Origin: Rhodospirillales bacterium
Lineage (GTDB): Bacteria; Pseudomonadota; Alphaproteobacteria; Acetobacterales; Acetobacteraceae
Length of the DNA stretch: 64,000 nt
Direction: 5' to 3'
Assembly (NCBI GenBank): GCA_025352665.1
Contig: JANXSM010000129.1
Span: 1-64,000, forward strand
Under the pieces are notes generated by a model that saw nothing but the letters and a program-made list of their open reading frames with translations, searched no databases and was not told the DNA's origin. The translations under genes were made by a program, and so were the position numbers. Of the stretch, positions 1 through 64,000 are shown one piece after another. The stretch's first letter is position 1; each line of letters starts with the position of its first letter.

Positions 1-51
1 CCGCGGGTATGACCGCCGCCTCACTCAGAGACCCGCTTCAATGAACCGGGT

Positions 52-107
52 GCAGGGGCACGGCCCCTGCTGGGTCCAGGGCAAGGCCCTGGTCGGGCCG
101 AAGGCCC
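52..107. repeat. string of three GC-rich hairpins
   Basis: Three consecutive inverted repeats are visible. GCAGGGGCACGGCCCCTGC lies at 52-70, CCAGGGCAAGGCCCTGG at 76-92 and GGGCCGAAGGCCC at 95-107. They sit just past the stop codon of the minus-strand LVIVD gene. No T-run follows on either strand, so this is not a classical intrinsic terminator. Phrases of the type 'CCAGGGC-AA-GCCCTGG' resemble dispersed intergenic repeats that I associate with Acetobacteraceae, which is inference. Confidence 0.55.
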
Positions 108-130
108 TTCCGGCGCAGCCGGACGCCGAC

Positions 131-1585
131 TTACGGCTTCACCCCCGCCACCGCGGCGGCGTCGCCGGTGACGGTGAGGACGTGGATACCGGTGTTGGCG
201 CGGTCGACGATGTAGATGTAGCCGCGGTCGTCGGTTTCGACGTTGTTGGTTTGGATGGCGGTTTTGCAGCGATCCTTGCCGTCGACCTTGATGCAGCGGC
301 TGTCGGTGTCTTTGGTGATGGAGGGGATGAAGTAGCCGACTTCGCGGGGCTGGTAGGGGTTGCGGATGTCGAGCGCGCGGACGCCGGCGTTGAAGTAGGA
401 GATGAAGGCAAGTTTGTTGCGAAAGACGGGGTACATCGACTCGTTGGAGGCATGCGAGCCGAAGCGTCCGCCGCGGGCACAGAAGTCTGACGGGCCTTCG
501 GGGGCGGTGTAGTTGGAAACCACCATGGGTTTGGCTTCAGCACTGATATCGGCGAACCACACCATCTGGCGGGCTTCCTGACATTCATTGGCGATCTGTT
601 CGTTGACGATCATGAGGAAGTCGCGGGTGGCGCCGATTTTGTCGTGCAGCATGCCGGGCACGGGGATCCCGATCATCGGGTAGGTGGTGTGGGCACCGAT
701 GAGGGGCGACAGGTCGAGGCGGCCGACCTGGGGGGAGAGCAGGTTTTCCCTGGTGGGTTCGGGGGCACCGTGGATGAGTTTGTCACGATCGACGATCTGC
801 AGAATGCCGCCGCCGTTGGTGCCGTAGCCAAAATACACGCGGTTCGATTTGACGCCGAGCGAGATCATCCCGTGGAGCATGGTGGGCACCGGGCCGGTGG
901 CGCCTGGCTCCTGGCCGGCCAGGCCGAAGTTGCGGATGAAGATGGGGTGAGCGGGGTCTGACATGTCGTAGACCTGCGTCATCCGCGGCACGCGCCAGCC
1001 GGGGGCACCGGAGACGAGGTAGGCGATGCCGGTGTCGCATTCCCACCAGCTTTTATGGGTGCCTTTGAGGCCCTCGAGTCGGGCGACGAGTTTGGGATGA
1101 GCGGGGTCCGCCGTGTTCCAGACCTCATGGGCGGAGTTGCCGAAGGTGCGCAGCATGTAGACGGCGGATTTGTCGCCGTGCGGCAGGTCGGCACCGTTGC
1201 ACACGCGCACCATCTGGGCGCCGCCGTCTTCGTAGAGGCCCGACTCGCCTGGGATATGGGCGAGGTATTGGATATGCGCGGGGTCGGTGACGTCGAGCAC
1301 CGAGGTTCCGTTGGGTTCCTCCTTGCCGGTCATCGAGTTGATTGGGTTGGGAATAGTCGTGGTGCCGCCGTGATGGCCGACATAGGCGATGTAGCGGTCG
1401 CCCTGGTGTTGAATGGTCGGCTGATAGGCGGCGCGGGCCTGCATGCGGTCGTAGCCGGCCAGTTGCATGTTCAGCGCTTCCGGGGGGTCGCCGATCTGTG
1501 GCGCCGACGCTCGGATCTGCGCGTAAGCGAGGGGTGTCACGGCGAGGCATGCCACCGCCACCAGGAAGGACAGCGCTGATTTCAT
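131..1585 (-). CDS. exported LVIVD-repeat beta-propeller protein
   Basis: This 484-residue protein has no recognised enzymatic function. It starts with a Sec-type signal peptide (hydrophobic residues 4-20, cleavage near AYA-Q). It then carries repeated units that end in the LVIVD-type pattern 'xxxDhsDPxxPxhh': TSVLDVTDPAH, EVWNTADPAHPKLV, TQVYDMSDPAHPIFI and VRALDIRNPYQPREV. Such proteins fold as surface or periplasmic beta-propellers. Several Cys pairs suit a periplasmic location. The start at 1585 has GGAG eight bases upstream and is preferred to longer in-frame starts that run into the upstream gene. It is the last gene of a four-gene minus-strand operon with the Ldh-type dehydrogenase, tctC and a small exported protein (spacings -8, 9 and 16 bases). 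That context suggests an accessory role in carboxylate uptake or processing, which is inference. Confidence 0.85.
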   Translation of the reverse strand: MKSALSFLVAVACLAVTPLAYAQIRASAPQIGDPPEALNMQLAGYDRMQARAAYQPTIQHQGDRYIAYVGHHGGTTTIPNPINSMTGKEEPNGTSVLDVTDPAHIQYLAHIPGESGLYEDGGAQMVRVCNGADLPHGDKSAVYMLRTFGNSAHEVWNTADPAHPKLVARLEGLKGTHKSWWECDTGIAYLVSGAPGWRVPRMTQVYDMSDPAHPIFIRNFGLAGQEPGATGPVPTMLHGMISLGVKSNRVYFGYGTNGGGILQIVDRDKLIHGAPEPTRENLLSPQVGRLDLSPLIGAHTTYPMIGIPVPGMLHDKIGATRDFLMIVNEQIANECQEARQMVWFADISAEAKPMVVSNYTAPEGPSDFCARGGRFGSHASNESMYPVFRNKLAFISYFNAGVRALDIRNPYQPREVGYFIPSITKDTDSRCIKVDGKDRCKTAIQTNNVETDDRGYIYIVDRANTGIHVLTVTGDAAAVAGVKP

Positions 1586-1601
1586 GTGCTTGCTCCGTTC
1601 G

Positions 1602-2138
1602 TTACTGTGCCGCCGCCCAGGTCTGGAACGGCGCCTCACCCAGGATGCGACGCGCCGCCTGCTCCGCACTACCCGTAATGTCCGCATCTGATACGAGTGT
1701 GGCAACCACCGCCTTGCAGTCCGACGCCACCACGATGGACAATACGCGCCGCGTGTTGCCAGGGCCTGCAATCACGTCGAAGCGGCGCGCGCGGCCGGCA
1801 AGCCCGGCAAGGCTGGTGACGACGCCGGGGTCGAGGCCCTTGAAGTCGTCGCCGTGGAGGTCGACATCGCCGATCCGGTCGATTTCTGTGTCATCGGCGA
1901 CGCCGCCGTAGCAGTTGCAAAAACCGCTTTTGGTGCGGGCGTAAAGCCGCACCGGGGTTGCGCAACCCGGGCCGGCTTCGCAGACGAAGGCCTGGCCGGG
2001 GCCCCATGGGTCGATCGGCAGCGCCCAGTCGACCTTGTGGAAGACTGGCTCGGGGCTGCCCGAGACGTGCGAAGCCGTCGCACTTGCAACGACGGCGACC
2101 GCTGTCACCGGCAGCAACGCCCACCAGATCATTCGCAT
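1602..2138 (-). CDS. exported hypothetical protein, Cys-rich
   Basis: I do not recognise this 178-residue protein. The N-terminus (MRMIWWALLPVTAVAVVASA) is a clear signal peptide or anchor. The mature part contains two close Cys pairs (CEAGPGC, then GFCNCYGG around residue 70), which suggests disulfides or metal binding in the periplasm. The start at 2138 is supported by AGGAG seven bases upstream. It lies between tctC (nine-base gap) and the LVIVD protein (16-base gap), so it is almost certainly co-transcribed with both. An extracytoplasmic partner of the LVIVD propeller is a reasonable guess and no more. Confidence 0.7.
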   Translation of the reverse strand: MRMIWWALLPVTAVAVVASATASHVSGSPEPVFHKVDWALPIDPWGPGQAFVCEAGPGCATPVRLYARTKSGFCNCYGGVADDTEIDRIGDVDLHGDDFKGLDPGVVTSLAGLAGRARRFDVIAGPGNTRRVLSIVVASDCKAVVATLVSDADITGSAEQAARRILGEAPFQTWAAAQ

Positions 2139-2148
2139 CGCACATCTC

Positions 2149-3129
2149 CTATTCGGCGGTGATCCCAGCCTCCTTGACCAGCCTTGCATATTTCGCGAGT
2201 TGATCGCGGGTCATTTGTGCCAGCTCCTCCGGCGAGCTGCCCAGTGGGGAAAGTCCCTGATCGTACAGTCGCTGCTTTACCTCGGGGTCGGCGATCGCGC
2301 GTTTCGCTTCGGCGTTGAGACGGTCGATGATCGGACGTGGGGTTCCGGCCGGCGCCTCGATGACGAACCAGGAGTTGAACAAAAAGCCAGGCAGGCCGGA
2401 GGAGGCGATGGTGGGGGCATCAGGGAACTGCACCAGTTTCTGCGTGGTGGGCACGCCGATCAGCCGCATCTGACCGTCGCGCACCAGGGAGGCGACGGTG
2501 GCGAGGCCCTGGAAGCCGACCGGGATCTGGTTCGCCGCCACGTCCATGGCTGCCTGGGTGGCACCGCGATACGGCACGTGGGTGAGCTGGATGCCGGCCT
2601 GGGAGGCGAACAACGCCATGGCTATGTGCTGCGGACTGCCGCTTCCAGATGAGGCGTAGTTGATCTCGCCGGGATGCGCGCGGGCCGCGGCGATCAAATC
2701 GGCTGCGGATTTGTACGGCGATTGGTTGCTGGCGATCAGCCCCCATTCCACCGTGGCCACCAGCGAGACCGGGGCGAAATCCTTTATCGGATCCCACGGC
2801 ATTTTGGCTTGCAGATTTGGCACCATGGTCAGGATGGCATCGTTGAAGCCGCCGATCGTGTAGCCGTCTGGCGCCGCGCGGGCGAGCTGGCCGGCGCCGA
2901 TCACCCCGGACGCGCCGACCTGGTTGAGGATGATGATCTGCTGGCCCATGTTGGCCGACATCTTCTGCGTAACGATCCGCGCCGCGACGTCGACGGCACT
3001 GGCGGCGGCGAGCGGCACGATCATGCGGATGGAGCGGTTCGGGTAATCGGACTGGGCTTGTGCGACGACCGGGGCGACCAGCGGGACACACAGGATTGCC
3101 GTGGAAAGCAGTCGGAGCAGCTTAAGCAT
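2149..3129 (-). CDS. tctC: TctC/Bug-family tricarboxylate-binding protein
   Basis: This 326-residue periplasmic solute-binding protein belongs to a tripartite tricarboxylate transporter. It has a signal peptide (MLKLLRLLSTAILCVPLVAP to AQA), then the typical Bug opening YPNRSIRMIVP. Family landmarks follow: GQQIIILNQVGASGVIGAGQLARAAPDGYT, the YASSGSGSPQHIAM segment and THVPYRGATQAAMD. Length fits the family (about 320). The start overlaps the end of the upstream dehydrogenase gene by eight bases, so the two are translationally coupled. The membrane subunits tctB and tctA lie divergently beyond the dehydrogenase. The substrate is a carboxylate of unknown identity; a 2-hydroxy or 2-oxo acid would suit the Ldh neighbour. 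Confidence 0.93.
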   Translation of the reverse strand: MLKLLRLLSTAILCVPLVAPVVAQAQSDYPNRSIRMIVPLAAASAVDVAARIVTQKMSANMGQQIIILNQVGASGVIGAGQLARAAPDGYTIGGFNDAILTMVPNLQAKMPWDPIKDFAPVSLVATVEWGLIASNQSPYKSAADLIAAARAHPGEINYASSGSGSPQHIAMALFASQAGIQLTHVPYRGATQAAMDVAANQIPVGFQGLATVASLVRDGQMRLIGVPTTQKLVQFPDAPTIASSGLPGFLFNSWFVIEAPAGTPRPIIDRLNAEAKRAIADPEVKQRLYDQGLSPLGSSPEELAQMTRDQLAKYARLVKEAGITAE

Positions 3130-4219
3130 GGGAGGTCTCCTGCAGCGAGGCGATGCCAAGCTGTTGCGCGAGCCGGCCGAGATCGTCCAGCAGTTTGGGG
3201 CTGAGCGGAATGCCGTCCCGGGCGTAGGCGATGCGGCGCTGGTGGCTTTGCTCGCCCGGCATCCAGATGCGCTGCACGCCGGGGATGCGTTCGCTGGCGC
3301 GCAGCTCCCGCACCAGCGTGTCGATCCGGGACTTGAACGCGGCGACATCGCCGAAGGCTTGGACGTCGATGGCGCATACCGCCTGGCCGGTGTTGGTGGC
3401 GCTGCCGTCGTCGTGGTTGAAGTCGATGACGTCGCTGCCCATTGCGGCACCGTTGAGGGTTCCCGCGAGAATGCCGATCAGCATGGCCAGGCCATACCCC
3501 TTGTAGCCCGCCTGCATCCCGCCGAGCGGCAGCAGAAAGCCTTCCTCGGCGCGTTTCGGATCGGTCAACGGCTGGCCGGCGCGGTCGATCATCCAGCCTT
3601 CCGGCATCATCTCGCCGCGGGCGGCCAGGGCCTTCACCTTGCCGTAGGCAGCGACGGTGGAGGCCATGTCTAGCACGATCGGCGGCTCGTCACCGGATGG
3701 CACGGCGGCTGCGATCGGGTTGGTCGACAGCAGCATGTCGAGCCCACCCCAGGCCGGCATGTGGTTGGCGTTGCCGACCGCGAAATACAGCCCGATCATG
3801 CCGTGCGCCAGCGGCATGCGGGCGTAGAGCGAGGCGGGGCCCGCGTGATTGCTCCAGCGCGCGCCCACCCAGGCGATCCCAGTGGTGCGCGCCTTTTCGA
3901 CGGCCATGACGGCGGCACGGCGCATGACCAGATGGCCCATTCCGTTGTCGCCATCGAGCAGCGCCATGCCCGGCCGCTCTTGCACCACGCGAATGGCCGG
4001 GCGGGTGTTGATGCCGCCGGCCAGGATACGGCGCGCGTATTGTGGCAGGCGGATCACGCCATGCCCGTCCGAGCCTTGCAGGTCGGCCTCCGCCATCAGC
4101 CGCGCGACCGTGGCGGCATCGGCGTCGGGCAGGCCCAGGGCAAGGAAGGCCGCGCGGATGAACCGTTCCAGGCGATCTGGCGCAACGCTGCTGGCCTGGA
4201 GCTCGTTGGGGGAGGCCAT
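3122..4219 (-). CDS. Ldh-family malate/L-lactate-type dehydrogenase
   Basis: This 365-residue cytosolic NAD(P)-dependent oxidoreductase belongs to the Ldh2/malate-lactate/sulfolactate dehydrogenase family (not the classical LDH fold). Recognisable segments are the DGHGVIRLPQYARRI motif near residue 55, the NxxPxxWGG-like NANHMPAWGG region, TNPIAAAVPSG with VLDMASTVAAYGK, and the C-terminal GYKGYGLAMLIGILAGTLNGAA. It would interconvert a 2-hydroxy acid and a 2-oxo acid. It is first in the minus-strand operon with tctC and divergent from tctBA, so it probably acts on the imported carboxylate. AAGG lies about nine bases before the start codon. Confidence 0.88.
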   Translation of the reverse strand: MASPNELQASSVAPDRLERFIRAAFLALGLPDADAATVARLMAEADLQGSDGHGVIRLPQYARRILAGGINTRPAIRVVQERPGMALLDGDNGMGHLVMRRAAVMAVEKARTTGIAWVGARWSNHAGPASLYARMPLAHGMIGLYFAVGNANHMPAWGGLDMLLSTNPIAAAVPSGDEPPIVLDMASTVAAYGKVKALAARGEMMPEGWMIDRAGQPLTDPKRAEEGFLLPLGGMQAGYKGYGLAMLIGILAGTLNGAAMGSDVIDFNHDDGSATNTGQAVCAIDVQAFGDVAAFKSRIDTLVRELRASERIPGVQRIWMPGEQSHQRRIAYARDGIPLSPKLLDDLGRLAQQLGIASLQETSHA

Positions 4220-4369
4220 TCATGGACCTTGTTGCTTCATCGGCCAAACGGCCGCGCTCATGCTGTCACCAAGCATGACCGCCTGACAAGCGACTTCACT
4301 TTGCAAAGCCAGGGTTCTCCGTTCAAACTCCGGTATGCGATGGCTGAACCGCCGCGGGAAAGATCCGGA

Positions 4370-4831
4370 ATGGACGAGAAACGGCGCGATCATTACGCGG
4401 GTGCCCTGATGGCGTTGCTGGGCGCCGGCGCCATGGTGCAAGGCAGCCAATACGGCATCGGGTCGATGACGCGCATGGGGTCCGGTTTCTTTCCGGTGGC
4501 GCTGGGTGCGGGCATGGTGGTGATGGGCGTGCTGATCGCGGCCAGTGCCAGCAAGGCGCCGCCACCGCCGGATCTGCTGCACGGCCCGCAGACCCCGCCA
4601 GACTGGCGCGGCTGGGGCTGCATCATTGCAGCCGTGCTGCTGTTCATCGGGCTCGCGCAATATGCCGGCCTGCTGCCTGCGATATTTGCCTGCGTGTTCG
4701 TGGCCGCGATCGGCGACCGGCGGGCGAAGCTGCGCCAGTCTCTGGCGCTGGCGACGGGGGTCACGGTGTTCGGGCTGCTGGTGTTCGCTTACGGACTGCA
4801 GGTGCAGATCCCGATCCTGGGTGCCATGTGA
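4370..4831 (+). CDS. tctB: TctB small membrane subunit
   Basis: This 153-residue integral membrane protein with about four hydrophobic segments (residues 10-25, 35-52, 85-105 and 115-145) is the small subunit of the tripartite tricarboxylate transporter. The glycine-rich motif RMGSGFFPVALGAGMVVMG is typical of TctB. The start at 4370 was chosen because GGGAAAGA lies about ten bases upstream; an in-frame ATG at 4340 lacks a ribosome site. The stop codon overlaps the tctA start (TGATG), indicating coupled translation. Confidence 0.88.
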   Translation: MDEKRRDHYAGALMALLGAGAMVQGSQYGIGSMTRMGSGFFPVALGAGMVVMGVLIAASASKAPPPPDLLHGPQTPPDWRGWGCIIAAVLLFIGLAQYAGLLPAIFACVFVAAIGDRRAKLRQSLALATGVTVFGLLVFAYGLQVQIPILGAM

Positions 4832-6345
4832 TGGGCAGCACCGGCATGGCCGGCCTCGCGCACGGATTTTCGGTGGCCCTCGAGTGGCACAACATACTGT
4901 GGTGTTTCGCCGGCGTCATGATCGGCAACCTGGTCGGCGTGCTGCCGGGCATGGGCGTGCTGTCGGCCATCTCCATTCTGCTGCCGCTGACCTTCGCCAT
5001 TCCCACGGTGCCGGCCATGCTGATGCTGGCGGGCATCTATTACGGGGCGCAGTACGGCGGCGCGATCTGCTCCATCCTGTTGAACCTGCCCTGCCATCCG
5101 CCGCATGCCGTCACCTGCCTCGACGGCTATCCGATGACACGCCAGGGGCGCGGCGGTGTGGCGCTGGGGATCACCATGGTGGCTGCCATCTGCGGCGCCG
5201 CGTTCGGCATCCTGCAAATGATCTTCATGGCGCCGTTCATCGCCCGCGTGGCGTTTTCGTTCGGCGCGCCCGAGATCTGCACGCTCATGCTGCTCGGCCT
5301 GCTGGCCGGGGCGACCTTGGCCAAGGGCTCGCCGCTCAAGGGCGTTGCGATGACCATGCTGGGCCTGCTGCTGGGCATCGTCGGCACCGACATCAACACA
5401 GGCGTCGAGCGTTTCATGTTCGGCCAGGTGGAACTGTCGGATGGCGTGGAGCTGGTGGCGTTGTCGCTGGGGCTGTTCGGGATCGCGGAGTTTCTCAAAT
5501 CGGTGAACCACACCGCCCCCGTCAACGCCGCGCACGCGCGGCTGTCCATGGCCGACATGTGGCCGAGCCGGGCGGAGCTGCGCCAGGCTGCGTTTCCCAT
5601 CCTGCGCGGCACGCTGGTGGGCAGCCTGTGTTCGCTGATCCCCGGCACCGGGCCGACCATCGCCTCGTTCGTGGCCTACGCCACCGAGAAGAAACTGTCG
5701 CGTCATCCCGAGCGGTTCGGCCATGGCGCGATTGCGGGAGTGGCAAGCCCGGAGGCTTCGACCCATTCCGCCGTGCAGGGCGATTTCATTCCGACCATGA
5801 GCCTGGGCATTCCCGGTGATGCCGTGATGGCGCTGCTGTTGGGGGCGCTGATCATTCATGGCGTGACCCCGGGGCCGCGGCTGATCGTGGAGCATCCGGA
5901 CATCTTCTGGGGCCTGATCGCCAGCTTCTGGATCGGCAACATCATGCTGGTGGTGCTGAACGTGCCCTTGATCGGCCTGTGGGTGCGGCTGCTGACCGTG
6001 CCGTACCGGCTGCTGTATCCCACCGCCTTGTTCTTCATCTGCATCGGCGTGTTCGCCGCCCGCAACCAGCTGTTCGACGTGGCGATGACGCTAGGCCTCG
6101 GCGTGTTCGGCTATGTGCTGGTCAAGCTGCGGTTCGAGCCGGCGCCGATCCTGCTCGGTTTCGTGCTGGGTCCGCGGCTGGAGGAGAATTTCCGCCGCGC
6201 CGTGCTGATCTCGCGCGGCAGCCTGGAGATTTTCATAAGCCGGCCGATCAGCGCGGTGTTCGTTTCGCTCTGTGTGGTGCTGGTGGCCGGGCAGATCTAC
6301 GCCCGCCTGCGCCGTTCCTCGGGCGTGGTGTCGGCGGCAGGCTGA
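4831..6345 (+). CDS. tctA: TctA large membrane subunit
   Basis: This 504-residue permease has about eleven or twelve hydrophobic segments and is the large subunit of the tripartite tricarboxylate transporter. Family signatures are visible: LVGVLPGMGVLSAISILLP near residue 35, GIYYGAQYGGAICSILLNLP near 75, and a second related half (LIPGTGPTIASFVAYATEKK, then DFIPTMSLGIPGDAVMALLLGAL). A GTG three bases earlier is an alternative start. The 3' end overlaps the 3' end of the convergent ccoS gene by 49 bases. With tctC nearby, the window holds all three transporter subunits. Confidence 0.93.
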   Translation: MGSTGMAGLAHGFSVALEWHNILWCFAGVMIGNLVGVLPGMGVLSAISILLPLTFAIPTVPAMLMLAGIYYGAQYGGAICSILLNLPCHPPHAVTCLDGYPMTRQGRGGVALGITMVAAICGAAFGILQMIFMAPFIARVAFSFGAPEICTLMLLGLLAGATLAKGSPLKGVAMTMLGLLLGIVGTDINTGVERFMFGQVELSDGVELVALSLGLFGIAEFLKSVNHTAPVNAAHARLSMADMWPSRAELRQAAFPILRGTLVGSLCSLIPGTGPTIASFVAYATEKKLSRHPERFGHGAIAGVASPEASTHSAVQGDFIPTMSLGIPGDAVMALLLGALIIHGVTPGPRLIVEHPDIFWGLIASFWIGNIMLVVLNVPLIGLWVRLLTVPYRLLYPTALFFICIGVFAARNQLFDVAMTLGLGVFGYVLVKLRFEPAPILLGFVLGPRLEENFRRAVLISRGSLEIFISRPISAVFVSLCVVLVAGQIYARLRRSSGVVSAAG

Positions 6346-6488
6346 CGCGGGGGATCGTCGAACAGGATGCGGCTGGCGGCACCGTCAAGGTCGTCGTATT
6401 GGCCGGAGCGCAGCGCCCACAGGAACAGGGCAAGGCCGCCGCCGCCAAGCACCAGGCTGAGCAGCAGCAGGAACAGCATCATTTCCAT
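6297..6488 (-). CDS. ccoS: cbb3 oxidase maturation protein CcoS
   Basis: This 63-residue single-span membrane protein contains a hydrophobic helix (residues 3-25) followed by the CcoS hallmark LRSGQYDDLDGAASRILFDD. CcoS is needed for cofactor insertion (heme and copper) into the cbb3 oxidase. It overlaps the upstream ccoI by ten bases and is last in the cco operon. Its 3' end also overlaps the convergent tctA gene. Confidence 0.9.
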   Translation of the reverse strand: MEMMLFLLLLSLVLGGGGLALFLWALRSGQYDDLDGAASRILFDDPPRQPAADTTPEERRRRA

Positions 6489-8848
6489 GCCATCAGCCTT
6501 TCTCCGCGGGCGCGGAAACTATTGGCCAGAACCAGGAGCGAGGAGCCTGACATGGCGGCCGCGGCAAGCCAGGGGGTCACGTGGCCGGAGATCGCAAGCG
6601 GCACCATCAACACATTGTAGACCAGCGACAGGCCGATGTTCTCGCGCATCAGCGTGCGGGTGCGCCGGGCCATGCGCAGCACCGCAAGCACCGGGGCCAG
6701 CCGCTCGCCCTGAAACACCACGTCGGCCACGGTCTGGCTGAGATCGGCCGCGCTGGAAGGCGAGATCGAAACACTGGCCGCAGCCAGGCACGGTCCGTCG
6801 TTCAGCCCGTCGCCAACCATCAGAACCCGCCGCCCGGCCTGTTTCAGCGCCTCGATCCGGGCCACCTTGTCGACCGGCGAGCAGCCGCCCTCCCAACGCG
6901 AGATCGACAGCAGCTCGGCCATTTCGGCCACCGCCTCCGGCTGGTCGCCGGAGAGAATGCTGACCTGGATCCGCATCCGTTCGAGCGCGCGCATCACCGG
7001 TCCGGCGTCGGCGCGGGGCTGTTCGCCGAAGCGGAAACCCACCGCCGCCCGCCCCGGCCGCGACAGCCACAACTCTGGGCCGGTGGCCAAAGGGGCGGAA
7101 CGATTGCCCGCGAACGGGCGGCTGCCGAGGCGGATCTCGCCGGTCGGGCCGACCATGCGCAGGCCGAAGCCGGGCACTTCGACCACGCCGGGCGCCACGG
7201 GCGCGGGGCCGGAAGCTGCGAGCAACGCCTGCGACAGGCGGTGACGGCTGGAGGCGGCCAGGCCTGCTGCCAGGCGAAGGTCGGAGGGCTCGATCTCGTG
7301 GCCGTTGAGCAGGACCAACGAGGGCAAGGTGAGCGTGCCGGTTTTGTCGAACACCACAGTGTCCACCTCGGCCAGGCGCTCGAGGGCGGTGGCGGATTTC
7401 AGCAGGATGCCCGCGCGCATCAGCCGGCCAGTGGAGATCACCTGCACCGCCGGCACCGCGAGTGCGAGGGCGCAGGGGCAGGTGATGATCAGAACGGCCG
7501 CCGCAGTCAGCAGGCTTTGGCCAACGGATGCCCCGGCGATGGCCCACCAGTAGAGGAACGTCAGCGCCGCGCAGAGATGCACGACAGGGGCGTAGCGGCG
7601 CGCCACGCGATCGGCCAGCACCACGAAGCGCCCACGCCGCTGTTCCGCCGCCTCGATCAGACGCACGCAGTCGGCCAGCAGCGTCGCCTCGCCCGTGCGG
7701 GTTGCGCGCACCGTGATGGCGAGCCCGAGATTGACGGTGCCGGCATAGACCACGGCGCCGGGGCCGGCCGCGGCCGGCAGGCTCTCGCCGGTGACCAGGC
7801 TGGCGTCGAGCGTGGTATGGCCGCAGACGATCTCGCCGTCCACGCCGATGCGCTCGCCCATGCCGACCAGGATCTGCCAGCCCGGCTCCACGCTCGATGC
7901 CGGACAGCTGCGGGTCAGGCCGGCGGGATCGATGATGGTGACGTCGCCCGTTTGCAGCGCCAGCAGCTGCTCGGCGGACGCGCGGGCCTGGGCGCGGGCG
8001 CTATGGTCCATGACCCGGCCGATCAGCAGGAAGAACACCAACGATGCGGCGGAGTCGAAATAGGTGTGCTCGCCGCCCTGCATCGTCTCGACCAGGCTCA
8101 TGGCGGTGACCAGGATGACACCGATGCTGATCGGCACGTCCATGTTGGAGCGGCCCTGGCGCAGGGCGGCCCACGCGGAGACGAAGAACGGCCGGCCGGC
8201 ATAGGCGATGGCGGGCATGGCGATCAGCGCCGAGATCCAGTGCAGCAGATCGCGCGTGGCCGGGCCCATGCCCTGGAACACGCCCGCCCAGATGGCGATG
8301 GATATGAGCATGACGTTGCCGGCGGCGAAGCCTGCGACCGCCAGGGCGCGCATCAGCCGCCGGCCGGTCTGGTCGCGCGCGGTTTCCAGCTGGGCCTGGT
8401 CGAACGGCACCAGGCGGTGGCCGAGGGCCTCGATGACACCGACCAGTCGGGTTGCGTCCTCCAACGGCCCGCGCCAGGACAGGCGCAGCCGCCGTGTGGT
8501 CATGTTGACCCGTCCCTGGGTGACGCCGGGCGTGCGGGACAGCATTTGTTCGATCAGCCAGACGCAGGCGCCGCATTGCAGGCCGTCGACGGCGAGCAGC
8601 AGGGTATGTGTGCCGTCGGCGCCGGTGGTGGCCAGCCGGGCCAGGCCCTGACGGACCTCGCCGTCTGGCCGCGGTGGGCGCACCGCGGGGTCGAGCAGGC
8701 GTTGGGCGTAGTAGCTGTCGAGCCCCATCGCGCGGATCGTGTCGAACGCCGCGGCACAGCCGGGGCAGCAGAACCGCTGGTCCGCGGGTGCCGCCAGGCC
8801 GCAATGGGCGCAGACGGCCTCGGCCGATGGCGCGAGGCTCTCGCTCAT
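6479..8848 (-). CDS. ccoI: copper-transporting P-type ATPase CcoI/FixI
   Basis: This 789-residue P1B-type ATPase exports copper from the cytosol for assembly of the cbb3 CuB site. Visible in order: an N-terminal Cys cluster (CAHCG then CCPGC), an HMA-like domain with CGACVWLIE, eight membrane helices including the CPCALALAVP metal-binding helix, the phosphorylation motif DKTGTLTLP and the hinge MVGDGLNDGPCLAAA. The start at 8848 overlaps the fixH stop (ATGA) and is preferred over a longer in-frame start. It lies between ccoH and ccoS, the canonical order. Confidence 0.95.
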   Translation of the reverse strand: MSESLAPSAEAVCAHCGLAAPADQRFCCPGCAAAFDTIRAMGLDSYYAQRLLDPAVRPPRPDGEVRQGLARLATTGADGTHTLLLAVDGLQCGACVWLIEQMLSRTPGVTQGRVNMTTRRLRLSWRGPLEDATRLVGVIEALGHRLVPFDQAQLETARDQTGRRLMRALAVAGFAAGNVMLISIAIWAGVFQGMGPATRDLLHWISALIAMPAIAYAGRPFFVSAWAALRQGRSNMDVPISIGVILVTAMSLVETMQGGEHTYFDSAASLVFFLLIGRVMDHSARAQARASAEQLLALQTGDVTIIDPAGLTRSCPASSVEPGWQILVGMGERIGVDGEIVCGHTTLDASLVTGESLPAAAGPGAVVYAGTVNLGLAITVRATRTGEATLLADCVRLIEAAEQRRGRFVVLADRVARRYAPVVHLCAALTFLYWWAIAGASVGQSLLTAAAVLIITCPCALALAVPAVQVISTGRLMRAGILLKSATALERLAEVDTVVFDKTGTLTLPSLVLLNGHEIEPSDLRLAAGLAASSRHRLSQALLAASGPAPVAPGVVEVPGFGLRMVGPTGEIRLGSRPFAGNRSAPLATGPELWLSRPGRAAVGFRFGEQPRADAGPVMRALERMRIQVSILSGDQPEAVAEMAELLSISRWEGGCSPVDKVARIEALKQAGRRVLMVGDGLNDGPCLAAASVSISPSSAADLSQTVADVVFQGERLAPVLAVLRMARRTRTLMRENIGLSLVYNVLMVPLAISGHVTPWLAAAAMSGSSLLVLANSFRARGERLMAWK

Positions 8849-9315
8849 TTGACGATCACACGGCGGGTTGCGTGCAAAACCGCCGTCTCGCTGTGCAGAG
8901 CCAGTTTCAGATCCCATTGGCCCGGCAGGGGCAGAGCCACGGTGGCGAGATAGCGGCCCGGCGCCACTTCGCGAAAGCTCGGGGTGGTGATGTTGGCGGC
9001 CCCCAGCGGCCGCTCGGCGGTGGCTTCGATGCGCAGGCCGCGCAGCGGCTGGCCTGCGCGGTCGGTGAGCGCCAGCAGCGGCTGGCCGTTCTCGACCGTG
9101 CCGGCAACGGTCCAGCCCAGCTGCGCCTCGCGGGCTGCGATATCGAGCACCTGGTCGTAGAGATTGCTGTGATCGAACACGTCGGTCGCGGCCAGGCCGG
9201 GGAAGCTGCGCAGCGCGGTCCAGGCGAGACCGCTGTCGATCACCACCATCAGGCCGATGCTGCCGACCATGGCATAGGGGAAGAAACGCCAGCCGGATCG
9301 TGCGGCCTCGCTCAT
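8845..9315 (-). CDS. ccoH: FixH/CcoH cbb3 assembly protein
   Basis: This 156-residue membrane-anchored protein has one N-terminal transmembrane helix (residues 13-35) and a periplasmic domain with the FixH pattern SNLYDQVLDIAAREAQLGW and a C-terminal PGRYLATVALPLPGQWDL segment. It assists maturation of the cbb3 oxidase. It overlaps ccoG at its start and ccoI at its end by four bases each, so the three are translationally coupled. Confidence 0.9.
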   Translation of the reverse strand: MSEAARSGWRFFPYAMVGSIGLMVVIDSGLAWTALRSFPGLAATDVFDHSNLYDQVLDIAAREAQLGWTVAGTVENGQPLLALTDRAGQPLRGLRIEATAERPLGAANITTPSFREVAPGRYLATVALPLPGQWDLKLALHSETAVLHATRRVIVK

Positions 9316-10763
9316 TTCGATGCTCCTTCGCCGGGACTCATGAACAGGGATCGGTAGGTGGTGGTGGCGCCGGTGACGCTGTTGCGCAGGGTGAAGGTCA
9401 GCGGTTGCTGCGCCGGCGTGCCCGGCGCGGGTTGGCCGAACACCAGCACACGGAAGCCGGCCACCGTGTCCGACCCCACCGGAAGCACCAGATTATAGTC
9501 GCGCCACACACCCTCCTGCGCGAGCGCGAGCTGGCCCTTGGGAATGCCTTCGACCGACAGGGTGAAGGCCACCGAATAGGGCGTTTTGTTGACGATCTTG
9601 ACGCTGTAGGCGTTGCGGATCTCACCGTCCTGCACGCGTACGAACAAGGGTGCGCGGTCGTGCTCGATGGACAGTTCGAGGCTGGTGCGCATGGCCAGGC
9701 CGACGCCCATCACGGACAGACCCAGCAACAGCGCCCCCGCGTAGATGAAGGTGCGTGGCCGCAGCAGGCGCAGTGCGCCGTGCTGGCCGAGCGCCTTGGC
9801 CTTCTGGCGGGCCAGCGTGTCCCAGGTGATCAACCATGGCTTCTGGTGGGTTTTTTCCATGATGTCGTTGCAGGCATCCACGCACAGGCCGCAGTTGATG
9901 CAGCCGAGCTGGATGCCGTCGCGGATGTCGATGCCGGTTGGGCACACATTCACGCAGGCGTTGCAATCGACACAGTCTCCCACAATGGCTTGGGCGGGGT
10001 TTCCCCCCGCGACAGGATCAGCGACCAGGCGCTTGCCGTGGGCGCGCGGCTCCCCGCGCCAGGCCTGGTAGGTTACGGTGAGGCTCTGCTCGTCCAGCAT
10101 CGCCGCCTGGAAGCGGGGCCATGGGCACATGTAGGTGCACACCTGCTCGCGCGCCCAGCCGGCCAGCAGATAGGTGGTGGCAGTGAACAGTGCTGTGAAA
10201 ACATAGACCGGCGTGGATGCCGTGCCGCGCCAGAATTCGCCGGTGACCGTGGGGGCATCGACGTAATACATGATCCAGGCGCCGCCGGTCCAGAACGCGA
10301 CGCCGAGCCAGACGCTGTGCTTGAGGACCTTGCGCCAGGCCTTGCCCGCAGTCAGGGGCCCCCGGTCGCGCCGCATGTGTTCGTTGCGGTCGCCTTCGAT
10401 CAGGCGTTCCACCAGCATGAACAGGTCGGTCCACACCGTCTGCGGGCAGGAATAGCCGCACCACACGCGGCCGAACAGGCTGGTGACCAGGAACAGGCCC
10501 ACGGCTGCCATGATCAAGGCACCGGTCAGGAAGTAGATGTCCTGCGGCCAGAACGTGACGTTGAAGAAATGGAAGCGTTCGTTCTGCAGGTCGAGCAGGA
10601 TGGCCTGGCTGGGCTGTTCCTGGCCACGGTCCCACCGCAGCCAGGGCAGCAGGTAGTAGATGCTGAGACAGACGGCCAGGATCACCCATTTGACCCGCCG
10701 CGCCGGCCCGCGCACGGCCTTGGGATAGACGCCGACACGGGCCGCGAAAGAAGCGTTGGACAT
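9312..10763 (-). CDS. ccoG: CcoG/FixG iron-sulfur cbb3 accessory protein
   Basis: This 483-residue polytopic membrane protein carries two ferredoxin-type 4Fe-4S motifs in its middle (CVDCNACVNVCPTGIDIRDG, then CINCGLCVDACN). It also has the upstream GYSCPQTVWTDLFM motif and a C-terminal Ig-like domain. CcoG proteins act as cupric reductases supporting copper delivery to cbb3. The first transmembrane helix is near residues 25-45. It follows ccoP by five bases in the operon. Confidence 0.95.
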   Translation of the reverse strand: MSNASFAARVGVYPKAVRGPARRVKWVILAVCLSIYYLLPWLRWDRGQEQPSQAILLDLQNERFHFFNVTFWPQDIYFLTGALIMAAVGLFLVTSLFGRVWCGYSCPQTVWTDLFMLVERLIEGDRNEHMRRDRGPLTAGKAWRKVLKHSVWLGVAFWTGGAWIMYYVDAPTVTGEFWRGTASTPVYVFTALFTATTYLLAGWAREQVCTYMCPWPRFQAAMLDEQSLTVTYQAWRGEPRAHGKRLVADPVAGGNPAQAIVGDCVDCNACVNVCPTGIDIRDGIQLGCINCGLCVDACNDIMEKTHQKPWLITWDTLARQKAKALGQHGALRLLRPRTFIYAGALLLGLSVMGVGLAMRTSLELSIEHDRAPLFVRVQDGEIRNAYSVKIVNKTPYSVAFTLSVEGIPKGQLALAQEGVWRDYNLVLPVGSDTVAGFRVLVFGQPAPGTPAQQPLTFTLRNSVTGATTTYRSLFMSPGEGASK

Positions 10764-10768
10764 GATGA

Positions 10769-11641
10769 TTACTCGCCGCCGCCGAGCCCATGCACGTAGA
10801 TGGCAACGCTCTTGATCGTGGCAGGGTCGAGCCTGGTGTTCCAGAACGGCATCACGCCCTGGCGCGGATTGGTGACCTGCGCCACGATCGCAGCCCGTGT
10901 GTCGCCATACAGATGCACGCGGCTTTTCAGCGCCGGTGCGCCCACGCTGCGATTGCCTTCACCGGCCTCACCGTGGCAGGCGGCGCAGTTGGCGGCGAAC
11001 AGCTCGGCGCCCTTCGCACTCGGTGCCGCGCCGGCGATACCGTAGAGAGTGGCCACATGATCCGCGACCGTTTGGATTTCGGCCGGCGACAGAATGGCGT
11101 CGGCACCGAAATGCGGCATGGCGCTCATGCGCGCATCCGCATCACCGCTGCGGATGCCATGGATCAGCGTCAGTTCGATATCCTCGAGCTTGCCGCCCCA
11201 GATCCAGGCGCCCGCGGCCAGGGCCGGGTAGCCGGGAGCCCCTGCCCCGCCGGCGCCGTGGCAGGGCTGGCAGTTGTTGGCAAAGGTGATGTGGCCAGAG
11301 GTGTTGGCGACCTGCAGCAGCCCGGGATCACGCACCACATCAGCGATCGGCAGGGCCGCGATCCTGTCCATGCTAACGGCGCGCTCGGCCACCAGGGCCT
11401 TCACGTCGCGCTCCACCCCGGCGCGGGTGGAATAGCCAAGCAGGCCGTGCCAGTAGCCGGTGATCCCCGGGATGGAGGGGTACAGCAACATCTGCACGAG
11501 GGCGACCACGATGCAGGCGGCGAAGATGTAAAGCCACCATTTCGGTAACGGATTGTTAAGCTCGGCCAGGCCATCCCATTCATGGCCCGTGGTCTCGACC
11601 TCGCGCTTGGGCGAAACGATCTTGTCGGTTTTCAATGCCAC
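10769..11641 (-). CDS. ccoP: cbb3 oxidase diheme subunit CcoP
   Basis: This 290-residue membrane-anchored diheme cytochrome c has a transmembrane helix around residues 36-57 (WWLYIFAACIVVALVQMLLY) preceded by the typical NNPLPKW. It has two CXXCH heme sites, CQPCH near residue 128 and CAACH near 222, with downstream Met ligand candidates (MSAMPHFG and GVMPFW). It accepts electrons from soluble cytochrome c and passes them to CcoO and CcoN. The gap to ccoQ is twelve bases. Confidence 0.96.
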   Translation of the reverse strand: MALKTDKIVSPKREVETTGHEWDGLAELNNPLPKWWLYIFAACIVVALVQMLLYPSIPGITGYWHGLLGYSTRAGVERDVKALVAERAVSMDRIAALPIADVVRDPGLLQVANTSGHITFANNCQPCHGAGGAGAPGYPALAAGAWIWGGKLEDIELTLIHGIRSGDADARMSAMPHFGADAILSPAEIQTVADHVATLYGIAGAAPSAKGAELFAANCAACHGEAGEGNRSVGAPALKSRVHLYGDTRAAIVAQVTNPRQGVMPFWNTRLDPATIKSVAIYVHGLGGGE

Positions 11642-11653
11642 CTTGATATTTCC

Positions 11654-11809
11654 TCAAACATCGCCGTCGAACGGGATGCGGCCGTCGCGTTCCATTTCGG
11701 CACGGCGGCTGGGCCAGTAGGTGACCACCACCATCAGCAGAAACACCAGCAGCACCGGCACGACGAAATGCTGTTGCAGCCACACGATGATTGCCATGAT
11801 CGATTCCAT
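11654..11809 (-). CDS. ccoQ: cbb3 oxidase small subunit CcoQ
   Basis: This small 51-residue protein was found by position and translation: MESIMAIIVWLQQHFVVPVL, one membrane helix (about residues 16-31), then the CcoQ tail motif TYWPSRRAEMERDGRIPF. CcoQ stabilises the cbb3 complex. It sits between ccoO (nine-base gap) and ccoP, as in canonical operons. Confidence 0.9.
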   Translation of the reverse strand: MESIMAIIVWLQQHFVVPVLLVFLLMVVVTYWPSRRAEMERDGRIPFDGDV

Positions 11810-11818
11810 CGCCGCCCC

Positions 11819-12544
11819 CTATTGCTGCAGCTGTTCGGTGGTGGTGTCGGCGAAGTCCACCATGGTGCCCAACACCTGCAGATACGCCACCAGCGCATCC
11901 ATCTCGCTGACGACGCGACCATTGCCGGAGGCTTCGACCGCCTTGGGATAGCGCGCCAGAAGTGCTGCGGTGTCGGCTTGCGGGTTGGCCTGGGTCTCGA
12001 GATCCTCGCGCGCGTGGGCGATGTCCTCGGCGGTGTAGGGAACGCCGATCACCTTGTTGGCGGCGAGATGGCGCTCGATCACCTGGTAGTCGAGCGGTGC
12101 CTGCGCGAGGAAGCCGTAGCGCGGCATCAGCGTCTCCGGCACCAGGGCTGTCGGGTTGGTCAGATGGGCGTAGTGCCAGTCGTTGGAATACTTGCCGCCG
12201 ACCCGGCTGAGGTCCGGCCCGATACGCTTGCTGCCCCATTGAAACGGGTGGTCATACATGCTCTCGGCGGCCAGGCTATAATGGCCGTAACGCTCCACCT
12301 CATCCTTCAGCGCGCGGATCTGCTGGCTGTGGCACAGGTAGCAGCCTTCGCGGACATAGATGTTGCGTCCGGCGAGTTCGAGCGGCGAATAGGGGCGGAC
12401 GCCCTTCACATGCTCCACGGTCGTTTCGATGGTAAATAGCGGAACCACTTCCACGATGCCGCCGATGGCAACGGTCACGACCGTCAGCACCAGCAGCAGA
12501 AAGGCGTTCTTTTCAATCCATTCATGACGGAACTGCATGGTCAT
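11819..12544 (-). CDS. ccoO: cbb3 oxidase monoheme subunit CcoO
   Basis: This 241-residue membrane-anchored monoheme cytochrome c has an N-terminal helix at residues 14-36. The heme site is GCYLCHSQQ near residue 68, and the conserved [19 protein letters not shown] and [13 protein letters not shown] segments follow, the latter with the Met ligand. The start at 12544 forms an ATGA overlap with the ccoN stop. Length matches the family (about 240). Confidence 0.96.
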
Positions 12545-14037
12545 TCTCCCGCCATCACGGCATCGGGATAATCCTGCGATGTCCGCGCGAATTCCTCGGT
12601 GGTGCGGCTGCGCACGGTCATGACGAGGTTGAACACCATGATGAGGGCGCCGACCAGGAACATCAGGCCGCCCATCAAGCGAATGATGTAGTAGGGATGA
12701 ACGGCGTTGACCGATTCCACGAAGGAATACTGCAGGAAGCCGAACTTGTCGTAGGCGCGCCACATCAGACCCTGCATGATGCCGGCCACCCACATCGAAG
12801 TCATGTAGAACACGATGCCGAGCGTTGCGATCCAGTAGTGCCAGGCAACGAGTTTCTTGCTGTATAGGCCAGTGCGGTTCCACAGCACCGGCACCAGATA
12901 GTAGATCGCGCCGAAGCTGATGAAGGCGACCCAGCCGAGGGCGCCGGAATGCACGTGGCCGATCACCCAGTCGGTGTAATGGGCCAAGGCGTTCACGTCG
13001 CGCACCGACATCACCGGGCCTTCGAAGGTGCTCATGCCGTAGAATCCCACGGCGGTGACACTGAAGCGCAGCGCGGGATCGGTGCGCAGCTTGTCCCACG
13101 CGCCGGACAGCGTCATCAGCCCGTTGATCATGCCACCCCAGCTCGGCATCCACAGCATGATGCTGAAGGCCATGCCCAGGGTCTGTGTCCAGTCCGGCAG
13201 CGAGGTGTAGTGCAGGTGATGCGGACCGGCCCAGATATACATGAAGATCAGCGACCAGAAGTGCACGATCGACAGGCGATAGGAGTAGACCGGGCGGTTG
13301 GCCTGCTTGGGGATGAAGTAATACATCATGCCCAGGAAGGCGGCGGTGAGGAAGAAACCGACGGCGTTGTGGCCGTACCACCACTGGATCAGCGCATTCT
13401 GCACGCCGCCGTAGGCGACATAGGCGTGCGAGGAATACAGTGATACCGGCACGGCCGCATTGTTCACCAGCACCAGGATGGCGACGGTCAGGATGAAGGC
13501 GAGGTAGAACCAGTTGGCAACGTAGATGTGCGGCTCTTCCCGCCTGAGCAGCGTGCCGACGAACACGACCGCGTAGCACACCCAGACGATGACAAGGAAA
13601 ATGGTCACATGCCACGGTGGCTCGGAATATTCCTGGCTCCGGCTGAACCCCATGACGTAGCTCAGCGCCGCCATCACGATGAAGAAGTTGTAGCCCCAGA
13701 AAAGGAACTCGGCGAGGGCGGCGCCGCCGAACAGGCGCGCGCGGCAGGTGCGCTGCACCACATAGAGCGAGGTTGCGAACAAGGCGTTGCCGCCGAAGGC
13801 AAAGATCGCAGCGGACGTATGCACGGGCCGCAGTCGGCCGAAGTTCAGATAGGAGATGCCCATGCTGAGACCAGGCCAGCAGAGCTCGGCCGCGATCGTG
13901 CAGCCGACCAGGAAGGCCACGATCCCCCAGAACATCGTGGCGATGGTGAACTTGCGCACGATCGCCTCGTTATACACCGGCGCCAGCCGGGTGGAGAGCT
14001 GGTGCGGAGCCATATAAGTAATCGACGCATCAGTCAT
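12541..14037 (-). CDS. ccoN: cbb3 oxidase catalytic subunit CcoN
   Basis: This 498-residue heme-copper oxidase subunit I of the C (cbb3) family reduces O2 at high affinity in the cytoplasmic membrane. It has twelve hydrophobic segments and the expected ligand-bearing motifs: [16 protein letters not shown] (low-spin heme His), [13 protein letters not shown] (CuB His), [13 protein letters not shown] (CuB His pair) and [10 protein letters not shown] (heme His ligands). It overlaps the small upstream membrane protein gene by eight bases. Confidence 0.97.
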
Positions 14038-14260
14038 GGCGCGCGGCTCCGCGGGCCATGGGGCGGACTTCGGCGCGTGCCGCGTCCACCCGGTCGTAGT
14101 GGTGCTTGAGCAGCATCAGGTCGAAGAACAGCGCAAAGCCAGCCAGCGAGAACCCGAACAGGTACATCTCGTCATCCAGCGCGCCCGACGCGAGGACGAG
14201 GCCGGCGAACCCGAGGGCTGCCACCATCAGTCCCACGAAAATCTCTCCACTGTCTTTCAT
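14030..14260 (-). CDS. small membrane protein heading the cco operon
   Basis: This 76-residue protein has two predicted membrane helices (about residues 7-25 and 34-50) and a charged C-terminal tail rich in His and Arg. I do not recognise a named family. It overlaps ccoN by eight bases and is the first gene downstream of the FNR-type box, so it should be expressed together with cbb3 oxidase under low oxygen. A role in cbb3 biogenesis is inferred from position only. A longer upstream in-frame start (to 14587) was rejected because it would cross the FNR box and the divergent gene. Confidence 0.7.
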
Positions 14261-14336
14261 GATGCGATCCCGGTTGTGCCAGCGCCGCCAAAATGCGGGT
14301 GCCAGGAGACCTTGGGCGCACCGTTGAGCTGGCGCA

Positions 14337-14350
14337 TTGATCTGGATCAA
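14337..14350. promoter_or_regulatory. perfect FNR/FixK/Anr box
   Basis: TTGATCTGGATCAA is an exact match to the consensus TTGAT-N4-ATCAA. Its centre lies 83 bases upstream of the first cco-operon gene. If it works as a class II activator site at -41.5, transcription would start near 14302, leaving a leader of about 42 bases. That strongly suggests oxygen-responsive activation of the cco operon. It lies only 14 bases before the first possible start of the divergent TauE-like gene, so any effect there would require a later start codon. Confidence 0.88.
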
Positions 14351-14364
14351 GGTGATCGGGTGGA

Positions 14365-15141
14365 ATGCCGAGCAACATGGGTGACATGATGGAGCATGTC
14401 TCAGCGCTCGCCGCCCTATGTAGCCCGCAGGGGGCGGCCGCGGGCTGGCTGTTGCTCGCGGGTATGCTGGCGGCGGGGCTCGCCGGCAGTGTGGTGCATT
14501 GCAGCCTGATGTGCGGGCCGCTGGTGCTGGCCCAGGTGGGTGCGCGTTTGCAGCGTGTGCCGGCGGCACGGCTTTGCGAGCACGCACGGCTGCGCGAGGC
14601 TGTGCTGGCGCCCTATCATATCGGGCGCATCACCACCTATGCCGCGATCGGCGCCGCCGCGGCCTCGCTGGGTCTGGCCTCGCGGCTATGGGTCAACTCG
14701 GCGCTGGGCTGGCTGCTGCTGCTGGGGGCTATGCTGTTCATCCTGCAGGCGGCCGGCCGGCTGCGACCAGGATTTGCCCATGGCCAATGGATCCCGCGTG
14801 CCGCCTCCGGCTGGCTGCAGCCGTTGCGCCGATTGGCCGCGCGGATGGACGTCACGCGTCCCGGCGGCGCGTTGCTGTTGGGGCTGGTGCTGGGCGGGCT
14901 GCCCTGCATGTTCCTCTATTCGGCGGTGGCGGTGGCGGCCGCGGCCGGAAGTGCGGCCGGCGGCGCGCTCGCGATGGTGGCCTTTGGATTGGGAACGGTA
15001 CCGGCCCTTGTTATCGTGGGGATCGCAGGACACCGGGCCGGGCTGCTGTGGAACGGCGCGATCACGCGGTTCGCACCGGTTCTGCTGCTGTTCAACGGCG
15101 GCATCCTGGGCCTGCTGGCGCTGCGCAGCCTCCTTGGCTGA
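14365..15141 (+). CDS. TauE/SafE-like (UreH/CcdA-type) membrane protein
   Basis: This membrane protein of up to 258 residues has about six helices. The motif HCSLMCGPLVLAQ near residue 48 and the second-half motif GLVLGGLPCMFLYSAVAVAAA are characteristic of the 'sulfite exporter TauE/SafE' or cytochrome-biogenesis transmembrane family. Members are often found beside cco genes, where a role in metal or thiol handling for cytochrome biogenesis is suspected. Start codons at 14377, 14386 and 14389 are alternatives and would better fit the FNR box position. It is divergent from the cco operon and convergent with the beta-lactamase-like gene. Confidence 0.8.
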   Translation: MPSNMGDMMEHVSALAALCSPQGAAAGWLLLAGMLAAGLAGSVVHCSLMCGPLVLAQVGARLQRVPAARLCEHARLREAVLAPYHIGRITTYAAIGAAAASLGLASRLWVNSALGWLLLLGAMLFILQAAGRLRPGFAHGQWIPRAASGWLQPLRRLAARMDVTRPGGALLLGLVLGGLPCMFLYSAVAVAAAAGSAAGGALAMVAFGLGTVPALVIVGIAGHRAGLLWNGAITRFAPVLLLFNGGILGLLALRSLLG

Positions 15142-15177
15142 TGATGCTGGAACAGTCGCCATCAAGGCGGGCTGGTA

Positions 15178-16086
15178 TCAGACCCCGAGACCGTCCCACA
15201 GCAGCTGGCCGAACTCCGCCATCACGCCATTCACCAGGGCGTTGCGTTCGGCCAGCAGGCGCGAGTTTCCCAGCGGCAGCGCTGTCCGGTCGAAGGTGAA
15301 CAGGGCAAAGCTCAGCACATCGCTTTCGCTGCGCGCGATCAGCCCGGCGTCGTTTCGCACGCCGCGGAAGGTGCCGGTCTTGTTGCCGACCGCTGATGTG
15401 GGGAGATACCGCGGCACGCGGTCGCGCAGCTGCTGGGCGTGCAGGATGGCGCGCATGTCGGCACAGGCGGCGGGGCCCGCTGCCTTGTCCTGAAAGATGA
15501 GCGCCATCAGCTGCGCCATGTCGGCGGCCGAGGCGGTCGTGTTGGCCGGCGTGCCCTGGAACGTGAGCGAATTGTAGTCCATCGACCGGGTGCGCGAGAG
15601 GGCGAGCATCTGCGGGTAGCCCGGCAGCGGATCGCGCGGCAGGTCGTAGGCGTAGGCGAACAGCTCCGGCAGGCTCAGCACGACGTGGATGTCGGCAAGC
15701 CCCAATCCGCGCATCGTGGCGGTGACGCGGGGGGCGCCGACGAGATCGAGCAGCATCTGGGTGGCGGTGTTGTCGCTGATGATGATCATCAGCATCACCA
15801 GGTCGCGGATGGTCAGCGCGGCACCGGTTTCCAGCTTCTGCAGCACGCCGGAGCCGATGGTGCGCTGGCGGTCCGGCATCGGCAGGCGGTCGGCCAGATC
15901 GAACGCGCCGGCTTCGGCCTGGCGGAACACCTCGACCATGACAGGAACCTTGAACACGCTGGCGGTGGGAAACAGCGTGGTTGGGTTGATCGCCACACTT
16001 TGACCCGTCGGCAGATGGGTTGCGGCCAGGCCAATCTCGATGCCGAGCGAGGCGAACAGCGCTTCTATTTGGGTCTGTAGGGTCAT
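15178..16086 (-). CDS. class-A beta-lactamase-like serine hydrolase, no signal peptide
   Basis: This 302-residue protein has the three penicillin-recognising motifs of class A enzymes: SVFK (nucleophile Ser near residue 43), SDN near residue 105 and KTG in GNKTGTF near 236. The start at 16086 is preceded by AGGA and gives no signal peptide, so the product appears cytosolic, unlike secreted beta-lactamases. I could not place a clear ExxLN (Glu166) motif, so true beta-lactam hydrolysis is doubtful. An intracellular peptidase or amidase role is equally possible. It follows purU by eleven bases in the same operon. Confidence 0.78.
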   Translation of the reverse strand: MTLQTQIEALFASLGIEIGLAATHLPTGQSVAINPTTLFPTASVFKVPVMVEVFRQAEAGAFDLADRLPMPDRQRTIGSGVLQKLETGAALTIRDLVMLMIIISDNTATQMLLDLVGAPRVTATMRGLGLADIHVVLSLPELFAYAYDLPRDPLPGYPQMLALSRTRSMDYNSLTFQGTPANTTASAADMAQLMALIFQDKAAGPAACADMRAILHAQQLRDRVPRYLPTSAVGNKTGTFRGVRNDAGLIARSESDVLSFALFTFDRTALPLGNSRLLAERNALVNGVMAEFGQLLWDGLGV

Positions 16087-16097
16087 GATCTGTCCTG

Positions 16098-16955
16098 TCA
16101 GTCTCGAAACACGACGGTTCTCGCGCCGTTCAGCAGAATCCGCCCTTCGAGCTGCCACCGCAGAGCGCGCGACAACACGCGCCGCTCGATGTCGCGGCCT
16201 TGGCGGACCAGGCTGTCCGGCGTGTCGTTGTGGCTGATGCGTTCCACATCTTGCTCGATGATCGGGCCTTCATCGAGGTCGGCCGTGACGTAATGCGCGG
16301 TGGCGCCGATCAGCTTGACGCCGCGGCGATGGGCCTGGTGATACGGCTTCGCTCCCTTGAAGCCAGGCAGGAAAGAATGATGGATGTTGATGCAACGGCC
16401 AGCCAGCTTGCCGGCGAGATCGTCCGACAGCACCTGCATGTAACGGGCGAGGATCACCAGCTCGGTGTTGGTCTGCTGCACCAGATCCCAGATCTGCGCC
16501 TCCTGCGCCGGCTTGTTGTCGCGGTTCACCGGCAAATGGTGGAAAGCGATGCCATCGAGATCGACATGGCTATACGTCTCACGCGGGTGGTTGGAGACAA
16601 TGGCCGATATCTCCATCGGCAGTTCGCCGATGCGCCAGCGGTAGAGGATGTCGGTCAGGCAATGGTCGAAGCGCGACACCAGCAGCATCACCTTCTGCAG
16701 CTGGGCGGCGTTTCGCAGAGACCACTCCATGGCAAAGCGGTGGGCAACCGCTGCAAGCGTCAGACGGAGGCCTTCAAGGTCGAGCTGGTTCTCGGGATGG
16801 TCGAGCACGATGCGGGCGAAGAACCTGGCACTCTCGGTATCGTCGAATTGCTGCGCCTCGTGGATGTTGCCGCCGTGGCTGAAAATAGCCGTGGCAACCG
16901 CCGCCACGATGCCGGGGCGATTGGCGCAGGACAGCGTCAGAATGAAATGGGTCAC
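16098..16955 (-). CDS. purU: formyltetrahydrofolate deformylase
   Basis: This 285-residue enzyme hydrolyses 10-formyl-THF to formate and THF, balancing the one-carbon pool. An N-terminal ACT regulatory domain (about residues 1-80, with [17 protein letters not shown]) precedes the formyltransferase-fold catalytic domain. Its conserved [20 protein letters not shown] (catalytic His) and [12 protein letters not shown] (catalytic Asp) segments are visible. PurU genes often accompany sarcosine or dimethylglycine catabolism, which releases formaldehyde and THF-bound carbon; the sox cluster lies about 12 kb away here. Confidence 0.95.
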
Positions 16956-16964
16956 GATGGTCCT

Positions 16965-18581
16965 TCAGACTTGGTCCTGCTCGATCATATCGGAGGCTTT
17001 GCTGGCCACCATCATGACGGGTGCATTGGTGTTGCCGGAAATGAGTTGCGGGAAGATCGAGGCGTCGACCACGCGCAGGCGGTGTATGCCGTGAACGCGC
17101 AGACGTGCATCCACCACCCCATCAGGCGCCATGCGACAGGTGCACGAAGGGTGATACACCGTGCCGCAGCGGGCACGGAAGTCTGCGATCAGTTCAGCAT
17201 CCGTCTGCACAGCGGGGCCCGGCGCCAGTTCCTCGACGATGATGTCGCGCAGTGCGGGTTGGTCTGCGATCCGGCGCAGGAATTTCATGCCTTCCAGCAC
17301 ATCTTGCACGTCGCTGGCGGTGGACAGCGAATTCGGTTGGATGGAGGGCGGAGCCGTGGGATCGGCCGAAGAAATCGAGATGCGGCCACGGCTGGTGGTG
17401 ACGCAATTGGACAGGCCAATCGAAAAGCCCGGAAAATCATCCGGACCCAGCAGTGGACGCGATCCGGTTTTTGCCTGATGGGTGCTGATGGCCTGGAAAT
17501 ATAACTGCACGTTCGCACGGTCCAGGCCGGGACGCGTGCGCAAGAAGCCGCCGCCTTGGTTCATGCTGAGGCTGAGCGGGCCACGACCGCGCAGCAGGAA
17601 GTTGGCCCCGGCCAACAGCTTGCCCCACCACGGGCCGATCTCTTGGTTCAGCGTCGGCACGGTGGTGCGATACGTATAGTTGATGCCGACGTGGTCTTGC
17701 AGATTGGCACCGACCTGGGCGTTCTCGTGGCGGATCTCGATGCCATGGGTGCGCAACAGATCGCCGGGGCCGATGCCAGACAGCTGCAACAGCTGCGGCG
17801 AGTTGACCGCACCCGCTGACAGGATCACCTCGCGACGTGCCGTGAGCACGCGGCGTGTTCCGGATTGCAGGATCTCGACACCGGTGGCGGTGCTGCCGTC
17901 GAACATGATCCGCGTGGCCAATGCCCTGGTGAGCACGGTGACGTTGGCGCGGCGCATGGCGGGGCGCAGGAATGCCCGGGCCGCCGAAACCCGCCAACCG
18001 GCTTTGGTGTTGGTCTGGTAGATACCAACGCCTTCTTGGGCGGGGCCGTTGAAGTCCGAGTTGAAGGGCAGGCCCGCCTGCACCGTCGCCGCGATGAAAC
18101 GCGCCGCCAACGGGTGCACGCGATCGGTGAGATCCGACACATGGACTGGCCCGCCTTGAGCGCGATATTCGTTGGCGCCAGCTTCGTTGTGTTCGATACG
18201 GCGGAAATGCGGCAGCACGTCGGACCAGCCCCAGCCAGGATTTCCCGCAGCCTCCCAGTCCGCGTAATCGGCGGCATCGCCGCGGATCCAGACCATGGCG
18301 TTGATGGAGCTGGAGCCACCGAGCACCTTGCCGCGCGGCCAGTAATCGGCGCGGCCGCCCAGGCCCGGGTCGGGCTCGGTGCGATAGGCCCAGTTGATGC
18401 GCCGGTCGTAGAAGGTTTTGCCGTAGCCGAGCGGCACGTGGATCCAAAAGTATCGGTCAGCTGGGCCGGCTTCGATGACTGCGACGCGGTTGGAGCCGCT
18501 GGCACTCAACCGGTCTGCCAGCACGCAGCCGGCCGAGCCGGCGCCGACGATCACGTAGTCATATTCATCAGACATGCTCAC
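16965..18581 (-). CDS. GMC-family FAD oxidoreductase (choline dehydrogenase-like)
   Basis: This 538-residue flavoprotein has an N-terminal FAD-binding Rossmann motif (DYVIVGAGSAGCVLADRLS), the GMC signature GGSSSINAMVWIRG near residue 90, the second signature SAGAVNSPQLLQLSGIG near 255, and a C-terminal catalytic region with YHPSCTCRM (His) and ISGNTNAPVMMVA (Asn). It oxidises an alcohol of unknown identity. A GTG at 18581 overlaps the ABC-ATPase stop (GTGA) with AGGA upstream; ATG at 18575 is the alternative start. It is last of the dipeptide-ABC operon, so the alcohol may come from the imported compound. Confidence 0.9.
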   Translation of the reverse strand: MSMSDEYDYVIVGAGSAGCVLADRLSASGSNRVAVIEAGPADRYFWIHVPLGYGKTFYDRRINWAYRTEPDPGLGGRADYWPRGKVLGGSSSINAMVWIRGDAADYADWEAAGNPGWGWSDVLPHFRRIEHNEAGANEYRAQGGPVHVSDLTDRVHPLAARFIAATVQAGLPFNSDFNGPAQEGVGIYQTNTKAGWRVSAARAFLRPAMRRANVTVLTRALATRIMFDGSTATGVEILQSGTRRVLTARREVILSAGAVNSPQLLQLSGIGPGDLLRTHGIEIRHENAQVGANLQDHVGINYTYRTTVPTLNQEIGPWWGKLLAGANFLLRGRGPLSLSMNQGGGFLRTRPGLDRANVQLYFQAISTHQAKTGSRPLLGPDDFPGFSIGLSNCVTTSRGRISISSADPTAPPSIQPNSLSTASDVQDVLEGMKFLRRIADQPALRDIIVEELAPGPAVQTDAELIADFRARCGTVYHPSCTCRMAPDGVVDARLRVHGIHRLRVVDASIFPQLISGNTNAPVMMVASKASDMIEQDQV

Positions 18582-20200
18582 GAGGCTATCCTGCGGTTGT
18601 GTGCGAGCACTTCGTCCAGCCAGTCGGCGCGCATCTCCGGCACGCTGGACAGCAGCAGCTCGGTGTAGGGGTGAAGCGGTGGTGCGAAGACCGTGGCCGT
18701 CAGCCCGCCGGCGACGAACTTGCCGTTCAGCATGACGGCCACCTTGTTGGCGATGCGCCGGACGGTGCCGAGGTCGTGGGTGATAAACAGATAGGCGATG
18801 CCGAGCTCGTCCTGCAGGCGTTTGAGCAGGCGCAGGATCTCCTCGCCGACCAGCTGGTCGAGGGCCGAGGTGACCTCGTCGCAGATGATGAGGTCGGGTT
18901 CGGCTGCGAGCGCCCGGGCAATGCCGACGCGTTGTTTCTGGCCACCGGAGAGCGCTGCAGGTTTGCGGTCAATGAAGCTTTCCGGCAGTTCCATCAGGCG
19001 AAGCAGTTCCAGCACGCGGTCGCGCACTTCGGATCGGCTGCGGCCGAAGTAGAACTGCACGGGGCGGCCGATGATTTGCAGCAGCGTCTGGTTCGGGTTC
19101 AGCGCGACATCTGGGCTTTGGTAGATCATCTGCACGCGGCGCAATTGGTCGACGGTGCGGTGTTTCAGGCGCGGCGGCAGACTGGCGCCGTGGAACTTCA
19201 CGTCGCCGGCCTCGCGTGGCAGCAGGCCCATGATGACGCGCGCGAGGGTGGATTTGCCACTGCCGCTTTCGCCGACCACGGCCAGCGTGTCGCCGCGATG
19301 GACGGCGAAGCTGACGTCGTCGATCACCCGCACCAGGCCCGAATAGCTGGCCACGACATGGGAGATTTCGAGCAGCGGGGTTTCATCCTGTGCCGGGAAC
19401 TGGGCGTGGCCCTCGGCGCGGTCGGCCACCAGGCGGCGGGTGTAGTCCTGTTGCGGGTTGTGCAGGATATCGGTGGAGCGGCCGTGCTCGACCATCCGGC
19501 CGTGGCGAAGCACCATGATGTCATCAGCGATCTGGGCGACGACGGCGAGATCATGGGTGATGTAGATGGCAGCGGTGCCGTGTTCGCGGATCAGCTTACG
19601 AAAGCTCGCGAGCACTTCGACCTGTGTGGTGACATCGAGTGCTGTGGTGGGTTCGTCGAACACGATGATATCGGGTTTGGCGGCCATCGCCATGGCCGCC
19701 ATAGCGCGCTGCAGCTGGCCACCGCTGACTTGGTGGGGATAGCGATTGCCGAAATGTTCGGGATCGGGAAGATCGAGCTCGGCAAACAAAGAAATGGCGC
19801 GCGCGCGGGCCTCGGCTGCGGTGGTGCAGCCGTCGCGCAACGGGATTTCGCAGACCTGGCGCATCAACGTATGGGCGGGGTTGAAGCTGGCCGCGGCGGA
19901 TTGGGAAATGTAGGCGATACCGTTGCCACGCAATGCGCGGCGCTGGGCCGGTGTCATCGTACGGATGTCCTGGCCCTCGAACATCAGGTTGCCGCCGGTG
20001 ATTTCGCAGCCACTGCGGGTGTAGCCCAAGACAGCGAGGCCGATGGTGGATTTGCCAGCCCCACTTTCACCGATCAGCCCGAGCACCTCGCCACGGCGCA
20101 GCGTGAAGCTGATGTCGTCGACCAGCACGGGGCCTTCACTGACGGCGATGCGCAGATGGGCGACATCGAGGATGACTTCGCCGGGGATGCGCTCGCTCAT
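18578..20200 (-). CDS. fused dual ATPase of dipeptide/opine-type ABC transporter
   Basis: This 540-residue cytosolic protein consists of two ABC ATPase domains in tandem (a DppD-DppF fusion). The first has Walker A GESGAGKST near residue 43, signature VSGGQLQRA and Walker B IIVFDEPTTALD. The second has Walker A GESGSGKST near residue 300, signature LSGGQKQRVGIARAL and Walker B LIICDEVTSALD. It energises import together with the two permeases and the binding protein encoded just upstream. It overlaps both neighbours by four bases. Confidence 0.94.
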   Translation of the reverse strand: MSERIPGEVILDVAHLRIAVSEGPVLVDDISFTLRRGEVLGLIGESGAGKSTIGLAVLGYTRSGCEITGGNLMFEGQDIRTMTPAQRRALRGNGIAYISQSAAASFNPAHTLMRQVCEIPLRDGCTTAAEARARAISLFAELDLPDPEHFGNRYPHQVSGGQLQRAMAAMAMAAKPDIIVFDEPTTALDVTTQVEVLASFRKLIREHGTAAIYITHDLAVVAQIADDIMVLRHGRMVEHGRSTDILHNPQQDYTRRLVADRAEGHAQFPAQDETPLLEISHVVASYSGLVRVIDDVSFAVHRGDTLAVVGESGSGKSTLARVIMGLLPREAGDVKFHGASLPPRLKHRTVDQLRRVQMIYQSPDVALNPNQTLLQIIGRPVQFYFGRSRSEVRDRVLELLRLMELPESFIDRKPAALSGGQKQRVGIARALAAEPDLIICDEVTSALDQLVGEEILRLLKRLQDELGIAYLFITHDLGTVRRIANKVAVMLNGKFVAGGLTATVFAPPLHPYTELLLSSVPEMRADWLDEVLAHNRRIAS

Positions 20201-21039
20201 GCGCCTTCGCCGTGGCCGCGCGAATGGATTGAAAGCATCCAGTCCACCACGAAGTTGATCGCGATGGTCAGCAGCGCGATCGCCCCGGCGGGATAGAGCG
20301 GGGCTGCGAGGTCGAGGGCGATCACGTCGCGGTAGTCGCGCACCATGCTGCCCCAGTCAGCGGACGGCGGCTGCACACCCAGACCGAGAAAGGACAAGGC
20401 TGCAACGAAGAGAAACGCAAAGGTGAAGCGCAGCCCGAACTCGGCGATCAACGGTGCGGTGGCATTGGGCAGGATCTCGCGCGTGATCACCCACCACAGG
20501 CCCTCGCCGCGGACGCGCGCGACCTCAACGTATTCGAGAGCCGAAATATTCATGGCCAGTGCACGGGCAAGGCGGAACACTTTCACACTGTCGAGCAGAG
20601 CCAGTGTGACGACGAGCACCGGCAAGTCGGTGCCCAGCACGGAGAGCACCACGAAGGCAAAGATCAAGGTGGGCATTGCAAGGATCAAGTCGACCACGCG
20701 AGACAGCAGCGCGTCGACCCAGCCTTTGGCGATGGCCGCCGTGAAGCCTGTGATGATGCCGACGGTAAAGCTGATGCAGGTGATCAGCAGACTGAGACCG
20801 ATCGACATGCGGGCGCCGAACAGCAGACGGCTGAAGATGTCGCGGCCGAGATTGTCGAGGCCCAGCCAATGGGTTCCGTCTGCTTCGGCCCAGGCGTCCC
20901 CGACCACCTCGGCTTCCGGGAACGGCGCCAGCAGCGGTGCAAAGATAGCGGCGATGATAAACACCAGAATGATCAACAGGCCGATCGCAGCAGGCCACGA
21001 CAGGCGGTGCCCACCAAGCCTGATCTGGAAACTGTTCAT
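20197..21039 (-). CDS. DppC-type ABC permease
   Basis: This 280-residue inner-membrane permease has about six helices. It shows the DppC-type periplasmic signature HWLGLDNLGRDIFSRLLFGARMSI near residue 55 and the EAA-loop region RGEGLWWVITREILPNATAPLI near residue 180, which contacts the ATPase. The start at 21039 gives an ATGA overlap with the DppB-type gene. A much longer in-frame reading upstream is an antisense-like extension with no support. Confidence 0.92.
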   Translation of the reverse strand: MNSFQIRLGGHRLSWPAAIGLLIILVFIIAAIFAPLLAPFPEAEVVGDAWAEADGTHWLGLDNLGRDIFSRLLFGARMSIGLSLLITCISFTVGIITGFTAAIAKGWVDALLSRVVDLILAMPTLIFAFVVLSVLGTDLPVLVVTLALLDSVKVFRLARALAMNISALEYVEVARVRGEGLWWVITREILPNATAPLIAEFGLRFTFAFLFVAALSFLGLGVQPPSADWGSMVRDYRDVIALDLAAPLYPAGAIALLTIAINFVVDWMLSIHSRGHGEGA

Positions 21040-21983
21040 CTGGGCCGTCGCAGGCGGGGGTTGCTGAGAATGGCCATGATGTCGGCGATCATGTTCAGCA
21101 TGATGAAGGCGCCGGCGAAGATCAGGCCACAGGCTTGCACCACCGGCAGATCGTGTTTCGAAACGGCATCGACCATGAGCTGGCCGAGGCCGGGGTAAAC
21201 GAACACCTGTTCGACCACGACCACGCCGACCACGAGATAGGCGAGGTTGAGCGCCACGACGCTTATGATCGGCGCCAATGCGTTGGGAAAAGCGTGGCGG
21301 ACGACGACACGGGGTTTCGACAGGCCCTTGAGAAAGGCCATTTCGATGTAGGGGCTCGCCATGATGCTGAGCACGCTGGCCCGTGTCATGCGCATCATAT
21401 GGGCGACCACAACGAGGACAAGTGTGACGACAGGCAGCGCGGTGAGGTAGATGCGGCCACCGAGGTCGGTTTCGGGACTGACATTTGCAAGGGCTGGAAA
21501 CAAATCCCACCGCACGGCGAAGTATTTCACCAGCAGATAGCCAACGAGGTATTCGGGCACCGAGATCGTCAGCAGGGTCACGAAGTTGATGACGCGGTCG
21601 AACACGCTGGCTTGCCAGATGGCGGCAAGCAAACCGAGGCCGATGGCCAGCGGCACGGCGATGAGGGCTGCGAAGCCCGCCAGGAATACGGTGTTGCGCA
21701 GACGGGGGGCAATTTCCTCGACCACGTCACGATCGTTGGACAGGCTGGTGCCGAGGTCGCCGTGTGCCGCACGCGTAAGCCATTCGCCGTAGCGCACCAA
21801 AGGAGGTCGGTCGAGGCCGAGATGGGCGCGGAGTTCTGCGAGATTTTCCGGGGTGGCGGAGTTCTGCAAGATAGCCGTGGCGAGGTCGCCGGGCAGCAGC
21901 TCGGTGCCGCCGAAGATCAGCACCGAGGCAGCCCACATTGTCACCAGGCCAAACACCAGGCGCAGCGCGACAAGCCGTATCAT
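21036..21983 (-). CDS. DppB-type ABC permease
   Basis: This 315-residue inner-membrane permease with six helices starts with the DppB pattern LVFGLVTMWAASVLIFGGTELLPGD. It continues with LGLDRPPLVRYGEWLTRAAHGDLGTS and the EAA-type loop GLSKPRVVVRHAFPNALAPII. It pairs with the DppC-type subunit to form the pore. It follows the binding-protein gene by 22 bases. Confidence 0.93.
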   Translation of the reverse strand: MIRLVALRLVFGLVTMWAASVLIFGGTELLPGDLATAILQNSATPENLAELRAHLGLDRPPLVRYGEWLTRAAHGDLGTSLSNDRDVVEEIAPRLRNTVFLAGFAALIAVPLAIGLGLLAAIWQASVFDRVINFVTLLTISVPEYLVGYLLVKYFAVRWDLFPALANVSPETDLGGRIYLTALPVVTLVLVVVAHMMRMTRASVLSIMASPYIEMAFLKGLSKPRVVVRHAFPNALAPIISVVALNLAYLVVGVVVVEQVFVYPGLGQLMVDAVSKHDLPVVQACGLIFAGAFIMLNMIADIMAILSNPRLRRPR

Positions 21984-22005
21984 CGCGCAGCGCCTGGTTT
22001 GTGCA

Positions 22006-23595
22006 TCAGGCTTTCAGCCATGCCTTGCTGGTGATGTTGGAGCTGTCGAGGTCGGATAGGGCGTGCGGCGTGTGACCGCCCACCTTGTCGTTATGGGCAT
22101 CGACGGTGTCGCGGAAGGCTGGCACGAGGGAGGCCACGTCGTCGGACATCAGGGCCTGGGCTTCGAACAGGATCGCCTTCCGCTTGGGCTCGTCGAGCTC
22201 GGCGCGCGCGCTGTCAAGCAGTTGGCCGAACTTCGGGTTCCTGTAGTGGCTCTCGTTCCAAGGAGCAGTTGGACCATAGCCGACGTCGAGCATTTGGGTG
22301 GCAGTGGACCGGCCAGCCCAGTAACTGGTGACGCAGGCGCCCTTCAGCCACACGTTGCTCCAGAACCCGTCTGCCGGTTCCTTCTTCACGTCGATCTTGA
22401 GGCCCACCTTGGTCAGGCTCGCCTGCATCAGCGTTGCCATGTCGACGGCGCCGTTGAAGGCGGCTTCGGAGGCCTGCATGGTGAGCCCGCCGGCAAACCC
22501 GGACTTCTTCAAGTGGAACTTCGCTTTGTCGGCGTCGAACGACGCCTGGGCGATGTTGGGGTTGTAATAAGGATCGCTGCGCGGGATCGGGGTGTCGTTG
22601 CCGACGGTGCCGAAGCCGCCAAACAGTGTTTTCACCACCTGGGTGCGGTCGATGCCGTATTTCATGGCAAGGCGCAGGTCCTTGTTCTCGAACATGGAGC
22701 CCTTGTCCTGCATGAGCGAGACGACGGCATGCCAGCCGCCGCGGCCTTGCACCAGTTCAAGGTTTTTCTTGGCCTTGATCAGGTTCGCGATTTTGGGGTC
22801 GACGCGGTTGACGATGTCGACTTGGCCGGAGATCAGCGCGTTCATGCGAGCCGAGCTGTCGTTGATGACGGTCATGTCGAACGCATCGACGAAACCGCGA
22901 TCGGTACGCCAGGAATTGACGAAATGGCGACCCTTGATGCGCACGCCGGGGTCGAAGCTTTCCAGCGTGAAGCAGCCCGTGCCGATCGCCTTGGAGAAAT
23001 CGGTCGTGCCCGCTGGCACCATGCGGCAGTGGTAGTCGGTCAGCACCATCGGGAATTCGGCGTCAGCGGATTTCAACGTGATGATGATTTGGGTGTCCGA
23101 CAGTTTCTTGACGTCGGTGATGGCGGAGAACGAACCCGCGGCGCCTGACTTGGTTTTGCCGCGATGCATGTTGATCGAGTAGATCGCGTCATCGGCCGAA
23201 AAGGTCTTGCCGTTGTGGAAGGTGACGCCGCGGCGCAGGTTGAACACCCATTCGGTGGCGCCGGGCTTGGCTTCCCAACTGACGGCCAGGCCAGGCAGCG
23301 GCTTGTTCTCGGGCGAAACGTCGATCAGGGGATCGTAGAAGGCGTTGCCGCTGGCGGTGGGGACCGTGTCGTTCCAGCTGGCGGGGTCGAGGCTGTCCGT
23401 GGTGCTGCCACCGCCGACGCCAAGGCGGAGCAGGCCGCCCTTGCGCGGGGTTTCCGCGGCATAGGCGTCAGCACCCAGCACCAGCGTGTTGAGCACAGCA
23501 GCACCCGCACCTGCGGCTGCGGCACGACCGAGGAATTCGCGTCGATTGATGCGCCCTGCGTTGTGCAGGTTCTTGAGGAATTCGATTTCGCTCAT
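22006..23595 (-). CDS. ABC substrate-binding protein, family 5 (peptide/opine)
   Basis: This 529-residue extracytoplasmic binding protein belongs to SBP family 5 (DppA/OppA-like). The N-terminus carries a Tat-like signal (NRREFLGRAAAAGAGAAV, cleavage near AYA-AE). Family hallmarks are the SLDPASWND, WEAKPGATEWVFNLRRGVTFHNGKTF and SADDAIYSINMHR segments. It delivers a peptide, opine or related amine to the DppBC-type permeases encoded downstream. The start at 23595 has GAGG seven bases upstream. Five AAC trinucleotides (on the coding strand) lie 17-31 bases before the start. Confidence 0.92.
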   Translation of the reverse strand: MSEIEFLKNLHNAGRINRREFLGRAAAAGAGAAVLNTLVLGADAYAAETPRKGGLLRLGVGGGSTTDSLDPASWNDTVPTASGNAFYDPLIDVSPENKPLPGLAVSWEAKPGATEWVFNLRRGVTFHNGKTFSADDAIYSINMHRGKTKSGAAGSFSAITDVKKLSDTQIIITLKSADAEFPMVLTDYHCRMVPAGTTDFSKAIGTGCFTLESFDPGVRIKGRHFVNSWRTDRGFVDAFDMTVINDSSARMNALISGQVDIVNRVDPKIANLIKAKKNLELVQGRGGWHAVVSLMQDKGSMFENKDLRLAMKYGIDRTQVVKTLFGGFGTVGNDTPIPRSDPYYNPNIAQASFDADKAKFHLKKSGFAGGLTMQASEAAFNGAVDMATLMQASLTKVGLKIDVKKEPADGFWSNVWLKGACVTSYWAGRSTATQMLDVGYGPTAPWNESHYRNPKFGQLLDSARAELDEPKRKAILFEAQALMSDDVASLVPAFRDTVDAHNDKVGGHTPHALSDLDSSNITSKAWLKA

Positions 23596-23670
23596 GGCAG
23601 CCTCGTTGATGGTTGTTGTTGTTGTTGTGGTGGCGCGGCGCGTTGCGGTGGCTTCACCCCTGTTATGCAA

Positions 23671-24633
23671 TCATCGCGGGGTAGCGTCGCCAATGTCAAC
23701 CAAGGCGGGGGAACGTTGCTGCTCCATGCCGCGGAATTCGACGAACTTCGTCATCGCTGCCCAAAGATGGTCGCCGTAGAGGAACGAGGCTGCGTCCGCG
23801 TCGCCTTGAAGCGAGGTGATGCGGGCGTCGGCCCTGGGTTCGTAGAAGAATGGGATGGAGCAGCGTTCGGTGGGACCGCCGAGCACCTGGTGGCGGGTGG
23901 CGCGGATGCGGCCGCCGGTCCAGCGTTCCAGGAGAGCCCCGAAGTTTACGGCGAGTGCGCCGTCGCGCGGCGGCACATCGATCCAGGCGCCAGCGTGATC
24001 CTGCGCCTGCAGGCCTGGCACGCGGTCCTGTGCCAGCAGGGTGACGAAGCCTGAGTCGACATGGGGGGCGCCGGCGATCGGGGCTTGCGGGCGGGGCGGG
24101 TAGCGGATCAGGCGAAGGGTGGAGATGCCGCCTGCGAAATCGGCGTCGAAGCGGGTTTCGGGCAGGTCGAGACCGCGGGCGATGGCGCGCATGAGCATGC
24201 GGCCGAGCCGTTCCATGGCGCGGTAGTAGTCGGCAGCGGCGGCGCGCCAGCCGGGCAGTTCGGCATCATCCGGCAGCGGCGTGGGTTCCAGCAGCGGATC
24301 GGCGCCGCCGCGTGCCGCATTTTCCGGAAGGAGGTCTGGGCCGATGTCGATGCCTTCCTTGTAGGTGGCATGGCCTGACTGCAGCGGAAACCAGCCGCGG
24401 TACACATTGGAATTGGTGGCGACGAAGCTGCGGCGGGACAGGCGGGCCTTGGTTGCGGCGGGGATGGTGAATATACGCAGCAGGGCGGCGCGGTCGGTGG
24501 GGATGAGAGCGGCGGGGCCGGTGATCTGCAGAAAGCCGCTGGTGGTCGCGGCGGCCATGATGGCGGCGTCGCACGCATGACGGGCCGGCCCGTCCGGGCC
24601 GAACAGCGGAGCGATGTCGATGGTGGGGATCAT
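23671..24633 (-). CDS. isopenicillin-N-synthase-like 2OG-Fe(II) oxygenase
   Basis: This 320-residue non-heme iron oxygenase has the Fe(II) facial triad HVD in APHVDSGFVTLL and a distal His in IRATRHQV, and the cosubstrate-binding RxS motif (ERCSIPFF). The N-terminal DIOX_N part begins IPTIDIAPLF. Such bacterial proteins oxidise diverse small molecules; true isopenicillin N synthesis is not implied. It overlaps the upstream LysR gene by four bases and is followed, after 75 bases, by the peptide-type binding-protein gene. The regulator, oxygenase and transporter therefore probably serve one catabolic pathway. Confidence 0.88.
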   Translation of the reverse strand: MIPTIDIAPLFGPDGPARHACDAAIMAAATTSGFLQITGPAALIPTDRAALLRIFTIPAATKARLSRRSFVATNSNVYRGWFPLQSGHATYKEGIDIGPDLLPENAARGGADPLLEPTPLPDDAELPGWRAAAADYYRAMERLGRMLMRAIARGLDLPETRFDADFAGGISTLRLIRYPPRPQAPIAGAPHVDSGFVTLLAQDRVPGLQAQDHAGAWIDVPPRDGALAVNFGALLERWTGGRIRATRHQVLGGPTERCSIPFFYEPRADARITSLQGDADAASFLYGDHLWAAMTKFVEFRGMEQQRSPALVDIGDATPR

Positions 24634-25595
24634 GCGGATCGTCCGGGGCGTGGTACCAGGCGGGTGACGAGGCGGGGCATTTCGGGCTGGTGGGACAGCA
24701 GCGCGAAGCGGCGGATCATCCATTCGCGGAAATGCGCGATGGCGGGGTCGCCGAGATCCTCGGGATGCACGCTGATGTAATAGCCGTATCCGCCTTCGAG
24801 GACGGTCTCGAACGGGGCGACCAGGCGGCCGGTCTCGATCTCGGCACGGAACAGCTGGCGGTCGAGCAGCGCGATGCCGGCGCCGGACAGGGCGTACTGG
24901 GCGGCAAGCGCCGAGGTGTCGAACACCAGGCCGCGCTCGACGTCGAGCTTCAGCCCGGCCTCGCCCGCCAGCATCTGCCACATCTTGTGACGCGGCTCGC
25001 CCTCGAGCTTGACGTGCAGCAGTTCGGATTTCGTGAGGAACTCGGCCATGGCGGCACCGGGCGGGGGGGCGACGTCGGGGTGGCAGAGCGGCGTGAGGCG
25101 TTCCATCCAGAGCAGGTTGGCGACCTGGTCGCTGACCTGGGGTTTGGCATAGATGACGGCGGCATCGGCATCGCGGGCGGCGTGGCCGACGGCGTGCGGG
25201 CTTTCGATGTCGAGCACGAATTGCGGATACTCGCAGCGGTACTCGCGCAGGATCGGCACGGCCAGCAGATGGGCGAAGCTGGTGGGCATCTGCACACGCA
25301 GCACACGCACCTTGGCGCCGCGGTCGTTGATGACGTCGTTCAGCGCGAGTTCCATGCGGTCGAAGCTTTTGCGCACCACCGGCAGCAGGGCGGCGCCTGC
25401 TTCGGTAAGGGCGAACTGGCCGGGCTTGCGGTCGAACAGGGGCGTGCCGAGCAGGGCTTCCAGCGCGATGACGTGGCGGCTGATGGCACTTTGCGACACC
25501 GACAGGGCGTTGGCCGCGACGGTGAACGAGAGATTGCGGCCGACCGCCTCGAAGGCACGCAGGGCGTTCAGAGGCAGCCAGCGGCGGTCTATCAT
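24630..25595 (-). CDS. LysR-family transcriptional regulator
   Basis: This 321-residue regulator has an N-terminal winged helix-turn-helix (LPLNALRAFEAVGRNLSFTV, then NALSVSQSAISRHVIALEAL) and a C-terminal periplasmic-binding-like effector domain. The pattern resembles GcvA-type LysR proteins (RWLPLNALRAFEA). The start at 25595 lies directly at the end of a four-unit tandem repeat; the repeats could be read through in frame, but no good ribosome site exists further up. It overlaps the oxygenase gene by four bases and likely regulates this cluster. Confidence 0.9.
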   Translation of the reverse strand: MIDRRWLPLNALRAFEAVGRNLSFTVAANALSVSQSAISRHVIALEALLGTPLFDRKPGQFALTEAGAALLPVVRKSFDRMELALNDVINDRGAKVRVLRVQMPTSFAHLLAVPILREYRCEYPQFVLDIESPHAVGHAARDADAAVIYAKPQVSDQVANLLWMERLTPLCHPDVAPPPGAAMAEFLTKSELLHVKLEGEPRHKMWQMLAGEAGLKLDVERGLVFDTSALAAQYALSGAGIALLDRQLFRAEIETGRLVAPFETVLEGGYGYYISVHPEDLGDPAIAHFREWMIRRFALLSHQPEMPRLVTRLVPRPGRSA

Positions 25596-25597
25596 TT

Positions 25598-25703
25598 GCG
25601 GCTCCGCAGCGAGGGCGATGATTCGCAGCTCCGCTGCGGGGGCGATGATTCGCAGCTCCGCTGCGGGGCGATCATGCGCAGCTCTGCTGCGGGGGCGATC
25701 ATA
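25598..25703. repeat. four-unit tandem repeat (26-27 bp), each with a hairpin
   Basis: Four imperfect copies lie at 25598-25623, 25624-25650, 25651-25676 and 25677-25703. Each contains the inverted repeat CGCAGC-TCC-GCTGCG (first and last copies diverged) followed by GGGGCGATSAT. The array fills the whole gap between the enolase-family gene, whose stop codon lies inside the last unit, and the LysR start codon. Serial hairpins here could attenuate transcription or protect mRNA; this is inference. Confidence 0.85.
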
Positions 25704-26808
25704 CGCGGGTCTTTGCGAGGGCCGCTTCATCCAGCACGATGCCGAGGCCCGGGGCTTCGGAGAGCTGGATCCAGCCTTGGGCGTCGACGCGACACGGTTC
25801 GGCCAGCATGTAGTCGCGCCGGTCGAGGTCCCATTCCGGCGGGTCGTAGGGGAACTCGAGGAAGGCGGCGTCGGTGAGGCCCGCGGTGAGATGGGCGTTG
25901 GCGATCTGGCCGATGCCGTTGCCCCAGGTGTGCGGGGTGAAGGCAAGATTATGCTCCTGCGCCATCACGGCGACGCGCCTGAGGCCGGTGATCCCGCCGA
26001 CCAGGGCGGCATCCGGCTGCAACACGTCAAGGCAGCCGTCGACGATGAGGTCGCGGAATTCGTAGAGCTCGCGGGTCATTTCGCCGCCGGCGATGCGCAC
26101 ATCGACCATTTCGCGCAGGCGCCGCATGCCTTCTCGGTCGCTTCGGTGCAGCGGCTCCTCCATCCAGTAGATACCGAGCCGTTCCAGTTCGCGGGCGACC
26201 GGCACTGCGTCCTTCAGCGACCAGGGGGCGTAGGTGTCCTGCGGCAGGCGCCAGCCCTGGTTGCAGTCGACCATCAGCTCCATGCTGTCGCCGATGCGGG
26301 CGCGGACAGCTTCGAGTGCGCGGATGTCGTCACGCCAGTCGCCACGCTGGAAACGGATTTTGAGGGCGGGGAAACCGGCGGCACGGTAGCGTTCGGCGGC
26401 TTCGGCCATGGCGCCGGGGTCGCGCAGCGTGCCGGAGGAGGCGTAGGCGCGAACCCGGCTGTTGAGGCCGCCGAGCAGCTTCCAGCACGGCTGCCCGGTG
26501 ATCTTGCCGGCGAGATCCCACAGTGCCAGGTCCATCGGCCAGCAGCGGCCATAATGGAAGTTGATGTGGTTGAGCGTGCGGTAATGCCGTTCCAGCGCCA
26601 TCGGGTCCTGGCCGATGAACAGATGCTCGTGCCCGGCGAAACCGAGCATGAGATCACCGGAGCCGAAGCCGGTGAGGCCGACATCGGTGTGCACGCGCAC
26701 GATTGTGGCATCCCAGTGATGGCGCGGCTTGCTATCCCAGCTCGCGCGGAACGGCGGCTCGAACGCCAGGCGGTGCTGGGTGATCTCGATTTCGGTGATC
26801 GCTACCAT
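25699..26808 (-). CDS. enolase-superfamily (mandelate racemase/muconate lactonizing) enzyme
   Basis: This 369-residue enzyme has an N-terminal capping domain and a C-terminal barrel. Expected residues can be placed: base Lys in FPALKIRFQ near residue 153, Mg ligands in MVDCNQGW, MEEPLHRSD and AGGEM, and the catalytic His in FTPHTWGNGIG near residue 305. The KxR rather than KxK at the first base suggests a dehydratase-like member of the mandelate racemase group. The substrate (probably a sugar acid or hydroxy acid) is unknown. It is the first gene of the long minus-strand run and is divergent from an MFS transporter. Confidence 0.88.
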   Translation of the reverse strand: MVAITEIEITQHRLAFEPPFRASWDSKPRHHWDATIVRVHTDVGLTGFGSGDLMLGFAGHEHLFIGQDPMALERHYRTLNHINFHYGRCWPMDLALWDLAGKITGQPCWKLLGGLNSRVRAYASSGTLRDPGAMAEAAERYRAAGFPALKIRFQRGDWRDDIRALEAVRARIGDSMELMVDCNQGWRLPQDTYAPWSLKDAVPVARELERLGIYWMEEPLHRSDREGMRRLREMVDVRIAGGEMTRELYEFRDLIVDGCLDVLQPDAALVGGITGLRRVAVMAQEHNLAFTPHTWGNGIGQIANAHLTAGLTDAAFLEFPYDPPEWDLDRRDYMLAEPCRVDAQGWIQLSEAPGLGIVLDEAALAKTRV

Positions 26809-26901
26809 GGGCGGTCAGGCATCCTATGCTCCTGCGGATCGCATCGTGGGTCAGGTCGCTGCGGGAACCAAGCGTTCACATGACATTCTTGCGTCGGGAA
26901 C

Positions 26902-26920
26902 GGATCGGAAAATCCGATCC
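26902..26920. promoter_or_regulatory. perfect 19-bp palindrome, candidate operator
   Basis: GGATCGGAAAATCCGATCC is an exact inverted repeat with an AAA centre in the gap between the divergent enolase-family and MFS genes. A further half-like copy (AAATCGGATG) follows at 26931-26940. The location suits a shared operator for a repressor. No T-run follows, so a terminator is unlikely. Confidence 0.5.
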
Positions 26921-26974
26921 CCGCATCACAAAATCGGATGCGGCGCTGCAACGGGGGCCAGCGCATGATAGGCC

Positions 26975-28219
26975 ATGATGTTACGTCTCGCTCCGATCGG
27001 GCCGGTTCTGTTGGGCGTGGGCCTGGCCCAGGTAGGGCTCGGGCTGCTGGGCACGCTCATCCCGCTGCTGATGCTGCAGCAGGGAGTGGCAACGCCTTTG
27101 ATCGGGCTGGTCGCCTCGGCGTATTTCATCGGTTTCCTGGCGGGCTCGCTGACGGCTGCGCGGATCGTGAATTTGGTTGGGCATATCCGCGCCTTCGCCG
27201 TGTTCGCCGCGGCGGCCGCGATCACCGCGCAGTTCATGGTGTTCTTCACCGATCCGCTAACGGTTTCGATCACCCGGCTGGTGATGGGCTATGCGAGCTC
27301 CGGGCTGTTCCTGGTGGCGGAAAGCTGGCTGAACGACCGAGCCGACAGCACCACCCGCGGGCGTTTCTTTGGCGCCTATCAGCTGGCCAATTGGGGCGCT
27401 TCCGCGGTGGCGCCGCTGCTGCTGAGCGTGGTGGCGCCGAGTTCGGTGCTGTTTGCCGCCGTGGGCATGACGTTTGCCGCCTCGCTATTGCCGATGGCGC
27501 TGACCCAGCAGGCCAATCCGGATCTGCGAGAGGGCAGCCGGCTCAACCTGCGCCGGCTGTTCGCGGTTTCGCCGGTGGGGGTGGTGTGCTGCCTGGCCTC
27601 GGGGCTGTTGAACTCGGCGTTCTACGCCATGATGCCGGTATATCTCGGCAGCAACGGGCTGAATGCGGTGGAGATTTCGGCCTTCGCTTCGACGGTCCTG
27701 GTGGCAGCACTGGTGGTGCAATATCCGATCGGCATGTTGGCCGACCGCGTGGAGCGGCGGAAGCTGACATTGCTGGTGCTGTGTCTGGCGATGGGCGGTG
27801 CCGTTGGCATCGTTGCGGTGGCGGGGCATTCCATTTTCGCAATCGCAGGCTTCGGCTGTTTGATGGCGGGCACGATGTCGCCGCTGTATGGGCTGGGCGC
27901 CGGGCAGACCAACGATCGGCTCCAGCGCGGTGAATACGTGGCAGCTGCCGGCGGGCTGTTGTTTACGTGGTCGGTGGGCGCTGCGATCGGGCCGACGCTG
28001 GCCGGCGTGCTGATGGGGCAGCTGGGGCCGGTCGGCCTGTTCGTCTATCTCATCGCGGCGTTGGCGCTCTTGGCGGGGTTCGTGGTTCTGCGCATGCTGA
28101 ACCGGGCGGAAGTGCCAATGGACCAGCAAAGCGGCTTCATGCCGACCGGCGCGGCCCCGCCCCGGCTTGCCGAAATGGCTTCTCATGCAATCACCAAGCG
28201 TGGCACGAAGGACGATTGA
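26975..28219 (+). CDS. MFS transporter, YcaD-like
   Basis: This 414-residue major facilitator has twelve hydrophobic segments. The MFS loop motif between helices 2 and 3 is modified (GSLTAARIVNLVGHIRAF); the equivalent loop in the second half reads GMLADRVERRKL. The VAESWLNDRADSTTRGRFFGAYQ segment near residue 115 is typical of YcaD/MFS efflux proteins. ATG codons at 26975 and 26978 are both possible starts. It ends in a TGATG overlap with soxB, so it is co-transcribed with sarcosine oxidase and may move methylated amines or formaldehyde-related compounds. Confidence 0.88.
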   Translation: MMLRLAPIGPVLLGVGLAQVGLGLLGTLIPLLMLQQGVATPLIGLVASAYFIGFLAGSLTAARIVNLVGHIRAFAVFAAAAAITAQFMVFFTDPLTVSITRLVMGYASSGLFLVAESWLNDRADSTTRGRFFGAYQLANWGASAVAPLLLSVVAPSSVLFAAVGMTFAASLLPMALTQQANPDLREGSRLNLRRLFAVSPVGVVCCLASGLLNSAFYAMMPVYLGSNGLNAVEISAFASTVLVAALVVQYPIGMLADRVERRKLTLLVLCLAMGGAVGIVAVAGHSIFAIAGFGCLMAGTMSPLYGLGAGQTNDRLQRGEYVAAAGGLLFTWSVGAAIGPTLAGVLMGQLGPVGLFVYLIAALALLAGFVVLRMLNRAEVPMDQQSGFMPTGAAPPRLAEMASHAITKRGTKDD

Positions 28220-29466
28220 TGCGCTATTCCGGTTGGCAATTGCTGAAACAGGGTCTGCGCGGGAATGCCGGCTGGCAGCCGGCCTGGCGCACGCCGGTGC
28301 TGCAGCGCAGCTACGATGCGATCGTGGTGGGCGGTGGCGGGCACGGCCTGGCTGCTGCGTATTATCTGGCACGCGTGCATGGGCTGAAGCGCGTGGCGGT
28401 GCTGGAGCGCGGCTGGATCGGCGGCGGCAACACCGGGCGAAACACCACCATCGTGCGTTCGAATTATTTCTTTGCCGAAAGTGCGGCGATGTACGACTTC
28501 GCCTTGCGGCTTTACGAGGGTCTCAGCCGCGAGCTCAACTACAACATCATGCTGAGCCAGCGCGGCGTGCTGAACCTCGCGCATACCGAGCACGACATGG
28601 AACTGATGACTCGCAGCGTGAATGCGATGCTGCTCAACGGCATCGATGTGGAGTTGCTGGATGCGAAACAGGTGCGCGACGAGGTGCCGCTGCTGAACTT
28701 CTCCCCGAGCGCGCGTTTCCCAATCCATGGCGGCTTCGTGCAACGGCGTGGCGGCGTGGCGCGACATGATGCCGTGGCCTGGGCCTATGCGCGCGGCGCG
28801 TCCGATCTTGGCGTGGACATCATCCAGAACTGCGACGTGACGGGCTGGCTGCGCGAAGGTAGTCGGATCGTGGGGGTCGAGACGTCGCTGGGGCGGATAT
28901 CCGCTGGTGTTTGCGCGATGTCCGTGGCCGGGCATTCCGGCGTCATGGCTGAAATGGCCGGCTTCCGGCTGCCGATCACCAGTTACGCGCTGCAGGCGAT
29001 GGTGAGCGAGCCATTGAAGCCGATCCTGGACACGGTGGTGATGTCGACGGCGACCGGCATGTATGTCAGCCAGTCTGACAAAGGCGAGCTGGTGTTCGGC
29101 GCCGGGCTCGATCTGTATCCGTCCTATGCGCAGCGCGGCAATCTGCCGACTGGGCAGGCGATCGTGGCCGCGATGCTGGAGCTGTTTCCAGCGTTCCGCC
29201 GGCTCAAGATGCTGCGGCAATGGGCGGGGATCGTGGACGTGTGTTGGGATTATTCGCCGGTGATCGGGCCGGCTCCGGTGGAAGGTCTGTATTTGAATTG
29301 CGGCTGGGGCACCGGCGGGTTCAAGGCGACCCCGGTGGGCGGTTGGCTGTTGGCGCATCTGATGGCAACCGGACAGCATCATGCGCTTTCGGCGCCGTTC
29401 GATCTTGGTCGTTTCACCTCCGGCATGCTGGTGGATGAAGCCGCCGGCGCCGGCATTGCGCACTGA
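28219..29466 (+). CDS. soxB: sarcosine oxidase beta subunit
   Basis: This 415-residue FAD subunit of heterotetrameric sarcosine oxidase oxidises sarcosine to glycine and a one-carbon unit passed to THF. The start RYSGWQLLKQGLRGNAGWQPAWR is characteristic of SoxB. The ADP-binding motif YDAIVVGGGGHGLAAAYYLA lies near residue 33. GWIGGGNTGRNTTIVRSNY (covalent FMN neighbourhood) and a C-terminal GWGTGGFKATP follow. The order soxB-soxD-soxA-soxG is canonical. Confidence 0.96.
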   Translation: MRYSGWQLLKQGLRGNAGWQPAWRTPVLQRSYDAIVVGGGGHGLAAAYYLARVHGLKRVAVLERGWIGGGNTGRNTTIVRSNYFFAESAAMYDFALRLYEGLSRELNYNIMLSQRGVLNLAHTEHDMELMTRSVNAMLLNGIDVELLDAKQVRDEVPLLNFSPSARFPIHGGFVQRRGGVARHDAVAWAYARGASDLGVDIIQNCDVTGWLREGSRIVGVETSLGRISAGVCAMSVAGHSGVMAEMAGFRLPITSYALQAMVSEPLKPILDTVVMSTATGMYVSQSDKGELVFGAGLDLYPSYAQRGNLPTGQAIVAAMLELFPAFRRLKMLRQWAGIVDVCWDYSPVIGPAPVEGLYLNCGWGTGGFKATPVGGWLLAHLMATGQHHALSAPFDLGRFTSGMLVDEAAGAGIAH

Positions 29467-29478
29467 AGGGCAGACACG

Positions 29479-29730
29479 ATGCTTTTGATCCCCTGCCCCT
29501 GGTGCGGGCCGCGCAGCGAACATGAGTTTGGTTTTGGCGGCGAACCGGCGGTGCGTCCGCAGTCTTCGGCCAGCGACACCGAATGGGCGGATTATCTGTA
29601 CATGCGAACCAACCCAAAGGGACGCAACACCGAGCTTTGGTGCCATTCGGCCGGCTGCGGCCAGTGGTTCGTGATGGAGCGCGATACCGTGACCCATGCG
29701 ATCCACACGACACGGGAGATGGGTGCATGA
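29479..29730 (+). CDS. soxD: sarcosine oxidase delta subunit
   Basis: This 83-residue zinc-binding subunit of heterotetrameric sarcosine oxidase begins with LLIPCPWCGPRSEHEFGFGG (CPWCG zinc ligands). It ends with the conserved WCHSAGCGQWFVMERDTVTH. It overlaps soxA by four bases. Confidence 0.96.
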   Translation: MLLIPCPWCGPRSEHEFGFGGEPAVRPQSSASDTEWADYLYMRTNPKGRNTELWCHSAGCGQWFVMERDTVTHAIHTTREMGA

Positions 29731-32642
29731 CCGGGACGCGACTGGGCTCGGGCGGGCGGATCGATCGCGGACAGGTAATTCCATTCCGGTGGGGCGATAC
29801 CGTGCTGCAGGGTTTTGCCGGCGACACCTTGGCCTCGGCATTGCTGGCCAATGGCGTGCGCGTGGTGGGGCGCAGCTTCAAATATCATCGCCCGCGCGGC
29901 ATCTTTGCCGCCGGAGTGGAGGAGCCGAACGCCATTGTCGATGTGCGGATCGGCGACCGACATGATGCGAATGCCCGGGCGAGCCTAGTGACATTGCAGC
30001 ATGGCATCGTGGCACGGCCGATCGCAGGCTGGCCAAGCGTGACCCGTGATGCGTTCGCAGCGCTTGATCTGCTGCAGCGGTTTTTGCCGGCAGGTTTTTA
30101 CTACAAGACCTTCATGCGGCCGAGCTGGAGCCGTTACGAAGCCAATATCCGGCGAATGGCAGGGCTCGGGCGTGCGTCGCATCAGCCAGATATGCGGCAG
30201 TTCGAAACGCGCAACATCCAAATAGATGTGCTGGTGGTTGGCGCCGGTCCGGCCGGGCTGGCGGCTGCGCGAGCTGCGGCAGCGTCTGGGCGCAGTGTGA
30301 TGCTGGTGGATGAAAACCCGGATTTCGGCGGCTCGTTGCTGTGGCAAGACGGCACCATCGATGATCGGCCAGCAGCTGACTGGGCGGCTGCAACCACGGC
30401 GGAGCTTGCGGCGCAGGGAGTGACGCTGCTGCCAGCCACAACCGCGTTTGGCTATTACGATCACAACACGTTGGGCCTGATGGAGCGGCGTGCGACGGCA
30501 GCGCCCGGCTGGGCCCTAGACCGGCTGTGGTGCGTGACCGCTGGGAAGGTGGTGCTGGCGACCGGAAGCCTAGAACGGCCCTTGGTGTTTCCGCACAATG
30601 ACCGGCCTGGGGTGATGTCGGCTGCCGCGGTGCTGCGATACCTGAGGCAATACGCCGTCTTGGTTGGGCGTTCCGTGGTGATCACCACCAACAACGACTC
30701 AGCCTATGCAACCGCTGCGGCCTTGCGGCTGGCTGGAGCTGAAGTGGCGGTGGCCGATGTGCGAACCGCGCCGGGCCAGGCCGCAAAGGATGCGACGGCG
30801 TTGGGCGTTTCGGTGATCCCCGGTTCGGTGGTGACCGACACCGGCGGCAGGCTTGGCGTGCGCTGGGCGGACATCGGGCCAGCGGATGCGACCAGCAAGA
30901 AAGCTGCCACGCGGCGCGTGTCTTGCAGCATCGTGGCATGTTCGGGCGGATGGACGCCGGTGGTGCATCTGTTCAGCCAATCCGGCGGCAAGCTGCGCTG
31001 GGATGCGGCGGCGAGCGCGTTTTTGCCAGGGATTGGGCGGCAGGACCATCAGCTGTCCGGTGGCATGAATGGGGTGACGAGCTTGGCGGAGTGCCTGGCG
31101 AGCGGGCATCGCGCCGGGATCGCTGCGAGTGGAGCGACGATGCTTGCAGCACCGCGAGCCGAACCAGCTGCGGTGGAAACGCCGCTGCAGCCGTTCTGGT
31201 TCGTGCGCATCCCCGGCGCACGGCAATGGCTGGACTTGCAGAACGACGTGACCGTAAAGGATGTGGGCTTGGCGGCGCGGGAAAATTTCCAGAGCGTCGA
31301 GCATCTCAAGCGTTACACGACGCTGGGCATGGCGACCGACCAGGGCAAGACGTCCAACGTCAACGGGATCGCCGTCATGGCGGAGCTCACCGGGCGGGGA
31401 ATTGCCGAGACCGGCACCACAACGTTCCGGCCGCCCTATGCGCCGGTGTCGTTGGGGGGGCTCGCGGGGTCGCGCCATGGCTTGCTGTACTCGCCGCGGC
31501 GAGAATTGCCGGCACACGGGGAGCATCTGGCGCTTGGCGCAGACATGCGCGAATACGGCGGCTGGATGCGGCCGGCTTGCTATCCCAGGCTGGATGAGAC
31601 GACCGCTGCCGCCATACGCCGAGAAGCTTCGGCGGTGCGCGCCGATGCCGGGCTGTTCGACGGGTCGAGCCTGGGCAAGATCGAGGTATGCGGGCCGGAT
31701 GCGGCGGCCTTCCTCAACCTGATGTATTACAACAACGTCGAAAATTTGAAGCCAGGCCGGCTGCGCTATGTGCTGCTGCTGCGCGAAGCCGGAACTGTCT
31801 ATGACGACGGCGTGATCGCGCGGCTGGCGGCGGATCGCTATCTGCTGTCGCCTTCCTCCTCCCACACAGCCGGCGTGCTGGCGATGCTGGAGCAGTGGCG
31901 GCAGACCGAATATCCCGCCATGCACGTGGCATTTCACGACGTGACCGCGGCATGGGCGACGTTTGTCGTTTGTGGGCCGCGCGTGCGCGACATCATGGCG
32001 AGCCTGGCGGCCGAAATCGATCTGTCAGACGCGGCATTGCCGCATATGGCGCTGGCCGATGGACATGTGCTCGGCGTGCCCGCACGGATCGCGCGCGTGA
32101 GCTTTACCGGTGAGCGCAGTTACGAGGTTTCGGTGCCCGCTGGTTATGGGCCTGCGCTGTGGCGGCATCTGCTGGCGCAAGGCCCGACGCCGTACGGCAT
32201 CGAGAGCCTGTCGGTGCTGCGCGCCGAGAAGGGTTATATCCTGATCGGCACAGACACTGATGGTCTGACCATGCCGGCCGACCTCGATATGTCCGGCCCG
32301 CTGCGCGCCAAGAAGGTCGATTTTGTCGGGCGTCGGTCGCTCACCACGCCCGACGGCGTGCGAGCCGATCGGCGGCAGTTCGTTGGGCTGTTGCCCCAAG
32401 ACCCCAATTTCGTGCCGCCGGTGGGGACCCATGCGGTGGATGCTTCGCGTAAAAGCCTCGGCTGGATCACGACGTCTGCCTATAGCCCAACGGTCGGGCG
32501 TTCGATTGCGCTTGCGATGATTTCAGGTGGCCGCGCGAGGATCGGCGATGTGGTGGAGCTGTTCGACCGCGGACGCGTGAGCCAAGCCAAGGTCTGTGCG
32601 CCGGTGTTTCATGATCCCGCGGGGGAGAAGCTGCATGGTTGA
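29727..32642 (+). CDS. soxA: sarcosine oxidase alpha subunit
   Basis: This 971-residue largest subunit of heterotetrameric sarcosine oxidase has three parts: an N-terminal Fer2-like fold (FRWGDTVLQGFAGDTLASAL with RSFKYHRPRGIF), a pyridine-nucleotide-disulfide oxidoreductase domain with NAD-binding VLVVGAGPAGLAAARAAAA near residue 165, and C-terminal GcvT-like THF-binding domains from about residue 580 (with LRAEKGYILIGTDTDGLTMP). The start is the ATGA overlap with soxD. It ends eight bases inside soxG. Confidence 0.96.
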   Translation: MTGTRLGSGGRIDRGQVIPFRWGDTVLQGFAGDTLASALLANGVRVVGRSFKYHRPRGIFAAGVEEPNAIVDVRIGDRHDANARASLVTLQHGIVARPIAGWPSVTRDAFAALDLLQRFLPAGFYYKTFMRPSWSRYEANIRRMAGLGRASHQPDMRQFETRNIQIDVLVVGAGPAGLAAARAAAASGRSVMLVDENPDFGGSLLWQDGTIDDRPAADWAAATTAELAAQGVTLLPATTAFGYYDHNTLGLMERRATAAPGWALDRLWCVTAGKVVLATGSLERPLVFPHNDRPGVMSAAAVLRYLRQYAVLVGRSVVITTNNDSAYATAAALRLAGAEVAVADVRTAPGQAAKDATALGVSVIPGSVVTDTGGRLGVRWADIGPADATSKKAATRRVSCSIVACSGGWTPVVHLFSQSGGKLRWDAAASAFLPGIGRQDHQLSGGMNGVTSLAECLASGHRAGIAASGATMLAAPRAEPAAVETPLQPFWFVRIPGARQWLDLQNDVTVKDVGLAARENFQSVEHLKRYTTLGMATDQGKTSNVNGIAVMAELTGRGIAETGTTTFRPPYAPVSLGGLAGSRHGLLYSPRRELPAHGEHLALGADMREYGGWMRPACYPRLDETTAAAIRREASAVRADAGLFDGSSLGKIEVCGPDAAAFLNLMYYNNVENLKPGRLRYVLLLREAGTVYDDGVIARLAADRYLLSPSSSHTAGVLAMLEQWRQTEYPAMHVAFHDVTAAWATFVVCGPRVRDIMASLAAEIDLSDAALPHMALADGHVLGVPARIARVSFTGERSYEVSVPAGYGPALWRHLLAQGPTPYGIESLSVLRAEKGYILIGTDTDGLTMPADLDMSGPLRAKKVDFVGRRSLTTPDGVRADRRQFVGLLPQDPNFVPPVGTHAVDASRKSLGWITTSAYSPTVGRSIALAMISGGRARIGDVVELFDRGRVSQAKVCAPVFHDPAGEKLHG

Positions 32643-33084
32643 GCTCGTCCTCACCTCGCTTGCGGACCAGATCGGCTGGACCGACAGCGATGTCTTCGAA
32701 TGTCCTGCGCCGACCGGCCTGTTCCTGGTCTCGGCGCCGAACGATATTGCGCCAAACAGCATGGTGGAAGTCGACGATGGGTATCTCTGCTGGCTGGCAC
32801 CCGGACGGTGCCTGGCTGTCACGGCGACACCGCCGGCGGGTTTCGTCTCCGATGTGACGCAGGGGTCGGCGCTGTTCGTGGTGCGCGTCCATGCGGCGGA
32901 GCTGCTCGCAATGGGCAGCGCCCTGCCCGCTTCGGCGCTCGGTGAGGGTCGCTGTGCGCAGACTCTGTTCGCGGGGGTGAAAACACTGCTGTACCGCCGC
33001 GCTGGGCTGCTGCACATCCATGTCGATCGGCCACTTGCTCCTTATTTACGCGACTGGCTTCGCCAGGCCGCGACGTCATTCTGA
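32635..33084 (+). CDS. soxG: sarcosine oxidase gamma subunit
   Basis: This 149-residue GcvT-like small subunit of heterotetrameric sarcosine oxidase is less conserved than the others, but the position, size and C-terminal motif (GVKTLLYRRAGLLHIHVDRP, then YLRDWLRQAA) fit SoxG. It overlaps soxA. Its stop codon lies inside the ribosome site (TGAGGAAA) of the next gene. Confidence 0.88.
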   Translation: MVELVLTSLADQIGWTDSDVFECPAPTGLFLVSAPNDIAPNSMVEVDDGYLCWLAPGRCLAVTATPPAGFVSDVTQGSALFVVRVHAAELLAMGSALPASALGEGRCAQTLFAGVKTLLYRRAGLLHIHVDRPLAPYLRDWLRQAATSF

Positions 33085-33094
33085 GGAAATACCC

Positions 33095-35506
33095 ATGAAA
33101 TCGCATGTGCGCGTGGCTGTGATCGGCGGCGGCGTGGTCGGCGCCAGCGTGCTGTACCATCTGACGAAACTCGGCTGGAGCGATGTGGTGCTGCTGGAGC
33201 GCGACGAGCTCACCTGCGGGTCGACCTGGCATGCGGCGGGCGGCATGCACACGCTGAACGGCGATCCCAATGTCGCGAAACTGCAGAAATACACGATCGA
33301 GCTGTACAAGGAGCTCGAGGCGGTCTCCGGCGTTTCGTGCGGGCTGCATATGCCAGGCGGGCTGATGCTGGCGGGCACCAAGGCGCGGATGGATTGGCTG
33401 AAAGGAGCGGTCGCCAAAGGCAGCTATCTTGGCATGGATGCCGCCTTGATCTCGATGGATGAGGCGTACCGGCTATTGCCTTTGATCGACAAGTCGAAAT
33501 TTGTCGGTGCTCTCTGGGATCCGCTGGACGGACATGTGGACCCTTATGGCGTGACCCATGCCTATGCCAAATGTGCCACAATGGCGGGTGCTGAGATCTA
33601 TCGTAAAACCAAGGTCGAGCAGCTGCTGCCACGCGAAGATGGCGGCTGGGACGTGGTGTGTGACCAAGGCACCATCGTGGCCGAGCATGTGGTGAACGCC
33701 GGTGGGCTGTGGGCGCGCGAGGTCGGGCGCATGGTGGGGATCGAGCTGCCGGTGCTGGCGATGGAGCATCAGTATCTGATCACCGAGGATGTGCCGCATT
33801 TGCTGCCCGGCCATGAGCTGCCGCACACGATCGACTTCGAGGGCGAGATCTATCTGCGCCAGGAGCGCCAGGGCGTGCTGCTCGGCACCTATGAGCACAA
33901 AGGCGTGCCATGGTCGACACGGACGACGCCTTGGAACTTCAAGGCGGAGCTGCTGGTGCCGGATCTCGATCGGATCGCCGATAATCTGGAAGTCGGGTTC
34001 GAGCATTTTCCAGCGCTGGCCGATGCCGGGATCAAACAGATCATCAACGGGCCGTTTACCTTCGCACCCGACGGCAATCCGCTGATCGGGCCGGTGCGGG
34101 GGTTGCGCAACTACTGGACGGCGTGCGGCGTGATGGCCGGCTTCAGCCAAGGCGGCGGCGTGGGGCTGGCGCTGGCTGGTTGGATGATCCACGGAGACCC
34201 CGGGTTCGACGTATGGGCGATGGATGTGGCCCGCTACGGCGACTGGGCGAGCCAGGGTTATACCCAAGCCAAGGTGCGGGAGAATTACGGGCGACGGTTT
34301 CGCGTGAGCTTCCCCAACGAGGAACTGCCGGCGGCGCGGCCGCTGCGGACTTCGGCTTTGTATGACAGGCAGAAAGCCAAGGGCGCCGTGTTCGGGGCGG
34401 CCTGGGGGCTGGAATATCCGCTATGGTTCGCCCCTGACGGCATGGAACCTGTGGAAGAGGTGACGTTCCGGCGTTCCAACGCGCATGGGCCGGTGGGGGC
34501 CGAGGTGCGGGCAGTGCGCGAGGCGGTCGGCATTATCGAAACCACCGGTTATGCCAAATACGCATTCACCGGCCCTGGGGCTGAGAGTTTCCTTGACCGG
34601 ATGCTGGCCAACCGGATGCCGGCGGTGGGTCGGATCGTGCTGGCGCCGATGCTCAATCCGAACGGCAGGCTGATCGGCGACTTCACCGTGGCGCGGCTGT
34701 CCGAGCAGTGTTTCCACGTGTTCGGCAGTGGTCCCGCCGAGGATTATCATTGCCGCTGGTGGGAGGCGCATCTGGCCGAGAGCGGCGTGCGCCTGCAGCC
34801 GTTGCGCGACAGCCTGGCGGGGGTTTCCATCGCAGGACCCAATGCGCGAAAGCTGCTGGAACGCGTTGTGTCGGATGATGTGTCCAACACGGCCTTCCCG
34901 TTCATGCATTATCGGCGCATGGAAATTGCGATGGTGCCGGCAACCATCGGGCGGCTCAGCTTCACCGGCGATCTCGGCTACGAGATCTGGGTAGCACCTG
35001 ACCGGCTGGCAACGGTTTATGACGCGCTGTGGGCCGCGGGGGCGACGCTTGGGTTGCGCGACGTTGGGTTGCGGGCGCTGAACTCGATGCGGCTGGAAAA
35101 GAACTTCGGTACCTGGGCGCGCGAGTATCGGCCGATCTACGGGCCGTTCGAGGCGGGGCTGGGCCGGTTTATCAACTTCAAGAAGGCCGACTTCATCGGC
35201 CGCGACGCCGCCTTGCGAGCGCGGGATGCAGAGGCGGGATTGCGCCTGGTGTCACTGGTGATCGATGCCGATGATGCCGATGTCGTCGGTGACGAGCCGG
35301 TGCGTCGCGATGGGACGGCGATCGGCTGGGTGACCTCGGGCGGGTATGGCCATTGGGTCGGGAAGTCTCTTGCCCAGGCCTATATCCCCGCCGAAATGGC
35401 GGTCGAGGATGCATGTTTCGACGTGGAGATTCTGGACGTGATGCGCAGCGCGCGGGTGATCAGCCAGCCGCTGTTCGACCCCAACGGCGGCCGTATGCGG
35501 GGGTAG
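33095..35506 (+). CDS. dimethylglycine/sarcosine dehydrogenase-type flavoprotein
   Basis: This 803-residue protein has an N-terminal DAO-type FAD domain (VAVIGGGVVGASVLYHLTK, with ERDELTCGSTWHAAGGMH, the His of which is the usual covalent FAD site) and a C-terminal GcvT aminomethyltransferase-like half from about residue 430. The latter contains GDLGYEIWVAPD and LRLEKNFGTWAREY-like LNSMRLEKNFG. It matches mitochondrial and bacterial DMGDH/SARDH architecture, oxidising an N-methyl amine and transferring the carbon to THF. It lies ten bases after soxG, and GAGGAAA precedes the start. With soxBDAG it would convert dimethylglycine stepwise to glycine. Confidence 0.92.
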   Translation: MKSHVRVAVIGGGVVGASVLYHLTKLGWSDVVLLERDELTCGSTWHAAGGMHTLNGDPNVAKLQKYTIELYKELEAVSGVSCGLHMPGGLMLAGTKARMDWLKGAVAKGSYLGMDAALISMDEAYRLLPLIDKSKFVGALWDPLDGHVDPYGVTHAYAKCATMAGAEIYRKTKVEQLLPREDGGWDVVCDQGTIVAEHVVNAGGLWAREVGRMVGIELPVLAMEHQYLITEDVPHLLPGHELPHTIDFEGEIYLRQERQGVLLGTYEHKGVPWSTRTTPWNFKAELLVPDLDRIADNLEVGFEHFPALADAGIKQIINGPFTFAPDGNPLIGPVRGLRNYWTACGVMAGFSQGGGVGLALAGWMIHGDPGFDVWAMDVARYGDWASQGYTQAKVRENYGRRFRVSFPNEELPAARPLRTSALYDRQKAKGAVFGAAWGLEYPLWFAPDGMEPVEEVTFRRSNAHGPVGAEVRAVREAVGIIETTGYAKYAFTGPGAESFLDRMLANRMPAVGRIVLAPMLNPNGRLIGDFTVARLSEQCFHVFGSGPAEDYHCRWWEAHLAESGVRLQPLRDSLAGVSIAGPNARKLLERVVSDDVSNTAFPFMHYRRMEIAMVPATIGRLSFTGDLGYEIWVAPDRLATVYDALWAAGATLGLRDVGLRALNSMRLEKNFGTWAREYRPIYGPFEAGLGRFINFKKADFIGRDAALRARDAEAGLRLVSLVIDADDADVVGDEPVRRDGTAIGWVTSGGYGHWVGKSLAQAYIPAEMAVEDACFDVEILDVMRSARVISQPLFDPNGGRMRG

Positions 35507-35530
35507 GTTTGGCACAGCGCTGAGGAAGTA

Positions 35531-35561
35531 AGGCAAGGGAGCGCTGATGGCTTCCTTGCTT
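35531..35561. terminator. probable intrinsic terminator after the sox operon
   Basis: An imperfect stem with arms GGCAAGGGAGC and GGCTTCCTTGC around a short GCTGAT loop is followed by TTCGTTGTT. It lies 25 bases after the dehydrogenase stop codon. Confidence 0.4.
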
Positions 35562-35655
35562 CGTTGTTCACGCCGAGCCCGGCGGTCTTCAGCAGCGCGA
35601 TGGAGTCGCCTACGACCTCGATTGCAGCGGGTTCGCCATCATTCTGCGGCGGGTG

Positions 35656-35904
35656 CTACGTCACGACATCGATCAATTCACCACCAAACTTTAGTCCGTC
35701 CTTGGAATATTCGCGAAGGCCCTGTTCTTGTGCCTCGTTGTGAACGACGCCGTAAAGGTGGCGATGATCAAAGCCGCTGAGCACGGCGAGCACCGTCTCG
35801 GTGCAGCCGGCCGGCATCACGCCGGCGGCGGTGTACATCGCCTTGCCGGCGACAATAAATGCGCCCGAGCCCAAGGTGGCGAGCGGCAATATACGTTTCA
35901 ACAT
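35656..35904 (-). CDS. small exported hypothetical protein
   Basis: I do not recognise this 82-residue protein. The first 17 residues (MLKRILPLATLGSGAFIVAG) look like a signal peptide or anchor. The ribosome site GGAGA lies six bases before the start. After the TAG stop, the same frame stays open for about another 60 codons (reading HPPQNDGEPAAIEVVGDSIALL), which may mean that the gene was once longer. It lies 99 bases downstream of the histidine-kinase stop, on the same strand. Confidence 0.5.
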   Translation of the reverse strand: MLKRILPLATLGSGAFIVAGKAMYTAAGVMPAGCTETVLAVLSGFDHRHLYGVVHNEAQEQGLREYSKDGLKFGGELIDVVT

Positions 35905-36003
35905 GGGAATTCTCCAATACGTTTCCCATCGCTACCGGTTCCTGAGAGGTGCCAAGCTTCTCCGGTCCGGCATTCGATTGAACAACGACAGCGAAACAGC
36001 GTT

Positions 36004-37404
36004 TCATGAACTCCATCGGCTTTCTCGAGCCGTTGGCAAACATGCCGGATCGAGGTTGAGCACGAACGCACAGCCGCCGCCCTCCAGCGCCTCGACGTTT
36101 ACGGAACCATGATGGGCGGCTGCGATCTCGGCGACGATCGCAAGGCCCAGGCCTGCCCCGCCTTCGCGTTCGCCCAGGCCCCGCACAAACCGCTCGAAGA
36201 TCCGCGTGCGCCACTCGGGCGCCACTCCCGCGCCGCGATCCTGCACCGCCGCACGGGCGGGCCCGGTCAAGACAACCTCGACAGATGATCCGCGCGGCGC
36301 ATGGGCAATCGCGTTCTCGATCAGATTGGTCAAAGCCAACACCAGAGCAGCATGATTGCCGTGGAACGGCATCAGCCCGTCACGGTCCAGAAGCGCAAGT
36401 TCGATATCCGACTGCAGCGCCAGGGGTACCAGGGCCGCAATCGCCTCCGCGGCCACTGCATGCAGTTTGACCGATTGCGTCATGTCGAGTGCCACGCTTT
36501 CTAGCCGCGCCATGCCCAACAACTGTTGTACCAACCTGGCCATGCGATCGGCATCATGGCGAAGGCCCGCCAGATCCGCTGAGCCTTCCATAATGCCCAG
36601 ACGCGCCGTCATGATGGCCAGCGGGGTCCGCAACGCATGCGCCGCCTCCGCCATGAAGCGGCGCTGGTCGATCAGGGCCTGGTCAAGACGGGCCAGCGCT
36701 CCATTGACGGTTCGAACCAACGGCAGCACTTCGTCCGGCAAGCCCACCGCTGGTAAGCGCGACCCGGGTTGCGCCGGGCCGATTTGTAAAGCTGCTTGAG
36801 ACACCTGCCGCAACGGACGCAGCCCGCGGCGTACCGTCAACACCGCCACAAGGATGGTCGCAAGTCCGATCGGCAGCAGCAGCGCCACAGCACCGACGGT
36901 GAAGGTCTGCGTCAGGCTGTCGAGCAGCACGGCCGTCTGCTCCCGACCCTGCAGCACCACGACCTGCCATCGCCCCGCCGGGGTCGAAAGACCGACCATG
37001 CCGTGATGGTGGCCGTGCATTTTAGGCAGCCGAAAGAAGCCGTGGGGGAAATCCTTGCGCAACAGTGGGATGATTTGGGCAACGGCGATCGGGTCGGACA
37101 CGCTCACCAGGCGTTCGCCCTGGTAGATCAGAAAGACGTTATCGCCATCCGACGCCCGGAACACGCGAACCAACGCGTCGGGCATCGACACGGCATCCGG
37201 GTTTCCCTTGGCGAGCGGTGGTAATTCTGCTGCAACCAATGCAACCTGCTTCTGCAGTGCCAGGTCGTCCAACTCATGCACCGCGGCGATGGCGCGCCAG
37301 CCCGCGGCACCGGCAGCGAGCAGGATCGCCACCGACATCACCGCCGCCAACCGCCACCCCAATCGGGCGGACAGCGACCATGACCGCCCAACGGGCATTG
37401 TCAT
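36004..37404 (-). CDS. two-component sensor histidine kinase (QseC/PmrB-like)
   Basis: This 466-residue membrane kinase has transmembrane helices at about residues 14-36 and 166-188 flanking a periplasmic sensor of about 130 residues. That sensor contains a notable His-rich stretch (KMHGHHHGMVG), possibly for metal sensing. A HAMP-like linker, the phospho-acceptor box AHALRTPLAIMTARL (Ala in place of the usual Glu of HELRTP) and an ATPase domain with NLIENAIAHAP and GAGLGLAIVAEIA follow. The start overlaps the response-regulator stop (ATGA). It belongs to the OmpR-partner kinase class and probably controls the divergent cytochrome genes. Confidence 0.9.
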   Translation of the reverse strand: MTMPVGRSWSLSARLGWRLAAVMSVAILLAAGAAGWRAIAAVHELDDLALQKQVALVAAELPPLAKGNPDAVSMPDALVRVFRASDGDNVFLIYQGERLVSVSDPIAVAQIIPLLRKDFPHGFFRLPKMHGHHHGMVGLSTPAGRWQVVVLQGREQTAVLLDSLTQTFTVGAVALLLPIGLATILVAVLTVRRGLRPLRQVSQAALQIGPAQPGSRLPAVGLPDEVLPLVRTVNGALARLDQALIDQRRFMAEAAHALRTPLAIMTARLGIMEGSADLAGLRHDADRMARLVQQLLGMARLESVALDMTQSVKLHAVAAEAIAALVPLALQSDIELALLDRDGLMPFHGNHAALVLALTNLIENAIAHAPRGSSVEVVLTGPARAAVQDRGAGVAPEWRTRIFERFVRGLGEREGGAGLGLAIVAEIAAAHHGSVNVEALEGGGCAFVLNLDPACLPTARESRWSS

Positions 37405-38075
37405 CGTGCGTCGGCCAGCAGATAGCCGACGCCGCGAACGGTATGGAGGCAAACGCTGGCACGAGAATCGGCCAGTTTGCGACGCAGCCGATGCACCAGC
37501 ACCTCCATCGCGTTCGAGCCGATCTCGCTATCGAAGCTGTAGAGACCTGCTTCGAGCATTTCGCGCGGCACAACATTGCCCTGACGGCGCAGCAACTGTT
37601 CCAGCAGCGCCATCTCGCGAACCGACAGGCTGATATCGACCCCCGCAACACTGGCCTGTCGGGTCGTCGTCTCGAGCACAAGGTTGCCGAGTTCCAAAAC
37701 TACCCCCAGGACAGCATCGGGCCGGCGGAGCAGGGCACGGATACGGGCGATCAGTTCAACAGTATGAAACGGTTTGACGAGATAATCGTCCGCTCCGGCA
37801 TCGAGGCCGATGACCCGATCCTCTAACGCATCGCGCGCCGTCAAGACGAGAATGGGCAGCCGGGAGCCCCGCGCCCGCAGCCGGCGAAGCAGAGAGAGCC
37901 CGTCTCCATCCGGCAGATTGAGGTCCAGTATCAGCGCGTCGTAGGACGCCAGACCCAGATGCAGGTCAGCCTGCGCCAGGTCCGGTGCCCCATCGACCGC
38001 AAAGCCGCCGCGTTCAAGCGCACGGCTCATCAGCACCAGCAGATCGGGTTCATCTTCGACGACGAGCAGTCGCAT
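37401..38075 (-). CDS. OmpR-family response regulator
   Basis: This 224-residue regulator has a receiver domain with acidic pocket EDE (residues 7-9), phospho-acceptor Asp in LILDLNLPDGDG near residue 51 and Lys in YLVKPFHTVEL near residue 101. A C-terminal winged helix with LRRKLADSRASVCLHTVRGVGYLL follows. It resembles QseB/PmrA-type regulators. Two CTTA-type direct-repeat boxes lie just upstream, between it and the divergent cytochrome c' gene, suggesting autoregulation. Confidence 0.94.
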   Translation of the reverse strand: MRLLVVEDEPDLLVLMSRALERGGFAVDGAPDLAQADLHLGLASYDALILDLNLPDGDGLSLLRRLRARGSRLPILVLTARDALEDRVIGLDAGADDYLVKPFHTVELIARIRALLRRPDAVLGVVLELGNLVLETTTRQASVAGVDISLSVREMALLEQLLRRQGNVVPREMLEAGLYSFDSEIGSNAMEVLVHRLRRKLADSRASVCLHTVRGVGYLLADAR

Positions 38076-38115
38076 GGCATGTCACACCCATAACGCCCAA
38101 GCCTGCGCCTTGCAG

Positions 38116-38132
38116 CTTACACACCCCTTATG
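38116..38132 (+). promoter_or_regulatory. PmrA/QseB-like direct-repeat box (plus orientation)
   Basis: CTTACA-CACCC-CTTATG: two related hexamers with 11-base periodicity, the layout used by PmrA/QseB-type OmpR regulators. It is oriented toward the cytochrome c' gene, 89 bases before its start codon. A mirror-image copy lies at 38151-38167. Confidence 0.6.
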
Positions 38133-38150
38133 GCGGATGGCCCTCGTGCC

Positions 38151-38167
38151 GATAAGGTGGCTGTAAG
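38151..38167 (-). promoter_or_regulatory. PmrA/QseB-like direct-repeat box (minus orientation)
   Basis: Read on the minus strand this is CTTACA-GCCAC-CTTATC, the mirror partner of the box at 38116-38132. It is oriented toward the response-regulator gene, 76 bases before its start. Together the two boxes form an imperfect palindrome of about 52 bases between the divergent transcription units. Confidence 0.6.
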
Positions 38168-38220
38168 CTTCGCGCTCTAAAGCTGCTCCCGGGCCACCGA
38201 TCAGACAAGGAACTGCCTGC

Positions 38221-38637
38221 GTGCAAGTCAATCCTCCTCGCTCCCGGAAGCGCCACGCCATGGTGACTGCCATTGTCGTCGTCGTCGCCACTCTGGCAAC
38301 ACCTTTGATCGCCGAAGCCAATTCCGCGCTGCGTGGCATCATGAAAACCTGGAAGCGCGACGATCGTGCCACCGTCAGCATGATCAACGGCCGTGCCACT
38401 TTCGATGAAGCCACAATCAAAGCCACGTTCGTCGCCTACATCGCGGATACTGAGCGTATCGTGAATGGGCTCAACGGGCAGTCCGGCGACGCCCGCGATA
38501 TCCGAAACCGGTTCGTGGCGTTTCGGGCGAATGCCCAAAGCGCCCTTCAGCACATCGGCGAGCGGGGCGCATTGCAGGTCGATTACAAGCGCCTCGCGTC
38601 CGACTGCGCCGCCTGTCACGATCTGTACAAGGACTGA
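38221..38637 (+). CDS. cytochrome c'-type monoheme protein
   Basis: This 138-residue periplasmic cytochrome has a signal peptide with a basic n-region (RSRKRH) and hydrophobic core (AMVTAIVVVVATLATPLIA), then a four-helix-bundle-like body. A single C-terminal heme motif CAACH lies eight residues from the end, the classic cytochrome c' layout. The GTG start keeps the basic n-region and has AAGGAA about seven bases upstream; ATG at 38260 would lose it. It is followed after five bases by a cytochrome b561 gene, the probable membrane electron donor. Confidence 0.88.
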   Translation: MQVNPPRSRKRHAMVTAIVVVVATLATPLIAEANSALRGIMKTWKRDDRATVSMINGRATFDEATIKATFVAYIADTERIVNGLNGQSGDARDIRNRFVAFRANAQSALQHIGERGALQVDYKRLASDCAACHDLYKD

Positions 38638-38642
38638 TTGCC

Positions 38643-39299
38643 ATGCCTTCTGACAACGGCGCAGCGTCGACCTTCGTGCCGGAGCGGAGGTTTCGCAACC
38701 CTCATCCAAGCTCCGTTCCCACCAAGCCCGCGCGGTCGATTGCCACGCGGTTGCTGCACGGCTCAATCCTTGCAGCGGTGTTGTATCAGTTGATCGGCAG
38801 CCAGTTCCTGTCACGCCCAATCCCGGGCGAGACGCCCGATCTCGCCATGATCGTGCATCAATATGTTGGCCTCGCCAGCATGGCTCTGGTCATGCTGTTC
38901 TGGCTGTGGAGCATGATCCGGCGCGGGGAGACCAGCCTCCGCCGATTGGTGCCGTGGCTTTCTCCGGCCAGGATGCAGGCGGTCGTGCGTGATATCCGCG
39001 ACCAAGCCGGTCTTATCCTGCGTGGCAAGGTTCCCGACGACGCGGATGGCGCCATGGCCAGCGCCATCCACGGCCTGGGGCTGTTAACTCTGACGGCCAT
39101 GGCCGTCACCGGAACGGCGTATTTCATTATCGATGGCGGGGCCAGCGCCCGGACGGTGCTGTCGCTCCACAGGCTGCTGTCGAACGTGATGTGGGCCTAC
39201 CTGATCGGCCACGCCGCCATGGCGCTGCTGCATCATATTCTGGGCAGCGACATCCTCTCACGCATGTTCTGGTATCGAACGCGAAGCGACTCTCACTGA
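38643..39299 (+). CDS. cytochrome b561-family membrane protein
   Basis: This 218-residue diheme b-type cytochrome has four transmembrane helices and the b561 pattern: first helix with RLLHGSILAAVLYQ (His), second with MIVHQYVGLASMALV (His), third with AIHGLGLLTLTAMAVTG (His) and fourth with MWAYLIGHAAMALLHHI (His). It would carry electrons from the quinol pool to the periplasmic cytochrome c' encoded upstream. Both probably respond to the divergent two-component system. Confidence 0.9.
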   Translation: MPSDNGAASTFVPERRFRNPHPSSVPTKPARSIATRLLHGSILAAVLYQLIGSQFLSRPIPGETPDLAMIVHQYVGLASMALVMLFWLWSMIRRGETSLRRLVPWLSPARMQAVVRDIRDQAGLILRGKVPDDADGAMASAIHGLGLLTLTAMAVTGTAYFIIDGGASARTVLSLHRLLSNVMWAYLIGHAAMALLHHILGSDILSRMFWYRTRSDSH

Positions 39300-39318
39300 G
39301 GCGAGGCTGGGCTGCGGT

Positions 39319-39633
39319 CTATTTCAAGGTCGCCAAACACTGGATGAGATCCGCGCGCGGAGTGTCGTTCTTCAGACCGGCATAGGTCATGAGAGTTCCT
39401 GGCACGACGGTGCTCGGAGACGTCAGATCGTGGCCCACGGGCGCCGCATCCCAGGTCAAGCCGGAGCCCTCGTTGGCGGCGGAATAGCGGAACTCCGCGT
39501 CGCTGCCGGCGGTCCGGCCGGCGACCCCGAACAGGCGTGGTCCAATCAGCTTTTTGCCTGCCACGGCCGAATGGCATGCGTTGCACTAGAACCTTGAAGA
39601 CCTTCTCGCCGGCAGCAGCTCATTTCGGCACCC
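39319..39633 (-). pseudogene. frameshifted cytochrome c remnant
   Basis: The downstream frame encodes CNACHSAVAGKKLIGPRLFG and ends with TVVPGTLMTYAGLKNDTPRADLIQCLATLK, a textbook class I cytochrome c with heme site and Met ligand (GTLM). The start of the domain (AAAGEKVFK) sits in another frame. The two are joined by GTTCTAGTGC, where one extra base shifts the reading. A TGA precedes the fragment, and no signal peptide or start codon can be found. It is therefore a truncated and frameshifted gene. It lies between cytochrome b561 and the PYP operon. Confidence 0.75.
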
Positions 39634-39655
39634 TGTTATACCAACCCGCTCCAGA

Positions 39656-40138
39656 CTACGCGGCGCAGGCGGCCCTGGGGTTGGTGTGATGCTGCAGGGC
39701 GTCGCGGGCCTTATCGATCCAACGGTCGATGTCGAGCAGGCGGCTGATCTCGCCGAGGTCTGCGCGCAGGCGGTTGGGGTTGGCGTGGGCGAGGTCCGAC
39801 AATGTGCAGTAGCCAAGTTGGTCGAGCCGCCGCAGCATGGCCGGGCCGAAACTGATGGCACGTGTCAGCGGTGCATCTGGCGTGGATGGTGGATCGGCGG
39901 GTTCGGGATCAACCGGCAGCCAGGTGAGCGACACCGGTTCCGGCGGGGTCGTTTGCGGGTCGAACATGAAACCTGATTGTGTGATTTCGGAGTCTTCAAC
40001 GGAGGCGTGAACCACTGTGCGCTCGTGCCGGGTTCGCGGTGACGCGCCAGGGTCGGCAACCGATTGACGGTGCGCGGCGCGGGCGAGCACACGGTGGGCG
40101 CGGTTGACGAGGATGGCACGCTGGGCACGTGACAGCAC
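39656..40138 (-). CDS. helix-hairpin-helix-like protein coupled to PYP
   Basis: I do not recognise the full-length protein. The N-terminal half (about 100 residues) is basic, then Pro-rich and acidic. The last 60 residues (FGPAMLRRLDQLGYCTLSDLA, NPNRLRADLG, IDRWIDKARDAL) look like a helix-hairpin-helix module of the TfoX-C/DUF4332 kind, which binds DNA or protein. The GTG start at 40138 has GGGG six bases upstream; a TTG at 40165 would overlap the PYP stop (TTGA), and ATG at 39968 would give a 103-residue form. Its place directly after PYP makes it a candidate signalling partner, which is inference. Confidence 0.65.
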   Translation of the reverse strand: MLSRAQRAILVNRAHRVLARAAHRQSVADPGASPRTRHERTVVHASVEDSEITQSGFMFDPQTTPPEPVSLTWLPVDPEPADPPSTPDAPLTRAISFGPAMLRRLDQLGYCTLSDLAHANPNRLRADLGEISRLLDIDRWIDKARDALQHHTNPRAACAA

Positions 40139-40161
40139 CGCGATCCCCGAGGTGGCCGGCG

Positions 40162-40533
40162 TCAAACGCGTTTGATGAAGATCCACACGCCCTCCTCCGG
40201 CGCGATCGACTTGATGTGCACGCGCACCTTGGCGGGTGCCACCGCGTCGAACGCATATTCGAACATGGTGTTGACGGCGCCTTTGGCGACGCCGTCCTTG
40301 AAGCATCCCTGGAACTGGTGCGTCTTGGTGCAGGGGGCGACATCGTCGAAGAAGTTCCGGCCGAGAACGTCCGCGGCCTTGTGATTGGAGGCTTCGGCTT
40401 CGAACGCGTTGTATTTCAGGATCCGGCCGCTGGGGTCGACCATAATGGCGCCGAACGGCAGCCGGTCGAGCCGGCCAGGGTCTTGGGCGACCAGGTTGTC
40501 GATATGGTCGGAGCCGAACTTGATCAATTCCAT
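40162..40533 (-). CDS. pyp: photoactive yellow protein (PYP)
   Basis: This 123-residue cytosolic PAS-fold blue-light photoreceptor aligns end to end with the Halorhodospira protein (125 residues). It shares FGAI, YNA, NFFxDVAPCT, NTMFEY and the C-terminal FxKRV. The chromophore-binding Cys (PYP Cys69) is Cys68 in DVAPCT. Hydrogen-bonding Tyr42 and Glu46 are present as Tyr41 and Glu45. Thr50 is replaced by Ser49, gating Arg52 by His51 and Tyr98 by Ala97, and the Met100 loop is one residue shorter with no Met. Function requires p-coumaric acid, so tyrosine ammonia-lyase and a coumaroyl-CoA ligase should be encoded outside the window. The ribosome site is GGGAG. It is first of a two-gene operon. 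Confidence 0.95.
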   Translation of the reverse strand: MELIKFGSDHIDNLVAQDPGRLDRLPFGAIMVDPSGRILKYNAFEAEASNHKAADVLGRNFFDDVAPCTKTHQFQGCFKDGVAKGAVNTMFEYAFDAVAPAKVRVHIKSIAPEEGVWIFIKRV

Positions 40534-40609
40534 GGCATCTCACTCCCGGGGATTGCACGACGACGAAGCCTAAGCGTAAGCGAGAAAAATGAACGAAGAG
40601 TGAACCTTT

Positions 40610-41467
40610 TCAATCGGGCAGATCGAAATAGGCGGAGGTCGGACAGTGGTCCGACAGGCGCTCCTTCCACGCGGGGCCGGTCTGCTGATAGAGCATCACG
40701 CGCAGCGATTCCGGCCGCAGCCAGGCGCGGGCGGCGCCGCCTGCGATGATGTGGTCGAGAAAGCCGCCGCCACCCCAGCAGGGCGAATGGTGGCCCTGGG
40801 TGGCGCGGGCCAGGGGCGTTGCGGTCTCGAGGCCTGCGAAGAAGCGGTCGTTGCCTTCCATCCATCGGTTGAAGTCGCCGAGCAGGACGAATGGCACGGC
40901 TTCGCGGGTGCGTTCGGCGATCCAGCCCTGCAGCACCGGCAGCTGGCCGCCGAGGGTGCGGCAGGCGGGGTCGCTCATATCGTCGAGCCGGCCTTGGCGG
41001 CAGCCGGATTTGAGATGCACGGCGAGCAGGCGCAGCCGGCCCTGGGGCAGGTCGAGCGTGATGTCGGCACCGCTGCGTAAGTGGAAGCGGGCGTTGCGGT
41101 AGAGATCGAGGCCGACCAGGTCGGGGTTTTTCGAAAACGCGATGCCGCGGCGGATGGCGAAACCGTCCCGCTGGACCACGCGGTCGCCGGTGATGTGGAT
41201 GCTGTAGCGGTCGGGGGGAAAGATTTCGGCTGCGAGTTCCGGGCCGTCCACCTCACTGAAGGCAACGACATCGGCGTCGAGCTTCAGGGCGTAGCCGCGC
41301 AGCAGGGCGATATCCTCCGGCCGCTTCGGCTGCACGTCCTCTGGCAGGTCTGGGCCGCCGGCCGGGCGCAGGGTAAGCCAGGACAGGTTCCAGGCGGCGA
41401 GCTTGAGGTCGCGCGCCGAAGCCTCGGGGGCGAAGAGGAGAAGCAGGCAGAGGAACAGGGCGCGCAT
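40610..41467 (-). CDS. exported endonuclease/exonuclease/phosphatase-family protein
   Basis: This 285-residue protein has a short signal peptide (MRALFLCLLLLFAPEASA) and an EEP fold. Catalytic landmarks are LAAWNLSWL, AFSEVDGPE (metal-binding Glu), LLGDFNRWM (Asp-Asn) and the C-terminal SDHCPTSAYF (Asp-His). The substrate may be extracellular nucleic acid or a phosphodiester or phospholipid. It lies 73 bases downstream of the HpnL-like gene. Confidence 0.85.
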   Translation of the reverse strand: MRALFLCLLLLFAPEASARDLKLAAWNLSWLTLRPAGGPDLPEDVQPKRPEDIALLRGYALKLDADVVAFSEVDGPELAAEIFPPDRYSIHITGDRVVQRDGFAIRRGIAFSKNPDLVGLDLYRNARFHLRSGADITLDLPQGRLRLLAVHLKSGCRQGRLDDMSDPACRTLGGQLPVLQGWIAERTREAVPFVLLGDFNRWMEGNDRFFAGLETATPLARATQGHHSPCWGGGGFLDHIIAGGAARAWLRPESLRVMLYQQTGPAWKERLSDHCPTSAYFDLPD

Positions 41468-41540
41468 CGGCGCAGTGTGCCGCGCCCGGCTATTCGGTTC
41501 GAGCGGGAATACTGGGGTTTGCGGCGATTTGCCGGCCGGT

Positions 41541-42503
41541 TCACGCCCGGCTGCGCAGGGCGCGGCGGCCTTCCAGGATCTGCCACAGGATCAAGGCGGG
41601 TGCGCCGATGGTGAGGTCGCGCGCGCGGCGGACCAGGGAGAGCGCAAGGGCGACCTCGGGCGAGACGCCAAACAGGGCGCCGAGCAGCATGTAGCCGCCC
41701 TCCTGCACCCCCAGCGCCTGCGGCACCATGAAGGCGACGCTGCGAATGCCGGACAGCAGGCTGTCGATGACCAGTGCTGCGGCCAGTCCGATCGGGGCGC
41801 CGAGCAGATGCAGCATCAGCCAGGTTTCGCCGCCGACCAGCAGCCAGGCGGCCAGATGCAGGGCCAGGCCGAGACCGAGCAGGGCGGGGCGGTCGTGCAA
41901 CAGCGCGATCGTTTCGCGCAGCGAGCCGCCGGGCGGATGGGCGCCGAACAGGGTGTGGGACAGAGAGGCCAGGGCGCGTTCCACCATGCCGATGCCGCGT
42001 CGTTGCGCGATGACGAACAGCACGGCGAGGCCGGCCATGGCCACAAGCGCCATGATGGCGGGCAACTCGATGCCGCTACCGGGATGCAGCTTGGCGAGCA
42101 GGGCCAGGCCGAGCAGGGTGTAGACCAGCTGGGAGACCAGTTCGAGTGTCACGTCCACCACCGTTGAGGCGGCGGCGAAGCGGGCGGTGACGCCGGCGAG
42201 CACGACGGCGCGGCAGCCGAACACGAAGCCACCGATCTGGGACAGGGGCAGCACTTCGGCGGCGCCATCGCGCACCAGGCGACCCCAGATGAACCAGCGC
42301 GCGTCGGCCTGGCCGCGGGCGAGCACGCCCCAGGCCAGGCCCATCACGCCCATCAGGCACAGATGAACGGCCACGATGACGGCGAAACCGCCGAGACCCA
42401 GCGACACGAAGGCCTGCGCGATGGCGTGCCATTCGCTGCCGGCAATGAGCACGGCGGCCACCGCGATGCCGGCGACCAGAAACAGGATGGCGGCACGCTT
42501 CAT
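41541..42503 (-). CDS. HpnL-like lysylphosphatidylglycerol-synthase-type flippase
   Basis: This 320-residue polytopic membrane protein has about seven helices and resembles HpnL (UPF0104/LPG synthase membrane region). HpnL is associated with hopanoid lipid biosynthesis or transport. Visible family traits are the QIGGFVFGCRAVVLAG segment near residue 90 and the C-terminal VPQALGVQEGGYMLLGALFG motif. Other hpn genes are not in the window, so the hopanoid assignment rests on resemblance. It overlaps the P1 peptidase gene by four bases. Confidence 0.75.
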   Translation of the reverse strand: MKRAAILFLVAGIAVAAVLIAGSEWHAIAQAFVSLGLGGFAVIVAVHLCLMGVMGLAWGVLARGQADARWFIWGRLVRDGAAEVLPLSQIGGFVFGCRAVVLAGVTARFAAASTVVDVTLELVSQLVYTLLGLALLAKLHPGSGIELPAIMALVAMAGLAVLFVIAQRRGIGMVERALASLSHTLFGAHPPGGSLRETIALLHDRPALLGLGLALHLAAWLLVGGETWLMLHLLGAPIGLAAALVIDSLLSGIRSVAFMVPQALGVQEGGYMLLGALFGVSPEVALALSLVRRARDLTIGAPALILWQILEGRRALRSRA

Positions 42504-43489
42504 CTCGCCCAGCGGTCGGACCAGGCCGGCATGGACGGCAGATAGGGCAGCCGGGTTGCGTGGAATATGGCGCGTGCGATCGCCCGGGCCAGCACGATGC
42601 CGGCGACATGGCCGAGTTCGGTCAAGTCCGGCGCCGGGTTTTCCAGCGTGCGACGGCCAGTGCTGGCGGCGAACACGGTGTCGCCGTCCATGGGCGCGTG
42701 AGCGGGGTGGATGGCCCGCGCCAGCCCGTCGTCGGCCATGGTCGCGAGGCGCGCGGTCTGCGGCTGGGTGAGCGTGGCGTCGGTGGCCACGAGGGCGATG
42801 GTGGTGGCGGTGGCACGTGGCGGCTGGTTCTTCAGGCGCAGGCTGATGTCGAAATGCTGCGGCAGGCCACGGCCGCCGAATTCGGCGTTGCGTTCGAAGG
42901 GGGCTGACCAGAAATGCGGCCCCTCCCCCACCGTCACCGAGCCGACCGCGTTGACGGCTGCGATGGCGCCGACCGTGTGGCCGGTGCTGGTGACGGCACT
43001 GGCGGAGCCGAGGCCGCCTTTGCAGGTGGCAGTGGTTGCGCCGGTGCCGGCGCCGACCGTTCCCAGAGCAAAATTTTCCGTGGCGGCCATCACTGCGGCA
43101 AAGCCCAGTTCGCGATACGGCGTATAGCGGCCCCAGTCCTTGTTGCCGCCGTTGGCGAGGTCGAACAGGATCGCGGTCGGCACGATCGGCAGGAGTTGGC
43201 CTGCGAACAGCATCCCCACGCCGCGTTCGCGCAGCGCTGCCTGGGCGCCGGTCGTGGCGTCGAGGCCGAAGCCGGAGCCGCCGGAGAGCAGAAACCCGTT
43301 TACCTCGGTCAATGTGGTGTGGAGATCCAACACCGAGGTGTCGCGCTGCGCCGGTGCGCCGCCGCGGGTGCTGGCGGCACCCACGGCGGGTCGGTCAAAG
43401 ACGATGGCGGTCACGCCCGATCCCAGGGCGAGATCGGTCGCGTGGCCGACGCTTATGCCGGCCACGTCGGTGATCAGGTTGCGGGTCAC
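42500..43489 (-). CDS. P1-family (DmpA-like) peptidase
   Basis: This 329-residue N-terminal-nucleophile hydrolase of the P1/DmpA family (L-aminopeptidase/D-esterase) opens with NLITDVAGISVGHATD and has LSGGSGFGLDATTGAQAAL and VGAGTGATTATCKGGLGSAS. Members self-cleave before a Ser or Thr. A possible site is AVNAVGSVTVGEGP near residue 195, which is inference. The start is GTG, overlapping the aminotransferase stop (GTGA). The product is probably cytosolic. Confidence 0.85.
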   Translation of the reverse strand: MTRNLITDVAGISVGHATDLALGSGVTAIVFDRPAVGAASTRGGAPAQRDTSVLDLHTTLTEVNGFLLSGGSGFGLDATTGAQAALRERGVGMLFAGQLLPIVPTAILFDLANGGNKDWGRYTPYRELGFAAVMAATENFALGTVGAGTGATTATCKGGLGSASAVTSTGHTVGAIAAVNAVGSVTVGEGPHFWSAPFERNAEFGGRGLPQHFDISLRLKNQPPRATATTIALVATDATLTQPQTARLATMADDGLARAIHPAHAPMDGDTVFAASTGRRTLENPAPDLTELGHVAGIVLARAIARAIFHATRLPYLPSMPAWSDRWAR

Positions 43490-44652
43490 GCTTCCTGGTA
43501 GGTGGCGGCGAAACGTTCCAGGCGGTCCATCGCCTCGGTGAGGTTCTCCGGGCTTTTGGCGTAGCACAGGCGCACCAGGCCGGCGGCCCCCAGACCGAAG
43601 GCCTCGCCGGGCGCCATGCCGATCTTGGCTTCGACAACGGCGCGTTTGCAGAAGGTCAACGTGTCCGTCACCCCGTCGACGCTGAACATGGCGTAGAACG
43701 AGCCGTTGTTGGGGATGTTGCGGATACGGGGCATGCGGCCAAGACGCTCGTTGACAATGTTGCGTCCGGCAGCGCACCGGGCGACGAAGGATTCGATGAA
43801 CGCCTCACCGTCGTTCAGCGCCGCGATGGCGCCATATTGCAGAAAGGTCGGCGCGCCAGAGGTGTTGAACTGCACCAGCTTCTCGAACGACGCCGTCATG
43901 CCCTCCGGATAAACCAGCCAGCCGAGCCGCCAGCCGGTCATCGCCCAGGATTTCGAAAAACTTCCGATGATGAACACCGGGTCATCCGGGCCTGCGATGT
44001 CGAGCATCGAGAAGGCAACTTTCCGGTCGTAGACGATGCGGTGGTAAACCTCGTCGGACAGGATGGCGATGTTGCGTTCGCGGGCGAAGGCCAGCAGGCG
44101 CTCGCCTTCGGCACGTTCCAGCATGAAGCCGGTCGGGTTGCCGGGCGAGGCCAAATAGATGAGCTTGGTGCGCGCGTCGCAGGCGGCGAACACGGCGTCG
44201 AGATCGAGGGACCAGCCGGCGTCGCCGCGGCCCATTGAGACTTCGCGGATTGTGGCACCGTTCATCTGCATGGCGCGGCAGATGTTGGGCCAGGAAGGCG
44301 TGATGGCGACGATGTTGTCGCCTTGGTCGATCATCGCCTGGGCCACCAGCATGACGGCGCTCATGCCCGAGGACGTGAGGGTGATGCGGCGTTCCGGCAG
44401 CTCGATGCCGTAGGTACGACGGTGATAGTCGACCAGCGCCTGGCGCATCGGGTCGATGCCGCGATTGTGCGCGTAGAATGTGTGGCCGTCGGCCATGGCC
44501 TTCGCCGCGGCGTCGCAGATGAAGGCTGGGGTGGGCACGTCGGGCTCACCAGCCCACATCCCTATGACGCCTTCGACGTCAAAACCCATGCGCCAGACAT
44601 CGATGATCGGGCTGTCTTCCAGCGTTTCGATACCCGGTCGGATCAGCCCCAT
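43486..44652 (-). CDS. PLP-dependent class I/II aminotransferase
   Basis: This 388-residue fold-type I enzyme contains the cofactor motifs SSGMSAVMLVAQA, SPGNPTG (substrate carboxylate and PLP contact), DEVYHRIVY (Asp with PLP pyridine) and the Schiff-base Lys in GSFSKSWAMTGWRLG near residue 240. The C-terminal Arg in LVRLCYAKS should bind the substrate carboxylate. It is similar to aspartate and aromatic aminotransferases; the substrate is not determined. It is the first gene of a four-gene operon with the P1 peptidase, HpnL-like protein and EEP hydrolase. Confidence 0.9.
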   Translation of the reverse strand: MGLIRPGIETLEDSPIIDVWRMGFDVEGVIGMWAGEPDVPTPAFICDAAAKAMADGHTFYAHNRGIDPMRQALVDYHRRTYGIELPERRITLTSSGMSAVMLVAQAMIDQGDNIVAITPSWPNICRAMQMNGATIREVSMGRGDAGWSLDLDAVFAACDARTKLIYLASPGNPTGFMLERAEGERLLAFARERNIAILSDEVYHRIVYDRKVAFSMLDIAGPDDPVFIIGSFSKSWAMTGWRLGWLVYPEGMTASFEKLVQFNTSGAPTFLQYGAIAALNDGEAFIESFVARCAAGRNIVNERLGRMPRIRNIPNNGSFYAMFSVDGVTDTLTFCKRAVVEAKIGMAPGEAFGLGAAGLVRLCYAKSPENLTEAMDRLERFAATYQEA

Positions 44653-44800
44653 GTTTCGCCCCTGTCGTGCACGGTCGGCATGCAAGCCCTTGGCCCGCGC
44701 CGGGTCAACCATTGCCGTGCGCAGAGCAGGGGAGAAGGTGGTACGGCGCGTGCAGTGACGGCTGGATCGCAACCGTCCGGTGTCACCGAAAAGGGTCGCC

Positions 44801-45346
44801 ATGATCACGCCGCAAGCTGCCGTTGCCGCCGTCCAGCCCGGGGTTTTCCTGGGATCCGCCCCCCCGGCGGACGATCCGCCGGAGCACGAGATCAGCTTTC
44901 GTGACGTCCTGTCGGCATTGAACCCTCTGCAGTATCTGCCGGGGGTGGGCACAATCTACCGGGCCATGACCGGCGATCGGCCGCCCGAGGCGGTGCGGGC
45001 GATAGGGTCGATGATCGTGGGCGGCCTGCTCGGTGGGCCGATCGGGGTGGCGATCAGTGCGGTGAGCGCCTTCATGCAGCATGTGACCGGGATCGACATG
45101 GACAATGTCGCTCATGACGTGTTGGCGAGCGTGGGGCTGGTGGATAAGACTCCCGCGGCGGTGACCGTCGCCACACCACCACCGGCCGCACTGCCGCCGC
45201 CGGCTGCGCCGGCGACCCTGGCCCGCAGCGCCACGGCGGCGGAGGCGCCGCTCTACCTGGCGCATGAGCAGTCAGTTTGTGCGAACGATGCGGTGCTTCC
45301 ACGGCTTGCCCTGGCGGCTTATGGCCGGGCGCTCGGCCGAGTTTAG
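44801..45346 (+). CDS. hypothetical protein with glycine-rich membrane-like segment
   Basis: This 181-residue protein of unknown function has a conserved-looking central block (about residues 40-100: LSALNPLQYLPGVGTIYRAM, TGDRPPEA, then a Gly/Ile-rich hydrophobic segment SMIVGGLLGGPIGVAISAVS). A Pro/Ala-rich tail follows. I have the impression that this block recurs in Rhodospirillales hypotheticals. The start has AAGGG seven bases upstream; a GTG at 44780 is the alternative. It is divergent from the aminotransferase operon and ends at a stem-loop. Confidence 0.7.
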   Translation: MITPQAAVAAVQPGVFLGSAPPADDPPEHEISFRDVLSALNPLQYLPGVGTIYRAMTGDRPPEAVRAIGSMIVGGLLGGPIGVAISAVSAFMQHVTGIDMDNVAHDVLASVGLVDKTPAAVTVATPPPAALPPPAAPATLARSATAAEAPLYLAHEQSVCANDAVLPRLALAAYGRALGRV

Positions 45347-45393
45347 AGCGTGATTCAGACCTTTCGGTGATCGGACCTTCGGTCATCACGCTC
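45346..45393. repeat. stem-loop repeat at gene 3' end
   Basis: GAGCGTGAT and ATCACGCTC form perfect nine-base arms around a 30-base loop that itself contains an inner GTGATCGG/CGGTCATCAC repeat. It begins at the stop codon of the preceding gene. No T-run follows on the plus strand. It is followed by TCATACCAATCCGCCTTGA, a phrase that recurs elsewhere in the window. Confidence 0.65.
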
Positions 45394-45445
45394 TCATACC
45401 AATCCGCCTTGAGCCTGACGTTGCTTGAGAAGCTGATCGCGGCGC

Positions 45446-45835
45446 TCAACGCGACGACGCGGGTGACTTTGCCGACGGATGCGCCGGGTTGAGCGGACCG
45501 GGCTTGAGGGATGACAGGGGGAAGCGGGCGACTTCTGCCATGAGGACGGCCACACCTTCGGCCTTGGAGCGGATGATCCGTTCGCCGCGGGTGGCATCGG
45601 CGTCGGTGGCGTCGCCGCAAGCGCCTTCTTCGCGCAGGTCCTGGCTTTGCCAGCCGAAGCCGACTGCGCGCCCCTCGGCGCGGAGGTAGTGGTATTGCTG
45701 CTCGATTCCGATGGTGCTGGGGGCGAAGTCAGCGCGGGCCTCGTTGCGGACCAGGTCGGGGCGGGCATGCATCATCTGCGAGGTTTCGGAGCTGCCGCCG
45801 TGGATGCCGTGGCGGTGTTGAGCGGGGCGCGCTGA
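45446..45835 (-). pseudogene. creatininase-family C-terminal remnant
   Basis: The minus strand reads IHGGSSETSQMMHARPDLVR, the metal-binding and active-site block of creatininase/MftE-type amidohydrolases. A plausible C-terminal region of about 100 residues follows, ending at a TGA. The first half of the family (about 130 residues, including the HLPxG-type start) is missing. Coding resemblance stops abruptly near 45835, where an opposing gene remnant begins. It is therefore a 5'-truncated gene. Confidence 0.55.
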
Positions 45836-45840
45836 CGCGC

Positions 45841-46245
45841 GTGCTGCTGGTGCACGCCCATCCGGTGGAGGAGAGCTACAATCGGGCGTTGCGAGACCGG
45901 ATCGTGGCGGCGCTGGAGACACGGCACGAGGTGGATGTGCTGGATCTATATGCCGAGGGGTTCGACCCGGTGACGTCGCGCGCGGAACGGCTTGGCTATC
46001 ACGACGTGCCCGCCAATATCGATCCGGTGCGGCCCTATGTCGATCGGGTGATGCTACCCGGAGTTTCGTTTCACATCGAGCCCGATGGCAATGCGCGCGG
46101 AGGGCTCACGCATTTGCAGAAACCGGGGGCGGTGGTGACCTATGGGCAGACGCGGTGGCGGGCGTTCCTGATGGGCGGTTATCCGCGCAAGATCGTGCAG
46201 CGGTATCGCCTGAGGTTGAACCAGCCGTGCGATATTGGTCAATGA
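45841..46245 (+). pseudogene. flavodoxin-fold NAD(P)H oxidoreductase remnant with internal deletion
   Basis: The N-terminus (LLVHAHPVEESYNRALRDRI, then EVDVLDLYAEGFDPVTSRAE) is typical of NQO/Flavodoxin_2 reductases. After PVRPYVDR it jumps straight to VMLPGVSFHIEPDG. The FxFPTWWYGxPAxLKGWxDR core (about 35-40 residues that bind FMN) is absent, and the C-terminus is cut. Only 134 residues remain of the usual 190 or more. A GTG is the only start. It is non-functional by inspection. Confidence 0.6.
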
Positions 46246-46407
46246 TCTGGTGCGGCCCCTCCGAAAGTCTGCTGATTTCCGTGACAAAGAGGCCCCTGCC
46301 CTTCGGTCTATTGCGGCTACGGCGCCACCATCCGGCCCGTAATCTGCGGAATGGTTAAGTAAAGCTACGTATTGCCATTCTTCATAGAATATATTCTTTA
46401 TACGTTC

Positions 46408-47019
46408 ATGTTCCCTTATGTTCCAGTCGCCCTAACCGAGCGCTTTTCGCTGTCCCTGGAAGGGCTGTATCAGGCGGTGGCTGCGCGGATTGCGGGCAAT
46501 GCGCTGTCGGGGGCTTTGATCCTGCTGATCTGCGGGCGGCTGCGTCGGATCGAGACGCGGGTGCTGTGGCTGATTGCGGCGATCCGGGAGGGACGGCTGC
46601 GGGGTGGCTGGGTTTGCCCCGGGCGGGCGGCTGTGGTGCGGACGGAGCGTGTGCGGCCACCTGTGTCGCTGTTGCCGCGCGGGTTTGCCTGGCTGGTGGT
46701 GCTGGTGCCTTACAAGGCGGCGGGGTTTGGCAGCCAGTTGGCCCATCTGTTCACCGATCCCGAGATGGTGGCGCTGCTGGCGGCCTCGCCCCAGTTGCGC
46801 AAGGCGCTGCGTCCGCTGTGCCGGATGCTCGGGATCGATCGGACGTTGATTGCGCCGGTGGTGCCCTTGCCGGTGGCGCCAGTCGAGGCGGTTGAGGCGG
46901 TTGACATGGTCGCGCCGGTCGAACCCGTTTTTCCGGTTGAGCTGGATGGCGTTGTGGCGGCTCTGGGCCTGACCCTGGCGGAGCCACCGGCGGGCGATCG
47001 GTTTTTCGACCCCGCGTGA
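46408..47019 (+). CDS. orphan hypothetical protein with AT-rich flanks
   Basis: This 203-residue protein has unknown function. The first 70 residues hold one or two hydrophobic stretches (AGNALSGALILLICGRLRRIET, VLWLIAAIREGRL). Residues 90-150 contain LLPRGFAWLVVLVPYKAAGF, GSQLAHLFTDPEMVALLAASPQ and LRPLCRMLGI, a block that I associate with a multi-copy hypothetical family in Acetobacteraceae (inference). The C-terminus is Val/Pro/Glu-rich. The ATG at 46408 follows an unusually AT-rich 35-base leader (ATAGAATATATTCTTTATAC), and another AT-rich stretch lies just after the gene. Confidence 0.6.
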   Translation: MFPYVPVALTERFSLSLEGLYQAVAARIAGNALSGALILLICGRLRRIETRVLWLIAAIREGRLRGGWVCPGRAAVVRTERVRPPVSLLPRGFAWLVVLVPYKAAGFGSQLAHLFTDPEMVALLAASPQLRKALRPLCRMLGIDRTLIAPVVPLPVAPVEAVEAVDMVAPVEPVFPVELDGVVAALGLTLAEPPAGDRFFDPA

Positions 47020-47080
47020 CGGCTGGGGTTTGGCTGGTCCATTTTGTTACGTTATCGTAATATTATACCGTTTTCCCATG

Positions 47081-47100
47081 CCGGCCTTAGGAACGGCCGG
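47081..47100. terminator. hairpin after cytosine deaminase gene
   Basis: CCGGCC-TTAGGAAC-GGCCGG is a perfect six-base stem. On the minus strand it is followed by CATGGGAAAA rather than T residues, so termination efficiency is uncertain. It lies between the convergent ends of the orphan gene and the deaminase. Confidence 0.35.
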
Positions 47101-47129
47101 ACGGATGGGCGGCGCTTCGCTTGCCTGTC

Positions 47130-48353
47130 CTATAGAACTGCGTCGAGTTCCGCGTAGTTGGGCAGGGTGGTGTCGATCCTCTGGCCGGCTCTGAGCACGA
47201 CACGATCCGACTGGGGGCGGGAGAGCAGCTCGTTGAGGGTGCGGGCCTTGAACAGGATCAGGTCGGCCACGACACCTTCTGCGATCCGGCCGACTGGCAG
47301 GCCCATGATCTCCGCAGGGGTGGTGCAGACCGCGCGATACCAGGTGCCGTGGGGATGGTCGAGATGGGCGATGCGCACCGCCTCGCGATAGACTTCCAGC
47401 AGGTCGTGATCGCCATAGGCGTAGAAGGGGTCTCGGCAGTTGTCGCTGGCAACGGCCACGCGCAGGCCGCGGGCGGCCATTTCGTGGAGCAGGGTGACCC
47501 CGCGCCGGCGCGGGGTGCGGTGAGGCGTACGGTCCTGCAGATACATGTTGCACATGGGCAGGCTGACGACGTCGATGCCGGCTTCCGCCATGAGGTCGAG
47601 TGTGCGGTCGATCTCGCTGTCGCTCTGCACGGTAAGACTGCAGCAATGGCCGACCAGGATGGCGTGGGGGAACTTCATGTCCAACGCCGCCTGGGCCAGC
47701 AGCGGCAGGGCGCGGGCCGTGGGGTCCAGCGTTTCGTCCATGTGCAGGTCGAGATCGAGGCCGTGGTCGGCGGCCAGGCGGAGCAGGGTAGCGATGCGTT
47801 CGTCGAGCCGGTCCATCGGATAGATCACGCCGCCCATCTGGCCCTTGGTGGCGGCGACCAGTCGGGCGAGTTCGCTGGCGTACTCGGCATCCTCGAGGAG
47901 AGGGAGCCCGACGATGGCGGTGGCCTGGAGTTCGATGCGGCCGGCCCATTCGGCGCGCAGTTCGGCGAACAACGGCCAGGAGATGCGGTGCTGCGGGCTG
48001 GCGCTGTCCAGATGCGTGCGGATCGCGACGGTGCCGTGGGCATAGGCGCAACGCAGGCCGAATTCGAAACGGGTACGAACGTCGGACAGTGACCAATGAG
48101 CCTGGCGGTCGGCGCCGACGGCTGCGAGGGCGCCGGCGAAGCTGCCGTCCGGGTTGGGGCTGCGCTGCCAGATGTGGCCTTTGTCGAGATGCGTGTGCAG
48201 ATCGACCAGACCGGGAAACACCAGGCCGCCAGCGAGGTCGGTCGCACCGTCTGCGGCAAGTGTCGAAGCGGGGTGGATCTGTGCGATCCGCCCCGCTTCG
48301 ATCACAATATCGACGAGCGCGCCTTCGGGCAGGCGTGCATTGGTAAGAATCAT
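47130..48353 (-). CDS. cytosine deaminase-like amidohydrolase
   Basis: This 407-residue metal-dependent hydrolase of the CodA/amidohydrolase superfamily has the metal site HTHLDKGH near residue 57, DLHMDETLDP near 205, the ILVGHCCSL His near 235 and catalytic Asp in VASDNCRDPFYAYGDHDLLE near 305. The HTHLDK pattern is characteristic of cytosine deaminase-type enzymes; the actual substrate could be another cyclic amine or amide. It follows a THI5-like binding-protein gene by seven bases, suggesting that the imported compound is deaminated. Confidence 0.88.
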   Translation of the reverse strand: MILTNARLPEGALVDIVIEAGRIAQIHPASTLAADGATDLAGGLVFPGLVDLHTHLDKGHIWQRSPNPDGSFAGALAAVGADRQAHWSLSDVRTRFEFGLRCAYAHGTVAIRTHLDSASPQHRISWPLFAELRAEWAGRIELQATAIVGLPLLEDAEYASELARLVAATKGQMGGVIYPMDRLDERIATLLRLAADHGLDLDLHMDETLDPTARALPLLAQAALDMKFPHAILVGHCCSLTVQSDSEIDRTLDLMAEAGIDVVSLPMCNMYLQDRTPHRTPRRRGVTLLHEMAARGLRVAVASDNCRDPFYAYGDHDLLEVYREAVRIAHLDHPHGTWYRAVCTTPAEIMGLPVGRIAEGVVADLILFKARTLNELLSRPQSDRVVLRAGQRIDTTLPNYAELDAVL

Positions 48354-48360
48354 TTCGGCT

Positions 48361-49356
48361 TCATGCCCATGGCATAGCATGGCCGACGAACTGGTTGGTG
48401 AAGGCCTTCTTCACGTCCAGATCCGCCTTGTAGAGACCGGCGCCCGCCATGACGTCCAGAAACTCCTGCCAGCGCGCCTCGGGCATCACGCCGATGCCCG
48501 CCTTGAGGCTGTCGCCGGAATCCATAATTCCGTATTCGCGCATCATCTTGCGGGCGTTGTCGATGGTCTCCTGCGACATGTTCTTGTTGGTGGCGCGGAT
48601 CAGCGCGTCGCCGGGGGCGGGGTCGCCGTACATGTAGCTGTACCAGCCTTCGATGGAGGCCTCGACCAAGGCCTTCACGATGTCGGGCTTGTCCGCGACC
48701 ATTTTGGACTGCACGAGAACCACGGTCGACCAGCTGGAATAACTGTTGTCGGCGAGCAGGTTGACGACTGGCTTGACGCCGCCGGCGCGTTCGATCTGGA
48801 ACGGCTCGGAGGAGACGAAGCCTTCCTGGATCAGGTTCTTGTCAGCCAGGAAAGGCGCCATGGAGAAGTTGTAGGGGCGGATCTGGTCATCGGTGAAGCC
48901 GAACTTCGCGCGCAGCAACAGCCAGTAGCCGGTGCGGGCACCGGACGAGATCATGATCGGCTTGCCCGTCATCTCGGCGAGCGTATCGGCGCCCATGCCG
49001 GGGTGCGAGATCAGCACCTGTGGATCTTTCTGAAAGAAGGCCGCGACCGCCACCACGGGAATGCTCTGCTGCACCATGCCCAGCGCGCCCGAGCTGCCGG
49101 AGCTCAGTTGCGCATCCACCAGCCCGGCCATGACGGCGGCGTTGCCGTTGATCTGCGGGCCACCCATCTCGATGGTCACGTCCAGCCCGTGCTTCTTGTA
49201 GAAGCCCATGGCGACGGCCCAGTAACCGCCCTGCTCACCTTCGGCCAGCCAGTCGGTGCCGAAGGTTAATTTGGTCTGTGCGAAGGCGGGGCCTGCGGCT
49301 GCGGACAGCAGCAGGCCTAGGGCGGTCAGTGCATTGGCCGCCAACCGTTTCGTCAT
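48361..49356 (-). CDS. NMT1/THI5-like ABC substrate-binding protein
   Basis: This 331-residue periplasmic binding protein has a signal peptide (MTKRLAANALTALGLLLSAA, cleavage at AFA-Q). The mature start KLTFGTDWLAEGEQGGYWAVAMGFYKKHGLDV is typical of the NMT1/THI5 class, which binds pyrimidine, HMP or related heterocycles as well as nitrate and sulfonates. Its coupling with a cytosine deaminase-type gene favours a pyrimidine-like ligand. No permease or ATPase gene is adjacent. Confidence 0.88.
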   Translation of the reverse strand: MTKRLAANALTALGLLLSAAAGPAFAQTKLTFGTDWLAEGEQGGYWAVAMGFYKKHGLDVTIEMGGPQINGNAAVMAGLVDAQLSSGSSGALGMVQQSIPVVAVAAFFQKDPQVLISHPGMGADTLAEMTGKPIMISSGARTGYWLLLRAKFGFTDDQIRPYNFSMAPFLADKNLIQEGFVSSEPFQIERAGGVKPVVNLLADNSYSSWSTVVLVQSKMVADKPDIVKALVEASIEGWYSYMYGDPAPGDALIRATNKNMSQETIDNARKMMREYGIMDSGDSLKAGIGVMPEARWQEFLDVMAGAGLYKADLDVKKAFTNQFVGHAMPWA

Positions 49357-49428
49357 GCGTTCATTCCAGGGCTGTTCCGCCTCGTCGACAGGCGGAACAG
49401 CCCTCATGCCATTGATCGGCGGAGATCC

Positions 49429-49728
49429 TCAATAGGTGCTGGCGAGGTAGGCGGCGATGGTCTTGGCGTCCGCCTCGTCGATCGGGGCGCGGTAGACGGC
49501 GATCATCTTCTTCACCTCGGCGTCCCAGAACGCCAGGCCCTTCTGAGAGGGCTGGAAGGCGATGTAGTCGACCGAGTGGCAGGCGGCGCAAACCTGGGCG
49601 GTGTCTGATCCGGGGCCGGGTTTGAGGGTAGCCGTGGGCTCCGGCAGCTCATAGCTGCGCGGGGCGGCCGTGGCCAGGCCGGCGCCTGCGAGCAGGATGG
49701 CCAGGCCGGCGAGGATTGTCTTGTGCAT
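49429..49728 (-). CDS. SorB-like monoheme cytochrome c
   Basis: This 99-residue exported cytochrome has a signal peptide (HKTILAGLAILLAGAGLATA) and one heme site CAACHSVDYIAF near residue 47. The expected Met ligand may be in KKMIAVY. Directly downstream (eleven bases) of the SorA-like molybdoenzyme, it fits the heme subunit of a sulfite:cytochrome c oxidoreductase. AGGA lies before the start. Confidence 0.88.
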   Translation of the reverse strand: MHKTILAGLAILLAGAGLATAAPRSYELPEPTATLKPGPGSDTAQVCAACHSVDYIAFQPSQKGLAFWDAEVKKMIAVYRAPIDEADAKTIAAYLASTY

Positions 49729-49739
49729 CCGATGTGTCC

Positions 49740-50927
49740 TCACGCTGCCACCAGCCTGGTGGTCTCGACGACGTTGCGCATGTAGCCGGACGGGTTCCAA
49801 CTGGGCTCGAGCGGCTGGGTTTCGCCGGTGGCCCCAGTGGCCCGCACGCGGATGGCGTGCTCGCCCGGGAGCAGTTGCACGCTGAGCCGCCACTCGCGGA
49901 ACGAGTATTTGCCGAGCGAGACGCCGAGGGTTACGGTCTGCCAGGGACCGCCATCGATGGAGACGGCGACGCCTGCGATGCCGGCCCCGCCATCGAAGGC
50001 GATGCCGCGCAAGGGCGTGGGGGCGGACGCGGGGACGTGGGCGCCGTCGAGTACGCTGGTGAGAAAGGAGCGGATGTTGAAGCGGCCGATCGGCACGGTG
50101 GCCGCCGGCGCCTTGCCCGGTTCGACGCAGGCGCAGGCGTTGTCGGGGATGCGGTAGGCGGATTTCATCCAGAAACCATCGAACACATGGTCGAGCACCT
50201 CGATCTCGCTGAGATGCTTCATCCAGTAGGTGCCGTAGTAGCCGGGAACGACGAGGCGGACGGGATAGCCGTTGAGCCAGGGCAACTCGGCGCCGTTCAT
50301 CTCGTAGGCAAGCATGACCTCGCCGTCCTGGGCGTGGTCGATGTCAAGCGCCTTCACGAAGTCGGGGGTTTCAGGCAGGACCGGGCCGTCGAGCCCGTTG
50401 AACGAGACCTGTTTGGCGCCCGCCTGCACGCCGCAGCGGTCGAGCACGGTTTTGAGGGCGACGCCCTTCCAGCGGGCGTTGCCCATGGCGCCGTTGCCGA
50501 GTTGGCCACCGGCGACGCGGGGTTCAATGAGGGCGCGACTGTTGCCGGAGCACTGGTGGACGGCGACCAGCTCGATCGCCGGTAGCGCCTTGAGGTCGGC
50601 GAGGGTGAGTGCCAGTGGCCGGTCCACCTTGCCCTTTATGGTGACCTGGTAAGTGTCGGGGTCGATTTCGGTGGGGATGCCGGCGAGGTGATAGCGCACG
50701 AAGAACGCGTCGTTGGGGGTAAGCAGGCCTTCGTTGAAGACGGCGAAGGGGGTTTCCAGCTGCGGCGGGCGGACACTGAGGCCGATCAGCGGGCGTTTGC
50801 CGGGCACCGTGATGAGTGGGCGCACGCCGTTGGCGAACGGCATGGTGACCGTGTCGGCCCGTGCCGCGATGGGCGCCATGACGGCGGCGGCCGCGGCGGA
50901 TTGCAGAATTTTGCGTCTGTTGAACAT
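49740..50927 (-). CDS. SorA-like sulfite dehydrogenase molybdopterin subunit
   Basis: This 395-residue periplasmic molybdenum enzyme has a Tat signal peptide (NRRKILQSAAAAAVMAPIAA). The sulfite-oxidase-type Mo domain includes the Mo-coordinating Cys in VAVHQCSGNSRAL near residue 125, and PWLNGYPVRLVVPGYYGTYWMKHL follows. A C-terminal dimerisation domain lies from about residue 275. With the cytochrome c encoded next it would oxidise sulfite to sulfate. The ribosome site GGGAGGAACAAC precedes the start. Confidence 0.92.
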   Translation of the reverse strand: MFNRRKILQSAAAAAVMAPIAARADTVTMPFANGVRPLITVPGKRPLIGLSVRPPQLETPFAVFNEGLLTPNDAFFVRYHLAGIPTEIDPDTYQVTIKGKVDRPLALTLADLKALPAIELVAVHQCSGNSRALIEPRVAGGQLGNGAMGNARWKGVALKTVLDRCGVQAGAKQVSFNGLDGPVLPETPDFVKALDIDHAQDGEVMLAYEMNGAELPWLNGYPVRLVVPGYYGTYWMKHLSEIEVLDHVFDGFWMKSAYRIPDNACACVEPGKAPAATVPIGRFNIRSFLTSVLDGAHVPASAPTPLRGIAFDGGAGIAGVAVSIDGGPWQTVTLGVSLGKYSFREWRLSVQLLPGEHAIRVRATGATGETQPLEPSWNPSGYMRNVVETTRLVAA

Positions 50928-51007
50928 GTTGTTCCTCCCGTTGCCGACAGTGTCGTCCAGGCCGGATTGCTGGCGCAATAGACTCCGTGCGCCACAGTGG
51001 ACGACTG

Positions 51008-51110
51008 GTGCGCCGCGGGCGGACGCTTAGTGCGCCGCGGGCGGACGCTTAGTGCGCCGCGGGCGAACGCTTAGTGCGCCGCGGGCGAACGCTTAGTGCG
51101 CCGCGGGCGC
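51008..51110. repeat. 22-bp tandem repeat starting at a gene's stop codon
   Basis: Four near-identical 22-base units (51008-51029, 51030-51051, 51052-51073, 51074-51095) and a partial fifth lie in tandem. Each has the core GTGCGCCGCGGGCG and ends in ACGCTTA. The first two units have GG and the next two GA at one position. The GST-family gene's stop codon (51093-51095) and its last codons are themselves the fourth and fifth units, so the array looks like serial duplication of the gene's 3' end. Confidence 0.88.
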
Positions 51111-51749
51111 GCCAGGCTGGTGCTGCGGGAGGGCGGCGGCGATGGCGGGAAGGGCCACGCAGGCGTCGGCGATGCGCTGTATGGTGGGAAACCGGGCGAT
51201 GTCGATCTGAAAACCCTTGGCGCCAATCACCTGGCTCATCAGGCAGAGATCGGCGATGCTGGGCGTGTCGCCGTGGCAGAAACTGCCTGTCTCCATGTCT
51301 GACGCCAGGCGGAGCTCACCGATCCGCAGGCCTTCGGTGAACCAGTGACGGATCCAGGCGGTGCGGGTCGCCTCGTCGATGGCCATGGATTGGGCGAGAT
51401 AGCGGCGGACGCGCGGCACGATCAGCGGGTGGTGATCAGCCGCCCAGATGAGCGCCAGAGCCCGCACCCGCGCGCGGGCCTGGGGGCCGAGCGGCAGCAG
51501 TGCCGGGGCCGGGTGCATTTCCTCCAGATACTCCAGGATCGCCATGGACTGGGTGAGGATCGGGCCGCCATCGATGATCAGCGTGGGGACGACTGCCTGG
51601 GGGTTGACCGCGGTGTAGTCGTCGTCGTGCTGGGCGCCAGCGTCGAGGTCGATCATCTGCTCGGTGAAGGCGAGGCCTTTGAGATTGAGCGCCATGCGGA
51701 CCCGAAACGTCGCGGCCGAACGCCAGAAGCCGTACATCCTGATCGCCAT
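51093..51749 (-). CDS. glutathione S-transferase / maleylacetoacetate isomerase-like
   Basis: This 218-residue zeta-class-like GST has MYGFWRSAATFRVRMAL (active-site Ser region, like the SSCSWRVR of MaiA), VNPQAVVPTLI and LTQSMAILEYLEE in the thioredoxin-like half. PSIADLCLMSQV is in the helical half. MaiA isomerises maleylacetoacetate in tyrosine catabolism; no partner genes (hmgA, fahA) are adjacent, so the assignment is tentative. The start at 51749 has GGAG about nine bases upstream. Confidence 0.82.
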   Translation of the reverse strand: MAIRMYGFWRSAATFRVRMALNLKGLAFTEQMIDLDAGAQHDDDYTAVNPQAVVPTLIIDGGPILTQSMAILEYLEEMHPAPALLPLGPQARARVRALALIWAADHHPLIVPRVRRYLAQSMAIDEATRTAWIRHWFTEGLRIGELRLASDMETGSFCHGDTPSIADLCLMSQVIGAKGFQIDIARFPTIQRIADACVALPAIAAALPQHQPGAPAAH

Positions 51750-51908
51750 CGCCGCCTCTCCTGCCTTGCGCAAGGCCAAACCTACGGTCGCCGTTGGAGC
51801 CAGAGCAAGTACGGAGCCCGCTCTTCACCGGACGTTAGGGTTTTGCCGCGCCAATGCGGTGCCCGGCGCGTGATGCGGAGCTGGGCGAACAGTTTAGGAA
51901 GGCGAGCG

Positions 51909-52214
51909 ATGCGCGGTGGTCCGCAGGATTTGCTCATACCGATTTGCCTTGTGTTCATCTCGATGCTCGGAGTTGGGTCGATCGCAGCGCCTGGACATGC
52001 GGGCGGGCCGGTCGCTGCGGTGTTTCCACCGTGGTGGGACCTGACGCAGAGCGTGTCCACGGCTTCGCGCTTTGGCACCGTGATCGCGGTGGGCGCCATC
52101 CCGTCCATCGTGGTGATGCAGCCGGAGCCTGGAGCGGATGTTTCTGGCCTGCATGGCGCCGGTGCATGGGGGATCATGGCGCCTGAATTCGTATTGGGAT
52201 GCCTGACACCATGA
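51909..52214 (+). CDS. small membrane/exported hypothetical protein
   Basis: This 101-residue protein has a long N-terminal hydrophobic stretch (LLIPICLVFISMLGVGSIAA), a VFPPWWD motif and a second hydrophobic region (FGTVIAVGAIPSIVVM). Function is unknown. AGGAAGG lies six bases before the start. It overlaps the broken chemoreceptor gene by four bases (ATGA), so the two were once one transcription unit. Confidence 0.65.
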   Translation: MRGGPQDLLIPICLVFISMLGVGSIAAPGHAGGPVAAVFPPWWDLTQSVSTASRFGTVIAVGAIPSIVVMQPEPGADVSGLHGAGAWGIMAPEFVLGCLTP

Positions 52215-53272
52215 CCCTGGCCCTCGATACGGCCGCAGCCGGCGCCGTAGGCCTGCCCGCGAACTTGCCCGCAAGCCTGGTCGAACTGCGGCGAACGGTG
52301 AGCAATTGCCTGGTGGCCACACTTTGGGTGCATGTGCCGATCCTTGCCTGGATCGCGGCTGTCAACGGTGGCAACGCCTCCGTTGTGGCCCCGGCGGCAG
52401 GTGGCCTGGCACTGTTGGCGAGCCTGCTGTGGCGGATGCGGCCTGATGCGTCGAGCACGCGCCTGACTATCGGCGTGGCGTTGATGATCATGGCCACGCT
52501 GGTGACCGCCGTGTGCCATGGCACGATCTGGCAGGCCGATACCCATATGTAGTACTTTGTCCTGCTCGCGATCCTCGCCGCTTATTGCGACCGCAACGTG
52601 CTGCTGGCCGGCGCCGGCACGGTGGCGGTGCATCATCTCGGCCTCAACTTTCTCGCCGCGGCGCTGGTGTTTCCAGACGGTCCCAATCTGTGGCGAGTGG
52701 TGCTGCACGCAGGCTGCCTCATCGTCGAGGCGCTGACACTGGTGCTGCTGGCGAACCGCCTGGTTGTGCTGTTCGTGCAGAGCGCCAAGGCACGGGCGGA
52801 GGCGCAGGCCGCGTCGGACCAGTTGACGGCTGCGATTGCCGAGCGGGCGGCAAACCTGGCGCAGCGCGACGTGGCGCACCGGCTGTCGCTGGAGCAATTG
52901 GCCGGCTCGTTCCATACCAGCCTGGGCCAGCTGGTCGGCGGCCTGTCTGAAGGGGCGGGCAGGCTTGGCGGCACCGCCGGGGCGATGACGGAGCTGGCCG
53001 GCAAAACCCGGCAGCGATCCGAGGGAGTGGCACGGTCGGCCGATGAGACGCGGCTTGGTGTGGAGACGATGGCCAATGCCGCCGAGACGCTGGCCGCGTC
53101 CATACAGTCGAGCCATGAGATGTCTGCGCACATCGCAGGCATCGGCGAGGCGGCGACGAACGCCGACGCGGCGGCGGGCGAGGTGCGTGAGGCAGCGACC
53201 GAGCTGACGCGCCAGGCGGCACAGTTCACGCTCGAGGCGCAGGGCTTCGTAGCCTCGGTGCGCGCGGCCTGA
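52211..53272 (+). pseudogene. methyl-accepting chemotaxis protein, nonsense codon plus tip deletion
   Basis: One frame encodes five or six membrane helices and a coiled-coil cytoplasmic part (with LEQLAGSFHTSLGQLVGGLS), typical of Acetobacteraceae chemoreceptors. It is interrupted at 52550-52552 by TAG in WQADTHM-stop-YF, where relatives have Tyr (HMYYF). In addition the C-terminus passes directly from NADAAAGEVREAA to TELTRQAAQFTLEAQGF. The conserved signalling hairpin tip (AGExGRGFAVVA and neighbours, more than 100 residues) that contacts CheA and CheW is missing. Two independent lesions mean that it cannot signal. Confidence 0.78.
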
Positions 53273-53392
53273 CGTCGGTCGGCGGATTGGGCGGCATACA
53301 CCGGAAGTTCCGGGCTACGAGACCGCGGCCGAGCGTGTAGGATGCGCGCCATCGTGGTTTGCGCAAGGAGCACGCGAATGGATCCGATAGCG

Positions 53393-53440
53393 GCAAGCGA
53401 CTGGGTTACGCGAGAAGCAAGCGACTGGGATCCGCGAGCA
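53393..53440. repeat. 24-bp imperfect tandem duplication
   Basis: Two copies of GCAAGCGACTGGG followed by TTACGCGAGAA or ATCCGCGAGCA lie at 53393-53416 and 53417-53440, just before the YibQ-like gene. No function is evident. Confidence 0.6.
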
Positions 53441-53465
53441 GAGTGCGGCTGAGAAAGGTCAGGGT

Positions 53466-54746
53466 GTGAGCGCGGACGCGGCTGCCGGTTTTATCCCGTC
53501 TTTGAGACTGCGGCACAGGTCCGCGCCGCGGCGCCCGCTGTCGCTGCGCCTGCTCTACGCCTTTTGGGGCGCCGTGATCGTCAGCGTTGGCGTCGGCGCC
53601 GGGGTGCTGCAGTGGCTCGGCCCGCCGGATGGTTCGTCCCACTTCGTTGAGCATGACGCCGTGGTTGTACCGAATGCTGCGGCTGGCTCCGGCAAGGAAG
53701 TCGCGGACCATGTTCCTGTCGCAGATGAGAACCACACCGTGGCGGCGGCCACCGCACCGGCGGGCGGCGGCCATGTCGCGGCCCTACCGGCCTTCCAAGG
53801 CGAGGCCGAGCACGGCTTTGCCCAGGCACTTCCGCCGGTGGCTCCCGCAGTGCCTCCGGCACCCTTGCCGCCGCGGCCTTCGGGCAGCGTGGCGCGGCCA
53901 GATGCCGGGCTGATGGAGTTGTCTGCGCTGTATGCCGGCGGCAAGCTGCCGCGCATCGGCGCGGACCGGCGAACCCCGATGCAGGCCTATGCCAGCCCGT
54001 TTAACGCCACCGATCCGCGACCGCGCGTGGCGGTGCTGCTGGGCGGCATCGGCATGAACGAGGCCGAGAGCCTCGCCGCCATGGCCGCCTTGCCGGCTGC
54101 GATCTCGCTTGCCGTTTCCCCCTATGCGTTCCGGCCGGAGGCCATGCTCGACCAGGCCCGCAACGGCGGACATGAGTTTCTGGTCTCCATCCCGATGGAG
54201 CCGCTGGGCTACCCGCTCAACGATCCCGGCAACCGCGCCCTGCTGACGGGTGCCACCGAGGCGACGAACGCACAGCGTCTGGAGTGGGTGCTGTCGCGAT
54301 TCGGGGGCTATGTCGGGGCCACCGGGGCGCTCGGCACGCTGCGCGGCGAGCGTTTTGCCGCAGCGACCGATCAGATGGCGCCAGTGCTCGACACGCTCGC
54401 CGATCGCGGCCTGCTGTATGTCGATCCGCGCCCCAACGTGGCGCGCCTGACCGGAAGTGCCGCCCAGCGGGGCGCTGGCCGGGGGGTCGATATCGTGCTC
54501 GACGAGCCGCCGGGCCGCACCGATATCGACCAGAAGCTGGCGCAGCTGGAACAGGCGGCGCGCGATCGCGGCAGTGCCCTGGGCATCGCCGGCCGTCCCA
54601 CGCCGGTGACGATCGCGCGGATCGCCGCCTGGGCGAGCTCTCTGGCCACGCGCGGCATCGCGCTTGCGCCGGTCTCCGTGGTGGTGCAGATGCCACGAGC
54701 GGCCAATGCCACCGCCACCCCCGTTCGGACCAATCTGCTGAAATGA
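53466..54746 (+). CDS. divergent polysaccharide deacetylase (YibQ/DUF610)
   Basis: This 426-residue protein has a membrane anchor (about residues 28-50, LLYAFWGAVIVSVGVGAGVL), a Pro/Ala-rich linker to about residue 150 and a C-terminal divergent polysaccharide deacetylase domain. Typical segments are RPRVAVLLGGIGMNEAESLAAMAALPAAISLAVSPYA and HEFLVSIPMEPLGYPLNDPG. It probably acts on the envelope in the periplasm. The start is GTG with AAGG about seven bases upstream. It overlaps rppH by four bases, an arrangement that is common in alphaproteobacteria. Confidence 0.87.
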   Translation: MSADAAAGFIPSLRLRHRSAPRRPLSLRLLYAFWGAVIVSVGVGAGVLQWLGPPDGSSHFVEHDAVVVPNAAAGSGKEVADHVPVADENHTVAAATAPAGGGHVAALPAFQGEAEHGFAQALPPVAPAVPPAPLPPRPSGSVARPDAGLMELSALYAGGKLPRIGADRRTPMQAYASPFNATDPRPRVAVLLGGIGMNEAESLAAMAALPAAISLAVSPYAFRPEAMLDQARNGGHEFLVSIPMEPLGYPLNDPGNRALLTGATEATNAQRLEWVLSRFGGYVGATGALGTLRGERFAAATDQMAPVLDTLADRGLLYVDPRPNVARLTGSAAQRGAGRGVDIVLDEPPGRTDIDQKLAQLEQAARDRGSALGIAGRPTPVTIARIAAWASSLATRGIALAPVSVVVQMPRAANATATPVRTNLLK

Positions 54747-55246
54747 CCGATTACAGCAAGCTGCCCTACCGGCCCAACGTGGGCGCCGTTCTGTTCAACC
54801 CGGCCGGCAAAATCTTTGTCGCGCGCCGCGCCGACTTGCCGAATGCCGAGGGGGCCGCCGGTGGCTGGCAGCTGCCGCAGGGCGGTATCGACAAAGGTGA
54901 GGATCCGCGCGGCGCCGTGCTGCGCGAGCTGGCCGAGGAGATCGGCACCGACAAGGCCGAGATCATCGGCGAGCATCCGGAGTGGCTGACCTATGATTTG
55001 CCGCCCGAACTGCTCGGCAAGCAGCTCGGCGGTCGATACAAGGGCCAGCGCCAGCGCTGGTTTGCGTTGCGCTTCACCGGACAGGACAGCGACATCCGGC
55101 TTGATGCCGATCCGCATCCCGAGTTCGACGCCTGGCGCTGGGCCGCACTCTCGGAGCTGCCGGCCCTGGCAGTGCCCTTCAAGCGAACCATCTATGAGGT
55201 CCTCGCGGTCTCGTTCATCCCCTTTGCCGCGTGCCTTGCACCCTGA
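54743..55246 (+). CDS. rppH: RNA pyrophosphohydrolase
   Basis: This 167-residue Nudix hydrolase removes pyrophosphate from mRNA 5' ends to trigger decay. The start YRPNVGAVLFNPAGKIFVARR and the Nudix box GGIDKGEDPRGAVLRELAEEIG (residues 48-69) are clear. WQLPQGGID and GQRQRWFALRF are typical of RppH/NudH. It is translationally coupled to the YibQ-like gene. Confidence 0.95.
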   Translation: MTDYSKLPYRPNVGAVLFNPAGKIFVARRADLPNAEGAAGGWQLPQGGIDKGEDPRGAVLRELAEEIGTDKAEIIGEHPEWLTYDLPPELLGKQLGGRYKGQRQRWFALRFTGQDSDIRLDADPHPEFDAWRWAALSELPALAVPFKRTIYEVLAVSFIPFAACLAP

Positions 55247-55254
55247 GGTTCCCC

Positions 55255-55746
55255 ATGCTGCTTCGCACGATGTTCGCCGCCGTTTCCATGGCGACCGCCT
55301 CGCTGCCGGCCCTTGCCATCGGGTCTGCCCAGGCGGCGGATGGCGATGGCACGCGGATCGGCAAGGTGGACACCACGTTTCGCGTGGTGGGCCGCAACGA
55401 CCGCATCGTCATCGATCGTTACGACGATCCACGGGTAGATGGGGTGAGCTGCTACATGTCGCGCGCCGAAACCGGCGGTGTCGCAGGGTCGTTCGGGCTG
55501 GCGACAGACCCAAACCGCTTTTCGATCGCCTGCCGCGCCACCGGCCCGGTGACCTTGCGCGGCAAGGTGCCGGACAACGAGGTGGTGTTCGGCGAAAAGA
55601 TGAGCCCGCTGTTCAAAGAGATCCGCGTGTCGCGGCTGTTCGACAAGGACAAGCAGGTGTTGGTCTATCTCGTGTGGTCGACGATCAGCCTTGGCAAGGA
55701 CGGCAGCGCGTTCAACAGCGTGACCGCGGTGCCGCTGAACAAGTAG
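55255..55746 (+). CDS. creA: CreA-family exported protein
   Basis: This 163-residue protein has a signal peptide (residues 1-27, ending SAQA-ADG) and the CreA family sequence IGKVDTTFRVVGRNDRIVIDRYDDPRVDGVSCYMSRA. FKEIRVSRLFDKDKQVLVYLVW follows further on. The biochemical function of CreA proteins is unknown. It lies nine bases after rppH. Confidence 0.93.
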   Translation: MLLRTMFAAVSMATASLPALAIGSAQAADGDGTRIGKVDTTFRVVGRNDRIVIDRYDDPRVDGVSCYMSRAETGGVAGSFGLATDPNRFSIACRATGPVTLRGKVPDNEVVFGEKMSPLFKEIRVSRLFDKDKQVLVYLVWSTISLGKDGSAFNSVTAVPLNK

Positions 55747-55773
55747 GTTTCTCGCGCCGTTTGAACTGCGCGG

Positions 55774-55968
55774 TCATCCTTCATGATCGGTCGCCGGGTC
55801 GAGTTTCGCCTGTTCGACGGCACCGCGGGCCTTCTCGTCGGCCAGGCGATCAGCGTTTCTTTGCGCCCGCGTGCGACTGTACCGCGCGCGCTGCGCCTCC
55901 GCTTCCACGGCGGCCGCGGCCTTGGCGCGTTGCTTCTTCACCTGTCGGAGGTTGACCAGATCGCCCAT
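55774..55968 (-). CDS. DUF4169 family small charged protein
   Basis: This 64-residue, highly charged helical protein starts with MGDLVNLRQVKKQRAKA and continues with SRTRAQRNADRLADEKAR, matching the DUF4169 pattern found widely in alphaproteobacteria. Function is unknown. It is convergent with creA and divergent from the dienelactone hydrolase gene. Confidence 0.82.
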   Translation of the reverse strand: MGDLVNLRQVKKQRAKAAAAVEAEAQRARYSRTRAQRNADRLADEKARGAVEQAKLDPATDHEG

Positions 55969-56018
55969 ATCGCCATCCTGCGCGCGCTATTCTTCAGGTC
56001 AAGCAGCAGGAGCCTTCA

Positions 56019-56681
56019 ATGGGCAGCAACATCACACTCACCGCCGCCGACGGTCACAGTTTCTCGGCCTGGGCGGACGGGCCGGCGGATGCGAAGCACG
56101 GTCTCGTCATCATTCAGGAGATCTTTGGCGTCAATCATCACATCCGCGATGTCTGCGCGAAATTTGCAGCCGAGGGCTACAGGGTCATCGCTCCGGCACT
56201 GTTCGACCGGGCCGAACGCGGCGTGGAACTTGGCTACACCGGCGATGACGTGGCTGCTGGAGTCGCGCTCCGCAGCAAGGTCAAGGACGCCGACGTGATG
56301 CTCGACGTCGCTGCCTGCGCCAAGGAGCTTGGCGACAGGTCCTTGGGGATCGTCGGGTATTGCTGGGGCGGCACCATCGCCTGGTGGGGCGCCACCCGCT
56401 CCACCACCTTCAAGGCGGCAGTCGGCTGGTATGGCGGCGGGATCGCGGCCACCCGCGCCGAGACGCCGAATGCGGCGGTGCAGCTGCATTTTGGCGAGCA
56501 GGATCACGGCATCCCATTGTCCGACGTGGAGTTGATCAAGCAGGCCCAGCCGGGTGTGGAGGTATTCGTCTACGAAGGCGCCCAGCACGGCTTCGGCTGC
56601 GACGAGAGAGCCAGTTTCTCGCCGAAGGATGCCGCCCTCGCGCAGCAGCGCACGCTGGCCTTCTTCGTGGCGCAGCTCTGA
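56019..56681 (+). CDS. dienelactone hydrolase family protein
   Basis: This 220-residue cytosolic alpha/beta hydrolase has the nucleophile elbow GYCWGG (Cys near residue 112), typical of dienelactone hydrolases. The catalytic Asp is in FGEQDHGIP and the His in YEGAQHGFGC near residue 188. It would hydrolyse a lactone or ester; no aromatic ring-cleavage genes are adjacent. AGGAG lies about nine bases before the start. Confidence 0.9.
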   Translation: MGSNITLTAADGHSFSAWADGPADAKHGLVIIQEIFGVNHHIRDVCAKFAAEGYRVIAPALFDRAERGVELGYTGDDVAAGVALRSKVKDADVMLDVAACAKELGDRSLGIVGYCWGGTIAWWGATRSTTFKAAVGWYGGGIAATRAETPNAAVQLHFGEQDHGIPLSDVELIKQAQPGVEVFVYEGAQHGFGCDERASFSPKDAALAQQRTLAFFVAQL

Positions 56682-56688
56682 CACATCA

Positions 56689-56715
56689 CGGCCCGGGGCT
56701 GATGTGCCCGGGCCG
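56689..56715. terminator. bidirectional terminator between convergent genes
   Basis: CGGCCCGGG and CCCGGGCCG form a perfect nine-base stem around a nine-base loop, with GTTT following on the plus strand. It lies between the convergent dienelactone hydrolase and phnE stop codons, so it can serve both. Confidence 0.7.
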
Positions 56716-56718
56716 GTT

Positions 56719-57594
56719 TCAGACCGCGCGCGGTCCGATGATTGCCATGCGCAGGCGCGTCGAGGCGTAGTCGATGGCAGAGACGGTGATCAGCAGCATC
56801 AGGATGATGAACGACACCTGCTGCCATTCCAGTGTGCGGATCATTTCTGACAGCGATAGGCCGATGCCGCCGGCGCCGACGATGCCGATGATGGTGGCGG
56901 AGCGGGTGTTGCTTTCGAAGAAATACAAAAGCTGGCTCAGCATCACCGGCAGCACCTGCGGCAGCATGCCAAAGCGCACCGCCTCCACGTCGCTGCCGCC
57001 GCTGGACAGGACGCCTTCCACCGATTTGCGGTCGATCGCCTCGATGGCTTCGGAGAACAGCTTGCCGAGGGCGCCGAAGTCCGAGCAGATGATGGCGAGC
57101 ACACCGGCGAACGGGCCGAGGCCGACCACGTTAATCCAGATCAACGCCCAGATCAGCGTGTCCACCCCACGGATGGTGTCGAGGAAGCGTCGTGAGAGAA
57201 TGTGGATGATCCAGTTCGGCACCACGTTGCGGGCGGCGAGAAAGCTGAACGGAAACGCCAGCAGTGCCGCGCCGAGCGTGCCCAGGAAGGCCATGCCCAG
57301 CGTCTCGGCGAGCTGTTCGAGATACAGCAGGAACCGCGCCATGGTTTCGGGAGTTGGCGGCAGCATCACCCCCAGGATCACCAGCAGCTGGTTGCCGCCG
57401 CGGGTGATCATGTCGAAGGTGAAGCCGAGGTAGATCAGGCCGGCAACGAACATCGCGATCACACCGGCGGCGATCAGCGCGGGCGTGACCTGGGAGTGCC
57501 AGACCGGCTTGAAATGCGCCGGATGACGCGCAGCAATGGCCGCCTGGGAGGACAGGATCGCATCGCGCAGTCGCGAGGAGGAGGTGATGCTCAC
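56719..57594 (-). CDS. phnE: phosphonate-type ABC permease (second PhnE)
   Basis: This 291-residue inner-membrane permease has about six helices and the PhnE traits FLGTLGAALLAFPFSFLAARN, RGVDTLIWALIWINVVGLGPFAG and GIGLSLSEMIRTLEW. It forms the pore with the other PhnE encoded immediately upstream; the genes overlap by four bases. It is the last gene of the phnCDEE operon, ending at a strong hairpin. Confidence 0.92.
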   Translation of the reverse strand: MSITSSSRLRDAILSSQAAIAARHPAHFKPVWHSQVTPALIAAGVIAMFVAGLIYLGFTFDMITRGGNQLLVILGVMLPPTPETMARFLLYLEQLAETLGMAFLGTLGAALLAFPFSFLAARNVVPNWIIHILSRRFLDTIRGVDTLIWALIWINVVGLGPFAGVLAIICSDFGALGKLFSEAIEAIDRKSVEGVLSSGGSDVEAVRFGMLPQVLPVMLSQLLYFFESNTRSATIIGIVGAGGIGLSLSEMIRTLEWQQVSFIILMLLITVSAIDYASTRLRMAIIGPRAV

Positions 57595-58535
57595 GCGTGG
57601 CGCTCCGCACCGATAAGCCGATGCCGCAGTTTCTCGGTGCCGTAGTCGATCAGCATGACGGTTGCGATCAGCAGCACCAGAATCGCGCTGACGTCGGAAT
57701 AGTAGAATTTGCGGATCGACACGATCAGCGTGTCGCCGATGCCGCCCGCGCCGACGAAGCCCATCACGGCGGCCCCGCGCACGTTGATCTCAAAGCGTAG
57801 AAGCGCGTAGCTGAGGAAGTTGGACTGCACCTGTGGCAGCACGGCGAAGCGGACCTGCTGCATCCAGGTGCCGCCGGCGGAGGAGATACCCTCGACCGGC
57901 TTCATGTCGATATTCTCGATCACTTCGGCAAACAGCTTGCCGAGCGCTCCAGTGGTGTGGATGGCGATGGCGATCACGCCCGGGACCGCGCCGAGGCCGA
58001 AGGCGTAGACGAACACCAGTGCGAACACGAGTTCCGGCACCGTGCGGCCGAATTCGAGGATGCGGCGCACGATCAGCACCACCCAGCGGCTGCGCACCAG
58101 GTTGGTGCAGGCTGTGAAGCACAGCGCGAAGGCGATCACGGCGCCGGCGAGCGTGCCGACATAGGCCATCACCAGCGTTTCGCCGAGCAGCCGCAGCCAG
58201 GTGCCGACGCCCCAGAACCACTCGGCGGGATCGCTCCAGACCCGTTCCCCGCTGTCGAGCTTGAAGATCGCGTCGATGTAGTTGCCAAAAGCCGGAAGCT
58301 TGGTGAAGAAGGTGATCGGCCGCACCTCGGCGGCCCAGCAGGCGAGCAGGAAGGCCACGAGAAACACGATCGCTGCCTGGAACAGACGGCGACGGCGTTC
58401 ACCAACGGACCGGGCATAGTCGGCGACGAGTTGAGCAATCTCGGCGGTCGCGACGGGACGGATGGTCTGGGCCAAAACGGGCTTCCGAGGCTGGTTCCAA
58501 CCGGGTTCGCCGGCGAAGTGAGGATTGGTCGTCAT
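57591..58535 (-). CDS. phnE: phosphonate-type ABC permease (first PhnE)
   Basis: This 314-residue inner-membrane permease has a cytosolic N-terminus of about 50 residues, then six helices. Family segments are YVGTLAGAVIAFALCF, RTVPELVFALVFVYAFGLGAVPG (EAA-like), ENIDMKPVEGISSAGGTWMQQVRFAVLPQV and FVGAGGIGDTL. It pairs with the second PhnE. A gap of 145 bases separates it from phnD, with no separate promoter evident to me. Confidence 0.92.
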   Translation of the reverse strand: MTTNPHFAGEPGWNQPRKPVLAQTIRPVATAEIAQLVADYARSVGERRRRLFQAAIVFLVAFLLACWAAEVRPITFFTKLPAFGNYIDAIFKLDSGERVWSDPAEWFWGVGTWLRLLGETLVMAYVGTLAGAVIAFALCFTACTNLVRSRWVVLIVRRILEFGRTVPELVFALVFVYAFGLGAVPGVIAIAIHTTGALGKLFAEVIENIDMKPVEGISSAGGTWMQQVRFAVLPQVQSNFLSYALLRFEINVRGAAVMGFVGAGGIGDTLIVSIRKFYYSDVSAILVLLIATVMLIDYGTEKLRHRLIGAERHA

Positions 58536-58680
58536 GTATGGCGTGCCGCGTCGGCGATGGCCGCAGCCGGCACGGCAAAAGGGTCGAAGTTCATCGCACG
58601 CCCCTCAACGGCTGCGACCGGCCCAGCATCCGGTCTGGAAGCAGGGCCGGCCAATCAGGATTTCAGCCGCAACGTTGGGT

Positions 58681-59619
58681 TCAGGAGGCCTTGCGCAGCG
58701 AGTCCACGAAGCGGACCAGCTTCACAGTGTCGTCGTATTTGGCGGTGGTCATGTCCTCGAAACCCTTGTTCTGGCCGTCCGACAGGCGGGCGAACTCGGT
58801 CTTGGCCTTGGTCGGTGCGTCCTTGAACGCCTTGACGATGCCGGCCTTCAGATCGGCCGGCAGGTCTTCGAGCAACGCGTAAGGGCCGTTCAGGATCGAG
58901 GGTGACTTCTCGATGATGCGGAAGTCGGAATACTGCATCGGCTTGCCGTCGGCAAACTTCAGCATGCCCTTGGTGAGCATCTGGGTCAGCGTGCTGCTCT
59001 GCTCGTTGGTCCAGGCGTTGGCGCAAATATCGACCTGCCCCTGGGCGAGCGCGATCACCGCGTTCTCATGGCTGCCGGTGAACACGACCTTGCTGAAGAA
59101 TTCGTCCGGCTTGATCTTCATTTCGTTCAACACGAAACGCGGCATGTTGTTGCCCGAGGTGGAGTTCGGGTCGACCAGGCCGAGGTTCTTGCCCTTGAGG
59201 TCGGCGACCTTCTGGTACGGGCTTTTGGCGAGCACGTAGAACACCGAGTAATAGCCGTCCGAGCCGTCGCCGTTCATGTCGGTCAGCACGGCTTCGGTCT
59301 TCACGCCGATGATACGCGCGCGGGCGAATGAGGCCGCACCGTAGTTGGCGATGTGCACGTTGCCCGAGCGCTGGCCCTCGATGACGGCGGCGTAGTCATT
59401 GGCGACGCGCAGCTTCACGGGGGTGCCGATTTCCTTGGAGAGATAGGCGAGGAACGGCGTCCAACGGTCCATCACGCCGGCGGCGTTCTCGGCGGGGACG
59501 ATGGCGAAGGTCAGCTCGGGATATGCCGCCTTCCAGCTCTGTGCTGAGGCCACGCTGGCCAGGAGGGGGGTGGCGGCGACGGCTGCGGCGGTGGCGAATA
59601 GCGAACGGCGGGTGATCAT
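58681..59619 (-). CDS. phnD: phosphonate/phosphate-binding protein PhnD
   Basis: This 312-residue periplasmic binding protein has a signal peptide (ITRRSLFATAAAVAATPLLA, Tat-like RRSLF). The PhnD body shows LTFAIVPAENAAGVMDRWTPFLAYLSKEIGTPV, GLVDPNSTSGNNMPRFVL and HENAVIALAQGQVDICANAW. The start at 59619 is preferred to ATG at 59625 because GAGGAGA is then eight bases upstream. The ligand may be phosphonate, phosphite or phosphate; no C-P lyase genes are in the window. Confidence 0.93.
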   Translation of the reverse strand: MITRRSLFATAAAVAATPLLASVASAQSWKAAYPELTFAIVPAENAAGVMDRWTPFLAYLSKEIGTPVKLRVANDYAAVIEGQRSGNVHIANYGAASFARARIIGVKTEAVLTDMNGDGSDGYYSVFYVLAKSPYQKVADLKGKNLGLVDPNSTSGNNMPRFVLNEMKIKPDEFFSKVVFTGSHENAVIALAQGQVDICANAWTNEQSSTLTQMLTKGMLKFADGKPMQYSDFRIIEKSPSILNGPYALLEDLPADLKAGIVKAFKDAPTKAKTEFARLSDGQNKGFEDMTTAKYDDTVKLVRFVDSLRKAS

Positions 59620-59643
59620 GGGCATTCTCCTCAGGGAATAAAG

Positions 59644-60429
59644 TCAGGCGGGAACGACAGCCTGGGAAGCGACAGCTGGGGCCATGACGTCCCCGGCTTC
59701 CAGGCCGTACAGCTCGCGGGCCACTGCTTCGGTGAGTGCGGCCGGCACGTCGTCGAACACCACCCGGCCCTGCGCCATGCCGACCAGGCGGTCGCAATAG
59801 GTGCGCGCGAGGTCGAGTGAATGCAGGTTGCAGATGATGGTGATGCCGAACTCACGGTTGATCCGCAGCAGAGCGTCCATCACCACCTTGGTGTTGCGCG
59901 GGTCGAGCGAGGCGATCGGCTCGTCGGCCAGGATCAGGTCGGGCTCCTGCACCAAGGCGCGGCAAATGGCCACGCGCTGCTGCTGGCCGCCGGACAGCTG
60001 GTCCGCGCGCTGGGCGGCAAGGGCTGCGATGTCGAGCTGTTCGAGGGCGGCGAGCGCAATCACCCGGTCCTCGTGCGACCACGCCTTCAGCATGGCGCGC
60101 CAGCCGGGCATGTGGCCCAGGCGGCCCATCAGCACGTTGGTCAGCACATCCACCCGGCCGACCAGGTTGAACTGCTGGAAGATCATCGCGCAGCGACGGC
60201 GCCAGCTGCGCAACGCCCCGCCTTTCAGCGCGGTGACGTTGAGGCCCTCGAAGGTGATGGTTCCGGCGGTGGGGTCCACCAGACGATTTATCATGCGCAA
60301 AAGCGTGGATTTTCCTGCCCCTGACCGGCCGATCACGCCGATGAAGGCGCCGTGCGGGATTTCGAGCGTAATATCTCGGGCGGCGAAACGGTCGCCATAG
60401 GAGCGGGACAGGCCGGCGATACGGAGCAT
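59644..60429 (-). CDS. phnC: phosphonate-type ABC ATPase PhnC
   Basis: This 261-residue ATPase of the phn importer has Walker [10 protein letters not shown] near residue 35, signature [15 protein letters not shown] near 150 and Walker [15 protein letters not shown]. The PhnC-specific [23 protein letters not shown] segment is also present. GAGGG lies seven bases before the start. It is the first gene of phnCDEE, 41 bases downstream of a Pho box. Confidence 0.94.
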
Positions 60430-60740
60430 GCAACCCTCATGCGGTTGGTGGCGAGATACACCGCGCATGGTGACAGGTTCATGACGGTTGTGTTCAAGTG
60501 ATATGACGATAATCCCCAGCCTGGGCCCTCGGCCTGGACCCCTGGCCCGACCGGTGCCGCGACGGCTGCGGCCCGGCGCATGGCGCAGGGCTGGCGCGCC
60601 TCGCCCACCCCGCAGAACCATGGCGCGCGCGCGGCTATTCCTGTATCCAGCCGTTTCGCGCGACATCCTGGGCCGACCGCCATGCCCTGCCCGATGCCGC
60701 CCCATCAAGAATATCCTGTTAAAGACTGGCCCTATCCGCA
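60430..60740. promoter_or_regulatory. 311-bp divergent intergenic region, phnC / helicase
   Basis: This is the only gene-free stretch over 300 bases. Its phnC-proximal third holds the Pho box (60470-60487) and an extra half-site (60503-60509). A candidate -10 (TGTATCT on the minus strand, 60454-60460) lies at the expected spacing downstream of the box. The remainder toward the helicase is GC-rich with no open frame that I can support and no clear ribosome site before the helicase ATG. Confidence 0.6.
60470..60509 (-). promoter_or_regulatory. tandem PhoB binding sites (Pho box)
   Basis: On the minus strand the 18-base box CCGTCATGAACCTGTCAC (60470-60487) matches two CTGTCAT-type heptamers 11 bases apart. 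Continuing the same 11-base phase, 60492 is degenerate and 60503-60509 is again a good half-site (TCGTCAT). Phased half-sites at 60470, 60481 and 60503 are what PhoB dimers bind. The box lies 41 bases upstream of phnC, predicting induction by phosphate starvation. Confidence 0.75.
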
Positions 60741-62495
60741 ATGCCGTTTCCGTCGACCCACCCTGCCCTCGCCGCAGCCCTCACCGCGCGCGAATACACC
60801 GAGCCAACCTCGGTGCAATCTGCCGTGCTGAACGCGAGTGCCGACGAGCGGGACCTGCTGGTGTCGGCGCAGACCGGCTCGGGCAAGACCGTGGCCTATG
60901 GGCTGGCCTTCGCCACCACGCTGCTAGGCGAGGCAGAGCGATTCGAGCGACCGGGAGCCCCCCTGGCGCTGGTGGTGGCGCCAACCCGCGAGCTCGCCCT
61001 ACAGGTGCACCGCGAGCTGGAATGGCTGTATGAGCGCACCGGCGCCCGTCTCGTGGCCTGCATCGGTGGTATGGATGCGCGCCAGGAGCAGCGGGCCCTG
61101 GCCGCCGGCTGCCACATCGTGGTCGGAACGCCTGGCCGTCTGCGCGATCATCTGGAACGCGGCCAACTCAACCTGTCCGCCATGCGCGTGGTGGTGCTGG
61201 ACGAGGCCGACGAGATGCTGGATCTCGGCTTCCGCGAGGATTTGGAATTTATCCTCGAAGCGACGCCCACGCCGCATCGCACGCTGCTGTTCTCGGCCAC
61301 CATCGCGCATGACATCGCAGCCCTGGCCCGGCGCTACCAGACCGACGCGCTGCGGATCGACACGCTGGTGCGCCACCAGCCGCATGCCGACATCGAATAT
61401 CGCGCCATCCGCATCGCAGGCCACGAGACCGAAGCAGCACTGGTAAACGTACTACGCTTTTTCGAAATGAAGGCCGTGCTGGTGTTCTGCGCCACCCGGG
61501 ACGGCGTGCGCCGGATGCACGCCAGCCTGCTCGACCGCGGGTTTGCCGCCGTCGCCTTGTCCGGCGAGCTGTCGCAACACGAGCGCACCACCGCGTTGCA
61601 GTCGATCCGCGACGGCCGTGCCCGGGTTTGCGTCTGCACCGATGTCGCCGCCCGCGGGCTCGACCTTCCAGAGCTCGGCCTGGTCGTGCATGCCGATCTG
61701 CCGACCGATCGCGAAACGCTGCTGCATCGCTCCGGCCGCACCGGCCGGGCCGGCCGCAAGGGCATGTGTGTTCTGTTGGTGCCGGCGCCGAAGCGTCGCC
61801 GGGCCGAGCAGCTGCTGATGGCCGCCGGCGTGCAGGCGAGCTGGAGCGGGCCGCCGACCGCCGACGAAATCCGCGCCCGCGACCAGGAGCGCCTGCTGGC
61901 CGATCCGATCCTGACCGACACCGCGTCGGCCGAGGATTTGGTGCTGGCTGAGCGTCTGCTCGAAGGCCGCTCCGCCGCCGAAATAGCCGCCGCCCTGATC
62001 CGCTTGCACCGCGCCCGCCTCCCGGCCCCGGCCGAGCTGTTCGACACGGCACCGGCCACCGGCCTGACCCGCGAGCATGCCGAACGGCCGCGGCCGGGGA
62101 AAACCCGGGTCGAGGGCAATACCGCCTGGTTTCGTATCAGCATCGGCCGCCAGCAGAATGCCGATCCGAAGTGGCTGTTGCCGCTGATCTGCCGAGTGGG
62201 TGAGGTAACCCGCGCCGAAATCGGTGCCATCCGGGTGTTCGACCGCGAGACCAAGTTCGAGATTGCCGAAGCTGCGGCACCCCGGTTTGCGGCCGCGGTG
62301 GACCGGGCCGGCGAGCAGGAGTTCACCATCGCCCCGGCCGGCGCTGCTCCGGCGCCGCGCGTGTTCGCCCCGGGTGGCGAGCGCAAGCCGGGCAAGCCGG
62401 CGTTCCGGCCGGCAGCGCCCCATGCGGCCAAGCCGGCAAGCCCCTACGCCGCCCGCAAGCCGGCTGCCAAGGGTGCCGCTCGCCGCCCTCACTGA
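60741..62495 (+). CDS. DEAD-box RNA helicase with DbpA-like RNA-binding domain
   Basis: This 584-residue helicase shows motif I AQTGSGKT near residue 43, Ia PTRELALQ, Ib [22 protein letters not shown] near 153, [19 protein letters not shown] and [12 protein letters not shown] near 330. A DbpA/CsdA-type RNA-binding domain lies around residues 470-545 ([21 protein letters not shown]), followed by a basic Pro/Ala/Lys-rich tail. It is likely a ribosome-assembly or cold-shock helicase (DeaD-like). No convincing ribosome site precedes the ATG. Confidence 0.93.
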
Positions 62496-62585
62496 TGACG
62501 TCCGCGTGTTCGCGGTGTCTGGGCTGAGGAAACTTCCCCTCCGCTAAGACCGCGTTTACACCTTGCGGGGCATGCTGCGCGGGCA

Positions 62586-62897
62586 ATGATACACCCGCAC
62601 GACGATCTCGCGACGCTGCTGTTCACGCGCGCCGATCCTGACGCGGAGCGGAACGCCGCCACAGCCATGGCAGCCTCGGTCACCCGCACGTTGCGGATGG
62701 CGGCGACGCTGGCCGAGGCCGGCCGCAAAATCGATATCACCGGCCTGGAGAACTGGGTCGGCCGTCTGGTGGCCCGCACGCTCGATCTCGAGCCAGCGGA
62801 CGGCCGCCTGTTGCGGCCCACCCTGATTTCACTGCTCGCGGACCTCGATCGACTTGAACATATGGTCCGCAGCCGGATGCCCGAGGCCGGGCGATGA
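62586..62897 (+). CDS. hypothetical protein preceding flagellar fliO
   Basis: This 103-residue, mostly helical cytosolic protein has no recognised domain (with AASVTRTLRMAATLAEAGRK and LENWVGRLVARTLDLEPADG). It lies 40 bases upstream of fliO on the same strand and is probably in the same flagellar operon. A flagellar chaperone or regulatory role is a guess from position. A stop-spanning GATGA near its end could start another short frame. Confidence 0.65.
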   Translation: MIHPHDDLATLLFTRADPDAERNAATAMAASVTRTLRMAATLAEAGRKIDITGLENWVGRLVARTLDLEPADGRLLRPTLISLLADLDRLEHMVRSRMPEAGR

Positions 62898-62937
62898 CCG
62901 CACCGAACATCAGACCCCGGACAGCACTGGAAAATCC

Positions 62938-63219
62938 GTGCAAATTGACAAAACGTTACTCCCATTGGCAGCCCTCGCCTCGGTTCTCTGCCTTATCTGG
63001 GTCATTCATCGACTGATGCGTGCGGGGCCATTGCGCCAGATCGTCGGCCGGTTGGTGCCGGGAGCAAGACCCGGAGTGGGTCGGCTTCGCCTGATCGAGA
63101 CGCTGCCGGTCGACCGAACGCGGCGGCTGTTGCTGCTGGCCTGCGACGGTCGTGTGGTGCTGGTAATGACCGGCGGGCCGAACGACCTGTTGATCGGAAA
63201 CCTGGGAGAGCAGGCATGA
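62938..63219 (+). CDS. fliO: flagellar export protein FliO
   Basis: This 93-residue bitopic membrane protein has one N-terminal helix (about residues 5-22, TLLPLAALASVLCLIWVIH), then a short cytosolic FliO domain with VGRLRLIETLPVDRTRRLLLLACDGR and a C-terminal MTGGPNDLLIGNL. The start is GTG. FliO helps assemble the FliP ring of the flagellar type III export gate. It overlaps fliP by four bases. Confidence 0.85.
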   Translation: MQIDKTLLPLAALASVLCLIWVIHRLMRAGPLRQIVGRLVPGARPGVGRLRLIETLPVDRTRRLLLLACDGRVVLVMTGGPNDLLIGNLGEQA

Positions 63220-63956
63220 GGCGCTTGCGGCTCCCCTTGGTCGTGCTGCTCTTGATGATGCCGCTCGCGGCCTCGGCCCAATCAGTCAACATCGACCTTG
63301 GCGCCTCCGGCAGCGGGGGGGCCACCTCGCGTATCATCCAGCTCACAGCCCTGCTCACCGTGCTGTCGCTGGCGCCGAGTCTGCTGGTGATGATGACCGC
63401 GTTCACCCGCATCATCATCGTGCTGTCGCTGCTGCGCAGCGCCATCGGCGCGCAGGGTACGCCGCCGAATACCGTTCTGATCGGGCTCGCGCTGTTCCTG
63501 ACCTACTTCGTCATGCAGCCGGTGCTGGACCAGGCCTGGGCGACAGGCCTGCTGCCACTGAGCGAGGGCAAGATCGGCGAGCTCGATGGGCTGCGTTTGG
63601 CCAGCGAGCCGTTTCGCAGGTTCATGGCTGCCAATGTGCGTGGCGAGGATCTGCAGTTGTTCGTCAACCTCGCCCACCAGACGATGCCCGCCGCCCCGGA
63701 GGATGCCGGCTGGCGCGTACTCATTCCCGGCTTCCTGGTCGGCGAGCTGCGCCGCGCCTTCGAGATGGGCTTTCTGCTCTATCTACCGTTCCTGGTGATC
63801 GACATGGTGATCGCTAGCGTGCTGATGAGTCTTGGCATGATGATGCTGCCGCCCAACGTCATCTCGCTACCCTTCAAGCTCATCTTCTTCGTGCTTGTTG
63901 ACGGTTGGCGGCTGGTATCCGGCAGCTTGGTACAGAGCTTCGGGCAGATCAAATAG
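63216..63956 (+). CDS. fliP: flagellar export gate protein FliP
   Basis: This 246-residue protein has a cleavable signal peptide (LRLPLVVLLLMMPLAASAQS), unusual for export-gate proteins but normal for FliP, followed by four membrane helices. Family signatures are LAPSLLVMMTAFTRIIIVLSLLRSA, GTPPNTVLIGLALFLTYFVMQP and EMGFLLYLPFLVIDMVIASVLMSLGMMMLPP. It forms the core of the flagellar export gate with FliQ and FliR, which are not in the window. The last 44 bases of the window contain a possible new start (ATG at 63967), too short to judge. Confidence 0.96.
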   Translation: MRRLRLPLVVLLLMMPLAASAQSVNIDLGASGSGGATSRIIQLTALLTVLSLAPSLLVMMTAFTRIIIVLSLLRSAIGAQGTPPNTVLIGLALFLTYFVMQPVLDQAWATGLLPLSEGKIGELDGLRLASEPFRRFMAANVRGEDLQLFVNLAHQTMPAAPEDAGWRVLIPGFLVGELRRAFEMGFLLYLPFLVIDMVIASVLMSLGMMMLPPNVISLPFKLIFFVLVDGWRLVSGSLVQSFGQIK

Positions 63957-64000
63957 CGCCGGGGAGATGCTGGGCGATATACGGCGGCAGGTGGAAGGCG

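Follow-up and report, generated by a model that had tools for sequence, protein, structure and literature searches.

A photoactive yellow protein (PYP) gene in a 64,000-nucleotide stretch of a draft Acetobacteraceae genome (this whole stretch is hereafter the window) encodes a genuine member of the PYP family from end to end, with a complete p-coumaric acid (pCA) pocket and a gate unlike that of all 86 other PYPs compared here. The genome retains only a stop-bearing fragment of the dedicated p-coumaroyl-CoA ligase (pCL), and neither the gas-vesicle gene gvpA nor an intact reaction-centre gene was detected in it. We regard an orphaned PYP under weakened constraint as the most likely setting of the gate changes, and put its chances at about even.

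Published surveys (PMC12826048; PMC9664959) leave open the signalling target of PYPs and, for loci without neighbouring genes for tyrosine ammonia-lyase (TAL) and pCL, the source of their pigment. The window genome belongs to a natural series, in which the same-genus genome G164 carries pyp, pCL and gvpA with no reaction centre found, Roseococcus thiosulfatophilus has a broken pyp with no pCL found, and the window genome has a dead pCL and a pyp that is open but altered. The window PYP is hence a natural test of whether a PYP that lacks a ligase of its own can still be loaded and maintained by selection, and whether it can outlive its light system; it also warns that gate substitutions need not signal a tuned photocycle. 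A literature search found no paper joining "photoactive yellow protein" with "Acetobacteraceae".

Materials and methods

PYP sequences were taken from 249 genomes of the same family, drawn from a larger group, and from 65 loci found by scanning named genome contigs. The partial locus L144 was left out of the alignment; setting aside the window PYP and L012, a row cut at a stop, the 95 aligned rows gave 93 rows for comparison, corresponding to 86 PYPs distinct by core sequence. The window genome (G000) is a 177-contig draft, 100% complete with 0.61% contamination. By pCL we mean the dedicated ligase of the TIGR02372 type. Selection was analyzed with a codon model on 11 taxa under two topologies, with L057, L086, L088, L090 and L106 left out and L089 and L095 as outgroups.

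Table 1. Features at the pyp locus of the window
Feature	Position	Strand	Description
Short helix-hairpin-helix (HHH) protein	39656..40138	minus	~160 aa from GTG (start codon by eye)
pyp	40162..40533	minus	123-aa photoactive yellow protein; ATG at 40533, TGA at 40164-40162
pyp upstream gap	40534..40609	minus	GGGAG ribosome-binding-like sequence before ATG (by eye)
Endonuclease/exonuclease/phosphatase family protein, upstream of pyp	40610..41467	minus	PF03372, 28.6 bits (cut-off 24.5)
HpnL-type membrane protein	41541..42503	minus	TIGR03476, 248.8 bits (cut-off 195.65)

Results

Family membership and chromophore pocket

An earlier note on this DNA had described the protein as an end-to-end match to PYP, and both the database match and the predicted fold agree with that description. 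In a phmmer search of PDB chains, residues 1-123 were covered by the Halorhodospira halophila PYP (PYP1; PDB 2phy and others) with a best E of 1.3e-36 and 51% identity. The TIGR02373 profile aligned residues 2-123 with model positions 1-124 (140.7 bits, cut-off 143.05; E 2.5e-41). Its cut-off does not define a PYP, because the model reportedly matches only 155 homologues, 20% of the set found by BLAST (PMC9664959). A Pfam PAS match scored 31.1 bits (cut-off 22.6). The note had proposed structure prediction and alignment to PYP families as a check, and these returned the PYP fold and a full-length alignment: an AlphaFold model reached a mean pLDDT of 87 from a 44-row alignment (79 in a 7-row repeat), and, as a prediction made from an alignment of PYP relatives, placed PDB PYP entries at the top of a structure comparison (Z 20.6, 122 aligned residues and 1.8 A to 2i9v; Z 19.9 to 2phy). 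By their PDB titles, 2i9v is a Y98 entry and 2d02 an R52Q entry.

The residues listed by the note (Cys68, Tyr41, Glu45, His51 and Ser49) are correct in our alignments. The chromophore cysteine Cys68 (Cys69 in H. halophila numbering) is kept, as are Tyr41 (Tyr42) and Glu45 (Glu46), and all nine residues of the pCA pocket are identical to those of H. halophila; 42 of the 86 distinct PYPs keep all nine.

An unusual gate

Compared with H. halophila PYP, the window protein has His51 in place of Arg52, Ser49 in place of Thr50, and a 92-106 loop of 14 residues that is one residue short and has no Met100. Residues within this loop can be paired in more than one way (MAFFT places a gap at Tyr98 and sets Val98 against Met100); whichever pairing is chosen, a codon and the methionine are lost, as first noted.

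The 92-106 segment has 15 residues in all 93 other rows, and His occurs at position 52 in none of them (0/93 rows). Of the 86 distinct PYPs, 66 have Arg at position 52 and the rest Leu, Ser, Ile, Tyr, Phe or Val; Met occupies position 100 in 60 and is lacking in 26. The closest PYPs, those of a subclade comprising Roseococcus, Belnapia, Paracraurococcus, Craurococcus and the MAGs L080, L082 and L083, are 63-69% identical to the window PYP over the whole protein and, unlike it, retain the full-length loop together with Arg52 and Met100 in all ten rows (nine genomes). The departure first noted from the type protein is thus also a departure from the protein's own close clade, but neither Arg52 nor Met100 is constant across the family: Met100 is missing in the 26 PYPs above, and Arg52 is no family rule because the consensus of 984 PYPs given in PMC12826048 has Leu52 (with Ala50 and Thr97). 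Among columns at least 90% conserved in the 44-row set, the window protein breaks two, those of Arg52 and Met100, and the other rows break 0-10. In the data seen, the gate change is therefore private to the window lineage, but losses at conserved sites are not numerous. Clustering of changes at gate sites gave p values of ~0.016 (loop counted once) and 0.0007 (counted apart), which are after the fact because the sites had already been picked out by the earlier reader. PYP, which the note called rare, is not very rare in this bacterial family, in which 22 of the 249 sampled genomes have a PYP-profile match at E<=1e-15.

Two PYPs with Ser50 are described in PMC12826048 as absorbing at 432 and 434 nm and recovering slowly (1 h and 50 s), which fits the shifted absorption and slow dark recovery that the note predicted. 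If pCA reaches the window PYP, absorption should by this trend lie near 432-434 nm and recovery should be altered. The same text gives R. capsulatus PYP a recovery of ~1 ms and absorption at 435/375 nm. For the window PYP itself, shifted absorption and slow recovery are conjectural. A literature search returned no match for "M100A" or for M100 together with R52.

The pyp locus in the window and in relatives

The HHH gene starts 23 bases past the pyp stop on the same strand. Its product is 62% identical over 55 aa to a protein of the G164 locus L055 (tblastn), has homologues near pyp in L055/L082, L057, L058, L080, L083 and L085, and is a shorter homologue of the larger protein that closes the pyp-X-gvpA block of relatives; HHH_5/Cdd1 Pfam matches to it are sub-threshold only. 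This short protein excepted, no signalling partner is apparent next to pyp in Pfam and NCBIfam searches. A consensus scan of the upstream gap found no sigma-70-type promoter, and the promoter/terminator scan returned nothing for pyp. Beyond the HHH gene, positions 39301-39597 (minus strand) hold a cytochrome c fragment in which the CXXCH motif comes straight after a TAG stop (by eye); it matches, at ~42% over 96 aa, the cytochrome-like gene beside the puf genes of G018.

In ten other genomes of the subclade, pCL lies near pyp in eight, on another contig in one, and was not found in one, R. thiosulfatophilus RB-3 (L088, genome G044). A gvpA gene is present in the pyp stretch of seven of the ten, and in none of the Belnapia and Craurococcus loci, which have pCL. 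In G164 (L055/L082), pCL is divergent from two tandem pyp genes, followed by X2, X1, gvpA and a protein with an HHH end; this order recurs in L080 and L083, where a single pyp is preceded by an extra X-like match. In Roseococcus, parts of the locus lie on either side of pyp, with more gvpA-family matches. The tandem genes (L055 4729-5786, minus strand) both encode Ala at position 70 and Leu at 102. X1 and X2 occur as two or three paralogues around pyp, before gvpA (L055 3637-4706, minus strand; L057, L062, L080, L083), and those of L055 match no Pfam or NCBIfam family over cut-off. Over the wider set of 45 loci with PYP matches of at least 120 residues (L080-L124), 40 have a pCL homologue within the fetched stretch; two of the other five are short contigs, and one is the broken R. 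thiosulfatophilus locus. Proximity of PYP to gas-vesicle genes is not new, having been reported for Rhodobacter capsulatus SB1003 and Loktanella sp. SE-62 (PMC3646047); unlike R. capsulatus, the window genome has no gvpA match.

A close PYP is present in only two of the eight genomes of the genus, the window genome and G164; the match in G250 is weak (30%). This indicates that pyp is readily lost in the genus. R. thiosulfatophilus RB-3 belongs to the same subclade, and pCL was not found in it either. Unlike the open window gene, however, its pyp (L088 10001-10372) is interrupted by a TAA where Tyr42 should be encoded, and the genome keeps X1 and gvpA-family genes. The Roseococcus-type genomes G216 and G124 keep both pyp and pCL.

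Lost genes and gene fossils

The earlier reading had left out the context of the gene, in which the ligase, gas-vesicle and reaction-centre genes prove to be missing. The TIGR02372 profile scored 311-347 bits in seven of the 15 other genomes searched; its best match in the window genome was partial (110.8 bits, model positions 98-385), and this search found no intact PYP-type pCL in the draft. The sole close match is a 55-residue fragment (C163:4033-4194) with two in-frame TAG codons, 54% identical (E 1.7e-9), which aligns to the N-termini of ten pCLs. No gvpA match was obtained in the window genome by a search that was positive in five of 16 genomes, G164 included. X1 also had no match there; the positive control for this search, tblastn of X1 against the loci of relatives, used a different program.

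No intact reaction-centre gene was found in the window genome; the same search was positive in ten of 13 genomes, including two from its genus, and negative in G164 and G109, which also belong to that genus. Contig C163, which holds the pCL fragment, also carries a pufL fossil (C163:57030-57197; L162:7031-7198, plus strand) of 56 residues at 57% identity (E 4e-10). Downstream of it lies a retained cytochrome-like gene (named by eye, CXXCH), the homologue of which follows pufLM in G018. A photosynthetic ancestor has been proposed for the Acetobacteraceae (PMC10715153). A plasmid search matched six records, at 47% identity or less.

Chromophore supply

The H. halophila pyp operon includes pCL and TAL (PMC12826048); neither lies beside the window pyp. 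The note had suggested searching the genome for both genes, and had counted their absence, together with a failure to form pigment with pCA, against a functional PYP. The ligase half of that search was informative, yielding only the fragment described above, but the TAL half was not. No TAL was found among the aromatic lyases of the window genome, and none in the six pCL-bearing subclade relatives searched (G164 and G213 have no such lyase; G216, G124, G121 and G209 have HutH only). We therefore rejected the absence of TAL as a refutation of PYP function. As the pCL-bearing relatives show no TAL, pCA is probably imported rather than made in this subclade; uptake has been proposed for some bacteria (PMC12826048). 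The ligase is therefore the informative gene.

The window genome has two aromatic lyases, and we took neither for TAL. The first is HutH (674 bits, cut-off 539). The Ala-Ser-Gly triad forms the MIO group of aromatic lyases; the second candidate (C70:6448-7815; L002, L052:6307-7908, minus strand) has Gly-Gly-Gly at this site, and its nearest PDB entries are the ergothionase 6s7j/6s7q. Its relative in G018 (L073) has Gly-Ala-Gly. A lyase adjoins pyp only in G132 among 14 genomes (L072); it contains a YHLATG stretch, which we take to be TAL-like, and no NCBIfam match was obtained at a 1e-150 limit.

The missing pCL is not proof of a missing chromophore, because G006 has several open pyp genes (four matches) without this pCL, and of the pyp operons surveyed in PMC12826048 only 32% contain pCL. 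Of the 19 AMP-binding matches in the window genome, one is a benzoate-CoA-ligase-like protein (356 bits, cut-off 375) and another a partial relative of pCL at 31%; a generalist ligase could load the window PYP. Further partial AMP-ligase matches lie at C70:5588-5920 and C74:1066-1999.

Selection on the window branch

Omega on the window branch was 0.145 and 0.137 under the two topologies, against 0.057 and 0.059 elsewhere. It differs from 1 (LRT 8.68 and 6.23), and it exceeds the background value only weakly (LRT 4.13 and 2.61 for the two topologies). Three control branches, L085, L081 and L082b, gave omegas of 0.065, 0.092 and 0.075, with LRT against equal omega of 0.00, 0.59 and 0.20. The protein tree is poorly resolved, with five of eight splits at 34-52. 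These values describe a gene that is constrained and perhaps mildly relaxed. By rough arithmetic, (0.145-0.057)/(1-0.057) is ~9%, and two histories give such an omega: release in the last tenth of the branch, or slightly looser constraint throughout.

We rejected an old pseudogene, the frame being open and omega different from 1. The lack of stops is weak as an argument on its own, because 24% of neutral copies stayed open at 0.2 changes per site in a substitution-only simulation. At sites invariant in three relatives, the window PYP changed 9 of 77 and the pufL fossil 20 of 44 (the two trios differ in one genome), which argues that PYP was held after, or better than, the dead pufL.

Discussion

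What we observe is the sequence, its pocket and unusual gate, the missing genes, the fossils and the omega of the branch; the history that we favor on this basis, at even chances, is as follows. The window PYP is a single-domain member of a subclade in which pyp is usually found near a dedicated pCL and mostly also a gas-vesicle gene. X2, X1 and gvpA, between pyp and the HHH gene, would have been deleted in the window lineage, and the pyp-HHH junction fits such a deletion because L082, L080 and L083 run pyp-X2-X1-gvpA-HHH. Decay would have turned pCL into a fragment, the photosynthetic reaction centre would have been lost, and PYP would have been left an orphan beside the HHH gene with its open frame and pCA pocket. 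For most of its length the window branch would have been constrained, with the constraint since weakened and Arg52, Tyr98 and Met100 lost in that setting. We infer the deletion, the order of the losses, and that the gate changes followed the loss of the loader rather than tuned a photocycle. Weakened constraint is the likeliest setting because the loader and the gas-vesicle genes are gone, and because R. thiosulfatophilus, in which pCL was not found either, has a stop in pyp. Loss of phototrophy is part of the history of the genome but is not needed for this account: a PYP system can survive such a loss, since G164 keeps pyp, pCL and gvpA and no reaction centre was found there. Against the account stand an omega well below 1 with a weak rise over the background, the poorly resolved tree, the better retention of PYP than of pufL, the nine intact pocket residues, the low count of two conserved columns broken, the open pyp genes of G006 and the many surveyed operons without pCL; the draft state of the genome is a further caution.

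The photocycle-tuning story told by the earlier note is possible, though we do not place it first. In its full form, environmental pCA would be activated by a generalist CoA ligase and load a working photoreceptor, whose His52/short-loop gate would shift the spectrum to the blue and change the recovery; we give this a tentative place, well short of even chances. The complete pocket and purifying selection on the branch speak for it, as do the pCL-bearing relatives, in which no TAL was found and import of pCA is therefore probable, the AMP-binding repertoire of the genome and the open pyp kept by G006 without this pCL. It has to contend with a dedicated ligase that is only a fragment, a gate found in none of the other PYPs, the broken pyp of the other pCL-less subclade genome, and the lack of any apparent partner nearby except the short HHH protein. 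A broader proposition, that selection kept PYP after the loss of photosynthesis, gas vesicles and dedicated ligase, with a rebuilt gate and either loading by a generalist ligase or a non-light role as a PAS sensor paired with HHH, we likewise hold to be doubtful, though worth entertaining.

The non-light use taken alone is improbable in our estimation; in it, apo-PYP would serve as a scaffold or PAS-type sensor, for instance in partnership with the HHH protein beside it. The close spacing of pyp and HHH on one strand, the recurrence of HHH near pyp in several relatives and an omega below 1 without an intact pCL agree with such a use, and neofunctionalized PYPs have been proposed for methylobacteria (PMC9664959); unlike the methylobacterial cases, however, Cys69, Tyr42 and Glu46 are intact here. 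An assembly or base-calling error behind the odd loop and the His codon, which the 177-contig state of the draft might invite, is very unlikely: the loop change is a whole codon that keeps the frame and has substitutions around it, the genome is complete with little contamination, and the His52 codon lies one base from the CGC of the four relatives compared.

Two further features of subclade loci were recorded. In Belnapia arida (L086 8669-9839), pCL matches fall in two frames beside an intact pyp, through a frameshift or an assembly error. The Roseococcus-type PYPs of L085 (10001-10372), L057 (9353-9721) and L058 have a natural Gln at position 46 and are rare cases of E46Q.
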